Source: Dehalococcoidia bacterium (GTDB lineage Bacteria; Chloroflexota; Dehalococcoidia; Dehalococcoidales; W498). Taken from it: a stretch of DNA of 64,000 bases. Within the stretch, counting starts at the first letter, position 1, and every line of letters begins with the position of its first letter. A program made the translations under genes and the position numbers. The notes under the pieces were generated by a model. It made no database searches. It worked only from the letters and a program-made list of their open reading frames with translations, and was not told where the DNA came from. The stretch covers positions 124,001-188,000 of the forward strand of contig DUEE01000016.1 in NCBI GenBank assembly GCA_011170285.1, written 5' to 3'. This document shows, piece by piece, positions 1 through 64,000 of the stretch.

Positions 1-58
1 GGTGGGGGACTGTATATCGAGTAGTTATTAACTTTTATCTTGATCTCGTTGTCAGAAG

Positions 59-85
59 ACCTCCCGAAAAGGAGGTTATTTTATT
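59..85 (+). terminator. Rho-independent terminator
   Basis: A six-base-pair perfect stem (ACCTCC at 59-64, GGAGGT at 71-76) closes a CGAAAA loop and is followed by a T-rich tract. It would end a transcript entering from outside the left edge of the window. Confidence 0.6.
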
Positions 86-140
86 TAACAATAACTTAAG
101 GTTGTCTCGTAAGTCACTGGTAAAAAGGAGGTGATTATAG

Positions 141-341
141 ATGGGAAAACCTAGAGATTGGTACACCTACCAATTCAAGCGGGGTAATAAAGTACTGCAC
201 GGTGGAATCTCTCAAGAACCGGACCGTCGAGAAGGAGAACATCAAAGGCAAATTGACCCCAAAGGACACATTACAGTGGTAGGTAATGCCAAAACAGAGG
301 AAGGTGCTAGAAAATGGGAAAAGGATAACGGATATAGCTAG
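141..341 (+). CDS. small conserved-looking hypothetical protein
   Basis: This encodes a 66-residue basic, hydrophilic protein with no membrane segment or signal peptide. A strong AAGGAGGTGAT ribosome-binding site lies just upstream of the ATG, so it is probably expressed. The early part (VLHGGISQEPDRREGEHQ, about residues 18-35) resembles the first strand and helix of GIY-YIG-like folds (a hydrophobic strand, then an RRE-EH helix), but the rest of such a nuclease domain is missing, so no activity is claimed. It stands alone between a terminator and a long gene-poor stretch, at the edge of a defence-rich island. The function is unknown. Confidence 0.6.
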   Translation: MGKPRDWYTYQFKRGNKVLHGGISQEPDRREGEHQRQIDPKGHITVVGNAKTEEGARKWEKDNGYS

Positions 342-344
342 ACC

Positions 345-685
345 TTCAGGGGGTAGGGAATTGCACTTCTCTACCCCCACCTCTCATCTTAATTATTCAT
401 TATACCAGCTCGTGTCAATAACCTGCCCCCATAAAGGATTTCCTTTGGTCAGGCGAATATTTGGCTCTTATTCGTGTACGATACAAGGGGTTTCTCTACT
501 GGCTGAACCGAGTCCTGGGTGACGTTAGGCTACTAAATTCGCTCGCTGCTCTAAGTGTCCAAGCTAACTTGTACTACTTACATATTCCGAAAAAAGCGCT
601 AACTTTCACTAACCAACATTGATAGTCTTTTACGATTGCATATTAACAATCCATATCTAGAAATCATGCCTATTTCTAATATTCC
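345..685. other. gene-poor intergenic stretch
   Basis: No supported gene is seen here. The reading frames are short, lack ribosome-binding sites and have no recognisable composition. The sequence becomes A/T-rich toward the promoter at 686. Confidence 0.5.
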
Positions 686-712
686 TTGACAATACTATAT
701 ATATGCTATAAT
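686..712 (+). promoter_or_regulatory. sigma70-type promoter with extended -10
   Basis: A perfect TTGACA (686-691) and a perfect TATAAT (707-712) are separated by 15 bp, with a TGC just before the -10 (extended -10). The spacer is shorter than the ideal 17 bp. It would start the transcript for the two genes at 769 and 1247. Confidence 0.65.
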
Positions 713-768
713 TATTCTAAAAGAAATTCATATCCATATACACAGTAATTATAGGAGGTTGATATCTC

Positions 769-1233
769 ATGGCTACTGCAAGAATAGAGTTCACTTTAGG
801 AAGCATTACTTTTTCGGGAGAAGGCGAGGAGAATTGGCTTTCCACCCAACTTGACAAGATTATTGAAAAGGCACCTGACCTTATCAATATAGTGCCAGCA
901 ATACAGGATACTGGTCAAACCAGAGCTGCTATTGTTGAACAGGGTCAAATTCTATCCGATGCTGCTATCGCTTCGCAGACATTACCTAATTTCCTCAAAT
1001 CAAAAGGTGCCACTGGAAAGGCACTTCATAAGTTCTTGGCTACCGCAATTTGGCTTCATGGGAAGGGGCTAAGTAGAATATCTACAAGCGATATAACCAA
1101 AGCATTGAAAGATAGCAATCAAAGTCGCTTGGTTAACCCTTCAGACTGTCTTAATAAGAACGTGAGTAAAGGTCTTATTGAGAAGGATGGGAAGCAGTTC
1201 TTCGTAACAGACGAAGGAAAGGCATCTATATAG
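769..1233 (+). CDS. hypothetical protein, N-terminal beta domain plus C-terminal winged-helix-like region
   Basis: This encodes a 154-residue soluble protein. Residues 1-25 look like two short beta strands (IEFTLGSITFSGEGEENW), followed by helices. Residues about 80-154 look like a winged helix: a helix pair around ISTSDITKAL, a recognition-like helix LNKNVSKGLI, then a hairpin KQFFVTDEGKASI. An AGGAGG ribosome-binding site lies 9 bases before the ATG, and a good promoter lies at 686. The next gene follows 13 bases later on the same strand and also ends in a winged-helix-like segment, so the two probably work together. I do not recognise the family. The role as a defence regulator or partner is inferred from context only. 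Confidence 0.7.
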   Translation: MATARIEFTLGSITFSGEGEENWLSTQLDKIIEKAPDLINIVPAIQDTGQTRAAIVEQGQILSDAAIASQTLPNFLKSKGATGKALHKFLATAIWLHGKGLSRISTSDITKALKDSNQSRLVNPSDCLNKNVSKGLIEKDGKQFFVTDEGKASI

Positions 1234-1246
1234 AGCAACGATAATT

Positions 1247-2023
1247 ATGATAACCGCTGACCAAGCATTTATGTCTATACCTTATGGACTCCGAAAACCA
1301 TTAATCGAGGAGTACGGCAACATCGTAAACAACTATATGGAACGAAGATGGACACCATCTGAACTTAGTGGTGGCAGATTTTGTGAGGTTGTATACACCA
1401 TTCTTAATGGATTTTCATCAGGGAATTACGCTTCCTCTCCAATGAAGCCAGATAATTTTGTCGCTGCCTGTCGTAGACTAGAAACTGACGCCTCTAACCC
1501 TAGAAGCTTTCAGATATTAATTCCGAGGATTCTTCCTGCTCTATACGAGATTCGCAATAATAGAGGAGTTGGTCACGTTGGAGGTGATGTTGACCCTAAT
1601 CATATAGATGCGTCGGCAGTACTATCAATGACTAGCTGGATTATGGCTGAGCTAATAAGAATATTTCATAATATGCCAATCCATGACGCGCAGAAACTAG
1701 CTGATAGCCTAGTGGACCGCCGAACACCATTGGTATGGCAGTCGGGCGACATTCGCAGAGTTCTTAAACCTACCATGACCATGGGGAACCAGATACTTGT
1801 ATTGTTATCATCCTGTTCAACAGAAATAGCCACAGCTGACCTTCTACGCTGGATTGAACCTACTAACCGCTCATATTTCTATAGGCTTCTCCGAACTATG
1901 CACAGTTCACGTTTCATTGAGTTATCTTCTGATGGAACTTCTATTGAACTTCTACCACCTGGCACTGCAATCGTTGAACAACTAATTATTGACATGGGTC
2001 AATATACTTCACAGCTAGATTGA
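1247..2023 (+). CDS. HEPN/Abi-C-like protein with C-terminal winged helix
   Basis: This encodes 258 residues, largely helical. Around residue 103 lies RNNRGVGHVGGDV, giving an R-x6-H pattern (R103, H110) followed by glycines. This is the layout of the HEPN ribonuclease signature and of the C-terminal domain of some abortive-infection proteins, where an RN..G.GH loop is typical. From about residue 175 the protein looks like a winged helix (MGNQILVLLSS, then SYFYRLLRTMHSSRFIEL, then a hairpin). It is co-transcribed with the 154-residue protein upstream and a hairpin terminator follows the stop. Toxin-like RNA cleavage is a family-based inference; no homologue search was possible. Confidence 0.65.
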   Translation: MITADQAFMSIPYGLRKPLIEEYGNIVNNYMERRWTPSELSGGRFCEVVYTILNGFSSGNYASSPMKPDNFVAACRRLETDASNPRSFQILIPRILPALYEIRNNRGVGHVGGDVDPNHIDASAVLSMTSWIMAELIRIFHNMPIHDAQKLADSLVDRRTPLVWQSGDIRRVLKPTMTMGNQILVLLSSCSTEIATADLLRWIEPTNRSYFYRLLRTMHSSRFIELSSDGTSIELLPPGTAIVEQLIIDMGQYTSQLD

Positions 2024-2031
2024 CTCTCCCA

Positions 2032-2062
2032 ACGTCCTGTTAGTAGGGTAGGACGTGTTTTG
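2032..2062 (+). terminator. hairpin terminator of the HEPN pair
   Basis: ACGTCCT (2032-2038) pairs with AGGACGT (2050-2056) across an 11-base loop, followed by GTTTTGG. It sits nine bases after the stop of the 1247-2023 gene. Confidence 0.55.
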
Positions 2063-2199
2063 GCAACCGGTAAAGCTACTAGCAGGACGTTAAGGAAGTT
2101 AATCAAGTAGCCACCAGTTCCCAGGTATGTATATATAATCAAAGAGAGTAGAATGGCCGTGGAGCCACTCTCCTCGTATACCTTATTGGGAGGCATAAT

Positions 2200-2706
2200 A
2201 TGCGTTATCTAACGAGCTCTGAGCTGCATAGTTTTCATGATTCATTCCTACAAACCCTGAGAAAACATTCCTTAAGCCAGTCTAACAAAGAATGGGGATA
2301 TCCGAGCGGCCTCCACGTATGCGAAACACACCTATTTGAAACGAAACATGGAAACATGTATATTGGGCATCTGGATTCGGTGGAAGATTCCGGACGTTGG
2401 TGGATTCCTGTGACCTTGGAAGACAACGTTCGTTCATTATCTACTACTCAGTTATCTATTGATTTTGAAATGTCAATCCCAACGCGACATAATCTCAGAC
2501 TATCTACGCATTATATCAAGGACGAAGAAGACAATCTTTATATTGTCCAAAAAGGTAAATTCACGGTTCGTCATGGTTCCATCAGCATGAGAGAATTCTT
2601 CCGGTATTATATGGCTCAGCCCGACTGCTTGCAGTACTTGAGAAGAGGGAGGATAGTGGTTAAGCTATCCTCCCTCTTTATCTACCCGCTATGCGTGTTC
2701 TTTTAG
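2200..2706 (+). CDS. hypothetical protein, 3' end probably altered
   Basis: This encodes 168 residues preceded by a GGGAGG ribosome-binding site. The body is a mixed alpha/beta soluble protein with a run of polar strands (HGNMYIGHLDSVEDSGRWW, about residues 50-68). I do not recognise the family. The frame runs straight through a perfect 14-bp terminator-type hairpin at 2643-2678. The last 25 or so residues, from LRRGRIVVKLSS onward, are therefore encoded by the hairpin and what follows. The original stop was probably before or inside the hairpin and has been lost by mutation or a small indel. The gene lies between two defence-type loci. Confidence 0.5.
   Translation: MRYLTSSELHSFHDSFLQTLRKHSLSQSNKEWGYPSGLHVCETHLFETKHGNMYIGHLDSVEDSGRWWIPVTLEDNVRSLSTTQLSIDFEMSIPTRHNLRLSTHYIKDEEDNLYIVQKGKFTVRHGSISMREFFRYYMAQPDCLQYLRRGRIVVKLSSLFIYPLCVFF
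2643..2680 (+). terminator. perfect 14-bp hairpin inside the preceding reading frame
   Basis: AAGAGGGAGGATAG (2643-2656) and CTATCCTCCCTCTT (2665-2678) are exact reverse complements around an 8-base loop. The T-run after it is short. It overlaps the 3' end of the 2200-2706 frame. Confidence 0.65.
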
Positions 2707-2808
2707 CAGTACCAACGCCTTATTCGACGATTGGAATAGAAACTTTTAACCTCTAGATTAATGAACTATAATGGTGTTTGCCACGCACCAAATAAAGGAG
2801 GGACATAA

Positions 2809-4770
2809 ATGCCAGACACAACAATCAAAAGTCTCATCACACCGCACGATCAGACGCTTCGGACGGTGTTCAACACTCAACGCTCCTATTTCATAGATAT
2901 ATACCAAAGAGAGTACAAGTGGGATAGCACCCAAGTCCGAACTCTATTGGACGATATCGATGTCCAGTTTTCTCAACATGATAGGCGTAAGACGCAGCCC
3001 AGAGAGATCCAGGAAGACGTCCTTGACAGGTTCCAGCCGTATTTCTTGAATACATACCTTACTCACACGACGGCGGCAAACACCTCTATCGTCGATGGGC
3101 AACAGCGACTCACCACGTTGCTGCTTATACTTATCAGGCTCTATCACATGGTGAAGGCTGTCGAGCAAGAAGCACCAGGTAAAACATTCAGCAGCAGGAC
3201 GATCCAGCAATTGATATTTGAAACTAATGACTTCGGAGAGGCCGAACGGTTTAAGATCTACAATGAGAACCGAGAAGAGGCGTTTCAGTCGCTTATCGAA
3301 GGTAGAGAAGTCGATGCCCGTGACGAAACGAGACGGCGGATTAAGGAGAATTCTAAGTGGATCAGCGACTACTTTAACTCATTTCTTCGCGATGGAAATG
3401 GCAATGTCGATACTGTGAAGATGACCTACTACCTCTCTTATTTGTTGGATAGGATATCGATCGTCGAGATACGTATTGAGCGACAAGAAAACGTGGCTAT
3501 GATTTTCGAAGTAGTGAACGATAGAGGGCTAGGCTTAAAGCCATACGAAATTCTGAAAGGCAAGCTTATCGGGAATCTGACTGGTCAGCAGAAGGAAAGA
3601 GCGAATGATGTATGGAGTGAGCTTCAAGAGAAGTACTTCGCAGCGGTGCTGAAGAACACTACCGAAAAATCGATCGACCTCGATACGTTCTTTCGGACGT
3701 TCTTCCGGGCAAAATTCGCGGATAGTGAGAACGACTATGAGAAGTTCGAGGGTGATTATAAGTACGAGATGTATCGAAACGCCAAGATACGCCAGTTCTT
3801 TGGGGATTTCAACGATCGTGACTCGGTATATCGGAGACTTACGGAAGATATACGATATTTCGCCGAGTTGTACCTTCGAATGCGTACTTCGTACGAATGG
3901 GACGACGTTATCTTCAACAAGCTGCTGGATCAGAATCAACAATACCTATTAATACTATCGAACATAATGCAGAAAGATCCAAATGAGACAGACAAAATAA
4001 GGGGTATCGCCAAGAAGTTCGATCAGATTCACGTGATTCTACGTCTTCTCGGTGCATATGATAGTAACGATTTCCAAAGACTGATCTATCCTCTTAATGT
4101 GGCAGTGCGAAACAAGAGTCTTGATGACGCTGTTCCCGAGTTCGATAAGATGCTTAGTACGGCGTTGGCAGATGCTGGCCTAATTGCTGCGGAGTCACAG
4201 TATCAAGCAGTGGATCTGTTCGAATATGAGCGCTTCAAATGGACATCGAACAAGTGGCTTAACTTCAGCAAATATGTCCTAATGAGGATAGACCGGTATC
4301 TGTCGGAATTGATGGACAATAAACCTTCGTATGCTTCAGCCGACCTTGAGACTTTGGAAAACCGTTTTAATAGGAACAATCTTAAGCAGCATGGTATGCA
4401 CCTCGAACATATGTATACACAGCATCCTAAGAATAAGGCTCTTTTTACTACGAACGGAATTCTAGACGAGACTTCTTTCCAGCAGACGCGGAATCGACTT
4501 GGTATGGTTTTACTTCTAAAGGACAAACTTAACCTTAGCAGCAATGACGAAATATACGTCGATAAGCTCACCACATATAGTGGCAGCAATTTGATATGGA
4601 ATGAATTGCTGTCGGGATCTGTTCCCGAAGTGTACATGCGCGGTCTACCAGCTGACCTGGTATTGAAGAGAATTGAACCTACTCCTGACGGTGTTTTCCC
4701 AATAGATAAAGTCGAGGAGAGGCAAAAAGCTGTCTTCGCTGCTATCAAAGCAATCTGGGGATCGTTCTGA
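2809..4770 (+). CDS. DUF262/DUF1524 protein, GmrSD-like type IV restriction nuclease
   Basis: This encodes 653 residues. The N-terminal DUF262 (ParB/Srx-like NTPase) part shows the early QREYKW motif, the hallmark DGQQRLTTL (D96 onward) and, near residue 235, VVNDRGLGLKPYEILKGKL. The C-terminal part is DUF1524, a His-Me-finger nuclease: HLEHMYTQHPKN (H531, H534), then RNRLGMVLLL with an N a few residues on. This order matches single-chain GmrSD proteins, which cut phage DNA carrying modified bases. The length is normal for fused forms. The ATG has a GGAGGG site 9 bases upstream. It has no companion methylase, as expected for type IV. It lies next to an integrase remnant and tRNA-Arg. Confidence 0.85.
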   Translation: MPDTTIKSLITPHDQTLRTVFNTQRSYFIDIYQREYKWDSTQVRTLLDDIDVQFSQHDRRKTQPREIQEDVLDRFQPYFLNTYLTHTTAANTSIVDGQQRLTTLLLILIRLYHMVKAVEQEAPGKTFSSRTIQQLIFETNDFGEAERFKIYNENREEAFQSLIEGREVDARDETRRRIKENSKWISDYFNSFLRDGNGNVDTVKMTYYLSYLLDRISIVEIRIERQENVAMIFEVVNDRGLGLKPYEILKGKLIGNLTGQQKERANDVWSELQEKYFAAVLKNTTEKSIDLDTFFRTFFRAKFADSENDYEKFEGDYKYEMYRNAKIRQFFGDFNDRDSVYRRLTEDIRYFAELYLRMRTSYEWDDVIFNKLLDQNQQYLLILSNIMQKDPNETDKIRGIAKKFDQIHVILRLLGAYDSNDFQRLIYPLNVAVRNKSLDDAVPEFDKMLSTALADAGLIAAESQYQAVDLFEYERFKWTSNKWLNFSKYVLMRIDRYLSELMDNKPSYASADLETLENRFNRNNLKQHGMHLEHMYTQHPKNKALFTTNGILDETSFQQTRNRLGMVLLLKDKLNLSSNDEIYVDKLTTYSGSNLIWNELLSGSVPEVYMRGLPADLVLKRIEPTPDGVFPIDKVEERQKAVFAAIKAIWGSF

Positions 4771-4938
4771 AGACTATATGTTATCTAGATCAAAAGCGGC
4801 TATCAGCGGTCTCCCAGTCCTAAGCTATATAGCCAGGCTTCTATCGTGACGCTTACCTTGACGTTTCCTCTTGTTTAGTAGGCACGTCCTCTGCCCCTGC
4901 AATCTTGGCGGACAGTTTATTCATAATGGCAGCTGGGG

Positions 4939-5280
4939 GTGACACTCACTCTTGACTACCTCGTCTTTGCCAATTACGATGGAAAGCCGATAGACCCTAG
5001 CACTTTGACCTATAATTTTGGTAGAATAGTAAAGCGTGCAGGGTTGAGAGCCAGGTTTCATGATTTGAGGCATAACTACGCATCCCTGATGTTGGCGGCT
5101 GGCGTTCATCCTAAGATAGTTAGTGAGGCGCTGGGACACAGCACGGTAGCCATCACCCTGGACATATACAGCCATGTCACACCTGGGCTTCAAGAGGCTG
5201 CTGCGAAGCAACTAGACTCCGTGCTACCAGTCGGGGTGACTCAGCGGCACGGGAGCGTCACGGGGAGGAATGACGGGTAG
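4939..5280 (+). pseudogene. truncated tyrosine recombinase (integrase), C-terminal half only
   Basis: The 113-residue frame keeps the second half of the catalytic domain: HDLRHNYASLML (the H-x-x-R motif), then LGHSTVAITLDIYSH with the conserved H and the nucleophile tyrosine. The N-terminal arm-binding and core-binding domains, and the first catalytic arginine, are missing. No frame upstream (4771-4938) restores them, so the gene is not functional. It ends 14 bases before tRNA-Arg, a typical island target. It is most likely a relic of the element that brought in the 1-5 kb defence genes. Confidence 0.8.
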
Positions 5281-5294
5281 GTTCAGCTATAAAT

Positions 5295-5367
5295 GCGCCT
5301 ATAGCTCAGCGGACAGAGCATCGGTCTTCGGAACCGAGGGTCGTGGGTTCGAATCCCTCTAGGCGCG
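5295..5367 (+). tRNA. tRNA-Arg (anticodon TCG)
   Basis: A full cloverleaf is visible: acceptor GCGCCTA/TAGGCGC, D-arm GCTC...GAGC, anticodon stem TCGGT/ACCGA with loop CTTCGGA (anticodon TCG, reading CGA), and T-loop TTCGAAT. CCA is not encoded. One T-stem pair is mismatched. It lies between the integrase relic and a broken restriction gene. Confidence 0.93.
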
Positions 5368-5378
5368 TATCTGAATTA

Positions 5379-5785
5379 TCACTGCTTGCCGACATTTTTC
5401 GGGAACAGGAGGTAATCAGGGGTGCCTGTCTCAGTAGGAGGTTGCGTCATATAGCGGTTGGCATAACCCAGAAGGTCCAGAGTAGGCTGGATGAAGACCT
5501 TCTCTGTCTGTGCCTTATCTAGAGTTGGTAGTATTGGCTTCGTTGACTCATACAAAGACATCAGCTCCTTGCGGAAACTAGGCAGTCTCCATTAGTTTTC
5601 CACTGTTCCATTGAGGCAGTCGTGCCTTGAGGAAATGGTCAGCAAACAATCCACGGTTTGGAAACAATAATCCTGTCTCATCAGATGGGCTGTGGTTCTT
5701 TGGCAATGCTTCAGGCATTAACTTAGGCTCCTGAAAATCCAGCCTGCTTATTTGAATATTGCTCGTTTATCTTTGCCGTTGCCAT
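5379..5785 (-). pseudogene. frameshifted N-terminal fragment of a restriction-modification enzyme (type IIG-like)
   Basis: Three consecutive frames on the minus strand read as one protein: a start (MATAKINEQYSNKQAGFS, ATG at 5785-5783 with a GAGGAAAG site), then EPKLMPEALPKNHSP through LFADHFLKARLPQW, then WRLPSFRKELMSLYE through QPTLDLLGYANRYM and GTPDYLLFPKN. The LFxDHFL-RLP and LLGY...Q...G-PDY-LF patterns are typical of the start of large type II restriction-methylase fusions. Two frameshifts separate the pieces. Everything after the first 130 or so residues, including the methylase, is gone. The fragment stops 11 bases from tRNA-Arg, which suggests the island boundary truncated it. Confidence 0.7.
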
Positions 5786-5842
5786 AAATCTTTCCTCGGA
5801 GGCAATGACTGCTTTAGTCCCCCGATTGAGAAAACTCAGTGC

Positions 5843-5915
5843 TAGCAGGGTTAGATTCGAACCAATGACCTTCGGGTCGTGTCCCCAAAGGCTAATGCAA
5901 TTATCACCAAGGCGC
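5843..5915 (-). pseudogene. decayed tRNA-like sequence
   Basis: On the minus strand a 73-base stretch keeps a tRNA 3' half: a TTGGG/CCCGA anticodon stem, GGTC variable loop, and T-loop TTCGAAT with a nearly intact T-stem. The anticodon loop (GACACGA) lacks U33 and the two acceptor ends no longer pair. It aligns base for base over much of its 3' half with the initiator tRNA at 46155. Any protein read here is only the tRNA sequence translated. Confidence 0.55.
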
Positions 5916-6290
5916 ATGAAATAGTTATTGATTTGGAACCTCGCTTAGAATTTCAAGTGTTTACACTGCGCATTACCTCTAACACTATTGATGTGCCATT
6001 AGTCTATATATTTGACAACTAATGTACCCTATAGTATTATTTCTGTAAGGGTTTAGATTGACCAGAGTCCCAATTGGCGCAAGTTGGCTTTCAGATAGCC
6101 CTATTATCTGTCTGAGGAGGGACACAAGATAAGAGACGAAGATAAGACAAAAGGGCAACCATAAATCAAGCGTAGATAACTGTATCAAAACTCAGATTAG
6201 GTTCAACAAATGCGGTGTAAAGCTCTACACGGTACTGGAATCCTATGCATAGGAGGTTGTGGCTACAGAATATAGTGAAAGGAGGAGTTA
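5916..6290. other. degenerate region without a supported gene
   Basis: No convincing frame, ribosome-binding site or domain signature is seen on either strand between the tRNA-like relic and the small gene at 6291. This fits a decayed island edge. Confidence 0.45.
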
Positions 6291-6546
6291 ATGTCCTTAT
6301 GGACATTAACAAAGCAGGAAAGCCTTCGTCAAGAGGAAGAAAGGCAGGGCAAGAAGTACTCAAGGGTGAAAGAATTGGAAAGGTTGTTTTTTTGTTATGG
6401 GAGTTACCGAAAAGAAAGATATGCGTTTTTTCAAGACAAGGGAAGAGACTCTTGACTGGCTTACGGAGCGAGACATAGATATACAAGATGGAGAAATACA
6501 AACGCGAACTAAAGCGGACGAATCATATATACCTGGAGGTGAGTAG
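6291..6546 (+). CDS. small leader gene(s) upstream of the hybrid kinase, probably split by a frameshift
   Basis: An ATG at 6291, five bases after a perfect AGGAGG, opens a 54-residue charged frame (MSLWTLTKQESLRQEEERQG at its start) that ends at 6455. A second frame, with an ATG at 6397, gives 49 residues (MGVTEKKDMRFFKTREETL at its start). It ends in TAG directly abutting the kinase ATG. The two join at a run of seven T (6387-6393). A +1 shift there gives one smooth protein of about 84 residues (RLFF, then VMGVTEKKD). Either two tiny genes overlap or one gene carries a T-run indel or recoding site. Direct coupling to the kinase suggests a partner or regulator; the family is not recognised. 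Confidence 0.45.
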
Positions 6547-9060
6547 ATGATGGGTAAGACATTAGAAAAAGACCGTATAGATAAGATTCTTGACACAGTT
6601 ATGAAAGTGGCGAGGGGACATTACTCTGTCCAGATTGAATTGTCCGGCAAGAATGACGAGTTTGATTCACTGGCTATGGGCATAAATATGATGATTAACG
6701 ACATCAGAACAAGAGAGGAAGAGCTCCAACAGGAAATAACCGAGCGCAAGCGGGTGGAGGAGGAGTTAAGAAGAGAAAAAGAGAACTCCGAAGCATACCT
6801 AACTATAGCCGGGGTCATTCTGGCCATAATAGATGCTGATGAAAATATAAGTCTGATTAACAAGAAGGGTTGTGAGGTTCTGGGTTACCAGGAGGGAGAA
6901 CTTATAGTCAGGAACTGGTTTGAAACCTTACTGCCGCAAAGAATAAAAGATGAAATAAGGGGTGTCTTTGGCAAACTGATGGATGGAGATACTGAGCCAG
7001 TTGAATATTACGAGAATCCATTATTAAGCAAGGATGGAGAGGAAAGACTCATTGCGTTTCATAACACAGTGATTAAAAACCCAAGAGGTCAAATAGTTGG
7101 GGTTTTGCTTTCAGGTGAAGACATCACCGAGCGCAAGCAGATGGAGGAAAAACTGCAACAGTCAGAAGGAAAGTTACGTCAAATGTTTGCGTCTATAACC
7201 GACGGGTTAGCCGTTACGGACTTAAATGGCGTCATTAACGATGTCAACGCTAGATTGGTGGAGATGCATGGATTTGACTCCAGAGATGAGATATTGGGCA
7301 AATATGCATCAGAACTCCTTGCCTCTTTTGACCGTGATAGGGCAATGTTGCATATGCAAAAAATTCTGGAGGAGGGTTTTGCCAGGAGCTCCGAATTCAC
7401 TTTACTTAGGGCGGATGGCTCCATCTTCCTTGGTGAATTGAGCATGGGTTTGCTAAAGGATGCTTCTGGGAATCCAATTGGCTCCATTACCATTGGCAGG
7501 GACATTACCGAGCGCAAATGGATGGAAGAGGCGCTGCAAGAGTCAGAGGAAAGATACCTTACCCTCGTGAGTCTTGGGGCTGAGGTTGGGGAGGCTGTTA
7601 TCATGTTGCAGGATACTGAGCAGGGGGAGGGAGTCCAAAGCTTCGTTAACGATGCATGGACTCGTATTACGGGGTACTCTAAGGAAGAACTGCTCGGTAT
7701 GTCGTTTTTTGACCTCGTCCACCCCAAACACCGCCAGGCTTCTATAGAGAGGCATCAACGAAAGATGCGGGGTGTAGCTATCCCCGTACTTTTTGAGATG
7801 TCTATTATCAGAAAGGATGGCTTGGAGATACCAATTGAGCTTACCAGTGCTTACACGACATACAAGGGGGAACAGGGTAATGTTTGCTATATCAGAGACA
7901 TCACCGAGCGCAAACAGGCAGAGGAGAGGGAGAATCAACTGCAGCAGGAGCTTTACCTCGCCAGCCGCCTGGCAACTGTCGGTGAGATGTCATCAGGTAT
8001 TGCCCATGAGATAAATAACCCCTTAACTGGCGTTATGGGCTTTTCCCAGTTACTAATGAAAAAGGACATCTCCGATGATATCAGAAAGGATGTTGATATT
8101 ATCTATGAGGGAGCCAAACGGATAGCCAGTATTACCGAAAGGATGCTGACCTTTGCCCACCAGCACAAGCCAGAGCGAACCTTGGTCAACATTAACGACA
8201 TCATTGAAACTACACTGGCTATGCGAACCTATGAAATGGAGAGCAGTAATATAAAAGTTACCACTAAGCTTTCTACAGATATACCGCTCACTTTCGCCGA
8301 TGCCGGTCAATTGCAGCAGGTATTCCTTAATATAGTCTTAAATGCCGAGATGGAGATGAAGTTGGCTCATGGCAAGGGTAATCTCTCGGTTAGGACAGAG
8401 AGGATAGATAACACCATACGGGTATCCTTTAAAGACGATGGACCTGGTATACCCAAGAAAAACCTGGATAGGCTATTCGACCCGTTCTTCACCACCCGTG
8501 ACCCGGATAAAGGAACAGGGCTTGGACTGAGCATCTGCTACACCATAGTAAACCAGCACGGCGGCAAGATATATGCCCGGAGCAAATTGGGAAAGGGAGC
8601 TACCTTCTTTGTGGAGTTACCTATAGTCACTCAAGCTGAACAGTTGAAAATGGCTGAGACTGCTACTGAGGTGTCCAAGACGCTACCCAGAGCCAGAATA
8701 CTGGTGGTGGATGATGAGCCAATAGTCCAGGAGTTCTTAACGGAGATGCTGGGTGGGGAAGGGCACGAGGTAGAGATTATAGAAAATGGCGATGATGCAC
8801 TGGAAAGGCTGAAGAGTGAGGACTACGATGTTATCCTGCTTGATATCAAGTTGCCGGGTATGAGCGGCATTGAGTTGTATGAATACATGCAAAACAATCT
8901 TAAATCTTCAGCCAAGAAAGTGGTCTTTATAACCGGGGATGTTATGGGCCAAGAGACTATGGACTTCCTAAGCCGGACCACTGCTCCCTACATTCCCAAG
9001 CCCTTTGATACCGAACAGTTGAAAAAGGATATAGACCGCATCTTAAGCCAGCAGGCATAG
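6547..9060 (+). CDS. multi-PAS hybrid histidine kinase with C-terminal receiver
   Basis: This encodes 837 residues with no membrane segments, so it is cytoplasmic. The order is a HAMP-like helical start (1-75), three PAS domains (about 80-198, 205-325, 335-457), each ending in the typical DITERK linker, then HisKA with phospho-acceptor H487 in GIAHEINNP. HATPase_c follows (N-box near N599, DDGPGIP at 631, GTGLGLS at 656), then a receiver domain (D722-D723, phospho-site D766 in LLDIKLPGMSG, K818 in PKPF). It is a two-component hybrid that senses an internal signal or cofactor. The start has an ideal GGAGGTGA site, which lies inside the end of the small gene upstream. No output regulator is adjacent. 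Confidence 0.93.
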   Translation: MMGKTLEKDRIDKILDTVMKVARGHYSVQIELSGKNDEFDSLAMGINMMINDIRTREEELQQEITERKRVEEELRREKENSEAYLTIAGVILAIIDADENISLINKKGCEVLGYQEGELIVRNWFETLLPQRIKDEIRGVFGKLMDGDTEPVEYYENPLLSKDGEERLIAFHNTVIKNPRGQIVGVLLSGEDITERKQMEEKLQQSEGKLRQMFASITDGLAVTDLNGVINDVNARLVEMHGFDSRDEILGKYASELLASFDRDRAMLHMQKILEEGFARSSEFTLLRADGSIFLGELSMGLLKDASGNPIGSITIGRDITERKWMEEALQESEERYLTLVSLGAEVGEAVIMLQDTEQGEGVQSFVNDAWTRITGYSKEELLGMSFFDLVHPKHRQASIERHQRKMRGVAIPVLFEMSIIRKDGLEIPIELTSAYTTYKGEQGNVCYIRDITERKQAEERENQLQQELYLASRLATVGEMSSGIAHEINNPLTGVMGFSQLLMKKDISDDIRKDVDIIYEGAKRIASITERMLTFAHQHKPERTLVNINDIIETTLAMRTYEMESSNIKVTTKLSTDIPLTFADAGQLQQVFLNIVLNAEMEMKLAHGKGNLSVRTERIDNTIRVSFKDDGPGIPKKNLDRLFDPFFTTRDPDKGTGLGLSICYTIVNQHGGKIYARSKLGKGATFFVELPIVTQAEQLKMAETATEVSKTLPRARILVVDDEPIVQEFLTEMLGGEGHEVEIIENGDDALERLKSEDYDVILLDIKLPGMSGIELYEYMQNNLKSSAKKVVFITGDVMGQETMDFLSRTTAPYIPKPFDTEQLKKDIDRILSQQA

Positions 9061-9224
9061 ATTTTTGAGTAGTGGTGAGCTAGCAGTATTCAGTGGTAGT
9101 AGCTATCATGCCCTTATGTGACAGAAGTCTAAATTATTAACTTACGCCTTTCGTAGCGCTTTGTTACGCCCCTCAAACAAGAGCTGAATCTCCTCCACAT
9201 TTGACCACCTGTATAGCTTGACTC

Positions 9225-10685
<1,461 letters not shown>

Positions 10686-10841
10686 CTATCATTTTATATT
10701 ATAGCAGAACACGGAAAGAGTATATGCTACAAATCGTCAGCGAAAACAGCCCAAATTGGGAAGATACTTTCAGTCGCAGGTCCCAATCATAAACGAGTTG
10801 CCTGAATTACTTAAACTAGTCCTGTTGGAAGAGACTGATTG

Positions 10842-10870
10842 TTGACTCATCAGAAGTTTGGTGTTATTAT
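10842..10870 (+). promoter_or_regulatory. promoter of the hdr-met operon
   Basis: TTGACT (10842-10847), a 17-bp spacer and TATTAT (10865-10870) lie 65 bases before the hdrC start. An overlapping TATAAT at 10868 would give a 20-bp spacer. Confidence 0.6.
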
Positions 10871-10935
10871 AATGCGTCAAAGAATTGTGGCTGACTACTC
10901 CTGTGTCAAAATGCCGTTGAGGGGTTAGAATTGTA

Positions 10936-11448
10936 ATGTATGGTCAACCAATCCGAGTATCAGAACTTGATACAAATTTTAAGCACGAGGTAATGGCTCA
11001 TGAAGCTGCCCATGACATAACTGCGTGTTTTTCCTGTGGAACTTGCACAGTAGGATGCCCTATCCACGAGGCATACCCCGAATATGACCCCAGGAAGCTG
11101 GCTAGAATGGTAAATCTTGGTATGAGAGAAAGGGTTTTAAGTAGCTCTTATATCTGGTATTGTGCTACTTGCCACACCTGTGAGCTGCGATGTCCTCAGA
11201 ATGTGAAGTTCTTCAGTGTGTTGAATGTCCTAAAGAATATGGCGGCAAAAGAGGGATATGCCCCTCCTTCCTGGGTTAACCAGACACAGCAGGTCATGAA
11301 AACAGGGATAGTGTTTGCCACCGAGGAAGCATGGGTAGAAAGAAGAGAAGAACTTTCTCTGTGTCCTCTAAAAGGTGATGGAGAAGAGGCAGCAAAGCTA
11401 ATGCGATTAACCGGTGTCGGTGAAATTCAACCGCGAGCCCAATTATGA
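10936..11448 (+). CDS. hdrC: heterodisulfide reductase subunit C-like iron-sulfur protein
   Basis: This encodes 170 residues with two [4Fe-4S] motifs: CFSCGTCTVGCPI near residue 32 and CATCHTCELRCP near residue 77. They are the standard HdrC pair and wire electrons between HdrA and HdrB. There is no membrane anchor, so it is the cytoplasmic HdrC type rather than DsrM-like. It is the first gene of hdrCBA-mvhD-metVF. Its stop overlaps the hdrB start (ATGA). A promoter lies at 10842. The pairing with metVF points to methylenetetrahydrofolate reduction rather than heterodisulfide reduction. Confidence 0.92.
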   Translation: MYGQPIRVSELDTNFKHEVMAHEAAHDITACFSCGTCTVGCPIHEAYPEYDPRKLARMVNLGMRERVLSSSYIWYCATCHTCELRCPQNVKFFSVLNVLKNMAAKEGYAPPSWVNQTQQVMKTGIVFATEEAWVERREELSLCPLKGDGEEAAKLMRLTGVGEIQPRAQL

Positions 11449-12341
11449 AGAGATATGCTCTATTTTTGGGATGCACCACTCCTACAAAAGTTCCTCAGTA
11501 TGAACTCTCCACAAGGTGGATTTCTAATCGTTTGGGTATTGACCTAGTCGACATTGAAGATTTCGTCTGTTGTGGTTCTAATCAGATAAACCTAAGTATA
11601 GAGGCCGGCCTTTTATTATCAGCATTGAATCTTGCCTACGCTGAAGCCCAGGATTTAGATATTGTTACTCTATGTGCTGCCTGTACCGGTGTGCTGGTAG
11701 AAGCGGTGGAGGAGCTAGAAAAGCAAGCAGTAAGAGACACGATAAATAAGAAACTATCAACAATAGGTTTACAATATAATGGGAAAACGAAGGTAAAGCA
11801 TATATCAAGGGTTATTTATGAAGATGTAGGTTTAAATAGAATAAGGAAAGAGATAAAAAGAGATTTATCCAACCTTCAAATAGCCCCCCATTATGGTTGC
11901 CATTATCTAAGACCAAGGTGCGTCTCCGAAGGGCTTGATGAACCAGATAATCCAAAAAGTCTCCATCAACTAATCTCCGCTACCGGGGCAATTCCTGTTG
12001 AGTATGAGACTCTTCTCGACTGCTGTGGAGGGAAGACCTTCCCCAATTCTGTGGATTTGGCTCACCACCTGATAGCCAAAAAACTTGACAATTTACAGGA
12101 TAAAGAAGTAGATTGCATGGTTCTTCACTGTCAAACTTGTTACCTTATGTACGCGACTCAGCAGGAAAAGATGTCGGAAAAGTTTGACAGGCAATATAAT
12201 GTGCCCATTATTCTTTATCCTCAACTCCTTGGTCTTGCCATGGGTGCAGACCCAGTAGCCGACCTTGGCCTTAACTTGAACGTACCCTCTGTGGATAAAC
12301 TGCTCACTAAGGTTGAAAATGAATACAAAGTCAGAATCTAA
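11445..12341 (+). CDS. hdrB: heterodisulfide reductase subunit B-like CCG-domain protein
   Basis: This encodes 298 residues with two cysteine-rich CCG domains: FVCCGSNQ near residue 41 with upstream LGCTTP, and LLDCCGGKTF near residue 192 with HYGCHYLRP before it and HCQTCYLM after it. These cysteines bind the paired non-cubane clusters of HdrB. In this operon the subunit probably passes electrons to MetVF, since no coenzyme M/B system is visible. It overlaps hdrC by four bases and hdrA by about 23 bases, so translation is likely coupled. Confidence 0.92.
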   Translation: MKRYALFLGCTTPTKVPQYELSTRWISNRLGIDLVDIEDFVCCGSNQINLSIEAGLLLSALNLAYAEAQDLDIVTLCAACTGVLVEAVEELEKQAVRDTINKKLSTIGLQYNGKTKVKHISRVIYEDVGLNRIRKEIKRDLSNLQIAPHYGCHYLRPRCVSEGLDEPDNPKSLHQLISATGAIPVEYETLLDCCGGKTFPNSVDLAHHLIAKKLDNLQDKEVDCMVLHCQTCYLMYATQQEKMSEKFDRQYNVPIILYPQLLGLAMGADPVADLGLNLNVPSVDKLLTKVENEYKVRI

Positions 12342-15300
12342 GAAAGTAGGAGCTGTTCTGGTTTTGGGGGGAGGAATAGGCGGGATACAGACATCCCTTG
12401 ATTTAGCCGAGTCGGGGTTCTTTGTTTATCTGGTAGAATCGTCCCCTGCCATTGGTGGGGTAATGGCTCAATTAGACAAGACCTTTCCCACTAATGATTG
12501 TTCTATGTGTATACTCTCTCCCAAGCTCGTTGAGGCTGGTAGGCATCGAAATATCAAGATTATCACCCAGGCAACGGTAGAAGGAATCGAGGGAGAAGCC
12601 GGGAATTTCAATGCCACTGTTAAAAAAGCCCCGCGTTATATTATTGAGGATAAATGCACTGGTTGCGCCGAATGCGCTGAGGTATGTCCGGTGCAGAGAC
12701 CAAGCGTTTACGAGGAAGGTTTGGCGCAGAGAAAGGCAATTTATCGACCATATATTCAGGCTATCCCAAATATCTTTTCTATCAGTAAGAACGAGAGACC
12801 TCCTTGTACTACTACCTGTCCCATAAATACTAACGCTCAAGGTTATGTAGCCTTGATCAGGCAGAAAAAGTTCAAAGAAGCCTTAGCCTTGATTAGGGAG
12901 AAGAATCCTCTTCCGCTTATCTGCGGTAGGGTATGTACCCATCCCTGTGAGACGGAATGTAACCGGAAAGATGTAGATGAGCCCATTGCCATTAGAACTC
13001 TTAAGCGCTTTGTTGTTGATTATGAATTAACCCATGGCGGGGAAGAAATACAGCCCGCACCGAGGACAAAAGGTGACAAAGTAGCCATAATTGGCTCTGG
13101 TCCAGCCGGTGTAACCTGTGCCTATGATTTGGTTAAGCTTGGCTATGCGACAACAATATTTGAAGCCTTACCTGTGGCTGGCGGAATGCTGGCAGTTGGC
13201 ATTCCAAACTATCGCCTGCCGAAGGAAATGCTAAAGACTGAAATTGATACCATTCAAAAACTAGGCGTTGAGATAAAGCTAAATACTGCCATTGGCAAAG
13301 ATGTGACAATTGATGACCTCCAGGGGCAGGGTTATAAGGCGATATTCATTGCGGTAGGGGCGCATAAAAGTAAGCAATTAAATATCCCAGGAGAAGATTC
13401 TGAGGGAGTTATCCACGGGACTGACCTTTTGCGGGAGCTAAACCTGGGCAAAGAGGTCAAGGTTGAAGAAAAGGTAGCTATCATCGGTGGCGGTAATGTA
13501 GCAATAGATGCGGCTAGGTCAGCAATTAGATTAGGTGCTAGGGATATATTTATCCTCTATAGAAGGTCGAGAGAGGAGATGCCAGCATCGGACGAGGAAA
13601 TTGAAGCTGCCGAGGAAGAGGGAGTTCAAATCCAGTATCTGGTTGCTCCTGTAGAAATCCTTTCTGAAAATAGCAAGGTTACGGGGATAAAGTGTGTTAG
13701 GATGGAGTTGGGTGAGCCTGATGAAACAGGTAGAAGGCGACCTATACCCATCGAAGGCTCGGAATTTACTATTGATGCGGGGATGGTCATCCCGGCTATT
13801 GGACAGGCTCCAGCTCTCTCCTTCGTGTCGGACGGTAAATTTAGAATAGGACGTGGGGATACATTTGAGGTTGACCCAATAAGCCTGGAAACAAATGTGC
13901 TAGGAGTATTTGCGGGAGGAGACGCGGTTAGCGGTCCGGCTACTGTGATTGAGGCAATGGCTGATGGGCGGAGAGCTTCTAACTCCATAGATAGGTATTT
14001 AAGGGGTGAGAATTTAAAGGACAATCGAGAAGGGGAGTTTATGACTACTACTCATTCCCCCTTAGATATTGATATATCAAAGGTTAATAAAGAACCTCGA
14101 CTGAGAATGCCTACGATCTCAGCAGAGGAAAGAAGAGGCACTTTTAATGAGGTAGAACTGGGCTTCACTGAAGAAATGGCTGTTCTAGAAGCCGAGAGAT
14201 GCTTGGATTGTGGTATATGCTCCGAGTGCATGGAGTGTGTCAAGGCTTGCCAAGCGGAGGCGATAGACCATCAGCAGAAGGGAGAGACATTAGAGCTCAA
14301 TGTAGGTTCTATTATCTTGGCTCCAGGTTTTGATGAGTTTGATGCCCGGTTGAAGCCTGAGTATGGGTATGGCATATTTGCCAATGTAGTTACTAGCATT
14401 CAGTTTGAGCGAATGCTCTGTGCCTCTGGCCCATTCCAAGGCCACCTTCAAAAGCTTTCTGATGGGAAAGAGGCAAAATCAATAGCCTTTATTCAATGCG
14501 TCGGCTCCCGAGATATTTCTTGTGACAGGCCCTATTGCTCCTCGGTCTGCTGCACCTATGCCGTTAAAGAGGCAATAATAACCAAAGAGCATGCCGGAGA
14601 TGTAGAATGTAATATCTTTTATATTGATATGCGCACCTATGGAAAGGGTTTTGATGAATATCTGGAGCGGGCCAAAACGGAATACGGAGTAAGATTCATT
14701 CGCTGCCGGGTCTCAGCAGTGGAAGAGGACACTGAGACCAAAAAACTAATAATAAGGTATGAGTCTGAAGAAGATAGTGGGCTGTTTATTGAAGAATTCG
14801 ATCTGGTGGTTCTCTCTGTAGGTTTGAGTCCCCCCAAACAAGCGGTGGAGCTAGCAAATAAATTGGGGATTGAACTCAATAAATATGGTTTTGCAGGAAC
14901 GCATCCATTCCAGCCCATAGAGACCTCTCGACCTGGCATATTAGTCTGCGGGGCATTCCAAGGTCCCAAGGATATTCCGGAGACAGTGACCCAGGCCAGT
15001 GGGGCTGCGGCTCATGCTGAAGCTATACTCTCCCCAGCAAGGGGCAGTCTGGTGACGGAGAAGGAGTTTCCTCCTGAAATTGATATCACTGGACAAGAGC
15101 CCAGAATTGGTGCCTTTATCTGCCATTGTGGAACAAATATCGGTGGATATGTGGATGTTCCTCAAGTAGTTGAATATGCCAAAACCCTCCCCGGTGTTGC
15201 CTATGCCGAGGACAATCTCTATACCTGCTCTCAGGATACTCAAGAGAGGATAAAGGCAATGATAAAGGAACATAACCTTAATCGGGTGATGGTTGCCTCT

Positions 15301-16779
15301 TGTACCCCGCGAACCCACGAGCCTTTGTTCCAAGAGACGATAAGGGAAGCGGGTCTTAACCCATATCTATTTGAGATGGCCAATATCCGTGATCAATGCT
15401 CATGGGTTCATATGCATGAGCCTGAAAAAGCGACTCAGAAAGCTAAAGATTTGGTCCGAATGGCAATAGCCCGCAACACTTTGCTAGAGCCACTACATAA
15501 GGTGTCTTTGGGGCTCAGCCATGATGCCTTGGTAATCGGTGGTGGGGTAGGAGGAATGACAGCAGCTCTCAACCTCGCTGAGCAGGGATTTAAGACATGC
15601 ATTGTTGAGCGGGAAGAGGAGCTTGGTGGCTGGGCGAGGAAGGTTCATTTCCCTCTCAATGGGGAGAAGCCACAAGATTTTCTCCGCTCCCTAATAGAGC
15701 AAGTTAAATCAAACCAGCTAATTGAAATTCTCACCGACACGGTTGTAACCAAGACAGAGGGATTTGTTGGCAACTTTAAAACCACCTTAGCCAGTGAGAA
15801 TGGACAAAAGCAGCGGTTGATCGAACACGGGGTGATTATTGTGGCTACAGGTGCTAAAGAATATCGGGGCACCGAGTTCTTCTTGGGGCAGAATGAGAGT
15901 GTGCTTACCTTAAGTGACCTTGAAGAAAAACTTGCCAATTCTCCACAAGAAATAACGCGAGCCAAGAACATAGCTATGATCTTGTGTGTTAGGCCCCCAG
16001 AGGGGAATTACAACTATTGCAGTCGGGTGTGCTGCACTGTAGCTATTAAGAATGCTCTTAAAATAAAAGAGATGAATCCAGTGGCTAATATTTACATCCT
16101 TTATAAGGATATTAGAACTTATGGATTTAAAGAGGAGCTTTATACCAGGGCAAGAAAGGAGGGTGTAGTATTCATCCACTATACCGACGAAAAACCACCA
16201 CAAGTTCGCCCTGTCAATGGCAAACTTGAGATTGACATCCTTGAGCCTATTCTAAGTGAGGAACTCATTTTATCCCCAGATTTACTAGTCTTGGCTACAC
16301 CAACGGTCCCTTCTGAAGGCAATGAGGAGTTAAGCTTTATCTTGAAGGTGCCAATCACCAAAGAGGGCTTCTTCCACGAAGCGCATGTAAAGCTAGCTCC
16401 AGTTGATTTTGCTTCAGAGGGAATATTTATGTGTGGTACAGCCCATTCTCCCAAATTTATTGATGAAACCATAGCCCAGGCGCAAGCGGCAGCAGGGCGA
16501 GCCACTACCGTTCTAGCTAAGGACCAGTTGCAAGTGGGCGGAGCTATTTGCCAAGTTGATCGGGAAAAGTGTATAGCTTGTCTTACCTGTGTGCGTGTCT
16601 GCTCTTACGGAGCGCCCTTTATCAACCGGGAGGGAGTGGCAGAAATAGAAGTGGCTAAGTGTCGAGGCTGCGGTATCTGTGCCGCAGAGTGCCCTAGAAA
16701 GGCGATACAGTTATTGCATTATAAGGAAGAGCAATTAGTGGTAAAGAGCGAAGCTTTGCTTGCCGCAATTGCCCAATAA
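12319..16779 (+). CDS. hdrA: tandem HdrA with embedded GltD/NfnB-like NAD(P)H module
   Basis: This giant flavoprotein has 1486 residues, against about 650-1000 for usual HdrA. The first HdrA copy starts with GGGIGGIQTSLDL (about 14) and the HdrA cysteine segment NDCSMCILSPKL, then ferredoxin cysteines CTGCAECAEVCP (about 113). Inserted at 163-580 is a glutamate-synthase-small-subunit/NfnB-like unit: CTTTCP...CGRVCTHPCETEC, FAD site GSGPAG (about 259), NAD(P)H site GGGNVAIDAAR (about 390). HdrA resumes with CLDCGICSECMECVKAC (about 627) and CSSVCCTYAVKEA. A second HdrA copy runs from about 929 (ICHCGTNIGG, GGGVGGMTAALNL) and ends in two ferredoxin motifs (about 1418 and 1448). ATG at 12319 is chosen over TTG at 12313 for ribosome-site spacing. 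It should be the flavin electron hub of the complex. Confidence 0.93.
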   Translation: MNTKSESKKVGAVLVLGGGIGGIQTSLDLAESGFFVYLVESSPAIGGVMAQLDKTFPTNDCSMCILSPKLVEAGRHRNIKIITQATVEGIEGEAGNFNATVKKAPRYIIEDKCTGCAECAEVCPVQRPSVYEEGLAQRKAIYRPYIQAIPNIFSISKNERPPCTTTCPINTNAQGYVALIRQKKFKEALALIREKNPLPLICGRVCTHPCETECNRKDVDEPIAIRTLKRFVVDYELTHGGEEIQPAPRTKGDKVAIIGSGPAGVTCAYDLVKLGYATTIFEALPVAGGMLAVGIPNYRLPKEMLKTEIDTIQKLGVEIKLNTAIGKDVTIDDLQGQGYKAIFIAVGAHKSKQLNIPGEDSEGVIHGTDLLRELNLGKEVKVEEKVAIIGGGNVAIDAARSAIRLGARDIFILYRRSREEMPASDEEIEAAEEEGVQIQYLVAPVEILSENSKVTGIKCVRMELGEPDETGRRRPIPIEGSEFTIDAGMVIPAIGQAPALSFVSDGKFRIGRGDTFEVDPISLETNVLGVFAGGDAVSGPATVIEAMADGRRASNSIDRYLRGENLKDNREGEFMTTTHSPLDIDISKVNKEPRLRMPTISAEERRGTFNEVELGFTEEMAVLEAERCLDCGICSECMECVKACQAEAIDHQQKGETLELNVGSIILAPGFDEFDARLKPEYGYGIFANVVTSIQFERMLCASGPFQGHLQKLSDGKEAKSIAFIQCVGSRDISCDRPYCSSVCCTYAVKEAIITKEHAGDVECNIFYIDMRTYGKGFDEYLERAKTEYGVRFIRCRVSAVEEDTETKKLIIRYESEEDSGLFIEEFDLVVLSVGLSPPKQAVELANKLGIELNKYGFAGTHPFQPIETSRPGILVCGAFQGPKDIPETVTQASGAAAHAEAILSPARGSLVTEKEFPPEIDITGQEPRIGAFICHCGTNIGGYVDVPQVVEYAKTLPGVAYAEDNLYTCSQDTQERIKAMIKEHNLNRVMVASCTPRTHEPLFQETIREAGLNPYLFEMANIRDQCSWVHMHEPEKATQKAKDLVRMAIARNTLLEPLHKVSLGLSHDALVIGGGVGGMTAALNLAEQGFKTCIVEREEELGGWARKVHFPLNGEKPQDFLRSLIEQVKSNQLIEILTDTVVTKTEGFVGNFKTTLASENGQKQRLIEHGVIIVATGAKEYRGTEFFLGQNESVLTLSDLEEKLANSPQEITRAKNIAMILCVRPPEGNYNYCSRVCCTVAIKNALKIKEMNPVANIYILYKDIRTYGFKEELYTRARKEGVVFIHYTDEKPPQVRPVNGKLEIDILEPILSEELILSPDLLVLATPTVPSEGNEELSFILKVPITKEGFFHEAHVKLAPVDFASEGIFMCGTAHSPKFIDETIAQAQAAAGRATTVLAKDQLQVGGAICQVDREKCIACLTCVRVCSYGAPFINREGVAEIEVAKCRGCGICAAECPRKAIQLLHYKEEQLVVKSEALLAAIAQ

Positions 16780-16798
16780 CTTAATATCAACGAGAGAG

Positions 16799-17221
16799 AT
16801 GACATCGGAAAATCAATTTGAGCCAGAGATAATTGCCTTCTCCTGTCATTACTGCGCCTATGCTGCTGCTGACTTGGCTGGGATTATGAGGTTGCAGTAT
16901 CCTACTAACATTAAGCTTATTAAGCTCCCCTGCTCAGGCACGGTTGATATTTTACATATTTTAAATGCTTTTGAGCAAGGGGCGGACGGTGTCTTCGTTG
17001 CCGGATGTCTAAGGGGCGGTTGTCACTTCGTTGAGGGTAATAATCGTGCCGAAAGAAGGATAGAGCGCGCCAAGGATATTCTGGATAAGGTCGGATTAGG
17101 GAAGGATAGACTTGAAATGTTCTTCATGTCTAGCTCCGAGGGCCCACGCTTTGCTGAGGTTGCCAGGGAGATGACTGACAGAATAAGAAAATTAGGGCCA
17201 AGTCCAATAAGAGGAGTTTAA
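16799..17221 (+). CDS. mvhD: MvhD-type electron-transfer delta subunit
   Basis: This encodes about 140 residues with the family's conserved cysteines: SCHYCAYAAADLAG at the start, LPCSGTVD, and GCLRGGCHFVEGN. They bind a [2Fe-2S] cluster that links an electron donor to HdrA. The start is set at ATG 16799 behind a GAGAGAG site; an upstream TTG would lie inside hdrA. Here no hydrogenase genes are nearby, so the donor is probably NAD(P)H or ferredoxin through HdrA. It lies between hdrA and metV, as in other MetVF-Hdr operons. Confidence 0.92.
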   Translation: MTSENQFEPEIIAFSCHYCAYAAADLAGIMRLQYPTNIKLIKLPCSGTVDILHILNAFEQGADGVFVAGCLRGGCHFVEGNNRAERRIERAKDILDKVGLGKDRLEMFFMSSSEGPRFAEVAREMTDRIRKLGPSPIRGV

Positions 17222-17222
17222 C

Positions 17223-17873
17223 ATGATTGTGGCGAAACAAAAAGATCTTGAAGTAATAGTAGGAATGCTCCAGGGTTATGAAAGGATTCTGGTCTTAGGC
17301 TGTGGTACCTGCACCGCTATTTGTCTTACTGGTGGAGATAGAGAGGTAGGGATTCTCGCCTCTTCGCTGCGCTTAGCAGACAAGGTATCTGGCAAGAACC
17401 GTCTGCTTAAGGAACATACAGTGGAACGTCAGTGCGAATGGGAATTCCTTGATGAGATCAATGACCAAGTAAAGGAAGTTGATGCTATACTTTCACTGGG
17501 TTGTGGTGTCGGGGTTCAAGCCATTAGTGAGCGATTCCCCGATATTCCTGTCCTTCCCGGACTTGATACCCTATTTATGGGGATGCCGCAGGAAGAGAGC
17601 GTATGGGTCGAACGGTGTTCTGGTTGTGGGAACTGCATTCTAGACAAGACTGCTGGGATCTGCCCTGTTACCAGGTGTACTAAAGGTTTACTCAATGGCC
17701 CTTGTGGTGGTACTAATAATGGTAAGTGCGAGGTTGACCCGGAGAAGGATTGCGCTTGGACGCTTATTTATCAAAGGCTGGAGAAGCAAGGGAAACTAGA
17801 GCTCTTTGATGAATACCATCCTCCGAGAAATTTTCAAGCGGTGGTAAGGCCGGGACGGTTTACGATAAAGTAA
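17223..17873 (+). CDS. metV: MetV, iron-sulfur partner of methylenetetrahydrofolate reductase
   Basis: This encodes 216 residues. The N-terminal half has LGCGTCTAICLTGG and LSLGCGVGVQ. The C-terminal half is cysteine-rich (CSGCGNC, CPVTRCTKGLLNGPCGGTNNGKCEV) and is typical of the MTHFR C-terminal/MetV family that coordinates [4Fe-4S] clusters and zinc. It forms the core reductase with MetF and receives electrons from the Hdr subunits. A GAGGAG site lies 5-6 bases before the ATG, and metF begins 12 bases after its stop. Confidence 0.92.
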   Translation: MIVAKQKDLEVIVGMLQGYERILVLGCGTCTAICLTGGDREVGILASSLRLADKVSGKNRLLKEHTVERQCEWEFLDEINDQVKEVDAILSLGCGVGVQAISERFPDIPVLPGLDTLFMGMPQEESVWVERCSGCGNCILDKTAGICPVTRCTKGLLNGPCGGTNNGKCEVDPEKDCAWTLIYQRLEKQGKLELFDEYHPPRNFQAVVRPGRFTIK

Positions 17874-17885
17874 GGAGGCGAGGCA

Positions 17886-18770
17886 ATGGCTGAATCCTTT
17901 AGGGATGTTCTTAACTCTGGTAAGTTTGTAATTACCAGTGAGATAGGACCACCAAAGGGGACTAACCTGGAGAAAACATTGCATCACATCGATCTGCTTA
18001 AGGATAAGGTAGATGCCCTTAATGTTACCGATAATCAGAGTTCCGTAATGCGTTACCCTTCGCTGGGGGGTTGCATTTTGATTAAGGAGAGAGGTGGGGA
18101 AGCGATTTTGCAGATGACCTGCCGTGATCGTAATCGCCTAGCACTCCAAGCAGACATTCTTTTCGCATACACACGAGGTATAAGGAATATTTTATGCTTG
18201 ACCGGTGATTCCATCCCAGTAGGTGACCATAAGGAAGCGAAGGGAGTCTTCGATCTTGAGTCGGTTCAGTTAATAAGAATGGTTCGCACCATGGAATCTG
18301 GCACTGACATAGGTGGTAATGAGCTAAATGGTGCTATAGAGTTTTATCCCGGTGCCATTGTTACCCCGGAAGCTAATCCCATTGAGCCTCAGCTACACAA
18401 ATTTAAGAAGAAAGTGGCCGCCGGAGCTGAGTTCTTCCAAACGCAGGCAGTGTACGACCTGGGTAACTTCAGAAACTTTATGCAATATGCTCGCCAGTTT
18501 AATGTGAAAATATTAGCTGGGATTGTGTTACTGGTATCAGCAAGAATGGCAAAGTTTATGAATGACAATGTCCCTGGTATCTTTGTGCCCCAGGAGCTAA
18601 TTGATGAGTTAGCAGGTGTTGAGAAAGGAAAAGGTCTGCAAAAAGGCGTTGAGATTGCCGCTCGCATGATCAGAACTATCAAAGATGAGTCTATTTGCGA
18701 CGGAGTACATATTATGGCCATTGGCAAAGAGGAGATTGTACCTGAAATCTTGGCTATTGCTGGGTTATAA
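17886..18770 (+). CDS. metF: methylenetetrahydrofolate reductase MetF
   Basis: This 294-residue FAD-dependent TIM barrel reduces methylene-THF to methyl-THF, the last step of the methyl branch of the Wood-Ljungdahl pathway. Visible marks are EIGPPKGTN (strand 1 acid and ring contacts), NVTDNQ, LCLTGDS, an acidic FYPGAIVTPEANP loop and FFQTQAVYD. It is short and lacks the NADPH-binding tail of eukaryotic MTHFR, which fits electron delivery by MetV-Hdr. A strong AAGGAGG site precedes the ATG. It is the last gene of the operon. Confidence 0.93.
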   Translation: MAESFRDVLNSGKFVITSEIGPPKGTNLEKTLHHIDLLKDKVDALNVTDNQSSVMRYPSLGGCILIKERGGEAILQMTCRDRNRLALQADILFAYTRGIRNILCLTGDSIPVGDHKEAKGVFDLESVQLIRMVRTMESGTDIGGNELNGAIEFYPGAIVTPEANPIEPQLHKFKKKVAAGAEFFQTQAVYDLGNFRNFMQYARQFNVKILAGIVLLVSARMAKFMNDNVPGIFVPQELIDELAGVEKGKGLQKGVEIAARMIRTIKDESICDGVHIMAIGKEEIVPEILAIAGL

Positions 18771-19014
18771 TAGACCGATTGGGGGGAGGAGGCTGGCAGG
18801 GAATTTCCACAAGATTTGACAAGAACCCGATGATGACCCCGAGTTTATGCAATCCGCGACATTTGCTTTCAAAAGCAAATTATATGAAGTTAGCGTGTCC
18901 ATTTGTAGAAGACAAGGCTGTATTTTAATAGTTATAGAGAAGATCCTAACTAAAGTCAATTTCTGTCGTTATATATAAGTAAGGTATCGCGAATAGCAGT
19001 TGGAGGTAACTCAA

Positions 19015-20289
19015 ATGACGAAGGCGTTTCTGTATGTACTCATGGGAGCATTAGTGTTGGGTTTGGCGGCTTGTGCTCAACCAGTAGCCAGTGAGGTGAT
19101 ACAATCAGAAAAGCAGAGGGGGACTTCGCCAGATGTGAGTGAGACCGATGTAACAACTCTAGTTAACGGAAACAGTGCCTGCGCTTTCGACCTATATCAG
19201 GCACTTAGAGAAGAGGATGGTAACCTCTTCTACTCTCCCTATAGCATCTCGCTTGCGTTGGTGATGACATACGCCGGTGCTCGAGGTGATACCGCACAGC
19301 AGATGGCTGATACTCTCCACTTCACCCTTTTACCAGAGCGTCTGCATCCGGCATTTAATAGTCTAGATTTAGAACTCGGTCAGCGTGGTCAAGGTGCTCA
19401 AGGTAAGGATGCCCAGGGATTCAGGTTAAACATCGTCAATGCCATCTGGGGTCAAAAAGATTATCAATTCCTCGATTCATTCCTCGACCTCTTGGCAGAG
19501 AATTACGGTGCTGGGCTGAGAATCCTAGACTTCATCAATGCACCCGAGGAATCTCGCATCACCATCAATAACTGGGTTAGTGACCAGACGGAAGGTCGGA
19601 TTGAAGACCTGATTCCACAGGGTCTCATAGATGCGCTGACCAGACTTGTCCTGACTAACGCTATTTACTTCAACGCGGCGTGGCAGCATCCCTTCAGCGA
19701 GGATGTGACTAAGGATGCACCATTCTACTTGCTTAACGAGGGTGAAGTCAGTGTGCCGATGATGAGTCAAACTGAGTTGTTCGGCTATACTGAGGGTGAA
19801 GTATATCAGGCGGTCGAACTGCCGTACGACGGCGGTGAACTCTCGATGGTAGTCTTACTGCCTCGGGCTGGTCAGTTTGGGGTATTTGAAGATTCACTGG
19901 ATGCCCAACGAGTAGAAGGTATTATTGAAGAACTGGAATATAAGCAGGTTGCATTAACGATACCAAAGTTTGAATTCGAATCGAGCTTTAGCTTGAAAAA
20001 GATTCTTTCAACGCTGGGTATGCCGGTTGCCTTCTCTGGAGGTGCCGACTTCTCGTGCATGACGGGCAACCGCGACCTGTTCATAGCAGATGTAATCCAC
20101 AAGGCATTCGTCTCTGTCGATGAAGCAGGTACAGAAGCAGCAGCTGCCACTGCAGTAGTGATGCCGATGGCTATGCCACCGGAAGAGCCTGTTAAGGTTA
20201 CTATTGATCGCCCCTTTGTCTTTATGATTCGAGACATCCAAACGAACGCCATTCTGTTTGTTGGGCGCATTGTAGATCCTAGTACATGA
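19015..20289 (+). CDS. secreted lipoprotein serpin
   Basis: This encodes 424 residues. An N-terminal signal with lipobox LGLAAC (cysteine near 20) anchors it outside the membrane. The rest is a full serpin fold: NLFYSPYSISLALVMTYAGA, LTNAIYFNAAWQHPF, VDEAGTEAAAATAVVM and DRPFVFMIRD. The hinge G-T-E-A-A-A-A-T fits inhibitory serpins that insert the reactive loop, and an A-M pair near the expected P1-P1' suggests an elastase- or subtilisin-like target. ATG 19015 has a GGAGG site 8 bases upstream. It is a single gene with no adjacent protease. It may protect against external proteases or restrain the cell's own. Confidence 0.92.
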   Translation: MTKAFLYVLMGALVLGLAACAQPVASEVIQSEKQRGTSPDVSETDVTTLVNGNSACAFDLYQALREEDGNLFYSPYSISLALVMTYAGARGDTAQQMADTLHFTLLPERLHPAFNSLDLELGQRGQGAQGKDAQGFRLNIVNAIWGQKDYQFLDSFLDLLAENYGAGLRILDFINAPEESRITINNWVSDQTEGRIEDLIPQGLIDALTRLVLTNAIYFNAAWQHPFSEDVTKDAPFYLLNEGEVSVPMMSQTELFGYTEGEVYQAVELPYDGGELSMVVLLPRAGQFGVFEDSLDAQRVEGIIEELEYKQVALTIPKFEFESSFSLKKILSTLGMPVAFSGGADFSCMTGNRDLFIADVIHKAFVSVDEAGTEAAAATAVVMPMAMPPEEPVKVTIDRPFVFMIRDIQTNAILFVGRIVDPST

Positions 20290-20557
20290 TTGGCTCTTCA
20301 GTGCCATTATAAAGTAGCTTGCTCTGTTGATTAGAGAGTATGAAGTATCTTGATATTGTGTCCATTTATTTTCCCCCAAAGTGCTATATTGCTACAATTA
20401 TCCTGTGATACAGCTCTATCTCTCGTCAGGTTCTAATGGTGAGTCCGGGCTATCACTGTAGCGACGAAGAGCAAGACTGTGTATAAAAGTTTTACCGCCA
20501 GGGCATTAGCTAATAATGAAGATTATAAATAGCTGGGCGCTTTAGTTCACCGCTGTT

Positions 20558-21961
20558 TTATGTCAAAGGCGCTCTGCCGGGCAGAGACTCCAATGCCAGC
20601 TTATCCATCTCAAGCTGGACTGGTATTGGGTAGTTACCGGTGAAACAAGCCATACAGAAAATATCCTTAGGTAAAGCCACTGCTTTAATCAAACCATCAA
20701 TGCTCAAATAGCCCAGTGAATCAGCACCGATAAAATCCCTGACCTCAGGTACAGTTTTTTGAGCGGCGATTAGCTCCCAGCGGGTAGCCATATCCACGCC
20801 AAAGAAGCAAGGATAGCGGATAGGCGGGGCACAGATGCGCATGTGCACCTCTTTAGCCCCGGCCCTCCTGAGTAACTTTACTACCTGTGGGGTAGTAGTG
20901 CCACGAACGATGCTATCATCAATCACCACCACACGCTTGCCATCCAGCATCTGGGGCAAGGGGTTAAATTTCAGCTTAACACCAAGGTCTCTGATTCGCT
21001 GGTCAGGCTCAATAAAGGTTCGCCCCACATAACGATTCTTGAGTAATCCTTCGCATAGGGGGATATTTGCCTGGCGGGAATAACCGATGCCAGCAGCGGT
21101 GGCTGAATCAGGCACACCCATAACCAAATCGGCATCTACCGGGTGTTCTTCAGCCAGTCCCTCGCCCATAGCCTGCCGTGCCGGGTAAATCAGACGACCA
21201 TTAATCATACTATCAGGACGGGCAAAGTAGATATACTCAAAGATGCACAGCGCTTTCCTACTCAACTCTGCCTGGTAGCTATTAATACCATTCTCGGTAA
21301 TAGAAACTATCTCCCCCGGTTCAATCTCCCTGATAAAACTAGCTCCAATATGGTCAAGGGCACAACTCTCCGAGGCTAGGACCCAACCGCTATCAATAGC
21401 CCCCAGACATAGCGGGCGTACACCCAAGGGGTCACGAACTCCATACAAACTATGGTTAGTCAAGATGGTCAGAGAATACACTCCCTGAAGCCGACGCATA
21501 GCATAACTTATCTTGTCTATCCAGTTATTCTCGGGGGAAGAGAGGATGAGGTTGGCGATAACCTCGGTATCTGTGGAGGTATGGAAGGTATAGCCCTGGT
21601 CACAGAGTTCTTCATGCAGGTGCTCAGCATTAATAATATTACCGTTATGGGCTACAGCAATAGTATTTGAACCGGTGCCTACCAAAATAGGCTGGGTATT
21701 AGCTAACCGGTTGGAACCTCTGGTGGAATAGCGATTATGACCGATAGCAATATCCCCGCTGAGCTGGCTTAGTGAGTCTTCGTTAAATACCTGGGACACC
21801 AGCCCCATCCGGGCATAAACCTGGAGTCTCTTGCCATCGGTGGTCGCAATCCCAGCACTCTCCTGACCGCGGTGCTGAAGAGCAAATAGAGCAAAAAAGG
21901 TAAGCCGAGCTACATCCTCATTGGGGGCATAAACGCCAAAAACGCCGCAACACTCGTGCAA
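20558..21961 (-). CDS. purF: amidophosphoribosyltransferase
   Basis: This 467-residue enzyme catalyses the first step of purine synthesis, transferring glutamine ammonia to PRPP. The N-terminal nucleophile domain begins MHECCGVFGVYA; one of the two cysteines (family position before GVFG) becomes the N-terminal nucleophile after a very short pro-peptide is removed. LQHRGQESAGIA follows. The PRPP loop is VVVIDDSIVRGTT, and CMACFTGNYP supplies cluster cysteines of the [4Fe-4S] type. The start is TTG behind a GAAAGG site. It is monocistronic and convergent with the serpin; no other purine gene is near. Confidence 0.95.
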   Translation of the reverse strand: MHECCGVFGVYAPNEDVARLTFFALFALQHRGQESAGIATTDGKRLQVYARMGLVSQVFNEDSLSQLSGDIAIGHNRYSTRGSNRLANTQPILVGTGSNTIAVAHNGNIINAEHLHEELCDQGYTFHTSTDTEVIANLILSSPENNWIDKISYAMRRLQGVYSLTILTNHSLYGVRDPLGVRPLCLGAIDSGWVLASESCALDHIGASFIREIEPGEIVSITENGINSYQAELSRKALCIFEYIYFARPDSMINGRLIYPARQAMGEGLAEEHPVDADLVMGVPDSATAAGIGYSRQANIPLCEGLLKNRYVGRTFIEPDQRIRDLGVKLKFNPLPQMLDGKRVVVIDDSIVRGTTTPQVVKLLRRAGAKEVHMRICAPPIRYPCFFGVDMATRWELIAAQKTVPEVRDFIGADSLGYLSIDGLIKAVALPKDIFCMACFTGNYPIPVQLEMDKLALESLPGRAPLT

Positions 21962-22077
21962 GTTTGCTGCCTTTCAACCTTTCAACGGTTCCCCAGAAAA
22001 ATTCTTAATCTTCCTGGGCTTGAGTTCACCCTAACTAGCCCTACCTAATAGATTATAGACTAATTTCTGTTTGTTGG

Positions 22078-22869
22078 TCAATTTATAGTAGCCTGTTTTG
22101 GACCATCAGTTGGGGCGTGAGATTTCAGCCAGTCTAAAACAGCAGCCATCGCCCTATCATTTTGTCGTAGCCCGTGGTCGGCTCCATCAACTATGATTAG
22201 CTGCTTGGGTTCCCCGGCTTCATCATATAGCTTATAGGCATGACTGACATCAACAGTTTCATCTTGGCTGCCATGTACCAATAGTAATGGTCTGGGGGCA
22301 ATTCTGGCTACATATTTAATAGGACTAACCAGCCTGAAGCCACCAATCCACTCTTGAGCAGAGTGGGGAAAATCCTTATCCCTGATGGCACCAATGCTGC
22401 GAAAGTGGTTGATAATAGCCTGCGGTTCATTAGCCTCGGTAAGGAAGCCAAACTCCGCTGGGCAGGCACAGGTTATAATGGATGACACCCTCCTAGCCTG
22501 CGCTGCCACATATACTGAAACAGCAGCTCCACCGCTAAAGCCCAGCAGTGACAGGTGAGCCTGATTCACTTCAGTCAAAGTCAATAAATAATCAATAGCT
22601 GCTTGCAAGTCTCTAGTCCAGCCCAAAAGGTCAAGATTACCATCGCTAGCCCCCGTCCCTCTGAAATTGAAAATCAATACGGCAAAGCCGTGGTGGCAAA
22701 TCCTTTCTGCTAGTAGGGGGTAGTCTCTATGATTGGGGTCAGGGCTTTTAGCCGGGATGCCATGACAAAGACAAACAGTAGGAAATAAACCCTTACCTTC
22801 CCCAGGTAAGTAAAGCTCACCAACGATGTTTAAGCCCTCTAATGCTAGAGTAACACTCTTCCTAATCAT
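22078..22869 (-). CDS. alpha/beta hydrolase (dienelactone hydrolase/esterase-like)
   Basis: This 263-residue cytoplasmic hydrolase has the nucleophile elbow GFSGGA near residue 115, an oxyanion segment CLCHGIPAK, the acid in VHGSQDETVD and the histidine in DGADHGLR near residue 240, which completes a Ser-Asp-His triad. The substrate cannot be told. Its ATG overlaps the tlyA stop by one base (TAATG), so the two are translationally coupled. Confidence 0.85.
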   Translation of the reverse strand: MIRKSVTLALEGLNIVGELYLPGEGKGLFPTVCLCHGIPAKSPDPNHRDYPLLAERICHHGFAVLIFNFRGTGASDGNLDLLGWTRDLQAAIDYLLTLTEVNQAHLSLLGFSGGAAVSVYVAAQARRVSSIITCACPAEFGFLTEANEPQAIINHFRSIGAIRDKDFPHSAQEWIGGFRLVSPIKYVARIAPRPLLLVHGSQDETVDVSHAYKLYDEAGEPKQLIIVDGADHGLRQNDRAMAAVLDWLKSHAPTDGPKQATIN

Positions 22870-23594
22870 TATGTCAATCTTAGGAGAACAAAAAATTCCC
22901 TATTTCCTGAAGCACCAGGGATAGGTGACGCCACCAGTCCCCACAGCCTGAAGCGGTGCTCTATCGCCCAGGCGATAAAGCGTCCCAAAACTCTGGCATG
23001 CACCATAGGTTGCTTAATCACTCCTCCCTTGCCTACCTCTCCTCTCCTAGCCTCAAACTGCGGCTTAATGAGCACCAGTAAATAACCATTATCCTTAAGT
23101 AACCTAACTAGAGATGGTATCACCTTCTTTACCGAGATAAAGGACACATCTACGGTAGCCAAATCTAATTTCTCAGGTAAAGGCATAGGATAGCGGGCAT
23201 TGACCCTATCCATAACCACCACCCGTGAATCCTGTCTTAAACGGTAGTCTAGCTGACCATAACCGACATCAATAGCATAAACCCGGCTTGCCCCGTGCTT
23301 GAGCAGGCAGTCAGTGAAGCCACCAGTTGATGCCCCGATATCAACCACTACCTTAGAAGAGACATCAATCTGGAATTTGTCCAGGGCGTGCTCAAGCTTA
23401 AGCCCGCCCCGGCTAACAAAAGGAGGCGGCTCAAGTATAGTGACTACCGCCTCTTCATTTATCAGAGTTCCCGACTTAATAACCGCTTTACCCTCCACCA
23501 CTACCTCCCCAGCCATAATCAGCGCCTGAGCCTTGGCTCGGCTCTCCACCAACCCCCTGTCCACTATCAAGCTATCAATCCGCCGCTTGGTCAC
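22869..23594 (-). CDS. tlyA: TlyA family rRNA 2'-O-methyltransferase
   Basis: This encodes 241 residues. An N-terminal S4 RNA-binding domain (RIDSLIVDRGLVESRAKAQ, residues 4-22) is followed by an FtsJ-type methyltransferase: SRGGLKLEHAL, the SAM loop DIGASTGGFTDCLL, then DVGYGQLDYRLR and DVSFIS. TlyA methylates ribose 2'-OH groups in 16S and/or 23S rRNA and sets capreomycin sensitivity in mycobacteria. The start is GTG. It is followed by a coupled hydrolase gene. Confidence 0.93.
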   Translation of the reverse strand: MTKRRIDSLIVDRGLVESRAKAQALIMAGEVVVEGKAVIKSGTLINEEAVVTILEPPPFVSRGGLKLEHALDKFQIDVSSKVVVDIGASTGGFTDCLLKHGASRVYAIDVGYGQLDYRLRQDSRVVVMDRVNARYPMPLPEKLDLATVDVSFISVKKVIPSLVRLLKDNGYLLVLIKPQFEARRGEVGKGGVIKQPMVHARVLGRFIAWAIEHRFRLWGLVASPIPGASGNREFFVLLRLT

Positions 23595-23723
23595 TAATTA
23601 TCCTCCACTGTACAAACACGGGGATGTATGTTCTTCCATGCGTATAGTTGTGCCGATGAGAGAAAATCTACTGGACAAATTATATCACTACAATGATAGA
23701 AAGTCAGCTACGGTGAAACTAGT

Positions 23724-23903
23724 TTATTTGCCATAAACTCCCACCCGTGCAGCATTAACCACCGGAACACCGGAATCAACCTCTTGGAGAATGCGAAATA
23801 CCTGCGTCTCTGAATACCTTCTTGTTTTCACTTCTGCTTCCTCCTGTAGTTATTTTACAGGAGTCTCGCATTCTAAATGTACCTATTTTCGGGGGGCAGG
23901 CCA
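23724..23903 (-). mobile_element. IS3-family insertion sequence remnant (left end and start of orfA)
   Basis: On the minus strand a GTG at 23831, behind an AGGAGG site, opens a 35-codon frame starting MKTRRYSETQVFRILQEVDS. This is the usual beginning of an IS3-type OrfA helix-turn-helix protein; it ends in TAA at 23724. Upstream, the sequence to about 23903 begins TGGCC with a run of C and looks like the element's terminal inverted repeat. The rest of orfA, all of orfB and the other end are absent, so the element is dead. It lies just before the type I restriction locus. Confidence 0.65.
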
Positions 23904-23978
23904 GCTGCACATCACGCTAGATTGTTGCCTCTAGTCTTTATTTGTCGAATCTCTGAGACTCTCCAAAAGGGTTATGTC

Positions 23979-24007
23979 TTGTCTGCAATTACAGGTAGAT
24001 GTATAAT
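23979..24007 (+). promoter_or_regulatory. promoter of hsdM
   Basis: TTGTCT (23979-23984), exactly 17 bp, then TATAAT (24002-24007). The hsdM ATG is 48 bases after the -10. Confidence 0.65.
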
Positions 24008-24054
24008 GCGCATAGCCAAAGGGACTTGGTTTTGTATTCAGAGGAAGATACATT

Positions 24055-25671
24055 ATGCCTAAAGCCAAGCAAGCAGATAAGAAAAATAACGAACTGGAAT
24101 CTTTGGAGGCAACACTCTGGCAATCTGCGGATAAACTACGTAAAAACATGGATGCCGCAGAATATAAGCACGTTGTGCTTGGCTTGATATTTCTAAAATA
24201 CATATCCGATGCCTTTGAGGTTTTGCATTCCAGGCTTGTAAACGGTAAAGGCGAATACGAAGGGGCTGACCCTGAAGACCCAAACGAATACACTGCTGAA
24301 AAAGTATTCTTTGTTCCCCCCATCGCCCGCTGGAAACCCATTTCAGCAAATGCTAAGAAAACTGAAATTCTCCTCGATAATGGTAAAAAAGTAGACATTG
24401 GCGGATATGTCGATGAAGTCATGGAAGCCATTGAACGCCAGAACCTTTCTCTTAAAGGTGTCCTTCCAAAGGTTTATGCCCGTCAGAACTTAGACCGGGC
24501 AAGCCTAGGCGGTCTCATTGACCTTATCGGCACGATTGCTCTAGGCACAGACGAAGCAATAAGTAAGGATGTACTCGGCCAGGTGTACGAGTATTTTCTC
24601 GGGCAATTCGCGCTTGCCGAAGGTAAGAAGGGTGGTCAGTTCTACACTCCTCGAAGCGTTGTGAATCTGCTGGTAGAAATGCTGGAACCTTATGAAGGCC
24701 GCGTATTCGACCCCTGTTGCGGGTCCGGCGGCATGTTCGTTCAGAGCGAGAAGTTTATTACCGCTCACCGAGACCACTATAAAAAGAACGGCAACGGTAA
24801 TAGTATCAGCTTCAATCCAGCCGACCGGATTTCTATTTACGGCCAGGAATCAAACCAGACCACCTGGCGTCTTTGTAAAATGAACCTGGCTATCCGCGGG
24901 ATTGACAGCTCCAATATCAGGTGGAATAACGAAGGCTCGTTTCTGAATGACCTGCACAAAGACCTGAAGGCCGACTTCCTCCTGGCTAATCCGCCGTTCA
25001 ACGATTCCGACTGGTCGGGCGATTTGTTAAAAGATGACGCCCGATGGAAGTACGGAATTCCCCCCACAGGCAATGCTAACTATGCCTGGATTCAGCATTT
25101 CATCTATCACCTGTCGCCTCAAGGCATGGCCGGCTTTGTGCTGGCTAAAGGCTCGCTTACCTCAAAAACCAGCGGGGAAGGCGACATACGTAAAGCTGTC
25201 ATCGAAGCCGGACTCCTGGACTGTATTATCAATCTTCCGGCCAAGCTGTTTCTGAATACACAGATACCCGCCTGTCTCTGGTTCCTCTCCCGTCGGAAAG
25301 AGGGCCGCCTGGATAAAGTCCTCTTCATCGATGCCCGCAACCTCGGTTATCTGATTAACCGCCGGACAAAGGATTTCACGGATGAAGATATTTCCAGAAT
25401 AACCGATACGTACCATGCCTGGCGTAACAAGGCGGACGGCTATCAGGATGTGCCGGGCTTCTGTAAATCAATAACACTCGATGAAATCAGGGAAAAGGAC
25501 TACGTACTCACACCGGGACGATATATCGGTCTGCCGGACGATGAAGATGACTTTGATTTCGCGGAGCGCTTCGGCAAGCTCCGGGTAGAACTAGACGAGC
25601 AAATGAAGGAAGAAACCCGGTTGAATGAAATCATTCTCGAGAACCTTGCCCGTCTGGAAATAAAGGAATAA
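24055..25671 (+). CDS. hsdM: type I restriction-modification DNA methyltransferase subunit M
   Basis: This encodes 538 residues. The N-terminal helical HsdM_N domain (about 10-150) precedes an N6-adenine methylase domain with SAM motif [12 protein letters not shown] (about 219) and catalytic motif IV NPPF at 312. It methylates adenines in the target chosen by HsdS and forms the M2S core of the restriction complex. A GAGGAAG site precedes the ATG. The locus order is hsdM, abi, hsdS, small gene, hsdR. Its GC-richer codon choice differs from the neighbouring housekeeping genes, in keeping with transfer. Confidence 0.95.
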
Positions 25672-25687
25672 ATAGTAATGATGCTAC

Positions 25688-25716
25688 TTGACATTTTATG
25701 GGAAGACTGTTATAGT
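25688..25716 (+). promoter_or_regulatory. promoter between hsdM and abi
   Basis: TTGACA (25688-25693), 17 bp, TATAGT (25711-25716). The expected start of transcription, near 25723, is only a few bases before a strong terminator-type hairpin. Confidence 0.65.
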
Positions 25717-25727
25717 TCAGTTAACAT

Positions 25728-25779
25728 ACCCGCCAAGCCTCTGCCGCAAGGCAAGCGCAACCTGGCGGGTCTTTTTTTG
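25728..25779 (+). terminator. terminator or attenuator between hsdM and abi
   Basis: ACCCGCCA (25728-25735) pairs with TGGCGGGT (25763-25770), followed by seven T. Inside sits a nested TGCC-GCAA-GGCA hairpin with a GNRA loop. It can end hsdM transcription, and it can also end RNAs started at the promoter at 25688 after about 55 bases. Confidence 0.75.
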
Positions 25780-25789
25780 GGGCTGAATA

Positions 25790-26686
25790 ATGAAAGACTA
25801 TAACAAAGCCCCGTTAACCTACGAACAGCACTTAGACCTTCTTAAATCTCGTAGATTGATAATCAACAATCCCGAAGATGCGGTCAAATTCCTCAAACGA
25901 GTAAACTACTATCGTTTTACTGCCTATTGCATTCCTTTTCAGAAACCTCATGATGTTTTTCTCCCGGGAACTACCTTTGATGCAATTGTGGTTTTATACC
26001 AGCTGGATGAGAAATTACGGGACGTCGTATTTGCGCTGTTAACTCCCATCGAGATTTTTCTTCGAACTCGAATTGCGTATGAATTGAGCCATAAATGGGG
26101 GGCTTTTGCTCACTATGACGGCTCGATGTTTCAAAATGAAACAGAGCATGAACAGTGGCTTGCTGAATTGGAAAAAGCCATTGAGGATAGTAAAGAGCCA
26201 TTTTTAAAACATTACAGAACTAAATACAGGGGATTTCCACATTTGCCTCTCTGGATGGCTTGTGAAATTATGAGTTTGGGAAGTCTATCTACATTGTACA
26301 GTTGTGTAACGCGTGATGCCCGGTTATTAATTTGTTCAATTGCCGAAATCGACCATAACGTATTTAGAAGCTGGCTTCATACAATAACCTTTTTACGGAA
26401 TATTTGCGCTCATCATGGACGGCTCTGGAGTCGTAATTTTTCAATTAGTCCTTTGATTCCTGATAAACACGCTGAGTGGCAGGCTATTCATTTTAACAAT
26501 AAGAAACTTTTCACAACTGTCGCCATAATGGAATGGATATGCCGCCAGGCGGATTTGCCGTTGTGCAACGTAGAACCGGTCTATGAAACCATGCAGAAAA
26601 TATCCGCTCTGGATACACGCTTTGCCGATTGGATGGGCGTACCGGCTGGCAGAACAATCGGGCTATGTTGGGAGGTGGAGGAATGA
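25790..26686 (+). CDS. Abi family (AbiD/AbiF-type) HEPN protein
   Basis: This encodes 298 residues, all helical, of the Abi_2 family. The start LTYEQHLDLLKSRRLII, then LKRVNYYRFTAYCIPF near residue 46, are typical. The HEPN motif RNICAHHGRLW gives R203-x4-H208, the expected metal-independent ribonuclease pair. Such proteins abort phage infection by RNA cleavage. The gene sits between hsdM and hsdS. Its stop overlaps the hsdS ATG, so it is translated with the specificity subunit. A promoter-hairpin module upstream may hold it back. The ribosome-binding site is weak (GGGGCT). Confidence 0.9.
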   Translation: MKDYNKAPLTYEQHLDLLKSRRLIINNPEDAVKFLKRVNYYRFTAYCIPFQKPHDVFLPGTTFDAIVVLYQLDEKLRDVVFALLTPIEIFLRTRIAYELSHKWGAFAHYDGSMFQNETEHEQWLAELEKAIEDSKEPFLKHYRTKYRGFPHLPLWMACEIMSLGSLSTLYSCVTRDARLLICSIAEIDHNVFRSWLHTITFLRNICAHHGRLWSRNFSISPLIPDKHAEWQAIHFNNKKLFTTVAIMEWICRQADLPLCNVEPVYETMQKISALDTRFADWMGVPAGRTIGLCWEVEE

Positions 26687-27720
26687 GCGAGTGGAAGGAA
26701 TGCAAACTAGGAGATATGGTTGTATTTCAAAGAGGCCACGACCTTCCGAAAGCTGAAATGATTGGTGGAGTAATACCTGTTGCTGGTTCTAATGGAATAA
26801 TCGGATATCACAATAAAGCAACTACTAAAGGGCCTGGAATTACAATTGGGCGAAGTGGAAATATCGGGACACCAAAGTTTTATAAAGATGATTTTTGGGC
26901 TCACAATACAGTACTTTATATTAAAGATTTTAAAGGTAGCGATGAGAAATTTGCCTTTTATTTTCTAAACACATTCGATTTTTTGGGATTTAATGCTGGG
27001 AGTGCCGTCCCAACTTTGAACAGAAACCACATTCATGAGATACCTGTTATTGTTCCACCTCTCCCCGAACAGCGCGCCATTGCCGGTGTGCTTTCCAGCC
27101 TGGATGATAAGATTGACCTTCTGCACCGGCAGAACAGAACGTTGGAAGGAATGGCCGAGGCGCTCTGGCGGAAGATGTTTGTGGAGGATGCGGATCCGGA
27201 GTGGAAGAAAGGGAAGCTGGGAAGCTTTGCATCTTTTTCAAACGGGAAATCACGTCCCCAAGAGGTTTTGAATGGTACTATACCAATCTATGGTGGCAAC
27301 GGAATTCTGGGATACACAAATTGCTCTAATGCGGAAGGTGAATCAATAGTAGTCGGTAGAGTTGGAGCTTACTGTGGTAGTCTTTACATTGAGAATAGGC
27401 CAGTTTGGATTACTGATAATGCTTTACATGCAAAACCTATCAAGGAAGATTTCTCAAAATACCTTTTTTATTTGCTAAAGAACCAAGATTTAAACTCAAT
27501 GGCTGAAGGCTCTAGCCACCCGTTATTGACACAAACACTTTTAAATTCAATTGAAATTGACCTACCTCCAGAAAGTGAAATATTGTTCTTTGGTATGTAC
27601 GCAAACACATGGTTTACCAAAATTATTTTTAATAATGATCAAATCCGCACGCTTTCCCACCTGCGTGATACGCTTCTCCCCAAACTAATGTCCGGGGAAA
27701 TAAGGGTTAAATACAACTAA
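26683..27720 (+). CDS. hsdS: type I restriction-modification specificity subunit S
   Basis: This encodes about 345 residues, slightly short for HsdS. It has two target-recognition domains, each starting WK...LGD/LGSF and running to a conserved helix. The first helix repeat is PPLPEQRAIAGVLSSLDDKI followed by LLHRQNRTLEGMAEALWRKMF near residues 125-165. The second, C-terminal helix (ILFFGMYANTWFTKI) is degenerate but ends in the usual LRDTLLPKLMSGEIRV. ATG 26683 sits in the abi stop (ATGA) behind GGGAGGTGGAGG. It reads a split DNA sequence for both methylation and cleavage. Confidence 0.92.
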   Translation: MSEWKECKLGDMVVFQRGHDLPKAEMIGGVIPVAGSNGIIGYHNKATTKGPGITIGRSGNIGTPKFYKDDFWAHNTVLYIKDFKGSDEKFAFYFLNTFDFLGFNAGSAVPTLNRNHIHEIPVIVPPLPEQRAIAGVLSSLDDKIDLLHRQNRTLEGMAEALWRKMFVEDADPEWKKGKLGSFASFSNGKSRPQEVLNGTIPIYGGNGILGYTNCSNAEGESIVVGRVGAYCGSLYIENRPVWITDNALHAKPIKEDFSKYLFYLLKNQDLNSMAEGSSHPLLTQTLLNSIEIDLPPESEILFFGMYANTWFTKIIFNNDQIRTLSHLRDTLLPKLMSGEIRVKYN

Positions 27721-27731
27721 AAGGAGCTATT

Positions 27732-27992
27732 ATGAATTTACAGGATTTCAAAGAAAAAGCGTTAACTCAATTCACCCAGGAAATAACTGACCTTTTCTTT
27801 TGTTACATCGAGGATGACGAAGACCTTATGCATGATTATCTCAGGGTAATTGGCAGAGAGGGTGACCTGGACACAACCAACCAGAAACTCGGAGAGGCTG
27901 TTAAAAGCTGGTTCAAATTAGAAAATGGAGAAATAAACCGAGAACCTATGAGCAAGCTCATTGAGTCTTACACCGAACATATTAAAAGCTAA
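27732..27992 (+). CDS. small protein between hsdS and hsdR
   Basis: This encodes 86 residues, acidic and helical (MNLQDFKEKALTQFTQEITD at the start, then an EDDEDLMHDYL stretch). It has an AAGGAGC site, 11 bases after hsdS and 27 before hsdR, so it is part of the restriction operon. I do not recognise the family. Possible roles are a regulator or inhibitor of HsdR, or a cargo gene of the locus. No catalytic motif is visible. Confidence 0.75.
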   Translation: MNLQDFKEKALTQFTQEITDLFFCYIEDDEDLMHDYLRVIGREGDLDTTNQKLGEAVKSWFKLENGEINREPMSKLIESYTEHIKS

Positions 27993-28019
27993 ACCTGAAC
28001 ATGTGGTAATTGAGCTAAA

Positions 28020-31253
<3,234 letters not shown>

Positions 31254-31259
31254 AGTATT

Positions 31260-31394
31260 ATGGAAGTTAACATTAGGGATCCGATACATGGGTTCATTAT
31301 GCTCAATGACTTGCACGAATCTAGCATTAATAAACTGGTAAATACAGTAAAACCACACTTCTCCTACTCGGAGATAAATCAAGCCATTTCCTAG
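31260..31394 (+). pseudogene. N-terminal fragment of an HD-domain phosphohydrolase
   Basis: A 44-residue frame begins MEVNIRDPIHGFIMLNDLHE. IRDPIHGFI is the signature start of the HD-superfamily dNTPase-like phosphohydrolases. The frame stops before the HD motif, and no continuation is visible downstream. It lies just after hsdR at the island's right edge. Confidence 0.55.
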
Positions 31395-31514
31395 CTTAAA
31401 AGCGAGAAGATATTAAATTGACGAGTAAGTCAATATTCCGCGTTTCAGGTGGAGTTCGACTGTGCTCGATCTCCTCGTCCGCCAGTGTTGGTCTCCATCT
31501 GTTTGCACATTTCG

Positions 31515-31619
31515 TCAGATTAGTATCTTGACGTTCTGCATCGTTTGACCGTATAGAGCTTTAACAGCCTTTTCTACTATGGGCTTTAATTCAGTTGCAT
31601 TCCTTACCGGCTTACTCAT
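31515..31619 (-). CDS. short frame with good ribosome site, possibly a truncated gene
   Basis: This 34-residue frame begins MSKPVRNATELKPIVEKAVK and lies on the minus strand behind an AGGAGGAAGG site. It ends abruptly at a TGA. The strong start signal suggests it is, or was, the beginning of a real gene. The family is not recognised, and no continuation in other frames was convincing. Confidence 0.3.
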   Translation of the reverse strand: MSKPVRNATELKPIVEKAVKALYGQTMQNVKILI

Positions 31620-31831
31620 AATACCTTCCTCCTGTCGTTGTTCTATTTACTAACCTTCATACCGAGCACCAATATGAGTAAACAACCAAAAAGCGCACCA
31701 GCCACTGCATGTATTTGGCGGTTGCAACATTACATACCATAAACGAGATAGAGCAAGGGGGAGCACCTGCATAAATAGAACGCTACACTAGGTCAGTGAG
31801 GTTTGAGGAGAGTTTGAAGCTGTATTTTTCT

Positions 31832-32308
31832 TTACTTTATTGAAAAGATGACTTCACATTCTTTATCTCCCGCTGCTACAGATTTTACTATCTCTGTCTC
31901 CACTTCTTTCCCCAGAAGTGTGCTCAACATCTTCCTGTCCATATTCATCGTAGCATCACACAGCTCCTTACTCATTCCCTCTAGACCAAGTATGCACCCT
32001 GGATTTTTAAAGTGAATCCTGTCGTCTGATATTTCTATTACCTCCATCCCCATCTCCATCGTCGCATCCATCATTTTAAACAACTCACCAACATCCTTCG
32101 TGTCTTTAACTGGCATCATTTTCCGTATAATCTCTGCCCGTTTCGCACCTCCCTTGCTGGCAACTTCAGCTATTATCGGTAGAGCTGACTTCCCATCTTT
32201 CTCATAAAAAGCCTTGCTCAAATCACCAATTATCAAATACGAATTCCTCATCATAGGTCTAAACCCTTTGGCTGCAGCTTTCATAAAGGTCTTTTTTATT
32301 ATGTTCAT
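31832..32308 (-). CDS. L-2-amino-thiazoline-4-carboxylate hydrolase-like protein
   Basis: This encodes 158 residues, soluble and rich in methionine. The pattern of helices followed by FKNPGCILGLEGMSKELCDATMN (in the C-terminal third) and a final strand CEVIFSIK resembles the ATC_hydrolase/bacteriochlorophyll 4-vinyl-reductase-like fold, in which a cysteine pair sits at these positions. Most members are of unknown function in anaerobes. The ATG has an AAGGAGGG site. It is a lone gene; the dnaN transcript is terminated upstream of it. The function is uncertain. Confidence 0.6.
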   Translation of the reverse strand: MNIIKKTFMKAAAKGFRPMMRNSYLIIGDLSKAFYEKDGKSALPIIAEVASKGGAKRAEIIRKMMPVKDTKDVGELFKMMDATMEMGMEVIEISDDRIHFKNPGCILGLEGMSKELCDATMNMDRKMLSTLLGKEVETEIVKSVAAGDKECEVIFSIK

Positions 32309-32433
32309 TACACCCTCCTTTTAATAATGGCATCACACTAGTAAGATGCAGACTAGCGGCTTTTGTCACCGCATGTATTGCAGAAACTGGTTCTAACTTA
32401 GTATAGGCATCACCTCCTTGCTGGTCGGTCTAC

Positions 32434-32478
32434 AAATTAAAAAGCACCAGCCACCGCTATAATCAGTGGTTCCAGTGC
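32434..32478 (-). terminator. hairpin terminator on minus strand
   Basis: A stem formed by 32464-32478 and 32444-32456 (with G-U pairs and one bulge) is followed, reading on the minus strand, by CTTTTTAATTT. It backs up the dnaN terminator or ends a short RNA from 32480-32590. Confidence 0.45.
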
Positions 32479-32592
32479 CCTTATTTGAACCTCTTCATAT
32501 TCCCCGAGCCAAATAATATTGTTTTTAAGGTTATTTCATATGTTGGGACTTCAATATAGTCCTGTGTTGAGGGTTTGCCAATATACCATAGT

Positions 32593-32626
32593 AATGAAAA
32601 GGCGCCTAGTGAAAAAGCTAGGCGCC
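32593..32626 (-). terminator. dnaN terminator
   Basis: A perfect nine-base-pair stem (GGCGCCTAG at 32601-32609, CTAGGCGCC at 32618-32626) is followed on the minus strand by TTTTCATT. It lies 38 bases after the dnaN stop. Confidence 0.75.
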
Positions 32627-32663
32627 TCCAATTACCCTAAATCATTTCTGAATATAATTTTAT

Positions 32664-33797
32664 CTACCACTGCACAAACATCGGCATGATGACATGGACA
32701 TAGTTATCCACTCCTACCGGACGGATAACGCCAGGGCTGGATGGATTGGTTGTCTCCAGGGCTACCTGTGCCTCATGAAGCACACCAAGCACATCACTCA
32801 AATACTTGCCATTAAAGGCAATCTTTGCCTCCTCACCTTCGATAATAGCATCAATATCGCCAACATCATCGCCTATCTCTTCAGAACGGGCGGAAACAGT
32901 TATCTTGCCCGGGGTTAGCTCACCACCCGGAGTTATCACTAAACGGACAATGCCACTGCCATCACGGGCAAAGATAGAGGCTGTCTTGGTCGCCCTTAGG
33001 AATTCAGCGACATTGACTACTGCTCGGGTAATGTAGCTCTGGGGAATAAGCTGGGTATATTGGGGAAAGGTGCCTTGAACGAGTTGGGATACTAGCTCAG
33101 TATTCTTCAAGCGAAATAGAATCTGGCTCTTTTTGGGGTTTACTGTTATCTCAATTGCCTCCTCCTCATCAACTATAAGACGATTTAATTCAGCCAGGGT
33201 TCGAGATGGAATAATTACTTCGGTCTTCTCAGTAACCGGAACGGCAAGAGGCAGTTTGTATACAGCTAATCTAAAGCCATCGGCGGCGGCTAGTGTCAAC
33301 AAATCACCATCAAACTGGGCATCAATCCCAGTAAGCACTGGGCGTGACTCTTCGGTGGCAGCAGCAAATATAACATGATTAATTCCCTGACGAAGGGCAT
33401 CTACCTCTACCCTGGTGGTAATGCCCTCATCAATCTTGGGTATAGGTGGGAAATCCTTGGCATCAACCCCGCTGATTCGTGCCTCAAATCGAGCACACTT
33501 TAATCCCAATGTCTTGGTCTCAGGGGAAAGGCTAATATCAACCTTCTCGCTGGGCAAGGAGTTAATGAACTCGGTAAGGAGTCTAGACGGAACGGTGATT
33601 GCTCCCTCTGCCTCTACTTTGGCACCAATCCAGCAGCTAATAGCCATTTCCAGATTAGTGGCAACTAACTTGAGGCGAGACTGGTCGGTTGATAAGAGAA
33701 CATTATTGGTTATAGGCAGGGTTGTTCTGATAGCTACTGCTCTCCCTACAACGCTAAGCCCCCTATTTAGATTCTCCTGAAGACATGATAACTTCAT
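32664..33797 (-). CDS. dnaN: DNA polymerase III beta sliding clamp
   Basis: This encodes 377 residues, the normal size of the three-domain clamp that tethers polymerase III and many repair proteins to DNA. The start MKLSCLQENLNRGLSVVGRA, the internal VEVDALRQGINHVIFAAATEESRP and the C-terminal VHVIMPMFVQW (the usual MPM motif) are diagnostic. The ATG has a GGGGGG-type site. No dnaA or oriC-like sequence lies next to it; it is followed by rdgB upstream on the same strand. It ends at a strong hairpin. Confidence 0.96.
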   Translation of the reverse strand: MKLSCLQENLNRGLSVVGRAVAIRTTLPITNNVLLSTDQSRLKLVATNLEMAISCWIGAKVEAEGAITVPSRLLTEFINSLPSEKVDISLSPETKTLGLKCARFEARISGVDAKDFPPIPKIDEGITTRVEVDALRQGINHVIFAAATEESRPVLTGIDAQFDGDLLTLAAADGFRLAVYKLPLAVPVTEKTEVIIPSRTLAELNRLIVDEEEAIEITVNPKKSQILFRLKNTELVSQLVQGTFPQYTQLIPQSYITRAVVNVAEFLRATKTASIFARDGSGIVRLVITPGGELTPGKITVSARSEEIGDDVGDIDAIIEGEEAKIAFNGKYLSDVLGVLHEAQVALETTNPSSPGVIRPVGVDNYVHVIMPMFVQW

Positions 33798-33931
33798 AAT
33801 ACACCCCCCAAAATTATACTAACTGTAATGGACTAGTATATACCAAATTCTACTCAATGTTAATTGTTTTGTCTAAAAATTTACAGGGCATATTTACTGC
33901 CCCTTAATTTGCCTCAATAAAATCCTGATTG

Positions 33932-34531
33932 TTAGTGAACCCTTAATCTCTCCAGCACCTGGTATACTTTTCTGGCTGCCCGCCCCCGATGACTAACTTG
34001 ATTTTTTGTTGCCGGAGGTAACTCAGCCATTGTCTTGCCCAGTTCAGGAAGGTAAAAGATAGGGTCATAGCCAAAGCCTTGCTCACCCTTGGGTTCAAAG
34101 GTGATAAATCCCCAACACTCACCGCAACAAAACTCTACTTTTCCCTCGGGCGTAGCTATGGCGATAACACATCTGAAACAGGCAGACCGCTTCTCCCAGG
34201 GCACACCCTTGAGCCGTGATAATAAGTAATTGACCCTTTCACTATCTGAAGCACCTTCACCGGCATAGCGAGCTGATAACCAGCCAGGTTCACCACCCAA
34301 GGCATCAACCTCCAGACCTGAATCATCAGCCAAAGCTAGTAATTGGCTTTTAATCGCACCAGCAATAGCCTTTAATCTAGCATTCTCCTCAAAGCTCTCT
34401 CCCACCTCGTCAACTATAGTTAAGATACCCTCTTCAGCCGGGGTAACCAACTGGTAGGGGGAGGGTTGGAGTAAACTCCTAAACTCACGCACCTTGGCTT
34501 GATTGTTTGTCGCCAAGAAGAGCTTAGACAT
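33932..34531 (-). CDS. rdgB: dITP/XTP pyrophosphatase
   Basis: This 199-residue HAM1/RdgB protein hydrolyses non-canonical purine nucleoside triphosphates (dITP, XTP) to monophosphates and so cleans the nucleotide pool. Signature pieces are LATNNQAKVREFRSLL at the start, ADDSGLEVDALGGEPGWLSARYAG in the middle, and GFGYDPIFYLPELGKTMAEL with SHRGRA near the end. It begins nine bases after the FBP aldolase/phosphatase stop, so the two form an operon. Confidence 0.95.
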   Translation of the reverse strand: MSKLFLATNNQAKVREFRSLLQPSPYQLVTPAEEGILTIVDEVGESFEENARLKAIAGAIKSQLLALADDSGLEVDALGGEPGWLSARYAGEGASDSERVNYLLSRLKGVPWEKRSACFRCVIAIATPEGKVEFCCGECWGFITFEPKGEQGFGYDPIFYLPELGKTMAELPPATKNQVSHRGRAARKVYQVLERLRVH

Positions 34532-34540
34532 GCCCGTAAC

Positions 34541-35635
34541 TTATAGGTTGATAAACCTTCCCTCTAATTTTTTCATAACCTGAGGCATAGTAGTGTATTC
34601 CATCTCCTCCAAGGGCAGGCGGTGTGGCTCAAAGGGACCGTGGTGGCGCATAATGTCAGCCATCTCGTTAGCTTGCTCACGGGCTGGGTCAAAGGACTTA
34701 TCGGCAAACATATCACGAGGTCCCACCAGCTTGCCTCCACTAAGTTGGAAGCCAACAGATACTACCCTGGGTGGTCCGTCAAAGCGGGTTGGTGTGCTAT
34801 CGGCAATAGCTACTGGCATAAGGGGACCATGATGCGAACCTCGCATCCATCCCTCCACCAGCAAGGGGAAGGTGAATGGTTCCAGCACTTCTCCTACCGC
34901 CGGGAACTGTCCCTGGGAGCGAACAATACACACCGGGTCGTCCTTACCCACATACCGACCGGCAATTAGAGACAGCTTCTGGGTGGAGGATACAGCCGCT
35001 ATTTCCTTAGTCTCCCGGTGATAGACTGCCTTCACCATATAGCGGGAGGGTGCCCCTATGAAAACCAGCATATCATAAATCTCATTAGGGGCGTTAAAGG
35101 TTATCTTCTTGGCTTCCTTAACATCGTGCACCTCAAAGGCAAATCCAGTATGCATATTGTCAGCAATAACCAGCCCGATGGTATTAAACGGGTCAGCAAA
35201 CATCTTATATAGCGGCATATTCCATGCCCCGGCCGAGGTCTTGTCCGCCATAAAAATTATAATGGTCTCAGCGGGACGTTCCTCAATTTCCATCTCAGCC
35301 ACCCCGGGACCCATCCCTTTGATGTTGCCTGAGAAAGCATCTGCCAGTAAATCCTGACCAGCGCCATGAAGCTTCAGGGCTTTAGCTACCTCAGTGCCGG
35401 CAACAAAGGTATCCCAGGCTAACTTATGGATTTTTTCATCTTCCTCACCCCGCTGGTGAGTCATAATCAGTTGTAGGTCATCCCCACACTTGGTTACATG
35501 ATAGTCAACCAGCAAACCTTCCTTTTTAGCTTTAGCCAAGCACTCTTCACCCTTGGCTATAACATCAGGATGAGACTCAGAATGCCCTACATAACCACCC
35601 ACATCAGCCTTAATTACACTCAGGGTAATACTCAT
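34541..35635 (-). CDS. fbp: fructose-1,6-bisphosphate aldolase/phosphatase (archaeal type)
   Basis: This 364-residue bifunctional class V enzyme makes fructose 6-phosphate directly from triose phosphates, a one-way gluconeogenic step. Visible family features are LSVIKADVGGYVGHS with H18, HVTKCGDDLQLIMTH, ADKTSAGAWNMPLYKMFADPF and the Mg-binding and lysine segments, and a C-terminal MRHHGPFEPHRLPLEEMEYT. No class I or II FBPase is in the window. It is typical of archaea and deep-branching or anaerobic bacteria. AAGGAGAAAA precedes the ATG, and it is the first gene before rdgB. Confidence 0.95.
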   Translation of the reverse strand: MSITLSVIKADVGGYVGHSESHPDVIAKGEECLAKAKKEGLLVDYHVTKCGDDLQLIMTHQRGEEDEKIHKLAWDTFVAGTEVAKALKLHGAGQDLLADAFSGNIKGMGPGVAEMEIEERPAETIIIFMADKTSAGAWNMPLYKMFADPFNTIGLVIADNMHTGFAFEVHDVKEAKKITFNAPNEIYDMLVFIGAPSRYMVKAVYHRETKEIAAVSSTQKLSLIAGRYVGKDDPVCIVRSQGQFPAVGEVLEPFTFPLLVEGWMRGSHHGPLMPVAIADSTPTRFDGPPRVVSVGFQLSGGKLVGPRDMFADKSFDPAREQANEMADIMRHHGPFEPHRLPLEEMEYTTMPQVMKKLEGRFINL

Positions 35636-35714
35636 AAATTTTCTCCTTGATATTATTTAGTTAATGCTCAATAACCTTTCGGGCCATTATTCCTCTATTA
35701 CGGAGATGCCTTAT

Positions 35715-35762
35715 CTTTAGCATCTTAGAAATCGTATCTGACATTTTAACTAGATGCTAAAG
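35715..35762. repeat. 11-bp inverted repeat with 26-bp spacer
   Basis: CTTTAGCATCT (35715-35725) and AGATGCTAAAG (35752-35762) are exact reverse complements. They lie in the divergent space between the FBP gene and hisA; there is no T-run, so an operator or a recombination scar is more likely than a terminator. Confidence 0.5.
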
Positions 35763-35902
35763 CCTGCCTTAATGGTTCAGGGGTAAAAATTATATGAAGA
35801 AGTCTTTTCTGTCAAAAAATGCCCAACCAAAGACCAAGGCTACAATGACGATAGTTTAACAACCTGCCCCAGCCGTGTCAAGGAATAAGCCGTTGGGGAG
35901 CA

Positions 35903-35932
35903 TTGTTATCACGGCAACCATAGTGATATAAT
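35903..35932 (+). promoter_or_regulatory. promoter of hisA-hisI
   Basis: TTGTTA (35903-35908), 18 bp, TATAAT (35927-35932), with a TG before the -10. Transcription should begin near 35939, so no start codon further upstream than about 35940 can be used for hisA. Confidence 0.65.
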
Positions 35933-35966
35933 ACATTTGTCATAAATAGAGAGGGGTAAGGCTAAA

Positions 35967-36680
35967 ATAGAATTAATTCCTGCCGTAGACCTTAGACAGG
36001 GTAAATGCGTTCGTCTGTATCAAGGTGACTATAATGTGGAAACGGTATTCTCTGGTAACCCGGTAGAGGTAGCCCTACAGTGGCAATCGCTGGGAGCACC
36101 ACGACTCCACATTGTTGACCTTGATGGGGCGGCTGCGGGTGAGCTCTATAACCTGGACATTATTAAAGAGATAGCTAGTACCGTATTAGTTCCTATTCAA
36201 CTGGGTGGTGGTATCCGCCAACTGGAAACAGTAGTGCAATTGCTTAAATCAGGTATAGAGCGTGTCATCCTGGGCACAGCCGCTGTGGAAGACCCCGGGC
36301 TGATTGAGGAGGCATGCCATAAATTCAGCGAGTCTATTATTGTTAGTATTGATGCCAGGGAGGGAAATATTGCTATCCACGGCTGGCGACAGAGCACAGA
36401 GTTAAAGGCTACAGAATTTACCAAGTCTATGATCAAGCTAGGGGTAAAGCGTTTCATCTACACCGATATTGGTCGCGACGGCACCCTCACTGAGCCAAAT
36501 TTTGCAGCCATCGCTGACCTAGTTAATACCATCAGATTACCTATCATTGCCGCCGGTGGTATTTCCTCGCTGAATCACCTTAATAAGCTCAAACAACTCG
36601 GTGTAGAGGCTTCCATAGTAGGCAAGGCGCTTTATACTGGAGACATCAACCTGAAACAAGCCCTAGCCACTATCTGCTAA
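35967..36680 (+). CDS. hisA: phosphoribosylformimino-5-aminoimidazole carboxamide ribotide isomerase, AUA start
   Basis: This (beta/alpha)8 barrel of 237 residues catalyses the fourth step of histidine synthesis. Strand 1 IPAVDLRQGKCVRLYQGDY carries the catalytic aspartate, and TDIGRDGTL carries the second; LGGGIR and IAAGGISS bind phosphate. The protein must begin near ELIPAVDL, but the frame has no ATG, GTG or TTG there: after an in-frame stop at 35943 the only plausible initiator is ATA at 35967, behind GAGGGGTAAGG. The next standard codon (GTG 36036) would remove strand 1 and the catalytic aspartate. hisI follows 37 bases later. Confidence 0.92.
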   Translation: MELIPAVDLRQGKCVRLYQGDYNVETVFSGNPVEVALQWQSLGAPRLHIVDLDGAAAGELYNLDIIKEIASTVLVPIQLGGGIRQLETVVQLLKSGIERVILGTAAVEDPGLIEEACHKFSESIIVSIDAREGNIAIHGWRQSTELKATEFTKSMIKLGVKRFIYTDIGRDGTLTEPNFAAIADLVNTIRLPIIAAGGISSLNHLNKLKQLGVEASIVGKALYTGDINLKQALATIC

Positions 36681-36717
36681 ATAATGGAATAATTGTACTA
36701 AATAAAAACCAAGGGGG

Positions 36718-37074
36718 ATGAGATTGATAAAAAATATAAAGTATAACGAAAAGGGACTTATCCCGGCTATTGCTCAGGATGACGATACTGGTGAGGTGCT
36801 GATGCTGGGCTATATGAATGAGGAATCATTGCGCCGAACCTTGTCCAGTGGTGAAGTATGGTTTTTCAGTCGCAGCCGACAGGAGCTATGGCATAAGGGA
36901 GAGACCTCAGGCAATCGTATCGTAGTCCGCTCAGTGTGGAAGGACTGTGATAGCGATACCATTCTGGTTAAAGCACACCCTACAGGTCCAGTGTGTCATA
37001 CTGGTAATAAGACCTGTTTCTTTCAACAACTAACCAAACAGGATATAGAAGCCAGCCATCAGGAAGGAGTCTGA
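36718..37074 (+). CDS. hisI: phosphoribosyl-AMP cyclohydrolase
   Basis: This 118-residue zinc enzyme opens the adenine ring of PR-AMP, the third step of histidine synthesis. GLIPAIAQ, VLMLGYMNEESL, FFSRSRQELWHKGETSGN, the metal cluster DCDSDT and CHTGNKTCFF are all present. There is no HisE domain. ATG 36718 lies almost on top of an AAGGGGG site; a TTG at 36724 has better spacing and may be the real start. It overlaps the convergent DUF1385 gene by 16 bases. It is in the hisA operon. Confidence 0.94.
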   Translation: MRLIKNIKYNEKGLIPAIAQDDDTGEVLMLGYMNEESLRRTLSSGEVWFFSRSRQELWHKGETSGNRIVVRSVWKDCDSDTILVKAHPTGPVCHTGNKTCFFQQLTKQDIEASHQEGV

Positions 37075-37952
37075 GCTACTTCTTCAAGCTGGTCAATTTC
37101 TATTACTTTCTCTAATGCGGCTAGAGCAGTCTCTAGCTGACTATCGTCAGGTTCCCGGGTGGTCAATGCCTGTAACCACAACCCGGGGGCAATAACTGCC
37201 CTGACTAAACTATTTTTAGTATGGTTGGCTCCAAAATAGATAACCTCATAACTGATGGCAGCGATAACCGGGATGAGTAGAATTCGTGATAGTACCATTA
37301 ACCACAACGATGGCAAGCCTACAAGGGCAAAAGCTATAATAGCTATAATCAATACTATAAATAGAAAGCTGGTGCCACAACGCCTATGAGCGGTGCTATA
37401 TTTTCTGGCTGCACCTACTTCCAGTGGAGCACCATCTTCATAGGCATTTACTGCCTTATGCTCGGCACCATGATAAGCAAATACTCGCTTGATGTCAGGC
37501 ACTAAGGTCATTAACTTAAGGTAAGCGATGAAAAGAATAAGCCGAATAAGTCCATCTATTAGGTTAAAAACCAGTGGTGAATTAATGTAGGGGTCAAGCA
37601 ACTTGGTTAGGAATAGGGGAGCCATAAAGAACAGGGCAACAGAGAACACCAGGGAAACGGCAACCATAGTCCAAACTAATCCTCCCGAAATCTTAGTATC
37701 TTCCTCCTCTAGGGATACATTAGCTGAATAGAGTAGAGACCTAATACCCAGAACCATAGCTTCAAGTAAAACAATAATACCCCGCATTAACGGGGCTCTC
37801 CTCACCCGACTAGTATATAAACTAGCCAGTGGTTGAGTATTTATAGCCAGATCACCACCAGGACGACGCACCGCGGTTACCACAGCCTTCTGGCCACGCA
37901 TCATCACCCCCTCAATAACCGCCTGTCCCCCATAATGAAATCTCTTCGCCAT
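37059..37952 (-). CDS. DUF1385 family membrane protein (YqhQ-like)
   Basis: This encodes about 297 residues. The N-terminus YGGQAVIEGVMMRG is the family signature. Several hydrophobic segments (around 45-65, 95-135 and 175-245 in the protein) suggest membrane insertion, and YHGAEHKAVNAYE (a conserved histidine/glutamate site, possibly metal-binding) is typical. The function is unknown. ATG 37952 with GGGAG is preferred over TTG 37967, which would include the ribosome site. It lies downstream of rpmE, a common arrangement. Confidence 0.88.
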   Translation of the reverse strand: MAKRFHYGGQAVIEGVMMRGQKAVVTAVRRPGGDLAINTQPLASLYTSRVRRAPLMRGIIVLLEAMVLGIRSLLYSANVSLEEEDTKISGGLVWTMVAVSLVFSVALFFMAPLFLTKLLDPYINSPLVFNLIDGLIRLILFIAYLKLMTLVPDIKRVFAYHGAEHKAVNAYEDGAPLEVGAARKYSTAHRRCGTSFLFIVLIIAIIAFALVGLPSLWLMVLSRILLIPVIAAISYEVIYFGANHTKNSLVRAVIAPGLWLQALTTREPDDSQLETALAALEKVIEIDQLEEVAQTPS

Positions 37953-38061
37953 AATTAAACTCCCCAACAGACCGTTGGAAAATGTGTTTTCTAACGGAAA
38001 TCAAAGCTGTAGGTTCTGGGTTTGCTGAAAAAGTCCTAGGAGTTTTTTTCAGCGCCAGAAA

Positions 38062-38092
38062 CAGAAAGGAGCGGTGCAGTAACCCCGCTCCT
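38062..38092 (-). terminator. terminator after rpmE
   Basis: AGGAGCGG (38067-38074) pairs with CCGCTCCT (38085-38092), followed on the minus strand by TTTCTGTTT. A second, T/A-rich hairpin lies at 38024-38053. Confidence 0.6.
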
Positions 38093-38113
38093 GCCCACAT
38101 GAATTATATTGGC

Positions 38114-38320
38114 TTAACCTTTCTGCTGGTAACGCCGCTTAAACCTTTCCACCCGACCGGCAGTATCCACTACCCTCCGCTCCCCGGTGAAGGCGGGATG
38201 ACACTTGCTGCACAGCTCAACCTTTAGCATCTGCTTGGTAGAGCCGGTGATGAATGTATTGCCGCAAGAACAAATTGCCTTGGCGTCAGTATAATACTTG
38301 GGATGAATCTTATCTTTCAT
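38114..38320 (-). CDS. rpmE: 50S ribosomal protein L31
   Basis: This encodes 68 residues. The start [20 protein letters not shown], then [11 protein letters not shown], gives a zinc-binding CxC...CxxC set, so this is the zinc (C+) form of L31. [15 protein letters not shown] ends it as usual. It is the last of the rplU-rpmA-rpmE run and a terminator follows. Confidence 0.96.
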
Positions 38321-38325
38321 ACCGT

Positions 38326-38580
38326 TTAGCTAGCGTAAACGCTAACCTTCCTCCTGTTGTTGCTGGTAGGTTCAAATTTAACCACACCATCAATTAAGGC
38401 ATAAAGGGTATAATCTCTGCCCACACCCACATTGTTGCCCGGATGAATGCGTGTGCCACGTTGGCGAATCAATATAGTCCCAGCATTTACCTTCTGCCCG
38501 GCGTATCTCTTGACACCAAGCCGCTTGGATTGACTATCCCGACCTAAGCGGGTGCTGCCGCCTCCCTTCTTATGTGCCAC
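38326..38580 (-). CDS. rpmA: 50S ribosomal protein L27
   Basis: This 84-residue protein starts [20 protein letters not shown] (from a GTG), with no N-terminal cleavable extension of the Firmicutes type. [13 protein letters not shown] and [17 protein letters not shown] are diagnostic. It overlaps the end of rplU by 11 bases, in the conserved L21-L27 order. Confidence 0.96.
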
Positions 38581-38926
38581 TTTGAATCACCTCTTTTTGT
38601 GCTGATGAGCCTTCCGCCTCCAATATCTTGTCAATAGTTAACCTGGTATAAAGTTGGCGGTGCCCTGTCTTCTTACGGTAACGCACCTTGGGCTTATACT
38701 TAAAAACGATAATCTTCTTCCCTTTCCCCTCTCCCTGCGAGGTGGCAATTACCTTTGCCCCATCAATAATGGGCGTGCCTATGGTTAACTTGTCATCATC
38801 AGCAATAAGTAATACCCTGCCTAGCTCAATTGTATTGCCCTCGGCTATATCGAGTCGCTCTACATCTATAGTCTGACCCGGGCTTACCTTATATTGCTTA
38901 CCACCGGTTTCAATAATAGCGTAAAT
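38570..38926 (-). CDS. rplU: 50S ribosomal protein L21, AUU start
   Basis: This encodes 118 residues. The body [37 protein letters not shown] and YTRLTIDKI is standard L21, which almost always begins M-Y-A-I. Here the codon before YAI is ATT (38926-38924), eight bases after a perfect GGAGGAGG. The only standard codon upstream, TTG 38944, lies at the left edge of that ribosome site, so the site would be translated. AUU initiation is therefore the best reading. The C-terminal tail is about 15 residues longer than in typical L21. Confidence 0.93.
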
Positions 38927-38970
38927 TTTTCTATCCTCCTCCAAACAGCGTATTCTACCAACTGCTATAG

Positions 38971-39570
38971 CTAGGTGTCAAGCGCTAGTGCCTGCCATAG
39001 CTTATCTACCTTTGACTTTAGCTCATTAAGGTCACCATCATTATTTATTACCACATCGGCGTGCTTTTCTCGTTCCGCTGAAGATAGCTGGGAGCGGATG
39101 CGAGCCAAAGATTGCTGCTCAGACAACCCACTATATTCCTTAAGTCGCCTTAATACCGTGGACTGAGGGGCTATAGTAACCCAAACTTCGTCAACTAATG
39201 CAGCCCAGTCAACTTCCATCAGCAAGGGAGCTTCAAGGATTACCACATCCACCCCTTGCCGCCGGTATTCCTCAAGCTGGGTCTTTACCATATCATACAT
39301 TCGGGGGTGCATTATCTGGTTCAACCGTGATAAAGACTCAGAATTGCCAAAAACTATCTCACCCAGCTTCTTACGGTCAATATCACCACTCGGGGTAAGG
39401 ATCTGCCTGCCAAAAGAAGCTACTACCTCCCGCCACACCTCGGTATCAGGCTTATAAGCTTCATGCCCCACTTTATCAGCATCTATGATGACCGCACCCA
39501 GCTCATCTAGAAACCGGGATACCGTGCTCTTGCCACTACCTATACCACCAGTAAGCCCTATGATCTTCAT
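38971..39570 (-). CDS. coaE: dephospho-CoA kinase
   Basis: This 199-residue P-loop kinase carries out the last step of coenzyme A synthesis. IGLTGGIGSGKSTVSRFL contains Walker A; IDADKVGHEAY, then EAPLLMEVDWAALVDEVWV, and the lid R..RIRSQL are typical. It is the first gene of the minus-strand coaE-rplU-rpmA-rpmE group, 44 bases ahead of rplU. Confidence 0.95.
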   Translation of the reverse strand: MKIIGLTGGIGSGKSTVSRFLDELGAVIIDADKVGHEAYKPDTEVWREVVASFGRQILTPSGDIDRKKLGEIVFGNSESLSRLNQIMHPRMYDMVKTQLEEYRRQGVDVVILEAPLLMEVDWAALVDEVWVTIAPQSTVLRRLKEYSGLSEQQSLARIRSQLSSAEREKHADVVINNDGDLNELKSKVDKLWQALALDT

Positions 39571-39631
39571 CTCTTCGTCCAGTCTACTTACTGTCAGCTA
39601 TACAGTCAAGGGATTCTTTATTTACCTCACC

Positions 39632-39768
39632 CCCCAATTGGTTTTTATTATGTAACTCTATCCCCTTTATCCTTCACCTGTGAAGGACTTATCCCATTCC
39701 CCTTGTCAAGGGGAATGGGAAGATATTTCTAAAGAGAGGCCAAGCCTCTCTTTAACTCTCCCCAAAAG
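39632..39768 (-). repeat. dispersed hairpin repeat, copy A
   Basis: Read on the minus strand this has a short GC-rich hairpin (AAGAGAGGC/GCCTCTCTT), a CCATTCCCCTTG/CAAGGGGAATGG hairpin, then GGATAAAGGGGATAGAGTTAC and ATAAAAACC. The same layout and end sequence recur at 59783-59920 and 61225-61400. Confidence 0.6.
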
Positions 39769-39820
39769 GATAGCCAGACTAAAGGTTGTTTAAGAGGGGT
39801 CGATAGAGTCCGCCCTAGGC

Positions 39821-39852
39821 GGAGGTGAAGGTGATACCGAATATCAGCACAC
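39821..39852 (+). repeat. short direct repeat, copy 1
   Basis: GGAGGTGAAGGTGATACCGA and the following ATATCAGCAC resemble 40881-40913 (GGTAGGTGAGGGTGATGCCA, then AATATCAGTT). The two copies flank the EamA-type gene. Confidence 0.4.
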
Positions 39853-39957
39853 AGTCTGCAATTGGCATTAAAGTGGTATTCAAAGTAGAGCTGGGATTTT
39901 GGCTTAAGACTATTATAGTGTAAACTATTGTGATTATTTCTACCTAAGGGAGTGCTG

Positions 39958-40866
39958 ATGCCAGGTGATTGGGTTAATATTGCTGTATTAGGCGCCGCTG
40001 TCCTTGGAGTGGTGAACATTATTGATAGTCACCTCATTTCCAGGCGAATGCCAAGCCTGCGGGCTTTTCTACTGCCGGTAGGCTTGGTTGTTTTAGTTTA
40101 TGGTTTAGTATTATTTTACCTATTTCCTCTGCCTGAAGGGGTTGGCATCTGGGTGTTAATGGTGGCATTAGCCTCTGGGATACTCCGAACTACAGCCCTT
40201 ACCATCATGCTCTATACCTTGAAAAGGGAGGAGGTGTCCCGGGTTATACCAGTGGTCTACACCTATCCTATCTTCGTAGCTATTATGGCGGTTCTGCTTC
40301 TGGGAGAGACCCTCTTTTACCTGGAGTGGATAGCCATAATTATTGTGGTCGCTGGGGCGGTAATGGTCTCGGCTAGATGGGACCTGGGTGGCGCGGCTAC
40401 CTGGCTGGGTAGGTCATTCCTCCTTCTTGTCGGCTCCAGCCTGCTTATGGCGATGGCAGATGTAGCTGCCAAATATGCTCTAGCCGACATTTCCTTTGGG
40501 AATATGTACTGGATTACCTCGTTCTGTATGTCTGGGATTTTCCTGCTTATTTCAGCACGCCCGCATATTATCAAAGAGTTGGGTAATATGAAACAGCGGA
40601 AATCAGTCATGACCCTAGTTGCTTCTAATGAGACCCTGGCAGTGGTAGGGGCAGTGCTGCTATTCTGGGCGATGGAGAGGGGACCGGTGTCCCTGGTCTC
40701 AACTATTGTCAGTAGCCGTCCCATATTTGTGGTTATATATGCTCTTATCCTTAGCCGTGTCTCACCAATGTTTCTAGAGTGGCAGCCGGGTAAGGTAATG
40801 TTGGCGCTACGGCTCCTGGCTATTACTATGATTGTCGGCGGCATAGCTATTATCTATCTAACCTAA
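39958..40866 (+). CDS. EamA/DMT-family permease
   Basis: This encodes 302 residues with about ten hydrophobic helices in two homologous halves, the drug/metabolite transporter layout. The end of the first half shows the usual PVVYTYPIFVAIMAVLLLGE pattern; the second half repeats it as VSTIVSSRPIFVVIYALIL. The substrate is unknown. ATG 39958 has AAGGGAG 7 bases upstream, better than GTG 39952. It is monocistronic and flanked by short direct repeats. Confidence 0.85.
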   Translation: MPGDWVNIAVLGAAVLGVVNIIDSHLISRRMPSLRAFLLPVGLVVLVYGLVLFYLFPLPEGVGIWVLMVALASGILRTTALTIMLYTLKREEVSRVIPVVYTYPIFVAIMAVLLLGETLFYLEWIAIIIVVAGAVMVSARWDLGGAATWLGRSFLLLVGSSLLMAMADVAAKYALADISFGNMYWITSFCMSGIFLLISARPHIIKELGNMKQRKSVMTLVASNETLAVVGAVLLFWAMERGPVSLVSTIVSSRPIFVVIYALILSRVSPMFLEWQPGKVMLALRLLAITMIVGGIAIIYLT

Positions 40867-40880
40867 ATTTTATTTTATTA

Positions 40881-40913
40881 GGTAGGTGAGGGTGATGCCA
40901 AATATCAGTTTGT
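40881..40913 (+). repeat. short direct repeat, copy 2
   Basis: This partner of 39821-39852 has about three quarters identity over 30 bases by eye. Confidence 0.4.
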
Positions 40914-41032
40914 ATATTGTGTGGGAATCTCTTTCTTCCCACCTTTCCACCCTAGACTGGCAGTGTTTCTAAACGACCTCAGGGCTATAATTGACAATAG
41001 ATGAGTGATATAATTAAGTTAAGAGGGTAATT

Positions 41033-42070
41033 ATGTATGAGGCAATGCTCTATGAGAAGCTGCCGAACTCCAGGGTAAGGTGTAATATTTGCCAATGGCG
41101 CTGCACTATAGGTGAGGGTAAGTTTGGTGTTTGCCGTGTGTATCAGAACAGAGGCGGCACCCTATATAACCTGAACTATGCGGCGACATCATCAGTGGCT
41201 GTTGACCCTATTGAGAAGAAACCCCTGTTTCACTTCTTCCCAGCAAGCCAGGCCTTCTCCATTGGTGGCTGGGGTTGTAACTTCCATTGCCAGGATTGCC
41301 AGAACTGGGAAATCGCCTGCCCTGTGGCTAATGAGCCGTGGCTTGGTTCTCAGGAAATCCAGCCTCAAGTGACGGTAGAACTGGCCAAACGCTACAATTG
41401 CCAGGGCATTGCCTGGACATACAATGAGCCCAGTATATGGTTTGAATATACCCTGGACTCAGCTAAGCTAGCTAAAGAGAATAACCTGTATACCGTCTAT
41501 GTAACTAATGGCTATCTGACCCCTGAGGCACTAGATACTATTGGACCCTATCTGGATGCCTGGCGTGTTGATGTTAAGGGCTTCACTGACTCATTTTACC
41601 AAAAGCTGGCCAAGGTAACCCGCTGGCGAGGCATACTTGAGGTTGCCCAACGGGCTAAAGTTAAGTGGAATATGCATGTTGAGGTTGTTACCAATATCAT
41701 ACCCACTATGAATGATGATGACCAGCAGCTTGAGGGCATTGCTCACTGGATACGGGATGAGTTGGGTGAGCTAACACCGTGGCATGTAACCCGGTTTTAT
41801 CCTCATCACTATATGATGGACTTACCCCCAACCCCTATATCCACCCTTGAGCATGCCTATAATATCGGACAAAAAGCTGGTCTTAAATTTGTTTATGCTG
41901 GCAATGTCCCTGGACACAGAAGCGAGAATACATTCTGCTATTCCTGTGGTAAGCTTTTAGTACAGAGGTTCGGCTATCAAACTAAGATAATAGGTATGGA
42001 TGATTCAAGGTGCAAATTCTGTGGGGTAGAAGTTAACTTCAGGACACCTGAGTCAGAGAGGAGGTTATAA
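41033..42070 (+). CDS. amrS: AmmeMemoRadiSam system radical SAM enzyme
   Basis: This encodes 345 residues. The radical SAM cluster is [11 protein letters not shown] (C-x3-C-x2-C) near residue 82. An N-terminal [18 protein letters not shown] binds metal, and a C-terminal CYSCGKLL...CKFCG pair forms a rubredoxin-like knuckle. It is the radical SAM member of the widespread trio with MEMO and AMMECR1, whose reaction is unknown. Its stop overlaps the next ATG (TAATG), so it is coupled to the MEMO-AMMECR1 fusion. AGAGGG precedes the ATG. Confidence 0.93.
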
Positions 42071-43377
42071 TGATTAGGAATCCAGCGGTATCAGGGCAAT
42101 TTTATCCAGCGTCACCTTCTCAGCTAAAGGTAATGATTGAGAGCATGGTTGATGAAGAGGCAGTAAAAGAAGAGGTAATAGGTATGGTTTCACCCCATGC
42201 CGGGTATATCTATTCGGGATGGGTAGCCGGTGCCGTTATGTCTAAAATTAAATTTAAGGACACCTTTATCATCATGGGGCCTAACCATACTGGTCTGGGG
42301 AAACCTTGTAGTATCATGACCGAGGGCGCGTGGAAAACACCCCTGGGTGAGGTAGAGATTGACTCAGAATTGGGCAAGAGTATTCTAGCCACCTCTAGCT
42401 ACTTACAGGAAGATTATGCGGCGCATCAATATGAACACTCCATTGAGGTTCAAATACCATTTTTACAATATTTCAAGCCCGACATTAAACTCGTCCCCAT
42501 CATACTCGCCTACTCTAGCGGTGCCGTTTATAAGGAAATCGGCAGGGAAATAGCTAAAGCCATTAAGGACTTAAATAAGGAAGTGGTAATCATAGCCTCA
42601 AGCGATATGACCCACTACGAGCCACAGGAATCGGCTCAGAGGAAGGATATGCAAGCCATAGAAGCTATACTGGATTTGAATGAGGACGAACTGTTAAGGC
42701 GGATTGATGAACTGGATATATCAATGTGTGGCTATGCGCCGACGGTCAGCCTTATCTCTGCTGCCAAGGAGCTAGGGGCAACAAGTGCAGAACTAGTTAA
42801 ATACCAGACCAGTGGTGATACTACAGGCGATTACTCTGCTGTCGTCGGCTACGCTGGGATAATAATAAAGGAAATGTCGGCTGTAGTTAAGTTAGCCAAG
42901 AAAACGATAGAGACCTATGTTAAGGAGGGTAAGACCCCCCAGCCAGAAGAGCTTACCCCCGAGATGAGGGGGAGGACTGGAGTCTTTGTTTCTATTCACA
43001 AGTTTGGCGCGCTACGAGGCTGTATCGGCACCATTGAACCCAACGAGAAGAATGTGGCTGAGGAAATTATCAAAAATGCCATCAGCTCAGCTACCAGAGA
43101 CCCCCGTTTCCCACCCATCGCCCCCACTGAGCTTAAAGATCTTGACTACAGTGTAGATGTTCTCACTACTCCTGAGCCTATTGACCGCCAAGACCAGCTA
43201 GACCCCAAGAAGTATGGAGTTATAGTAGAGGCAGGAATGCGGCGAGGCTTGCTCCTGCCTGACCTTGAGGGGGTAGATAGCGTGGACTATCAGATTGACA
43301 TTTGCCGCCAGAAGGGGGACATAGCCCCCGATGAGCCAATAAAGCTCTATAGATTTGAGGTGAAGAGGTATAAATGA
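42070..43377 (+). CDS. MEMO-AMMECR1 fusion protein
   Basis: This encodes 435 residues. Residues 1 to about 265 are a MEMO domain, a dioxygenase-like fold: [39 protein letters not shown] and SSDMTHYEP give the metal histidines. Residues about 275-435 are AMMECR1, with the hallmark [10 protein letters not shown] near residue 314 and FPPIAPTEL. In many genomes these are separate AmmeMemoRadiSam proteins A and B; here they are one chain, next to amrS. The fusion implies the three act on one substrate. A strong GAGGAGG site lies inside amrS. Confidence 0.93.
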
Positions 43378-43450
43378 CAAACCAGAGCGGATGAGGTGAA
43401 CTCGCACTTCCACTATATTGCTGATGTACACAATTTAGGGAGCAACTGAC

Positions 43451-44659
43451 ATGATAAAGGGTTTTAACGATATCACTTCAGAAAGTCCGATCGAGCAAAT
43501 TTGGAAACTGCTTCGGTTTTTTAGGGACACTCCGTCTGTCTCAGACAAAATACGTAGCATTCATGGCATACAAAAAGGCAAGTTCGACGCAGACGTCAAA
43601 AAGCAGGCGCAACAAATAGGATATTGCATTCGCCAAGCAGAAGAGTACTTTCATGCTTCTTCGCAGGTCGGCCTTCCAACGCGTCCACTTTTGCTCTACT
43701 ATGGTGCTGTCAGCTTGTCTCAGGCGCTTGTCTTACTTAGGGAACATGGGACTCATTCTCTGGATGCACTCCGAAAGGAAAAGAAGCACAACCACCATGG
43801 CTTAGACTTGGAAAGAAGATTAATGGAGACAGCTCGCCCAGATGCTGGAACAGAGAACTTTTTAGAATTAATCCAATGCAAGTGCCATATTAAGAATGGC
43901 ATCCCTTGGGGACAGTTTGCTCTTTTCTATCAGAATCTGGTGCCGTGTGCTTTCGGTATAGAAATAGAAATTCATGACGAAGGCAAGTCTATGTTTCTTC
44001 ATAGTGATGTGCCGCAAAATTGTGCAGATTTGTTACCACTAAATTCAATTGTTTCGAAGTATCTCAATGTATTGGATTTGGTGAAATCCCTGCCAGACAT
44101 TTATTTCACTCTTCAGCAGCTAGGCATTCAGCCAGATTTATGTAGAGGCAGTGTAAAGGGCACAGTCATACGGTATTATAAGAAGGATGAGCAGGGTAAT
44201 GAACAAGTTGAGAAGACAAAAGCTGACTGTAATTTCTTCATTGATGGTATAACGACAGAACAGAAGGAGCATTTACTAACTTTCTATGAAGAGCGCAATC
44301 CTAATATCACTCTCCAAGCTGACTTAGGCTTGAATATACATCTGCGACTGACTGAAGAAGCCACTCCGCCAGACCAAGTGCATGAGAGATATTTCCCAGA
44401 TATCTTAGATGATATAAATAGTCGAAAGTTTTACATATTAAAACCGGAGTTTTATACCCCTGAGCCAGCAGCGTATTTTGTCCTTCTTTATTGTTTAGGG
44501 ATGCTTGCCAGATACTATCCAGACACATGGATGAGAGCCATAGATGAAAATGTTCAAATTGCCGAGCTTACCGACTCACTTCTTAATATTATCTATAGGA
44601 AGTTTCCAAACCTGATATTGGACCAAATGACTTGGGTAAAGCATTATGTGCATTTGTAG
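43451..44659 (+). CDS. YaaC-like protein
   Basis: This 402-residue soluble protein of the YaaC-like family has an N-terminal helical part with CIRQAEEYFHASSQVGLPTR and LLYYGAVSLSQALVLL (residues about 58-100), then a histidine-rich KKHNHHGLDL. The function is unknown in the family. AGGGAGC precedes the ATG. It sits alone between the AmmeMemoRadiSam pair and rarA, with a codon style closer to the accessory genes, so transfer is possible. Confidence 0.7.
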   Translation: MIKGFNDITSESPIEQIWKLLRFFRDTPSVSDKIRSIHGIQKGKFDADVKKQAQQIGYCIRQAEEYFHASSQVGLPTRPLLLYYGAVSLSQALVLLREHGTHSLDALRKEKKHNHHGLDLERRLMETARPDAGTENFLELIQCKCHIKNGIPWGQFALFYQNLVPCAFGIEIEIHDEGKSMFLHSDVPQNCADLLPLNSIVSKYLNVLDLVKSLPDIYFTLQQLGIQPDLCRGSVKGTVIRYYKKDEQGNEQVEKTKADCNFFIDGITTEQKEHLLTFYEERNPNITLQADLGLNIHLRLTEEATPPDQVHERYFPDILDDINSRKFYILKPEFYTPEPAAYFVLLYCLGMLARYYPDTWMRAIDENVQIAELTDSLLNIIYRKFPNLILDQMTWVKHYVHL

Positions 44660-44693
44660 TTAATACTTATTCTAAGCTTAAAGAGGGTGCACT

Positions 44694-46052
44694 ATGGATA
44701 TGTTTGAGCATCAATTTGAGGAGGAGAAAGAGAAAGGGGTGCCACTGGCAGCCCGGATGAGACCTCGAGCCTTTGATAACTTTGTCGGACAGGAGCATCT
44801 AATAGGTGAGGGGCGTTTATTGCGGAAGGCTATTGAATCGGGTCAGCTACCCTCAATTATCCTGTGGGGTCCGCCAGGCAGCGGTAAGACTACCCTGGCT
44901 TACATTATCGCCAATACCACCGATTCCCACTTCAGTCCGATAAGTGCCGTTAGTGCTGGGGTAGCTGACCTGCGGCGGATAATAGAGGAGGCTAAGGAAC
45001 GCCGTAAGATGTATCAGCAGAAAACCATCCTGTTCATAGATGAGATTCATCGCTTCAATAAAGCTCAGCAGGATGCGGTTCTACCCTTCGTTGAGGATGG
45101 CACCATCACTCTTATCGGGGCTACCACTGAGAATCCTTCCTTTGAGGTTATTTCTCCCCTTCTGTCTCGGTGTCAGGTTCTCACTCTAAATCCTCTTACT
45201 GAGCATGAAATTCACTTCATAATCCTGAGAGCGCAGAAGGATAGACTAAGAGGTCTGGGAGAACTAAATGTAGAGCTGTCGGCTGATGCATTGAGTCATC
45301 TTGTTACTATGTCAAATAGTGATGCCCGAGTTGCTCTTAATGCCCTAGAGAGGGCAGCCCTGACTACTTTGCCTGGTGCTGACGGGAAGCGTTATATCTC
45401 ACTAGCTACTATTGAGGATGCCATACAGCACCGGGCTTTACGCTACGACAAAGCTGGTGAGCAACACTACGACATCATATCAGCCCTTCACAAGTCAATG
45501 CGAGGCTCAGACCCGGATGGCTCGCTATACTGGCTGGCAAGGATGCTAGAGGCGGGAGAAGACCCGCTGTATATTGCCCGTCGGTTAGTTCGCTTTGCCT
45601 CAGAGGATGTAGGACTGGCTGACCCACAAGCGTTGGTTATAGCCATGGCGGCTCAGCAAGCAGTTCACTTCATCGGTATGCCCGAGGGCAATTTGGCTCT
45701 AGCTGAGGCGGCTGTCTATCTAGCTACAGCCCCTAAAAGCAACTCCTTGTATCAGGCATACTCCCTGGTTCAGGAGGAGATTAAACAAGGCTCCACTGAA
45801 GAAGTGCCCCTCCACCTACGTAACCCGGTAACACCACTAATGAAAGATATGGGCTATGGCAAGGGATACAAATATGCTCACGACTATCCCGGACACTTTG
45901 TTGAGCAGCAAAACCTGCCCGATTCTCTACAGGGCAAACGCTATTACACCCCCAGTGACCAGGGATACGAGAAAGAGGTCATAGCCCGACTCAAAGCCTG
46001 GTGGCCAGAGAAGGAAAAACCCGGTGAAGTTGAGAAAGAAAGGGAAGGTTGA
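44694..46052 (+). CDS. rarA: replication-associated recombination protein A
   Basis: This encodes 452 residues. The AAA+ ATPase has Walker [11 protein letters not shown] (about 57-66), Walker [18 protein letters not shown] and sensor [11 protein letters not shown]. The C-terminal tetramerisation domain contains [21 protein letters not shown] and [11 protein letters not shown]. RarA (MgsA/WRNIP1 family) acts at stalled replication forks. It is full length. It lies upstream of the initiator tRNA gene. Confidence 0.95.
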
Positions 46053-46154
46053 ACTGGGCTCTTTACCACTAGCTTTAACTAATTTACTCTGGCTAAAATT
46101 TCAAATGTGCCTTGACATCCGATATGGCTAATGGCTATACTTAGACTAGAATGA

Positions 46155-46229
46155 CGCGGGGTGGAGCAGTGGAAGCTCGTTGGGCTCATAACCCAAAGGT
46201 CGTTGGTTCGAATCCAACCCCCGCTACCA
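46155..46229 (+). tRNA. initiator tRNA-fMet (CAT), CCA encoded
   Basis: The acceptor arms CGCGGGG and CCCCGCT pair at six positions with a C1-T72 mismatch, the initiator hallmark. The anticodon stem has three G-C pairs (GGG/CCC) around loop CTCATAA (anticodon CAT), also an initiator mark. T-loop TTCGAAT, discriminator A and CCA are present. Confidence 0.93.
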
Positions 46230-46248
46230 AAATCGAACTCAAAGCGGG

Positions 46249-46293
46249 CGAAGTCCAACGTTGCGAATATGACGGACTTCGTTCCTCTTTTTT
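46249..46293 (+). terminator. terminator after tRNA-fMet
   Basis: CGAAGTCC (46249-46256) pairs with GGACTTCG (46274-46281), followed by TTCC and TCTTTTTT. It lies 20 bases after the tRNA. Confidence 0.75.
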
Positions 46294-46579
46294 ACCCTCT
46301 CTGGAGACAACAGTCAGGGCGGCAGGAACTAGGTTTTCCACCTAACTTCTCAACCTCCCGCCGAGCTCTTTTTATCTGTAACCTTCAATTATTGGTTGTA
46401 CCCAATTCAAATATCTGCTGCGCGCTATCATTAAATGTAAAGGTACCTGATACTGGAAAACTTGCTAGATGGCTGTTCTAGACAAAGCTGGTTTGATTTT
46501 GACTTCAACATCAGATATACTCTTCAATTAGATTTACTGAGTGAATAATATCCTAGAATAAAGCCCAACTTGATTAGAT
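46294..46579. other. intergenic stretch before the liv operon
   Basis: No gene is seen. It probably holds the liv promoter, but no clear -35/-10 pair was found. livH has no ribosome-binding site in front of its ATG. Confidence 0.4.
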
Positions 46580-47467
46580 ATGACAGTTAACTGGGCACAA
46601 GTATTATTTAATTCAACTATCACTGGTAGCCTGTATCTTATTGGAGCTGTAGGGCTTACCTTAACCTATGGTCTGTCTCGTTTCCCCAACTTTGCTCACG
46701 CTGAATTTATCACCTTAGGTGCTTATATTGGCTATTCAGTAGCTGAGCAAGCTGGATTAGGTTTCCCGTTAGCTTTGGTTGTCTCCTTCTTGGTTACCGG
46801 GATAGTGGGAATCTTGTGCTACCGTGGCATTTTCCAGCCTCTAGCTAAAAGGGGAGCCACCATCATTCATCTTATGGTGGCTTCCATAGCCCTGGGATTT
46901 ATCCTTAGATATTCCATTGGTGCTACTTGGACATGGAAACCCTTGTATTTTACCACTACCTGGTCTGCCTTTAATATAGGTCCGCTGAGGATTACTGGTC
47001 TATGGGTGTGGCTCATATTAACCGCTATAGCCCTAGCCATCCTTATGCACTTTATCCTGGTTAAAACAAAAATAGGTAAAGCTATCAGAGCCACTTCTAG
47101 TAACCCAGAACTTGCCTTAGCCTCCGGAATCAATGTTGATAGGGTCATCTTGATAACTTGGTTTATTGGTGCCGGCTTGGCTGCATTTGCCGGTATCTTT
47201 CGCGGTGCGGATACTCAGATTTGGCCCTTGACCGGCTGGGATATTATATTACCTATATTTGCCGTTACTATTTTGGGGGGCATTGGCAACTTCTACGGTG
47301 CAATAGTCGCCGCCTTCATTATTGGATTAGCTGAAAATGTTGGGGTGGTGGGTTTGATAGCACTGGGGCTTTCTACATCATACCGCATAGGGATAGCTTT
47401 TTTAATTCTGATAATAACTTTGATTGTGAGGCCGGAGGGATTAGCTATGTTGTTTAGGAGAGCTTGA
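46580..47467 (+). CDS. livH: branched-chain amino-acid ABC transporter permease LivH
   Basis: This 295-residue inner-membrane permease has about eight helices. The start FNSTITGSLYLIGAVGLTLTYG, the ABC coupling segment TKIGKAIRATSSNPELALASGIN and GGIGNFYGAIVAAFIIGL are typical. It pairs with LivM to form the channel for leucine, isoleucine or valine. The ATG has no Shine-Dalgarno sequence, so the start could be leaderless or misplaced by a few codons. It is the first gene of livHMGFK. Confidence 0.93.
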   Translation: MTVNWAQVLFNSTITGSLYLIGAVGLTLTYGLSRFPNFAHAEFITLGAYIGYSVAEQAGLGFPLALVVSFLVTGIVGILCYRGIFQPLAKRGATIIHLMVASIALGFILRYSIGATWTWKPLYFTTTWSAFNIGPLRITGLWVWLILTAIALAILMHFILVKTKIGKAIRATSSNPELALASGINVDRVILITWFIGAGLAAFAGIFRGADTQIWPLTGWDIILPIFAVTILGGIGNFYGAIVAAFIIGLAENVGVVGLIALGLSTSYRIGIAFLILIITLIVRPEGLAMLFRRA

Positions 47468-47468
47468 C

Positions 47469-48413
47469 TTGGATCCCTTGCTTTATGTTCTTGACCTTAT
47501 TGTCTTTATTGGTATCTTTGGCATAGTCGCTCTAAGCCTGAATCTAGAGTTTGGCTTTGCCGGACTGGCCAATTTTGGTAAGGTGGCTTTCTTCCTCATC
47601 GGTGCTTATACCTACGCCCTTCTCTCTCAAATTGGTGTTCCCTTTTACCTTTGCCTTGTCGCTGGCGGCTTAGTCTCGGCTATTTTTGGTTTGCTTGTTT
47701 CCTTGCCCGCTCTGAGGCTAAGGGCTGATTACTTAGCTATAGCCGTCCTAGCCTTTGGTGAAATCTTGAGGTTGATTGTTAAATCTGAGGAGTTTGCTGG
47801 GGGCGATTGGGGAATAACAGTTTCTCCAGCTATTTCCTTGGTGGGTGCATCTCACCGAGTTGATGCCCTAGTAAATATAGGCTTGGTCTACTTCTGTTTA
47901 CTTATTTGCTTTATAGTGGTTCAGCTATTAGCCAACTCTCCTTATGGTAGAGCAATGAGGGCTATAAGGGAAGATGAAGTAGCCGCTGAGGCTCTGGGCA
48001 AGAGTGAGGTTAAATACAAGGCTCAAGCACTTATGTTGGGCTCGGCTATGGCGGGAGTAGCTGGGGGGCTTTACGCTCAGTATCTTCAGTACGTCCTCCC
48101 TGGTATGTTTATGCCTATGGTTACCTTTACCGTGTGGATAATGGTTCTTTTAGGAGGACCAGCCAATAATTGGGGGGTATTGTTAGGTGCTGCACTGGTT
48201 CAGATTTTTAATAGGGGCACAAATATACTCAAGGATTATTTTATTTTGCCTATTAACCCTACTGACTTGCAATATATCCTGTTTGGTGCTTTAATAATTC
48301 TTGTTTTGCTTTACAGACCCCAGGGTTTGTTAAAGGAAAGCCGGATTAAAACAAAGGCAATGGAGGGAGTTCGGCGTGCAAGAAACGCTGTTAAAAATAA
48401 GGGAAGTCAGTAA
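47469..48413 (+). CDS. livM: branched-chain amino-acid ABC transporter permease LivM
   Basis: This 314-residue permease has FGIVALSLNLEFGFAGLANFG near the N-terminus and the coupling segment SPYGRAMRAIREDEVAAEALG near residue 160. It starts at a TTG with AGGAG upstream, two bases after livH. Its last 38 bases overlap livG in another frame. Confidence 0.93.
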   Translation: MDPLLYVLDLIVFIGIFGIVALSLNLEFGFAGLANFGKVAFFLIGAYTYALLSQIGVPFYLCLVAGGLVSAIFGLLVSLPALRLRADYLAIAVLAFGEILRLIVKSEEFAGGDWGITVSPAISLVGASHRVDALVNIGLVYFCLLICFIVVQLLANSPYGRAMRAIREDEVAAEALGKSEVKYKAQALMLGSAMAGVAGGLYAQYLQYVLPGMFMPMVTFTVWIMVLLGGPANNWGVLLGAALVQIFNRGTNILKDYFILPINPTDLQYILFGALIILVLLYRPQGLLKESRIKTKAMEGVRRARNAVKNKGSQ

Positions 48414-49137
48414 GCACTTTGGTGGTGTTTACGCTGTCAGTGGGGTAAGCCTGAATATCAAGGGTGGCGGTATTTGGGGTTTGGTAGGTCCCAATGGCAG
48501 CGGAAAGACTACTTTATTTAATACTATCCTTGGTCTTCATCGGCCTGACGAGGGGGACATTTATTTCAATGGTAAGTGCATTAATAGATTGGCTCCTCAC
48601 CAGATTTATGGTTTAGGCTTAGTAAATGCCTTCCAGATACCAAGACTTTTCTCCAGGTTAAGCGTATTAGATAATATGCTGCTGGCGGCGCGAGGGCATC
48701 AGGGTGACACATTACTAAATAGTCTTTTCTTGAGGAAAGGCTGGCAGGAGCAAGAAGTGGAACTAGCTGGCAAGGCTATGGAAATCCTTGAAACCCTGGA
48801 GCTAGTCCATTTGGCTCTTTCTCCGGCTGGGGAATTATCAGGCGGACAGAGGAAGCTCCTGGAGGTGGGCAGAGGAGTTATGTCTTCTCCAACATTGCTA
48901 CTTCTAGATGAGCCGGCGGCTGGGATAAATCCTAACCTGGGGAAGAAAATCTTTCAAGGGATTGAGGATTTATCTCAGGAGGGATTAAGTTTCTTTATTA
49001 TAGAACATAGGCTAGAGATATTGTTTGACTTTGCTCATTGGGTTTATGTTATGGATAAAGGCAAAATAGTGGTTGAAGGTAAGCCTGAGGAAGTGCTAGA
49101 AGACCCTGCCTTCTTCGAGGTATATTTGGGAGTGTGA
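48376..49137 (+). CDS. livG: branched-chain amino-acid ABC transporter ATPase LivG
   Basis: This 253-residue ATPase has Walker A GPNGSGKTT, the LivG-type GLVNAFQIPRLFSRLSVLDN, signature LSGGQRKLLEVGR and Walker B LLLLDEPAAGI. It starts at GTG 48376 within the end of livM, behind a GGAGGG site. It works with LivF on the inner face of the membrane. Confidence 0.95.
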   Translation: MQETLLKIREVSKHFGGVYAVSGVSLNIKGGGIWGLVGPNGSGKTTLFNTILGLHRPDEGDIYFNGKCINRLAPHQIYGLGLVNAFQIPRLFSRLSVLDNMLLAARGHQGDTLLNSLFLRKGWQEQEVELAGKAMEILETLELVHLALSPAGELSGGQRKLLEVGRGVMSSPTLLLLDEPAAGINPNLGKKIFQGIEDLSQEGLSFFIIEHRLEILFDFAHWVYVMDKGKIVVEGKPEEVLEDPAFFEVYLGV

Positions 49138-49140
49138 CAG

Positions 49141-49869
49141 ATGCCATCTATCCTTAGTGTGGAAAATATTGAAGCTGGCTATAGTGATGTTATTATTGTC
49201 CATAATGTGTCAATCACAGTAGGTGAAGGTGAGATTGTGGCTATCGTGGGACCTAATGGTAGTGGCAAGTCCACTTTGCTCAAAAGCCTTCTCGGTTTTG
49301 CCAAATTATTTCAGGGTCAAGTTTTTTACCAGGGGCGGGATGTTACCGGCATGGCTGCCGACAAATTAGTGAGCCAGGGTATAGGCTATGTTCCTCAAAT
49401 AAACAATGCCTTTCCTAATTTGACTATAGCCGAGAATCTGGATATGGGAGCATATCACAGCAAAGGTAAAGCCTCCATCAAGTCCGCCATGGGGGAAATA
49501 TATAACATGTTTCCTGAGCTCAAGGTGAGGAAAAATTTTTTAGCCGGGAACTTGAGTGGTGGTGAGAGGCAAATGTTAGCCATAGCTAGAGCGATGATGG
49601 CGCAGCCTAAAGTTCTGTTGCTTGATGAGCCATTAGCTTCGCTATCACCTAAGCCAACTTCAGTCATCATATCCAAACTGGAAAATATAGAAAAAGCAGG
49701 TACGGCTATAGTGATAGTGGAGCAAAATATTAAAAAGGCTTTGAGTATCTCTAAACGAGGCTATGTTTTGATTGACGGTGCCTGTGCTATGGAGGGAGAT
49801 GCCGACTCTCTATTTACCGAGGAATCCTCTAGACTGCGCTATTTAGGGTTAGAAGCTAAAGGGAATTGA
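49141..49869 (+). CDS. livF: branched-chain amino-acid ABC transporter ATPase LivF
   Basis: This 242-residue ATPase has Walker A GPNGSGKST, the signature LSGGERQMLAIARAMM and Walker B VLLLDEPLASLSP. GIGYVPQINNAFPNLTIAEN is the LivF-type Q-loop region. It begins three bases after livG. Confidence 0.95.
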   Translation: MPSILSVENIEAGYSDVIIVHNVSITVGEGEIVAIVGPNGSGKSTLLKSLLGFAKLFQGQVFYQGRDVTGMAADKLVSQGIGYVPQINNAFPNLTIAENLDMGAYHSKGKASIKSAMGEIYNMFPELKVRKNFLAGNLSGGERQMLAIARAMMAQPKVLLLDEPLASLSPKPTSVIISKLENIEKAGTAIVIVEQNIKKALSISKRGYVLIDGACAMEGDADSLFTEESSRLRYLGLEAKGN

Positions 49870-49986
49870 TATATCTATCTTTCTGTGCTAGATTATCATC
49901 TGGCGTTAAATTTTGAGGAAGGGAGGTGATTGACACAAGCCTATTTTAATACTAAATTCTTTGAAAAATTAAAGAAAGGGGGGAAT

Positions 49987-51159
49987 ATGATAAAAAAGTT
50001 ATTATTGGTGGTGGCTGCCCTATCCTTGATTATACCAGCGGCAGCTTGTACTCCAAAAGAAGCTGAGACAATCAAGATAGGCTGTCTATTGGACACCAGT
50101 GGCGACCTGGCTGCTATGGGGGTTAGGATATTGGATGCTGCCAGGCTAGCCGTTGAGGACATCAATGCTGCTGGTGGAGTGTTGGGAAAACAAGTGGAAT
50201 TAGTAGAAGAGGATGGTGCCACAGACCCGGCCATAGGCTTTAACGGAGTAAAAAAGATGATAGAAATAGACGGGGTGCAAGTAATTGCTGGGCCTATGAT
50301 CACCGGAGCTTCTTTGCTTTCAATACCATATGCCAATGGGCACAAAGTCCCCTTGATAACACCATCAGCTACTGGGATTCCGCTTTCTGAGGAAGAGGGA
50401 ACGGAGTGGTTCTTCCGTACCTGCCTGCGTGATGATGCCCAAGGACTGATGTTAGCCGATATCGTCATGGATAAAGGCTATACCAAATTGGCTACTATAG
50501 TATTGGATAATAGTTATGGTAAAGGTTTAGAAACATATATTCTTGAGGGACTTGAAGCGGCAGGATGGCAGGGGGAAAATGTAGTATCAATACATTACAG
50601 TGAGGCGGCAAAGGACTATCGCACCGAGCTACAGCAAATTGCGGATAGCGATGCAGATGTAGTTCTGGCTGTTACTTACTGTGATGATGGCATTATGATT
50701 TTTAAGCAGGCTCTGGAGATGGGCTTGGATGAAATTGCCTGGCTTGGCTGCGATGGTAATTATGGCTCAGGTCTATTTGAAGAAGCAAAGAGTGCTGAGT
50801 TCATGGAGAAGGCCATTGTTGCTGGAACTAGAACTGTTGGCACGGGCGCAATATGTGACCATTTTAACACTGCCTATGAAGACAAGTATGGAGAGACCCC
50901 TGAGGTCTATTGCGATACGGTGTACGACGCGGTGTGGGCAGCCGCTAAAGCAATAGAGGCAGCCGGTGTCTATGACGGTGAAGCCATAAGGGTTGCCTTG
51001 ACCGAGTTGGAATTTGACGGTGCTACTGGTCCCATCGCTTTCAATGATATTGGTGACCGCAACGCTGGTTCCTTTGAGATTTGGCAAGTGGTGAAGGATG
51101 CTACCACTACAACTGGCTATAAGAATGCTCCAATAGAGATAGTTGCCTGGAGTATGTAA
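49987..51159 (+). CDS. livK: branched-chain amino-acid-binding lipoprotein LivK
   Basis: This encodes 390 residues. The signal MIKKLLLVVAALSLIIPAAA leads to lipobox AAAC (cysteine near 21), so the protein is membrane-anchored outside the cell. The mature part is a type I periplasmic-binding fold: IGCLLDTSGDLAAMG, then RLAVEDINAAGGVLGKQVEL, and LVEEDGATDP. ATG 49987 gives a proper signal peptide; TTG 49930 would add 19 residues that spoil it. It is the last gene of the transporter operon, 117 bases after livF. A long hairpin follows. Confidence 0.94.
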   Translation: MIKKLLLVVAALSLIIPAAACTPKEAETIKIGCLLDTSGDLAAMGVRILDAARLAVEDINAAGGVLGKQVELVEEDGATDPAIGFNGVKKMIEIDGVQVIAGPMITGASLLSIPYANGHKVPLITPSATGIPLSEEEGTEWFFRTCLRDDAQGLMLADIVMDKGYTKLATIVLDNSYGKGLETYILEGLEAAGWQGENVVSIHYSEAAKDYRTELQQIADSDADVVLAVTYCDDGIMIFKQALEMGLDEIAWLGCDGNYGSGLFEEAKSAEFMEKAIVAGTRTVGTGAICDHFNTAYEDKYGETPEVYCDTVYDAVWAAAKAIEAAGVYDGEAIRVALTELEFDGATGPIAFNDIGDRNAGSFEIWQVVKDATTTTGYKNAPIEIVAWSM

Positions 51160-51195
51160 GCGATAGCAGCGATCATTTTTTAATTGTCGACCGTA

Positions 51196-51238
51196 AAGCG
51201 GAATGCTACCATAGTTTTGCCGTGGTAGCATTTCGCTT
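51196..51238 (+). terminator. long hairpin after livK
   Basis: A 16-bp stem with one G-T pair (AAGCGGAATGCTACCA at 51196-51211, TGGTAGCATTTCGCTT at 51223-51238) encloses an 11-base loop, 37 bases after the stop. The following T-run is weak. Confidence 0.6.
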
Positions 51239-51268
51239 ATTACAAGGGTGCTCGGAAAGGAGATGGAT

Positions 51269-51361
51269 ATGGAAGAACTCAGTGGGTTAGATTATTTAAA
51301 AATTACAGTTCTGGCAGAGGATTCTGTCCTTTACAAAAGTCCATTAATACCTAAAAAGTAA
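51269..51361 (+). pseudogene. N-terminal fragment of an MBL-fold hydrolase
   Basis: A 30-residue frame behind AAAGGAG reads MEELSGLDYLKITVLAEDSV, then YKSPL, matching the first strand of metallo-beta-lactamase-fold proteins of the KITVLAED type. It stops at once, with no metal motif, so it is a remnant. It runs into the convergent FMN-binding gene. Confidence 0.45.
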
Positions 51362-51719
51362 TCGCCTCGTCTACTTTGACCTTGACCACGTGCTTGACCT
51401 TCATTCCCTTGGCGGAATACTCAGCCGAGATAGTATCAAATAGGTTGCCATTATCCAGAATCTCCACCGCCTTACCCCAGACTCGGCAGCCCTTACGATT
51501 AGCTGCGTCAAAGACTATGGCTGATAGTTGTGGGTTCTCCCTTAGGTTAGCCGTAGTCCGTGGTGAAGCAATGTCAGCGAACAAGATATGCTCATCATCC
51601 AGAACCCTAAATGACCCTTTAAGCGATACATTTGGCTTCCCATCCTTATTAGCAGTGGCTACCACGGACGGACTAAGCTCACCTATTGCCTTCTTTGCCT
51701 CCTCACTTAGCTTAGCCAT
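51351..51719 (-). CDS. pyridoxamine 5'-phosphate oxidase-like FMN-binding protein
   Basis: This 122-residue split-barrel flavoprotein contains SPSVVATANKDGKPNVSLKGS (strands 1-2), ILFADIASPRTTANLRENP (FMN contact) and GKAVEIL. This short form binds FMN or a deazaflavin; the substrate is unknown. A GGAGG site precedes the ATG. It is monocistronic. Confidence 0.85.
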   Translation of the reverse strand: MAKLSEEAKKAIGELSPSVVATANKDGKPNVSLKGSFRVLDDEHILFADIASPRTTANLRENPQLSAIVFDAANRKGCRVWGKAVEILDNGNLFDTISAEYSAKGMKVKHVVKVKVDEAITF

Positions 51720-51812
51720 ATAATAACCTCCTCATTATTATTAAACTGGATTATAATAAAAGCCAATCAGAAAGACAAGAAAACTTCTAAGGCTTCGTGG
51801 TATAATGAAGCT

Positions 51813-51995
51813 ATGAAGCGAGACTTAATGGATATTTTAGCCTGTCCGGTGTGTAAGGGGGGGCTGGAATTAAGTGTGGACGAGGAGAATGAGCAGGAGA
51901 TAGTTACCGGCTCCCTATACTGTCCAAAGTGTGCTCAGCACTACCCTATTGTGGATAGAATTCCCAATCTGTTGCCGCCAGAGCAGCGTAATTAG
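51813..51995 (+). CDS. Trm112-family zinc-ribbon protein
   Basis: This encodes 60 residues: MDILACPVCKGGLELSVDEE, then LYCPKCAQHYPIVDRIPNLL. The two CPxC pairs form a zinc ribbon of the Trm112/YcaR type, a small activator of methyltransferases or, in bacteria, a protein often encoded near cell-envelope genes. The ribosome site is weak. Its end overlaps the convergent queD gene by four bases. Confidence 0.88.
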   Translation: MKRDLMDILACPVCKGGLELSVDEENEQEIVTGSLYCPKCAQHYPIVDRIPNLLPPEQRN

Positions 51996-52363
51996 TCAGG
52001 GGTATAGGCTACCCCACTCTGAGGGGACTCCCATACTTCCACGCAGGAGATTGAAACTGGAACTCCAGTCAGCTTGGGCTGGAGCTCTTTATAGATAATG
52101 GAGGCAATATTCTCCGAAGAGGGGTTTATTTTGTCAAATGGTGGCACATCATTGAGACAGGTATGGTCAAACCTTGCCAGAATATCGGCTAAGTGCTGCT
52201 TTAGCTCGGTAAAGTCATAGGCTATCCCTATGTCATTAACCGCGGAAGATTTTACCTTGATTACTACCCGGAAACGATGCCCGTGTAATGCCTCGCACTT
52301 ACCGTGATAGCCCCGCAGAAAGTGGGCAGCATCAAAATCTTGCTCTACAGATATTAGATACAT
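51992..52363 (-). CDS. queD: 6-pyruvoyl-tetrahydropterin synthase family protein (QueD/PTPS-I/III-type)
   Basis: This encodes 123 residues of the COG0720 family. Zinc histidines come from FDAAHFL and LHGHRF; FDHTCLND and the final CVEVWESP are typical. The active-site motif reads C-E-A-L-H-G-H. It thus has both the cysteine of QueD (CxxxHGH) and the glutamate of the PTPS-III enzymes that replace FolB (ExxHGH). With folK encoded eight bases upstream on the same strand, a folate role (dihydroneopterin side-chain removal) is likely, with or without queuosine synthesis. AAGGAGAG precedes the ATG. Confidence 0.88.
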   Translation of the reverse strand: MYLISVEQDFDAAHFLRGYHGKCEALHGHRFRVVIKVKSSAVNDIGIAYDFTELKQHLADILARFDHTCLNDVPPFDKINPSSENIASIIYKELQPKLTGVPVSISCVEVWESPQSGVAYTPD

Positions 52364-52371
52364 TTCTCTCC

Positions 52372-52869
52372 TTAACTATCTTTCAATTTAAGTACGCCCT
52401 GAACCTCGGTTACCTCTTTCAACAACTGTTCAATATTTTTACCGTTTACTGGATGAGCCAGGTCAGGGGAAATCTCAGCTAGAGGAACAAGCACAAAGGC
52501 TCTCTCCGTCACCCGGGGGTGAGGGATAATCAGCTCGGGGGTCTCAATAATCTGACTACCGTAAAAAAGAATGTCTATATCAATAGGGCGAGGGGCATTG
52601 GATTTGCCCAATGTCCTGCCCAACTTTAATTCAATACCCTTAGCCAGAGTAAGTAGCCCCGTTGGGGCGAGCGTTGTAGAAACCTGACACACCAAGTTGA
52701 GAAAGCGAGGCTGCTGAACATTACCTATTGGCTCAGTATCATATACCGATGAAACCTTCTCTACTCGCAACCTTTGTGACAGAATATCTAACGCCCTATC
52801 CAGATTGTCCTGGCGATTTCCCATATTTGAGCCAAGACCAAGATATACTGTTACTGGTTCGAAACTCAA
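52372..52869 (-). CDS. folK: 2-amino-4-hydroxy-6-hydroxymethyldihydropteridine pyrophosphokinase
   Basis: This 165-residue folate enzyme pyrophosphorylates hydroxymethyl-dihydropterin. YLGLGSNMGNRQDNLDRALD, YDTEPIGNVQQPRFLNLV, and APRPIDIDILFYG with the metal-binding DIDIL are diagnostic. It starts at TTG with AGGACAG upstream. It is paired with the queD-like gene; both serve the folate pool used by MetF. Confidence 0.95.
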   Translation of the reverse strand: MSFEPVTVYLGLGSNMGNRQDNLDRALDILSQRLRVEKVSSVYDTEPIGNVQQPRFLNLVCQVSTTLAPTGLLTLAKGIELKLGRTLGKSNAPRPIDIDILFYGSQIIETPELIIPHPRVTERAFVLVPLAEISPDLAHPVNGKNIEQLLKEVTEVQGVLKLKDS

Positions 52870-52961
52870 CTGTCCTAAACCTCACCCTTATTATAAACAC
52901 CCCTTGACCACTTATCAAATATCACCCAGTATCACTCAGCGGATATGACATATTATTAGGT

Positions 52962-53022
52962 TGATAACAGACCTCCGTGTTATTAAGATAGACTTGCTTG
53001 TATAGCAAGCAGTGTGATAACA
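52962..53022 (+). promoter_or_regulatory. candidate operator cluster upstream of the carboxylase operon
   Basis: TGATAACA (52962-52969) and TGTTATTA (52978-52985) form a near-perfect palindrome with an 8-base spacer. A third TGATAACA lies at 53015-53022, and a TGCTTG/CAAGCA palindrome lies in between. The cluster ends 41 bases before the start of the carboxyltransferase gene. Confidence 0.4.
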
Positions 53023-53063
53023 TTATTTACATCCATATTCAAACTTCACCTGAGAGGTCTCAA

Positions 53064-54617
53064 ATGACAATAGAAGATAAGTTGGATAGGCTAACCAAAC
53101 TAGAGAAAGAGGCGAGGGCCGGTGGCGGGGAAAAGCGTATTCAACAGCAACACGCAAAAGGTAAGCTAACCGCTCGTGAGAGAATTGACTTTCTTCTCGA
53201 CCCAGGTAGCTTTGAAGAGCTAAACCTCTTCATCACTCACCGAGCTGCTGACTTCGGTCTTGATGAGCAACAATACCTGGGTGACGCTGTAGTTACTGGC
53301 TCAGGCAGGATAGATGGCAGGCTTGTTTTTATCTACTCTGAGGACTTTACTGTCCTTGGTGGCTCAATATCAGAAGTAAGCTCTCAGAAAATTTGTAAGG
53401 TTATGGAGCTAGCTCTTAAAAAGGGAGCGCCTGTAATTGGCTTAAATGACTCCGGTGGGGCACGCATTCAAGAGGGGGTTATGAGCCTCGGTGGTGTAGG
53501 TGATATGCTCCTGCGCAATACCCTGTGTTCAGGGGTTATCCCACAACTATCGATAATAGCTGGTCCATGCGCCGGCGGGGCAGTCTATTGCCCAGCCATA
53601 ACCGATTTCGTCTTCATGGTGAAGGGTATAAGCCAGATGTATATTACCGGTCCCGATGTGGTTAGGGCAGTTACTGGTGAGCAGGTTAGCTATGAGGAGC
53701 TAGGTGGAGCTATGACTCATGCTCAAAAGAGTGGTGTTGCCCACTTTGTGGCTGAGGATGAGCCACAGTGTCTCCAGATGGTGCGTCGGCTGTTGAGCTT
53801 CCTCCCCCAGAATAATATGGAGGATCCACCCACAGTAGAGCCTAATGACGACCCAGCCAGGACAGACGAAAGCTTACTTAATCTCATCCCCAACGACCCC
53901 AATGATGCTTATAATATGAAGGAACTTATCCTTAGCGTGGTAGACAATGGCGACTTCATGGAGGTGCACCAGCATTTTGCCCCTAACCTTATTGTCGGTT
54001 TTGCTCGATTGAGTGGCAAGCCAGTGGGGATTGTGGCTCAACAGCCAGCTTACTTAGCTGGGGTTATTGATATTGACGCTGCAATTAAAGGGGCTAGATT
54101 CATCCGCTTCTGTGATGCTTTTAATATTCCCTTGGTCAGCTTGGTTGATGTCCCTGGATTTATGCCCGGCATCCATCAGGAGCACAGCGGCATCATCAGA
54201 AACGGTGCCAAGTTCATCTATGCCTATGCCGAAGCCACTGTGCCTAAGGTTACTGTTATCACCCGCAAGGCTTATGGGGGAGCCTACATTGTGATGAGCT
54301 CAAAGCACCTCCGCGGGGATATTAATTACGCCTGGCCCACCGGAGAGATTGCTGTCATGGGACCAGAAGGAGCGGTGAATATTATATTCAGAAAAAATAT
54401 AGCCGAATCAGCTAACCCTGATGAGACACGGGGGGAACTAGTGAGTGAGTATAGAGAAAAATTCGCTGACCCTTATACCGCTGCTTCCCGGGGTTATATT
54501 GATGATGTTATCGACCCTAGGGTAACGCGTCCCAAGCTGATTAGGGCGCTGGAGATACTTGAGAACCCCACTGATAGCTCTCCCCCGCGTAAAAAGCACG
54601 GGAATATTCCGTTATAA
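53064..54617 (+). CDS. acyl-CoA carboxyltransferase (methylmalonyl-CoA/propionyl-CoA type)
   Basis: This encodes 517 residues, the usual size for PccB/MmdA/12S proteins. GGEKRIQQQHAKGKLTARER at the start, then GLNDSGGARIQEGV (acyl-CoA oxyanion site), IAGPCAGGAVYCPAITDF and VVTRKAYGGAYIVMSSK-like segments near the end mark the two crotonase-fold halves. It moves carboxyl groups between biotin and propionyl-CoA. ATG 53064 with GAGAGG is chosen over an upstream GTG. It is first in a run with a 48-residue protein and an OadA-biotin fusion. No biotin carboxylase or membrane beta subunit is nearby. Confidence 0.92.
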   Translation: MTIEDKLDRLTKLEKEARAGGGEKRIQQQHAKGKLTARERIDFLLDPGSFEELNLFITHRAADFGLDEQQYLGDAVVTGSGRIDGRLVFIYSEDFTVLGGSISEVSSQKICKVMELALKKGAPVIGLNDSGGARIQEGVMSLGGVGDMLLRNTLCSGVIPQLSIIAGPCAGGAVYCPAITDFVFMVKGISQMYITGPDVVRAVTGEQVSYEELGGAMTHAQKSGVAHFVAEDEPQCLQMVRRLLSFLPQNNMEDPPTVEPNDDPARTDESLLNLIPNDPNDAYNMKELILSVVDNGDFMEVHQHFAPNLIVGFARLSGKPVGIVAQQPAYLAGVIDIDAAIKGARFIRFCDAFNIPLVSLVDVPGFMPGIHQEHSGIIRNGAKFIYAYAEATVPKVTVITRKAYGGAYIVMSSKHLRGDINYAWPTGEIAVMGPEGAVNIIFRKNIAESANPDETRGELVSEYREKFADPYTAASRGYIDDVIDPRVTRPKLIRALEILENPTDSSPPRKKHGNIPL

Positions 54618-54635
54618 GGCGGTAAGGGGGAGAAT

Positions 54636-54782
54636 ATGGAGGATAAAAGGAAGTTAATAGCCGCCATTATGGGTGCTGTGAACTCTTATATCCAGATGGA
54701 ACAGCAACCCCCTTCAAAAGCTCCTCAGGTTAAGCCTCAGCCGAAAGTTAGGCGGTGGAATATTTTCAGACGAAGGGGCTAA
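54636..54782 (+). CDS. small carboxylase-associated subunit
   Basis: This 48-residue frame, behind AAGGGGGAG, begins MEDKRKLIAAIMGAVNSYIQ, goes on as a Pro/Gln/Lys-rich linker and ends in a basic RRWNIFRRRG. The amphipathic IAAIMGAVNSY helix resembles the short epsilon/delta-type helices that link subunits of biotin-dependent carboxylases and decarboxylases. It lies 18 bases after the carboxyltransferase and 65 before the OadA-type gene. A docking role is inferred. Confidence 0.65.
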   Translation: MEDKRKLIAAIMGAVNSYIQMEQQPPSKAPQVKPQPKVRRWNIFRRRG

Positions 54783-54847
54783 ATGAAAACATGAAAGACT
54801 TAAATATTAATTCAACTACAAATGGCGACCTTAAAGGAACAGGCTAA

Positions 54848-56749
54848 ATGGATATGGCGAAGAACCCCGTAAAAATCACAGATGTTACCTTCCGTGACGG
54901 ACATCAATCGTCGCTGGCTACACGAATGCGAACCGAGGATATGGAAGGCATTGCCGAGGAAATGAATAAAGCTCGGTTTTACTCTATGGAGGTCTGGGGT
55001 GGGGCTACCTTTGATGTTCCGACTAGATTCTTGAATGAGGACCCCTGGGAAAGACCACGCATCCTGAAGAAGCTGATGCCTGATACCCCTCTTCAGATGC
55101 TGCTCAGAGGGCAAAACCTGGTAGGTTATCGTAACTATGCTGATGATGTGGTTACCGCTTTTGTGCATCACGCTGCTGAAGTGGGTATTGATATCTTCAG
55201 GGTATTTGATGCTGTCAACGATGAGCGTAATTTTGAGACCTGCCTCAAGGCAATTAAGGAATGTGGTAAGCATGCCCAGCTTACACTATGCTACTCTCTC
55301 ACCGAGCCAAAGCTGGGGGGTCCTGTATATAACATTGATTATTATGTTAGTAAGGCGATTATCCTTCAAGATATGGGAGCCGATAGCCTGTGCATAAAGG
55401 ACATGGCTGGTCTCATGGCTCCAGATGATGCCTATGAGCTGATTAAGGCACTCAAGCAGGTATTAAAGATACCGGTAGATCTGCACACCCACTACACTAG
55501 CGGTATGGCATCTATGAGTTGCCTTAAGGCTATTGAGGCTGGAGTAGACATTATAGATACCGCTTTGGCTCCCTTTGCCCTGCGCTCATCGCACCCTGCC
55601 ATTGAGCCTATTGTAGTTGCTCTTCAGGGAACTCCCAGAGATACCGGGCTTGATTTGGCTCACCTGTTCAAGCTAGGTCAGTATATTGAATCTATAACCC
55701 CTAAGTATCGGGAATTTCTGGATACTACTAGAATGGCAGTTATTGATACTGGGGTGCTGATGCACCAAGTTCCTGGTGGCATGACTACTAACCTGGTAAT
55801 GCAGCTACGAGAGGCTGATGCCCTGGATAGGATTGATGAGGTATATGAGGAATTGCCACGAGTTCGAAAAGAGCTGGGCTACCCACCATTGGTTACCCCC
55901 ACCAGTCAGATTGTGGGCATTCAAGCTGTCCAGAATGTCCTCTTTGGTAGATATAAAATGATATCGGGTCAGGTAAAAGATTATGTTTACGGACTGTATG
56001 GTAAACCCCCAGCCCCCGTTGACCCACAGGTTCAGAAAATAGTACTTAACGGCTATGAACGAGGAGAGACACCTATTACCTGTCGAGCCGCTGATATACT
56101 TGAGCCAGAGCTAGACAAAGCTTATGAAGATACCCGGGGTATTGCTCAGGATATTGGTGATGTGCTCACCTACGCCCTCTATCCCACCACAGGAATGCGA
56201 TTCCTAAGGTGGAAGTATGGTTTGGAAACCCCACCCCCCGAAGTAAAGCCAAAGACCATGGAGGATGTAAAGCGTGAAGAGGAACTCATCGCCAAGGCAA
56301 AGGCTGGCAAGCTAGTAGAGATACCCCCCAAGGGGGCTAATGTCAGAACATTTAATGTCTATGTTGGCGATGAGGTTTATAGTGTTGGTGTGGAAGCGGT
56401 CGGTGCTCCCCCGCTGTCGGCTTTAGCCGATACTCCCGCTGTGGCTACGCCAGTTGAACCAGTGACTGCTCCCCCTGTGGCTCCGCCGGTTGAGCCAGTA
56501 GATGAAAGAGCACCACCAGAGGTGGTTGAGGTTGAAGAGACGACAATTGTTGCCCCCATGCCGGGTATAATAATACGCTATGAGGTGAAGGTAGGCGACG
56601 AGGTCAAAGATGGTGATGCTGTGGTTATTCTGGAAGCAATGAAAATGGCTAATGCACTGACTAGCCCAGTTAGCGGGAAGGTTAACGCGATAAATTTTAA
56701 GAGTGGCGACCGTGTAGCTAGAAATGATGTCCTGGCTGTAATCGGTTAG
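54848..56749 (+). CDS. oadA: OadA-type carboxyltransferase fused to a biotin carrier domain
   Basis: This encodes 633 residues. The N-terminal TIM barrel (ITDVTFRDGHQSSLATRMRT; D and Q contacts) has the metal-site lysine in CIKDMAGLM and histidines in DLHTHYTSGM, as in pyruvate carboxylase, oxaloacetate decarboxylase and transcarboxylase 5S. A conserved partner-binding domain follows (to about 460). A Pro/Val-rich linker (about 520-555) leads to a biotinyl domain with the EAMKMA site, K599. It accepts or donates carboxyl groups on pyruvate/oxaloacetate. With the upstream gene it makes a complete 12S/5S/1.3S transcarboxylase set. Confidence 0.92.
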   Translation: MDMAKNPVKITDVTFRDGHQSSLATRMRTEDMEGIAEEMNKARFYSMEVWGGATFDVPTRFLNEDPWERPRILKKLMPDTPLQMLLRGQNLVGYRNYADDVVTAFVHHAAEVGIDIFRVFDAVNDERNFETCLKAIKECGKHAQLTLCYSLTEPKLGGPVYNIDYYVSKAIILQDMGADSLCIKDMAGLMAPDDAYELIKALKQVLKIPVDLHTHYTSGMASMSCLKAIEAGVDIIDTALAPFALRSSHPAIEPIVVALQGTPRDTGLDLAHLFKLGQYIESITPKYREFLDTTRMAVIDTGVLMHQVPGGMTTNLVMQLREADALDRIDEVYEELPRVRKELGYPPLVTPTSQIVGIQAVQNVLFGRYKMISGQVKDYVYGLYGKPPAPVDPQVQKIVLNGYERGETPITCRAADILEPELDKAYEDTRGIAQDIGDVLTYALYPTTGMRFLRWKYGLETPPPEVKPKTMEDVKREEELIAKAKAGKLVEIPPKGANVRTFNVYVGDEVYSVGVEAVGAPPLSALADTPAVATPVEPVTAPPVAPPVEPVDERAPPEVVEVEETTIVAPMPGIIIRYEVKVGDEVKDGDAVVILEAMKMANALTSPVSGKVNAINFKSGDRVARNDVLAVIG

Positions 56750-56782
56750 CTATTAATTAAGCAGAGTGAGCGCCAGGCTACC

Positions 56783-58036
56783 GTGGGAAAAACATTAGCT
56801 GAGAAGATACTGAGCCAGAAGTCAGGAAGTGATGCCCTGGCAGAAAGTATTGTGGTGGCTGAGGTAGACCTGGTTTTCGCCCAGGATACTACCGGACCAC
56901 TGACAATAAGGCAATTTCAGACGAGTGGGTTTGAGCATCTAGCTAACCCAAACAAAACTGCCTTATTCCTTGACCACGCTGCTCCCAGTCCTAATTATGG
57001 ATTGTCTTCTGATCATATACTCCTACGCCGCTTTGCTCAACAAACTAGCTGTCTTATCTTTGATGTTGGCGATGGCATTTGCCACCAGTTGGTAGCTGAA
57101 TCTCTAGCTAAGCCAGGTGATATAATTATTGGCGCCGATTCTCATACGGTAACTGCTGGTGGTCTTGGTGCTTTTGCCACCGGGATGGGCTCTTCTGATA
57201 TAGCTATTGCCTTCGGTCTGGGTAAGACTTGGTTCCGAGTCCCGGAAAGTATAAAGGTAGTAGTTACAGGTAATTTCCCTGGAGGTGTCTATGCTAAAGA
57301 CCTTATTCTTCACCTTATCGGAAACATTGGAGCCAATGGAGCTACCTATAAAGCACTAGAATTTAGCGGTGATACCGTGGACAGTATGGCTATGTCGCAG
57401 CGTTTTACCATAGCTAACATGGCAGTGGAGGCTGGGGCTAAGGCAGGGCTTTTCGCCGCCGATAACATAACCAAAGACTATCTAATCTCACAAGGGCGTG
57501 GTAACCACTACCAATCAGTCTTCCCTGATGCCGATGCTACCTATGAACAAACCATCAATATTGATGTGGCTGAGCTTGAGCCCACGATATCTAAACCCCA
57601 CACCGTAGATAATATTGTCCTGGCAAGAGAGCTTAAGGGGACCGAAATCCAACAGGTATTTCTTGGCACCTGCACTAATGGACGTCTGGAAGACCTGGCT
57701 ATAGCAGCTAATATTTTGAAAGGAAAGAAATGCCACCCTGAAACCAGACTTATAGTTGCCCCGGCTTCACGGCAGGTTCTACTAGCTGCTATTAAGGCAG
57801 GCTATATCCAAAAACTAATTAAGGCTGGAGCTGTTATCTTACCACCTGGCTGTGGGGCTTGCCTTGGTCTTCATCAGGGAGTGCTGGGGGATGGGGAATC
57901 CTGCCTATCCACAGCTAACCGAAATTTTAGGGGACGGATGGGTAATCCACGAGCCTTCATCTATCTGGGCAGCCCGGCTACGGCGGCCGCTACCGCTATC
58001 ACCGGTAAAATCACTGACCCCAGAGAGGTAGTTTAG
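56783..58036 (+). CDS. aconitase/3-isopropylmalate dehydratase-type large subunit
   Basis: This encodes 417 residues. Iron-sulfur ligands are in LGTCTNGR and PPGCGACLGLHQG; GADSHTVTAGGLGAFATGMG is the substrate loop. It is the short two-subunit LeuC/homoaconitase type. Because it lies with isocitrate dehydrogenase, malate dehydrogenase and fumarase rather than leucine genes, aconitase activity is the best guess. It starts at GTG with a weak site. The small subunit begins 78 bases later. Confidence 0.9.
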   Translation: MGKTLAEKILSQKSGSDALAESIVVAEVDLVFAQDTTGPLTIRQFQTSGFEHLANPNKTALFLDHAAPSPNYGLSSDHILLRRFAQQTSCLIFDVGDGICHQLVAESLAKPGDIIIGADSHTVTAGGLGAFATGMGSSDIAIAFGLGKTWFRVPESIKVVVTGNFPGGVYAKDLILHLIGNIGANGATYKALEFSGDTVDSMAMSQRFTIANMAVEAGAKAGLFAADNITKDYLISQGRGNHYQSVFPDADATYEQTINIDVAELEPTISKPHTVDNIVLARELKGTEIQQVFLGTCTNGRLEDLAIAANILKGKKCHPETRLIVAPASRQVLLAAIKAGYIQKLIKAGAVILPPGCGACLGLHQGVLGDGESCLSTANRNFRGRMGNPRAFIYLGSPATAAATAITGKITDPREVV

Positions 58037-58114
58037 ACTTTAAAAAGAAGAATACAATCCATGAATAATTTAGATGCCAATATGAAAGATGTTTCCCTAA
58101 GAGGGGTAATATAG

Positions 58115-58609
58115 ATGCTTACTGGAAGAGCCTTCAAATTCGGCGACAATATCTCAACCGACCATATTACACCGGGGCGCCTGGCTCATTTAAGAAGTAA
58201 CCTCCCTGAGCTGGCAAAGCATGTTATGGAAGATGCTGACCCTACCTTTGCCTCCAGGGTAACCCTAGGGGATTTCATTGTGGCCGGTGCTAACTTTGGG
58301 CTCGGCTCTAGTCGAGAGCATGCCCCGCTGGTTATCAATATGGTTGGGGTAAGTGCTATATTGGCTAAATCAGTAGCCCGGATCTTCTTTAGAAACGCTA
58401 TCAATCTAGGGCTACCGGTATTGATATGCGATACTGATAAGATTAACGATGGAGATAAGCTAGAGGTAGACCTGATAGCAGGCACAGTTAACGACATAAC
58501 CAATGGCAACCGACTAACTTTTAGTCAAATCCCTGAGGTAATGCTCTGTATTCTTGGCGAAGGTGGGCTTATCCCCTATATTAAGAAATATGGCGATTTT
58601 AGACTATAA
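58115..58609 (+). CDS. aconitase/3-isopropylmalate dehydratase-type small subunit
   Basis: This 164-residue swivel domain has GDNISTDHITPGRLAHLRSN, then GANFGLGSSREHAPLVI (active-site serine and arginine). The loop after ITPGR reads AHLRS. In archaeal relatives an arginine here (YLR) marks enzymes acting on homoaconitate/tricarboxylates, whereas isopropylmalate isomerases have a hydrophobic residue (YLV). So the loop supports aconitase- or homoaconitase-type substrate choice. AGAGGGG precedes the ATG. Confidence 0.9.
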   Translation: MLTGRAFKFGDNISTDHITPGRLAHLRSNLPELAKHVMEDADPTFASRVTLGDFIVAGANFGLGSSREHAPLVINMVGVSAILAKSVARIFFRNAINLGLPVLICDTDKINDGDKLEVDLIAGTVNDITNGNRLTFSQIPEVMLCILGEGGLIPYIKKYGDFRL

Positions 58610-58636
58610 CTTGTAAACTGTTGAAGGAGGCATCTA

Positions 58637-59731
58637 GTGACTCATAAAGTCACACTCATCCCCGGTGATGGGATAGGGCCTGAGGTTACCGAAGCTACTA
58701 AAAGGGTTTTGGAAGCGACCGGAATCGCCTTTCGCTGGGATTTGGCTTATGCTGGCGCTGATGTCCAGGATGAGTTTGGCACACCTCTCCCTGCCTACGT
58801 ATTTGAGTCCATTAGAAAGAACAAGGTTGCCCTTAAGGGACCAGTTACTACACCTGTAGGCTCAGGCTTTAGAAGTGTAAATGTAGCTCTGCGTAAGGGG
58901 CTAGACCTTTATGCTTGTCTCCGTCCCTGCAAAACCTACCCTGGGGCTCCCACTCTATACAAAGATGTGGATATTGTAGTGGTGAGAGAAAATACTGAAG
59001 ACCTTTACAGTGGTATTGAGTTTGAGGAGGGAACTCCTGAAGCAGCAAGGCTCATAGAGTTACTTCTAGAGACGAAGGGAGAGGTAGTCAGGAAGGACTC
59101 GGGTTTTAGTATAAAATCAATCTCGGATTCATGCAGCCGAAGGATTGTCAGGTTCGCCTTTGATTACGCCCGAGCTCATCAAAGGAAAAAAGTAACCGCA
59201 GTGCACAAAGCCAATATTATGAAATTCTCAGATGGATTGTTCCTGGCTGTTGCCAGAGAAGTTGCTAAAGAATATCCTGACATTGAATTTGAGGATAGAC
59301 TTGTAGATAACATGACCATGCAACTGGTGAAAAGAGCGCAACAGTTTGATGTGATAGTGGCTCCTAATCTTTACGGCGACATAATCTCTGACTTGTGTGC
59401 CGGACTGGTGGGTGGACTGGGGTTAGCCCCCGGAGCTAATTTGGGCGATGACATGGCTGTCTTCGAACCAACCCACGGTAGTGCTCCTAAGTATGCTGGC
59501 AAAAATAAGGTCAATCCTATGGCAATGATGCTCTCTGGAGTAATGGTGCTCAACCACCTGGGTGAGACAGAAGCGGCTGATAGGCTGGAAAAAGCCATAG
59601 CTGAGGTTATCGCCGAGGGGAAGAATGTTACCTATGATATGAAGACTAATATACCCAATGCCCAATTAGTAGGCACTTCACAGGTAGCCGATGCCGTGAT
59701 TGAGAAACTAGAAAAGTCAAGCAATACCTAA
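58637..59731 (+). CDS. icd: isocitrate dehydrogenase (NAD-type)
   Basis: This encodes 364 residues of the beta-decarboxylating dehydrogenase family. [20 protein letters not shown] is the isocitrate-type substrate loop (serine and arginines) and differs from the LRL-KELDLYANLRP form of isopropylmalate dehydrogenase. [42 protein letters not shown] and [14 protein letters not shown] follow. The short length and sequence favour the NAD-linked type. GTG start with AAGGAGG upstream. It is in the TCA operon. Confidence 0.92.
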
Positions 59732-59782
59732 GGAGAGTTGAAGAGAGGCGAATACGGGGTAAAATCTTCTCTTACATAACTA

Positions 59783-59920
59783 ATTTCCCTTATAAGGGGT
59801 AGATTGAAGGGGCGTTAGCCCCTTCGGTAACCATAACTCCCTCTCCTCTTGATAAGGGGAAGTCGCAGACTCGACTCGGAGAGGGGATACAGGGGATAGG
59901 GTTACCTGATAAAAACTTAA
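59783..59920 (+). repeat. dispersed hairpin repeat, copy B (upstream of mdh)
   Basis: Contains TTCCCTTATAAGGGGTAGA, the palindrome GAAGGGGCGTTAGCCCCTTC (59806-59825), CTTGATAAGGGGAAG, CGCAGACTCG and GAGAGGGGATACAGGGGATA followed by GGGTTACC and TAAAAACTT. Most blocks recur in copy C in the same order; the end blocks recur in copy A. The mdh ribosome site lies immediately after. Confidence 0.75.
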
Positions 59921-59930
59921 AGGAGGTAGG

Positions 59931-60869
59931 TTGCTAAGAAAAAAAATAAGCGTTATCGGTGCTGGAAGTGTCGGTGCCGCCTGCGTCCGGCGATTGGTTG
60001 AGAGAGACTATGCGGATATAATCCTGATGGATATTATTCAAGGTCTGCCTCAAGGTAAGGCGCTGGATATTCTAGAGTCAGCACCTATCCTCAACTTTAA
60101 CTCTCACCTTATTGGAACCAATAGCTACCAGGAAACAGCTAACTCGGATGTGGTAATCATTACCTCTGGCTCTGGAAGAAAACCAGGTATGACTCGTGAT
60201 GAGCTGCTGCTAGCTAATATGAAGATTATCACCGAGGTTACTCGCAATGTAGTAAGCCACTCTCCCAATTGCATTATCATTATGGTTACCAATCCGGTAG
60301 ATGCTATGACCCATTTAGCTATCCATACCAGTCAATTTTCCCGAAATAGAGTTTTTGGCTTATCTGGCGTCCTAGATAGCGCCCGGCTTAGCAGCTTCAT
60401 CGCTGCTGAGCTTAAGGTATCGGTAAAAGATGTATCCGCCTGTGTTCTGGGGCAACACGGTAGCAATATGGTTATTATCCCCAGGCTATCTACAGTTAGT
60501 GGCGTACCGATAACTAAGCTGCTGCCCCGAGAAACTATTGAGAGACTGGAGGCGCGCACCATAAGTGGTGGAGAGGAGATTGTAAACTTACTCAAAACTG
60601 GCAGTGCCTTCTATGCTCCATCAGCCGCTGTTGCCCAGATGGTGGAGGCCATAATTTTAGACAAGAAAGAAGTCTTGCCCTGTGCTACTTACCTAGAGGG
60701 TGAATATGGAATTAAAGACAGTGTCATCGGCGTCCCGGTCAAGCTGGGCAGAAGTGGCATTGAGGAAATAATAGAGCTAGAGCTGACTATGGAAGAAAAG
60801 CAAGTCTTAGCCACTTCGGCTGAGGCAGTGCGGGAGCTTATTAATATTATGAAAGGGGGAAGTAAGTGA
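59931..60869 (+). CDS. mdh: malate dehydrogenase (LDH-like type)
   Basis: This encodes 312 residues. The NAD site is VIGAGSVGAACVRRL. The substrate loop GRKPGMTRDELL has arginine where lactate dehydrogenase has glutamine, so malate/oxaloacetate is the substrate. The catalytic histidine is in LGQHGSNMV. It starts at TTG four bases after AAAGGAGG. It follows a hairpin repeat and ends by overlapping a small membrane gene (GTGA). Confidence 0.94.
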   Translation: MLRKKISVIGAGSVGAACVRRLVERDYADIILMDIIQGLPQGKALDILESAPILNFNSHLIGTNSYQETANSDVVIITSGSGRKPGMTRDELLLANMKIITEVTRNVVSHSPNCIIIMVTNPVDAMTHLAIHTSQFSRNRVFGLSGVLDSARLSSFIAAELKVSVKDVSACVLGQHGSNMVIIPRLSTVSGVPITKLLPRETIERLEARTISGGEEIVNLLKTGSAFYAPSAAVAQMVEAIILDKKEVLPCATYLEGEYGIKDSVIGVPVKLGRSGIEEIIELELTMEEKQVLATSAEAVRELINIMKGGSK

Positions 60870-61214
60870 AGTTGATGGCTGTCATAGTAGCTTCACTAGC
60901 CTTTGGCTTTTTTATCCTGTGCCCCAAGATGGTAGGTATGGCTTCAGTCATTGCCAATATTAAAGAGGTTAATCCCTGGCTGACAGTTGTTCTCGGGGCA
61001 GTAATAGCTATACCCTTGATGCCATTACTGTATTTGGTGTTTTAAAAAGTTCGGCGCTGGCTACGCAATAGGATTAGCCGTCATAACTGATATAGCTGCC
61101 GCCTTAGTTATTGGAGCCTATAGCTGGAAATCGTCGGTAGGTATAATCATTATAGCCGCATTTGTCTGGGCAGGGATAGTGGTTGCTAATTTGGTTACCA
61201 AGGCAATATCTTAA
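60866..61214 (+). CDS. small membrane protein split by a +1 frameshift
   Basis: GTG 60866 overlaps the mdh stop and has an AAAGGGGGA site. The frame gives 59 hydrophobic residues (ASLAFGFFILCPKMVGMASV; PWLTVVLGAVIAIPLMPLL) and ends LYLVF-TAA at 61043-61045. One base on, the +1 frame continues as KKFGAGYAIGLAVITDIAAA to a stop at 61212-61214, adding two more helices. Together this is a smooth protein of about 115 residues with four membrane segments. The junction TTT-TAA, within TTTT, would let tRNA-Phe slip +1. It is therefore either a recoding site, a recent mutation or a sequence error. The family is not recognised. Confidence 0.55.
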
Positions 61215-61224
61215 CAGATGAAGT

Positions 61225-61400
61225 CACCCACAAAGGGTAGAGTGAAGGGGCGGAGCCCCTTCTAAAATAATGGTTCCCCTTCTCCTTATCAAGGGGAAGG
61301 CGCAGACTCGCCTTGCGTAGCTCGACAGAGTCGCAGTCTGGTGACCTTTGGCTAGATTTTGAGAGGGGATAAAGGGGATGGGGTTACCAAATAAGAACCT
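61225..61400 (+). repeat. dispersed hairpin repeat, copy C (upstream of fumA)
   Basis: Contains AAAGGGTAGAGTGAAGGGGC, then GGAGCCCCTTC, CTTATCAAGGGGAAGGCGCA, GACTCG, and GAGAGGGGATAAAGGGGATG with GGGTTACC and ATAAGAACCTAAT. It matches copy B block by block, with an extra CAGACT/AGTCTG hairpin in the middle. Confidence 0.75.
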
Positions 61401-61425
61401 AATGAGGTGAGGTAGATAACGCCAA

Positions 61426-62271
61426 ATGAGAGAGATTGAAGTAAGCGCTATTAATCAGGCGGTAGCCCAGCTTTGTCAGCAGGCAAATTTTGAGTTGGGT
61501 GAGGATGTATTATCAGCGCTTAGGCAGGCGCAGCAGTCCGAGGAATCTCCATTGGGAAGAGAGGTTTTAAGCCAGCTTATGGAAAATGCCCGGATTGCTA
61601 GCCAAGAGCAACTTCCCTTATGTCAGGACTGTGGCACAGTAGTGGTGTTCCTTGAAATAGGTCAGGAAACTCATATTACTGGTGGTAACCTGTATGCTGC
61701 CGTAGAGGAGGGAGTGCGCCTGGGCTATACTCAAGGCTACCTGCGCAAATCCATAGTCAGCCAGCCCTTCTCTGCCAGAATAAATACCAAGGATAATACC
61801 CCTCCCGTTATTCATACTGAAATAGTTCCTGGTGACCAGCTAAGGATTGCTGTTATGCCTAAAGGAAGCGGGGCTGAGAATATGAGCAAAGTGGTTATGC
61901 TCAAGCCAGGTGACGGTAGGCAAGGCATCATTAACCTGGTAGTAAAGACTATTGATGAGGCAGGAGGCAATCCCTGTCCGCCGCTAATTATGGGTCTCGG
62001 CATAGGCGGTACAGCAGAAAAGGCAATGCTCCTGGCTAAGAAGGCATTACTCCGTCCGTTAGCTAAACCGAGCCCTGACTCTGAAATCGCTGAGCTTGAG
62101 AAAGAGATTCTAGCTCGTATTAATGCTCTGGGTATTGGACCGCTGGGCTTTGGCGGTAGAATTACTGCTTTGGCAGTACACGCTGAGGTTATGCCTACCC
62201 ATATTGCCAGCCTACCGGTAGCCATCAATCTCCAGTGCCACAGCGCTCGCCACCGAGAGACATTACTATAA
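61426..62271 (+). CDS. fumA: class I fumarate hydratase, alpha subunit
   Basis: This encodes 281 residues of the two-subunit iron-sulfur fumarase (or L(+)-tartrate dehydratase-type) family. Cysteine ligands and substrate contacts are in LPLCQDCGTVVVFLEIGQ; GLGIGGTAEKAMLLAKKALL, GPLGFGGRITAL and the final HSARHRE are typical. It interconverts fumarate and malate. Next to mdh, fumarase is the sensible call. The ATG is about 12 bases from a GAGGT site. fumB follows after 14 bases. Confidence 0.93.
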   Translation: MREIEVSAINQAVAQLCQQANFELGEDVLSALRQAQQSEESPLGREVLSQLMENARIASQEQLPLCQDCGTVVVFLEIGQETHITGGNLYAAVEEGVRLGYTQGYLRKSIVSQPFSARINTKDNTPPVIHTEIVPGDQLRIAVMPKGSGAENMSKVVMLKPGDGRQGIINLVVKTIDEAGGNPCPPLIMGLGIGGTAEKAMLLAKKALLRPLAKPSPDSEIAELEKEILARINALGIGPLGFGGRITALAVHAEVMPTHIASLPVAINLQCHSARHRETLL

Positions 62272-62285
62272 AGGGGGTGAGGTAG

Positions 62286-62834
62286 ATAAACATTACGTCA
62301 CCAATTGAGGCTGAAATAATAGATAAACTAAAGGTAGGCACCAGGGTTTTTATTTCTGGGGTTATCTATACCGCTCGTGATGCCGCTCACTGTAGGCTTA
62401 TTCAAGCCCTGGATAAGGGTGATAAGTTACCCTTTGGCCTTAACCGACAAACATTGTATTATATGGGACCATCCCCTGCGAAACCGGGGCAGATTATTGG
62501 CTCAGCCGGTCCCACTACCAGTAGTCGTATGGACATATACACCCCGCGCCTTATTGCTGCCGGGCTCAGAGCTATGATTGGTAAAGGCAACCGCTCACCA
62601 GCAGTAAAAGAAGCTATAAAGAAGTATAAGGCTGTTTATTTCGCCACCATAGGTGGCGCCGGCGCTTTACTAGCTCAATCTATTAAAGGTGTAGAGGTTA
62701 TAGCCTATGAAGATTTAGGCACCGAGGCTATCTTGCGGCTTAATGTTGATAACTTCCCAGCTATTGTCGCCAATGATATTTATGGGGAAGACCTGTTTGA
62801 CCAGGGTAAAGCCAGATACCAAAGGAGGAAATAA
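62286..62834 (+). CDS. fumB: class I fumarate hydratase, beta subunit, AUA (or AUU) start
   Basis: This encodes about 182 residues. The N-terminal part ITSPIEAEIIDKLKVGTRVF and ISGVIYTARDAAHCRL is needed for the fold and matches the family, and GPTTSSRMDIYTP and FATIGGAGALLAQSI follow. No ATG, GTG or TTG exists in frame between the stop TAG (62283) and TTG 62454, which would delete 56 conserved residues. An AAGGGGGTGA site at 62271-62280 places ATA 62286 at ideal spacing; ATT 62292 is the alternative. It ends the TCA cluster; the HIT gene follows three bases later. Confidence 0.92.
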   Translation: MNITSPIEAEIIDKLKVGTRVFISGVIYTARDAAHCRLIQALDKGDKLPFGLNRQTLYYMGPSPAKPGQIIGSAGPTTSSRMDIYTPRLIAAGLRAMIGKGNRSPAVKEAIKKYKAVYFATIGGAGALLAQSIKGVEVIAYEDLGTEAILRLNVDNFPAIVANDIYGEDLFDQGKARYQRRK

Positions 62835-62837
62835 GGG

Positions 62838-63179
62838 ATGGATTGTATTTTCTGTCAAATTGTAGCTGGCACGGTGCCCAGTGAAATCATTTACCAGGAT
62901 GACGAAGTAATTGCCTTCCCTGATATTAGTCCCCAGGCGCCTATACACCTGATAATTATCCCCAAGAAGCACATTCCTTCCCTTGCCCATCTGTCTGAAG
63001 CCGAGTCTCGGCTAATGGGGCATATGGTAAGTATTGCCAATCAACTGGCAAAAAGGGAAGGTATTTTCGAAAGTGGATATCGCCTAGTGATAAACTGTGG
63101 TAAGCAAGGGGGACAGTTAGTGCCTCATCTCCACATGCATCTTCTTGGCGGTCGCAAGCTCCCAAATGCGCTGGGCTAA
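62838..63179 (+). CDS. HIT family nucleotide hydrolase (HinT-like)
   Basis: This encodes 113 residues. CIFCQIVAGTVPSEIIYQDD at the start and the HIT motif HLHMHLLGG near the C-terminus, with INCGKQGGQLVPH before it, are diagnostic. It hydrolyses purine nucleoside phosphoramidates or AMP-lysine adducts. The AGGAGG site overlaps the end of fumB, so it belongs to the same transcript. Confidence 0.94.
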   Translation: MDCIFCQIVAGTVPSEIIYQDDEVIAFPDISPQAPIHLIIIPKKHIPSLAHLSEAESRLMGHMVSIANQLAKREGIFESGYRLVINCGKQGGQLVPHLHMHLLGGRKLPNALG

Positions 63180-63274
63180 CTAGTCCGTTAGCAAGGTGAG
63201 CAAACTAAGCTCCATAAACACGCACCACTATGCCTAGGCAAAATAACAGGCATCCAAAAAGTTAGGTTTCCAGT

Positions 63275-63501
63275 CTAAGCTTCTTCCCCAAGTGATGAAA
63301 GAAGGGCTGCCTGTTTAACTAAAAAATATAGATCGGTAGCACTAAAACCCAGATACAAAGGCAGGCAAGTTGAAGATAACCCCAAAGAGCATAGTTTAGT
63401 AGAACAGCCAATCCCACAAAGCCTAGGAAGAATGTAAAACCCGCAATAACCACACTCCGCCTCATGGTTCTCATTACACTTTCTTGCCGGAAACATCGCA
63501 A
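63275..63501 (-). CDS. small membrane protein, probably frameshifted at a T-run
   Basis: The minus-strand frame from 63501 (or ATG 63474) gives RRSVVIAGFTFFLGFVGLAV, then LQLACLCIWVLVLPIYIF with two membrane helices, and stops at TAG. The neighbouring frame continues in register as FLVKQAALLSSLGEEA to a stop at 63275. The join is a run of six T (63321-63326, read on the minus strand). The intact product would be a protein of about 65-75 residues. It is upstream of nothing on its strand but downstream of the NUDIX gene. The family is not recognised. Confidence 0.4.
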
Positions 63502-63550
63502 TATGGGGAATATTATAAAGATAAAGCTTGGTGTTTAGCAGGGTAAATAG

Positions 63551-64000
63551 CTATTGAGTTTTGAGATATGCTAAGAAGATAAGCAGCCCAGCGATGCTCT
63601 TGGCATCACAGATGCTGTCGGATGTAATAAGACTGGAAATCTGGCTAATCGGCACCCGGGTTAACCTAATATTCTCGGTATCCTCGGCATATGATTGGCT
63701 AGGAATAAGGTCGGTAGCTAGGTAAAGGTAAAGGTATTCAGTGCAATAACCTGGTGTGGAGTAAAAACCACCTAGCCTTTCCACCTTTCTGGGCAGGTAG
63801 CCCGTTTCCTCGCTTAACTCACGTCTAACAGTGGCCACCGGGTCTTCACCAAGCTCAATGCCACCAGCTGGTATTTCCAGCAGCTCCTTCTCTACTGGCT
63901 TGCGAAATTGATTAACTAGTAACACATTGTCATTATCATCAATAGCGATAATAGCCACACAATCGCTATGCTCCACAATCTCTCGCCTGGTTTTTCTGCC
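63551..64000 (-). CDS. NUDIX hydrolase, ADP-ribose pyrophosphatase-like (5' end outside the window)
   Basis: At least 149 residues are visible; the frame is open to the right edge (GRKTRREIVEHSDCVAII), so the start lies beyond it. The NUDIX box is GGIELGEDPVATVRRELSEETGY, with LEIPAG before it, which fits the ADP-ribose/nudF type. It would hydrolyse ADP-ribose or related dinucleotides. Proline/tyrosine residues after the box (FYSTPGYCTEY) agree with that class. Confidence 0.9.
   Translation of the reverse strand, partial: GRKTRREIVEHSDCVAIIAIDDNDNVLLVNQFRKPVEKELLEIPAGGIELGEDPVATVRRELSEETGYLPRKVERLGGFYSTPGYCTEYLYLYLATDLIPSQSYAEDTENIRLTRVPISQISSLITSDSICDAKSIAGLLIFLAYLKTQ

Follow-up and report, generated by a model that had tools for sequence, protein, structure and literature searches.

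The window analysed here, a stretch of 64,000 nucleotides covering positions 124001–188000 of contig 8 in a draft metagenome assembly of 1.38 Mb and 27 contigs, holds three genes whose frames appear to open at an AUH codon (AUA, AUU or AUC). On the plus strand, the hisA frame (35967..36680) is closed upstream by an in-frame TAA at 35943..35945, followed by the purine-rich, Shine-Dalgarno-like stretch GAGGGGTAAGG (35951..35961), the putative AUA start at 35967–35969 and GAA-TTA-ATT-CCT-GCC-GTA-GAC. The resulting N-terminus (IELIPAVDL) is the canonical M-x-I-I-P-A-I-D with an isoleucine codon replacing methionine, and the first standard start, GTG 36036, lies 23 codons inside the protein. A promoter predicted by consensus match only (35903..35932, plus strand) combines a -35 element TTGTTA (35903–35908) with an extended -10 TGaTATAAT (hexamer 35927–35932), giving 10 of 12 consensus matches; from its position, the transcript 5' end would lie only ~28 nt ahead of the ATA. 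The first-pass annotation had likewise read hisA as starting at AUA behind a promoter with its -10 at 35927, and both the closed frame and the predicted hexamer agree with it.

The rplU gene (38570..38926, minus strand) carries ATT at 38926–38924, the canonical Met position of MYAIIETGG, behind the Shine-Dalgarno sequence GGAGGAGG (38935..38942, minus strand). Its predicted promoter (TTGACA-N18-TAGAAT, 38952..38981, minus strand) has a -10 whose position is conserved in relatives, ending a median of 27 nt before the AUU; at least 5/6 matches were found in 106 of 119 leaders, compared with 25 of 119 shuffled ones. This conserved position points to a leader of ~20 nt, which would leave hardly any space for an upstream start. 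The AUU start proposed earlier holds, in that the codon sits in the canonical Met column and is conserved, but an in-frame TTG at 38944–38942, directly ahead of the Shine-Dalgarno sequence and at the predicted transcript 5' end, had been overlooked. We considered TAC at codon 2 as a signature, given that TAT would make an out-of-frame AUG, and discarded it because TAC is also dominant in AUG/GUG lineages.

The fumB frame (62286..62834, plus strand) opens right after a TAG at 62283–62285 with either ATA 62286 or ATT 62292, behind the Shine-Dalgarno-like GGGGGTGAGG (62273..62282, plus strand), and its next standard start is a TTG 56 codons on. Each of the three genes thus has the purine-rich ribosome site that had been ascribed to it. 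The AUA/AUU start claimed for fumB appears real but, unlike those of hisA and rplU, it is not conserved: a genome of the same genus (G001) has ATG, and the comparison indicates that the AUH codon is a recent change. The motif GGGGGTGAGGTRA followed directly by AUA/AUC recurs at this fumB (window 62274–62288), a hydrogenase-like gene (L420:7810–7827), the fumB of G050 (L068) and the purD of G018 (L272). Read in frame it gives GTG-AGG-stop-AUH, possibly a two-codon mini-ORF before the start or merely a strong Shine-Dalgarno sequence.

Start codons of hisA and rplU among relatives

We compared these start columns with those of Dehalococcoidales/Dehalococcoidia metagenome assemblies. Among 76 distinct Dehalococcoidia hisA sequences, AUH occupies the column in 42 (AUA 33, AUC 9), with AUG in 27, ACG in 4 and other codons in 3 that are, at least partly, alignment offsets. 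In an initial set of 29 homologues from the order, the codon is mostly ATA or ATC, with ATG in two. Conservation of the AUH codon is order-wide, with reversion to AUG in many lineages, and this AUG at the same column bears out the earlier view that the ATA lies where an AUG is expected. A stop closes 31 of the 42 AUH frames upstream without an intervening ATG, GTG or TTG. Because near-cognate codons recur at one column across the 76 sequences, the comparison rules out a sequencing error as the source of the hisA ATA. The ACG codons lie at L020, L028, L116 and L176, and in L028 a TGA lies three codons before the ACG, so that no standard start remains.

For rplU, 110 of 126 distinct Dehalococcoidia sequences have AUH (103 AUU, 5 AUC, 2 AUA), 4 have AUG and 12 have other codons, most of these with an N-terminal extension. 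In the remaining orders of the class, 33 of 45 sequences have AUH (L224 was left out as a member of the order itself), as against none of 29 genomes from other Chloroflexota classes, where 12 have AUG, 9 GUG and 1 UUG and the rest are extended. A pattern scan matched every sampled genome of family f9, which belongs to the same order and comprises near-complete, mostly single-contig genomes, and also some further families of the class; it gave no match in the sampled genomes of other classes. The frame is closed without a standard start in 68 of the 110 AUH cases. G001 (93% complete) yielded neither rplU nor hisA, and as the two genes are neighbors, a missing assembly segment is the likely cause.

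Neither reads with ATG at these positions nor relatives using another standard codon in the same frame came to light for hisA or rplU. This comparative evidence supports the AUH codons of the two genes as genuine starts, and the recurrence of this codon class at one column in dozens of species upholds the proposal of the first-pass annotation that the lineage tolerates AUH initiation. Its grouping of the three genes as cases of one kind holds only in part: all are AUH, but the rplU codon is class-wide, that of hisA order-wide and that of fumB recent.

Near-cognate starts in other genes and control genes

The infC gene, whose inspection had been suggested earlier, starts at AUA; among 27 relatives the codon is AUA in 26 and AUC in one, and 16 of the 27 AUH frames are closed without a standard start. 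The adjoining rplT (L001:1235, minus strand) has TTG, another weak start, in the inspected rows (own and close relatives). In G018, infC appears to be absent, probably through an assembly gap. The purM gene has AUU in this genome and AUU/AUC in 20 of 30 relatives, with 15 of 19 AUH frames closed in the same way. The purD column in 30 genomes of the order reads CUG in 17, UUG in 4, AUA in 3 and AUG in 3, with AUU, AUC and GUG besides; all these codons are at most one base from AUG, though the residues that they would encode differ. The purD CTG was seen at L411:4558 (minus strand) and in relatives L451–L480. Conserved CUG starts are, to our knowledge, very rare among bacteria. AUH, the codon class named originally, recurs in several genes but is too narrow, given CUG in 17 of 30 purD genes and ACG in a few hisA genes.

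A rough manual count over 761 kb of the genome (~55%, 576 gene models), incomplete and not benchmarked, gave ~12 near-cognate starts (~2%). AUH starts were assigned to infC, hisA, rplU, fumB, purM, a lipoprotein gene, a hydrogenase-like gene, a HIT-family gene, ruvX and pilT, and CUG starts to purD and possibly mtnA; gene names outside the window were assigned from N-terminal sequences. For the mtnA-like gene (L414:18834), a CTG behind AAGGAG is the only start that is plausible close to the conserved N-terminus. Clear cases in G018 (800 kb, ~700 gene models) are hisA AUC, rplU AUU, purD AUC and a rubrerythrin-like gene with AUC, the last of which has ATG in our genome; the HIT-family gene, conversely, has ATA here and ATG in G018. 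Sporadic cases such as fumB and the HIT-family gene look more like drift than regulation. Counts of codons behind Shine-Dalgarno motifs across whole upstream regions were too noisy to use (AUU ~1.6-fold), and a pairwise start-column heuristic against G018, which returned mainly internal false positives, served for manual review only.

Control genes gave a different picture. At 160 loci of rpmA, directly downstream of rplU, we found 104 AUG, 54 GUG, 2 UUG and no AUH, and at 49 loci of coaE, beside rplU, 45 AUG and no AUH; hisI and rplT, whose loci were out of register at the start, were left out of this comparison. When 65 orthologue pairs with G001 were compared, both members had a standard start in one column in 56, and only fumB stood out as a clear AUH case among the remainder. 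There is no general collapse of start selection in the lineage.

Shine-Dalgarno pairing, initiator tRNA and IF3

The near-cognate starts of this set have strong Shine-Dalgarno sequences at workable spacing. Median pairing energies at AUH and standard starts, respectively, are -10.9 and -6.4 kcal/mol for rplU, -9.8 and -7.1 kcal/mol for hisA and -10.7 and -7.45 kcal/mol for purM (one-sided p for stronger pairing at AUH of 5e-4, 1.4e-3 and 1.1e-3, relatedness ignored). Strong motifs precede 101 of 110 AUH starts and 1 of 4 standard starts in rplU, 32 of 42 and 8 of 27 in hisA and 18 of 19 and 0 of 4 in purM, the standard-start groups being small (4, 27 and 4 for rplU, hisA and purM).

A single initiator-type tRNA was found in the genome, which is 88% complete. 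It lies in the window (46155..46229, plus strand) and is an initiator tRNA-Met with the ordinary CAU anticodon, whose anticodon stem has three G:C pairs. We also aligned 30 IF3 sequences (E. coli numbering), which are well conserved, and considered the residues that we take to be central to discrimination, Y75, R99, K110, R112, R131, R147 and R116. R99, K110, R112, R131 and R133 are invariant, as is Y75; position 147 is R in 27 of 30, and position 116 is K in 27 of 30. The alignment neither proves nor excludes altered proofreading. Position 168 (L302–L331), an Arg in both E. coli and Thermus IF3, varies in the order: of the 30 sequences, 11 have R and 10 have K, and the others have A, N or H. 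This position may bear on start-codon discrimination.

Competing explanations and biological meaning

IF3 destabilizes initiation complexes on near-cognate codons, and the starts of this set belong to the codon class that IF3 disfavors according to the literature (AUA, AUU, AUC, CUG). We consider it fairly probable that hisA truly starts at AUA 35967 and that the whole set is kept by weak, IF3-dependent translation with Shine-Dalgarno compensation. The initiator tRNA, with its ordinary CAU anticodon, would read this AUA, which would belong to a small Dehalococcoidia set one base from AUG (infC AUA, rplU AUU, purM AUU, hisA AUA/AUC, purD CUG and sporadic others). A strong Shine-Dalgarno sequence would hold the 30S subunit in place and offset the weak codon, and since IF3 destabilizes complexes on such codons, the starts would keep translation low and IF3-dependent, as for infC; the weak output, the IF3 sensitivity and the selection are what we infer. 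The near-fixed AUH codons of rplU and infC lie one mutation from AUG, and their retention in particular genes suggests that weak, probably IF3-sensitive, translation is selected for. That the lineage also tolerates near-cognate starts is indicated by sporadic cases such as fumB.

If IF3, 16S rRNA or other factors simply discriminated less, near-cognate codons would be nearly neutral and would drift among many genes. Such a relaxation of proofreading could account for the sporadic AUH codons in ~2% of gene models, the exchange of AUH and AUG between relatives and, in IF3, R116K and the variable position 168. General laxity would not, however, be expected to leave AUH near fixation in rplU and infC and absent from rpmA and coaE, to fix codon identity gene by gene or to need a strong Shine-Dalgarno sequence, and we regard it as unlikely. 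The relaxed IF3 proofreading suggested by the first-pass annotation is, as worded there, not supported: most of the key residues considered are kept, rpmA and coaE never have AUH, and AUH is confined to particular genes.

The remaining explanations have far less in their favor. A standard start elsewhere, either upstream or further on so that the product is truncated, might be sought in the in-frame upstream ATG, GTG or TTG of some relatives (42 of 110 rplU and 11 of 42 hisA frames are not cleanly closed) or in the TTG 38944 of our own rplU. It is made very improbable by the stops that close most frames, the short and conserved rplU leader, the AUG at exactly the same column in relatives and the number of conserved codons that the next standard start would cut (median 21 in rplU, 36 in hisA). 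We give equally little credence to a special or modified initiator tRNA that treats AUA/AUU as cognate. A modification would be invisible in DNA, but no supporting sign was found in the 88% complete genome, where the one initiator-type tRNA has CAU, and one altered anticodon would not yield both CUG and ACG starts. Sequencing or assembly error, or gene decay, is the least credible of all. The window does come from a draft metagenome assembly, but the same codons occur in dozens of families whose genomes were assembled independently, some of them into a single contig, and the reading frames are intact and conserved; this explanation is refuted for hisA and rplU and stands only for single-genome cases such as fumB.

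Most bacteria avoid AUA, AUU and CUG starts, and near-cognate starts have been treated as rare curiosities. In E. coli, infC starts at AUU and is under IF3 autocontrol. The starts described here resemble it in lying one base from AUG within the class that IF3 discriminates against, and as infC has AUA here, the same loop would be expected; the E. coli set is, however, very small, whereas here it extends to rplU, hisA, purM and purD, with conservation of their starts. In Streptomyces, sigR has a GTC start that is repressed by IF3 and preceded by a strong ribosome binding site, AGGAGGTG (PMC5472188). This is likewise a conserved non-canonical start with a strong site outside infC, but GUC differs from AUG at two bases and concerns a single regulator gene, and IF3 repression was shown by experiment there (PMC5472188) and is proposed here on comparative grounds. 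In Staphylococcus aureus, infC, ccpN (AUA) and cvfC1 (AUU) combine conserved AUH starts with extended Shine-Dalgarno sequences and lower output in vivo (PMC13009471). The likeness is close, but the genes and the phylum are different, and those starts were mapped by ribosome profiling whereas ours are comparative (PMC13009471). Near-cognate starts as a kind are therefore known; a class-wide set with a conserved CUG and a ribosomal-protein gene among its members was not found in the open-access literature searched and appears new, and that search returned nothing relevant on start codons in Dehalococcoides/Chloroflexi.

The Dehalococcoidia are slow-growing anaerobic bacteria. Start prediction relies on ATG, GTG and TTG, a limitation stressed previously (PMC5472188), and hisA, rplU, purM and purD are therefore at risk of truncated or missed annotation throughout this environmentally important class. 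If, as we infer, the single-contig genomes represent Dehalococcoides and Dehalogenimonas, cultured relatives carry the same starts. A ribosomal-protein gene kept at AUU across the class would imply selection for weak or regulated initiation. More tentatively, infC, rplU, purD, purM and hisA may form a gene set governed by IF3 through their shared near-cognate starts, in which case free IF3 would couple the state of the ribosome pool to the supply of L21 and to nucleotide and histidine synthesis.
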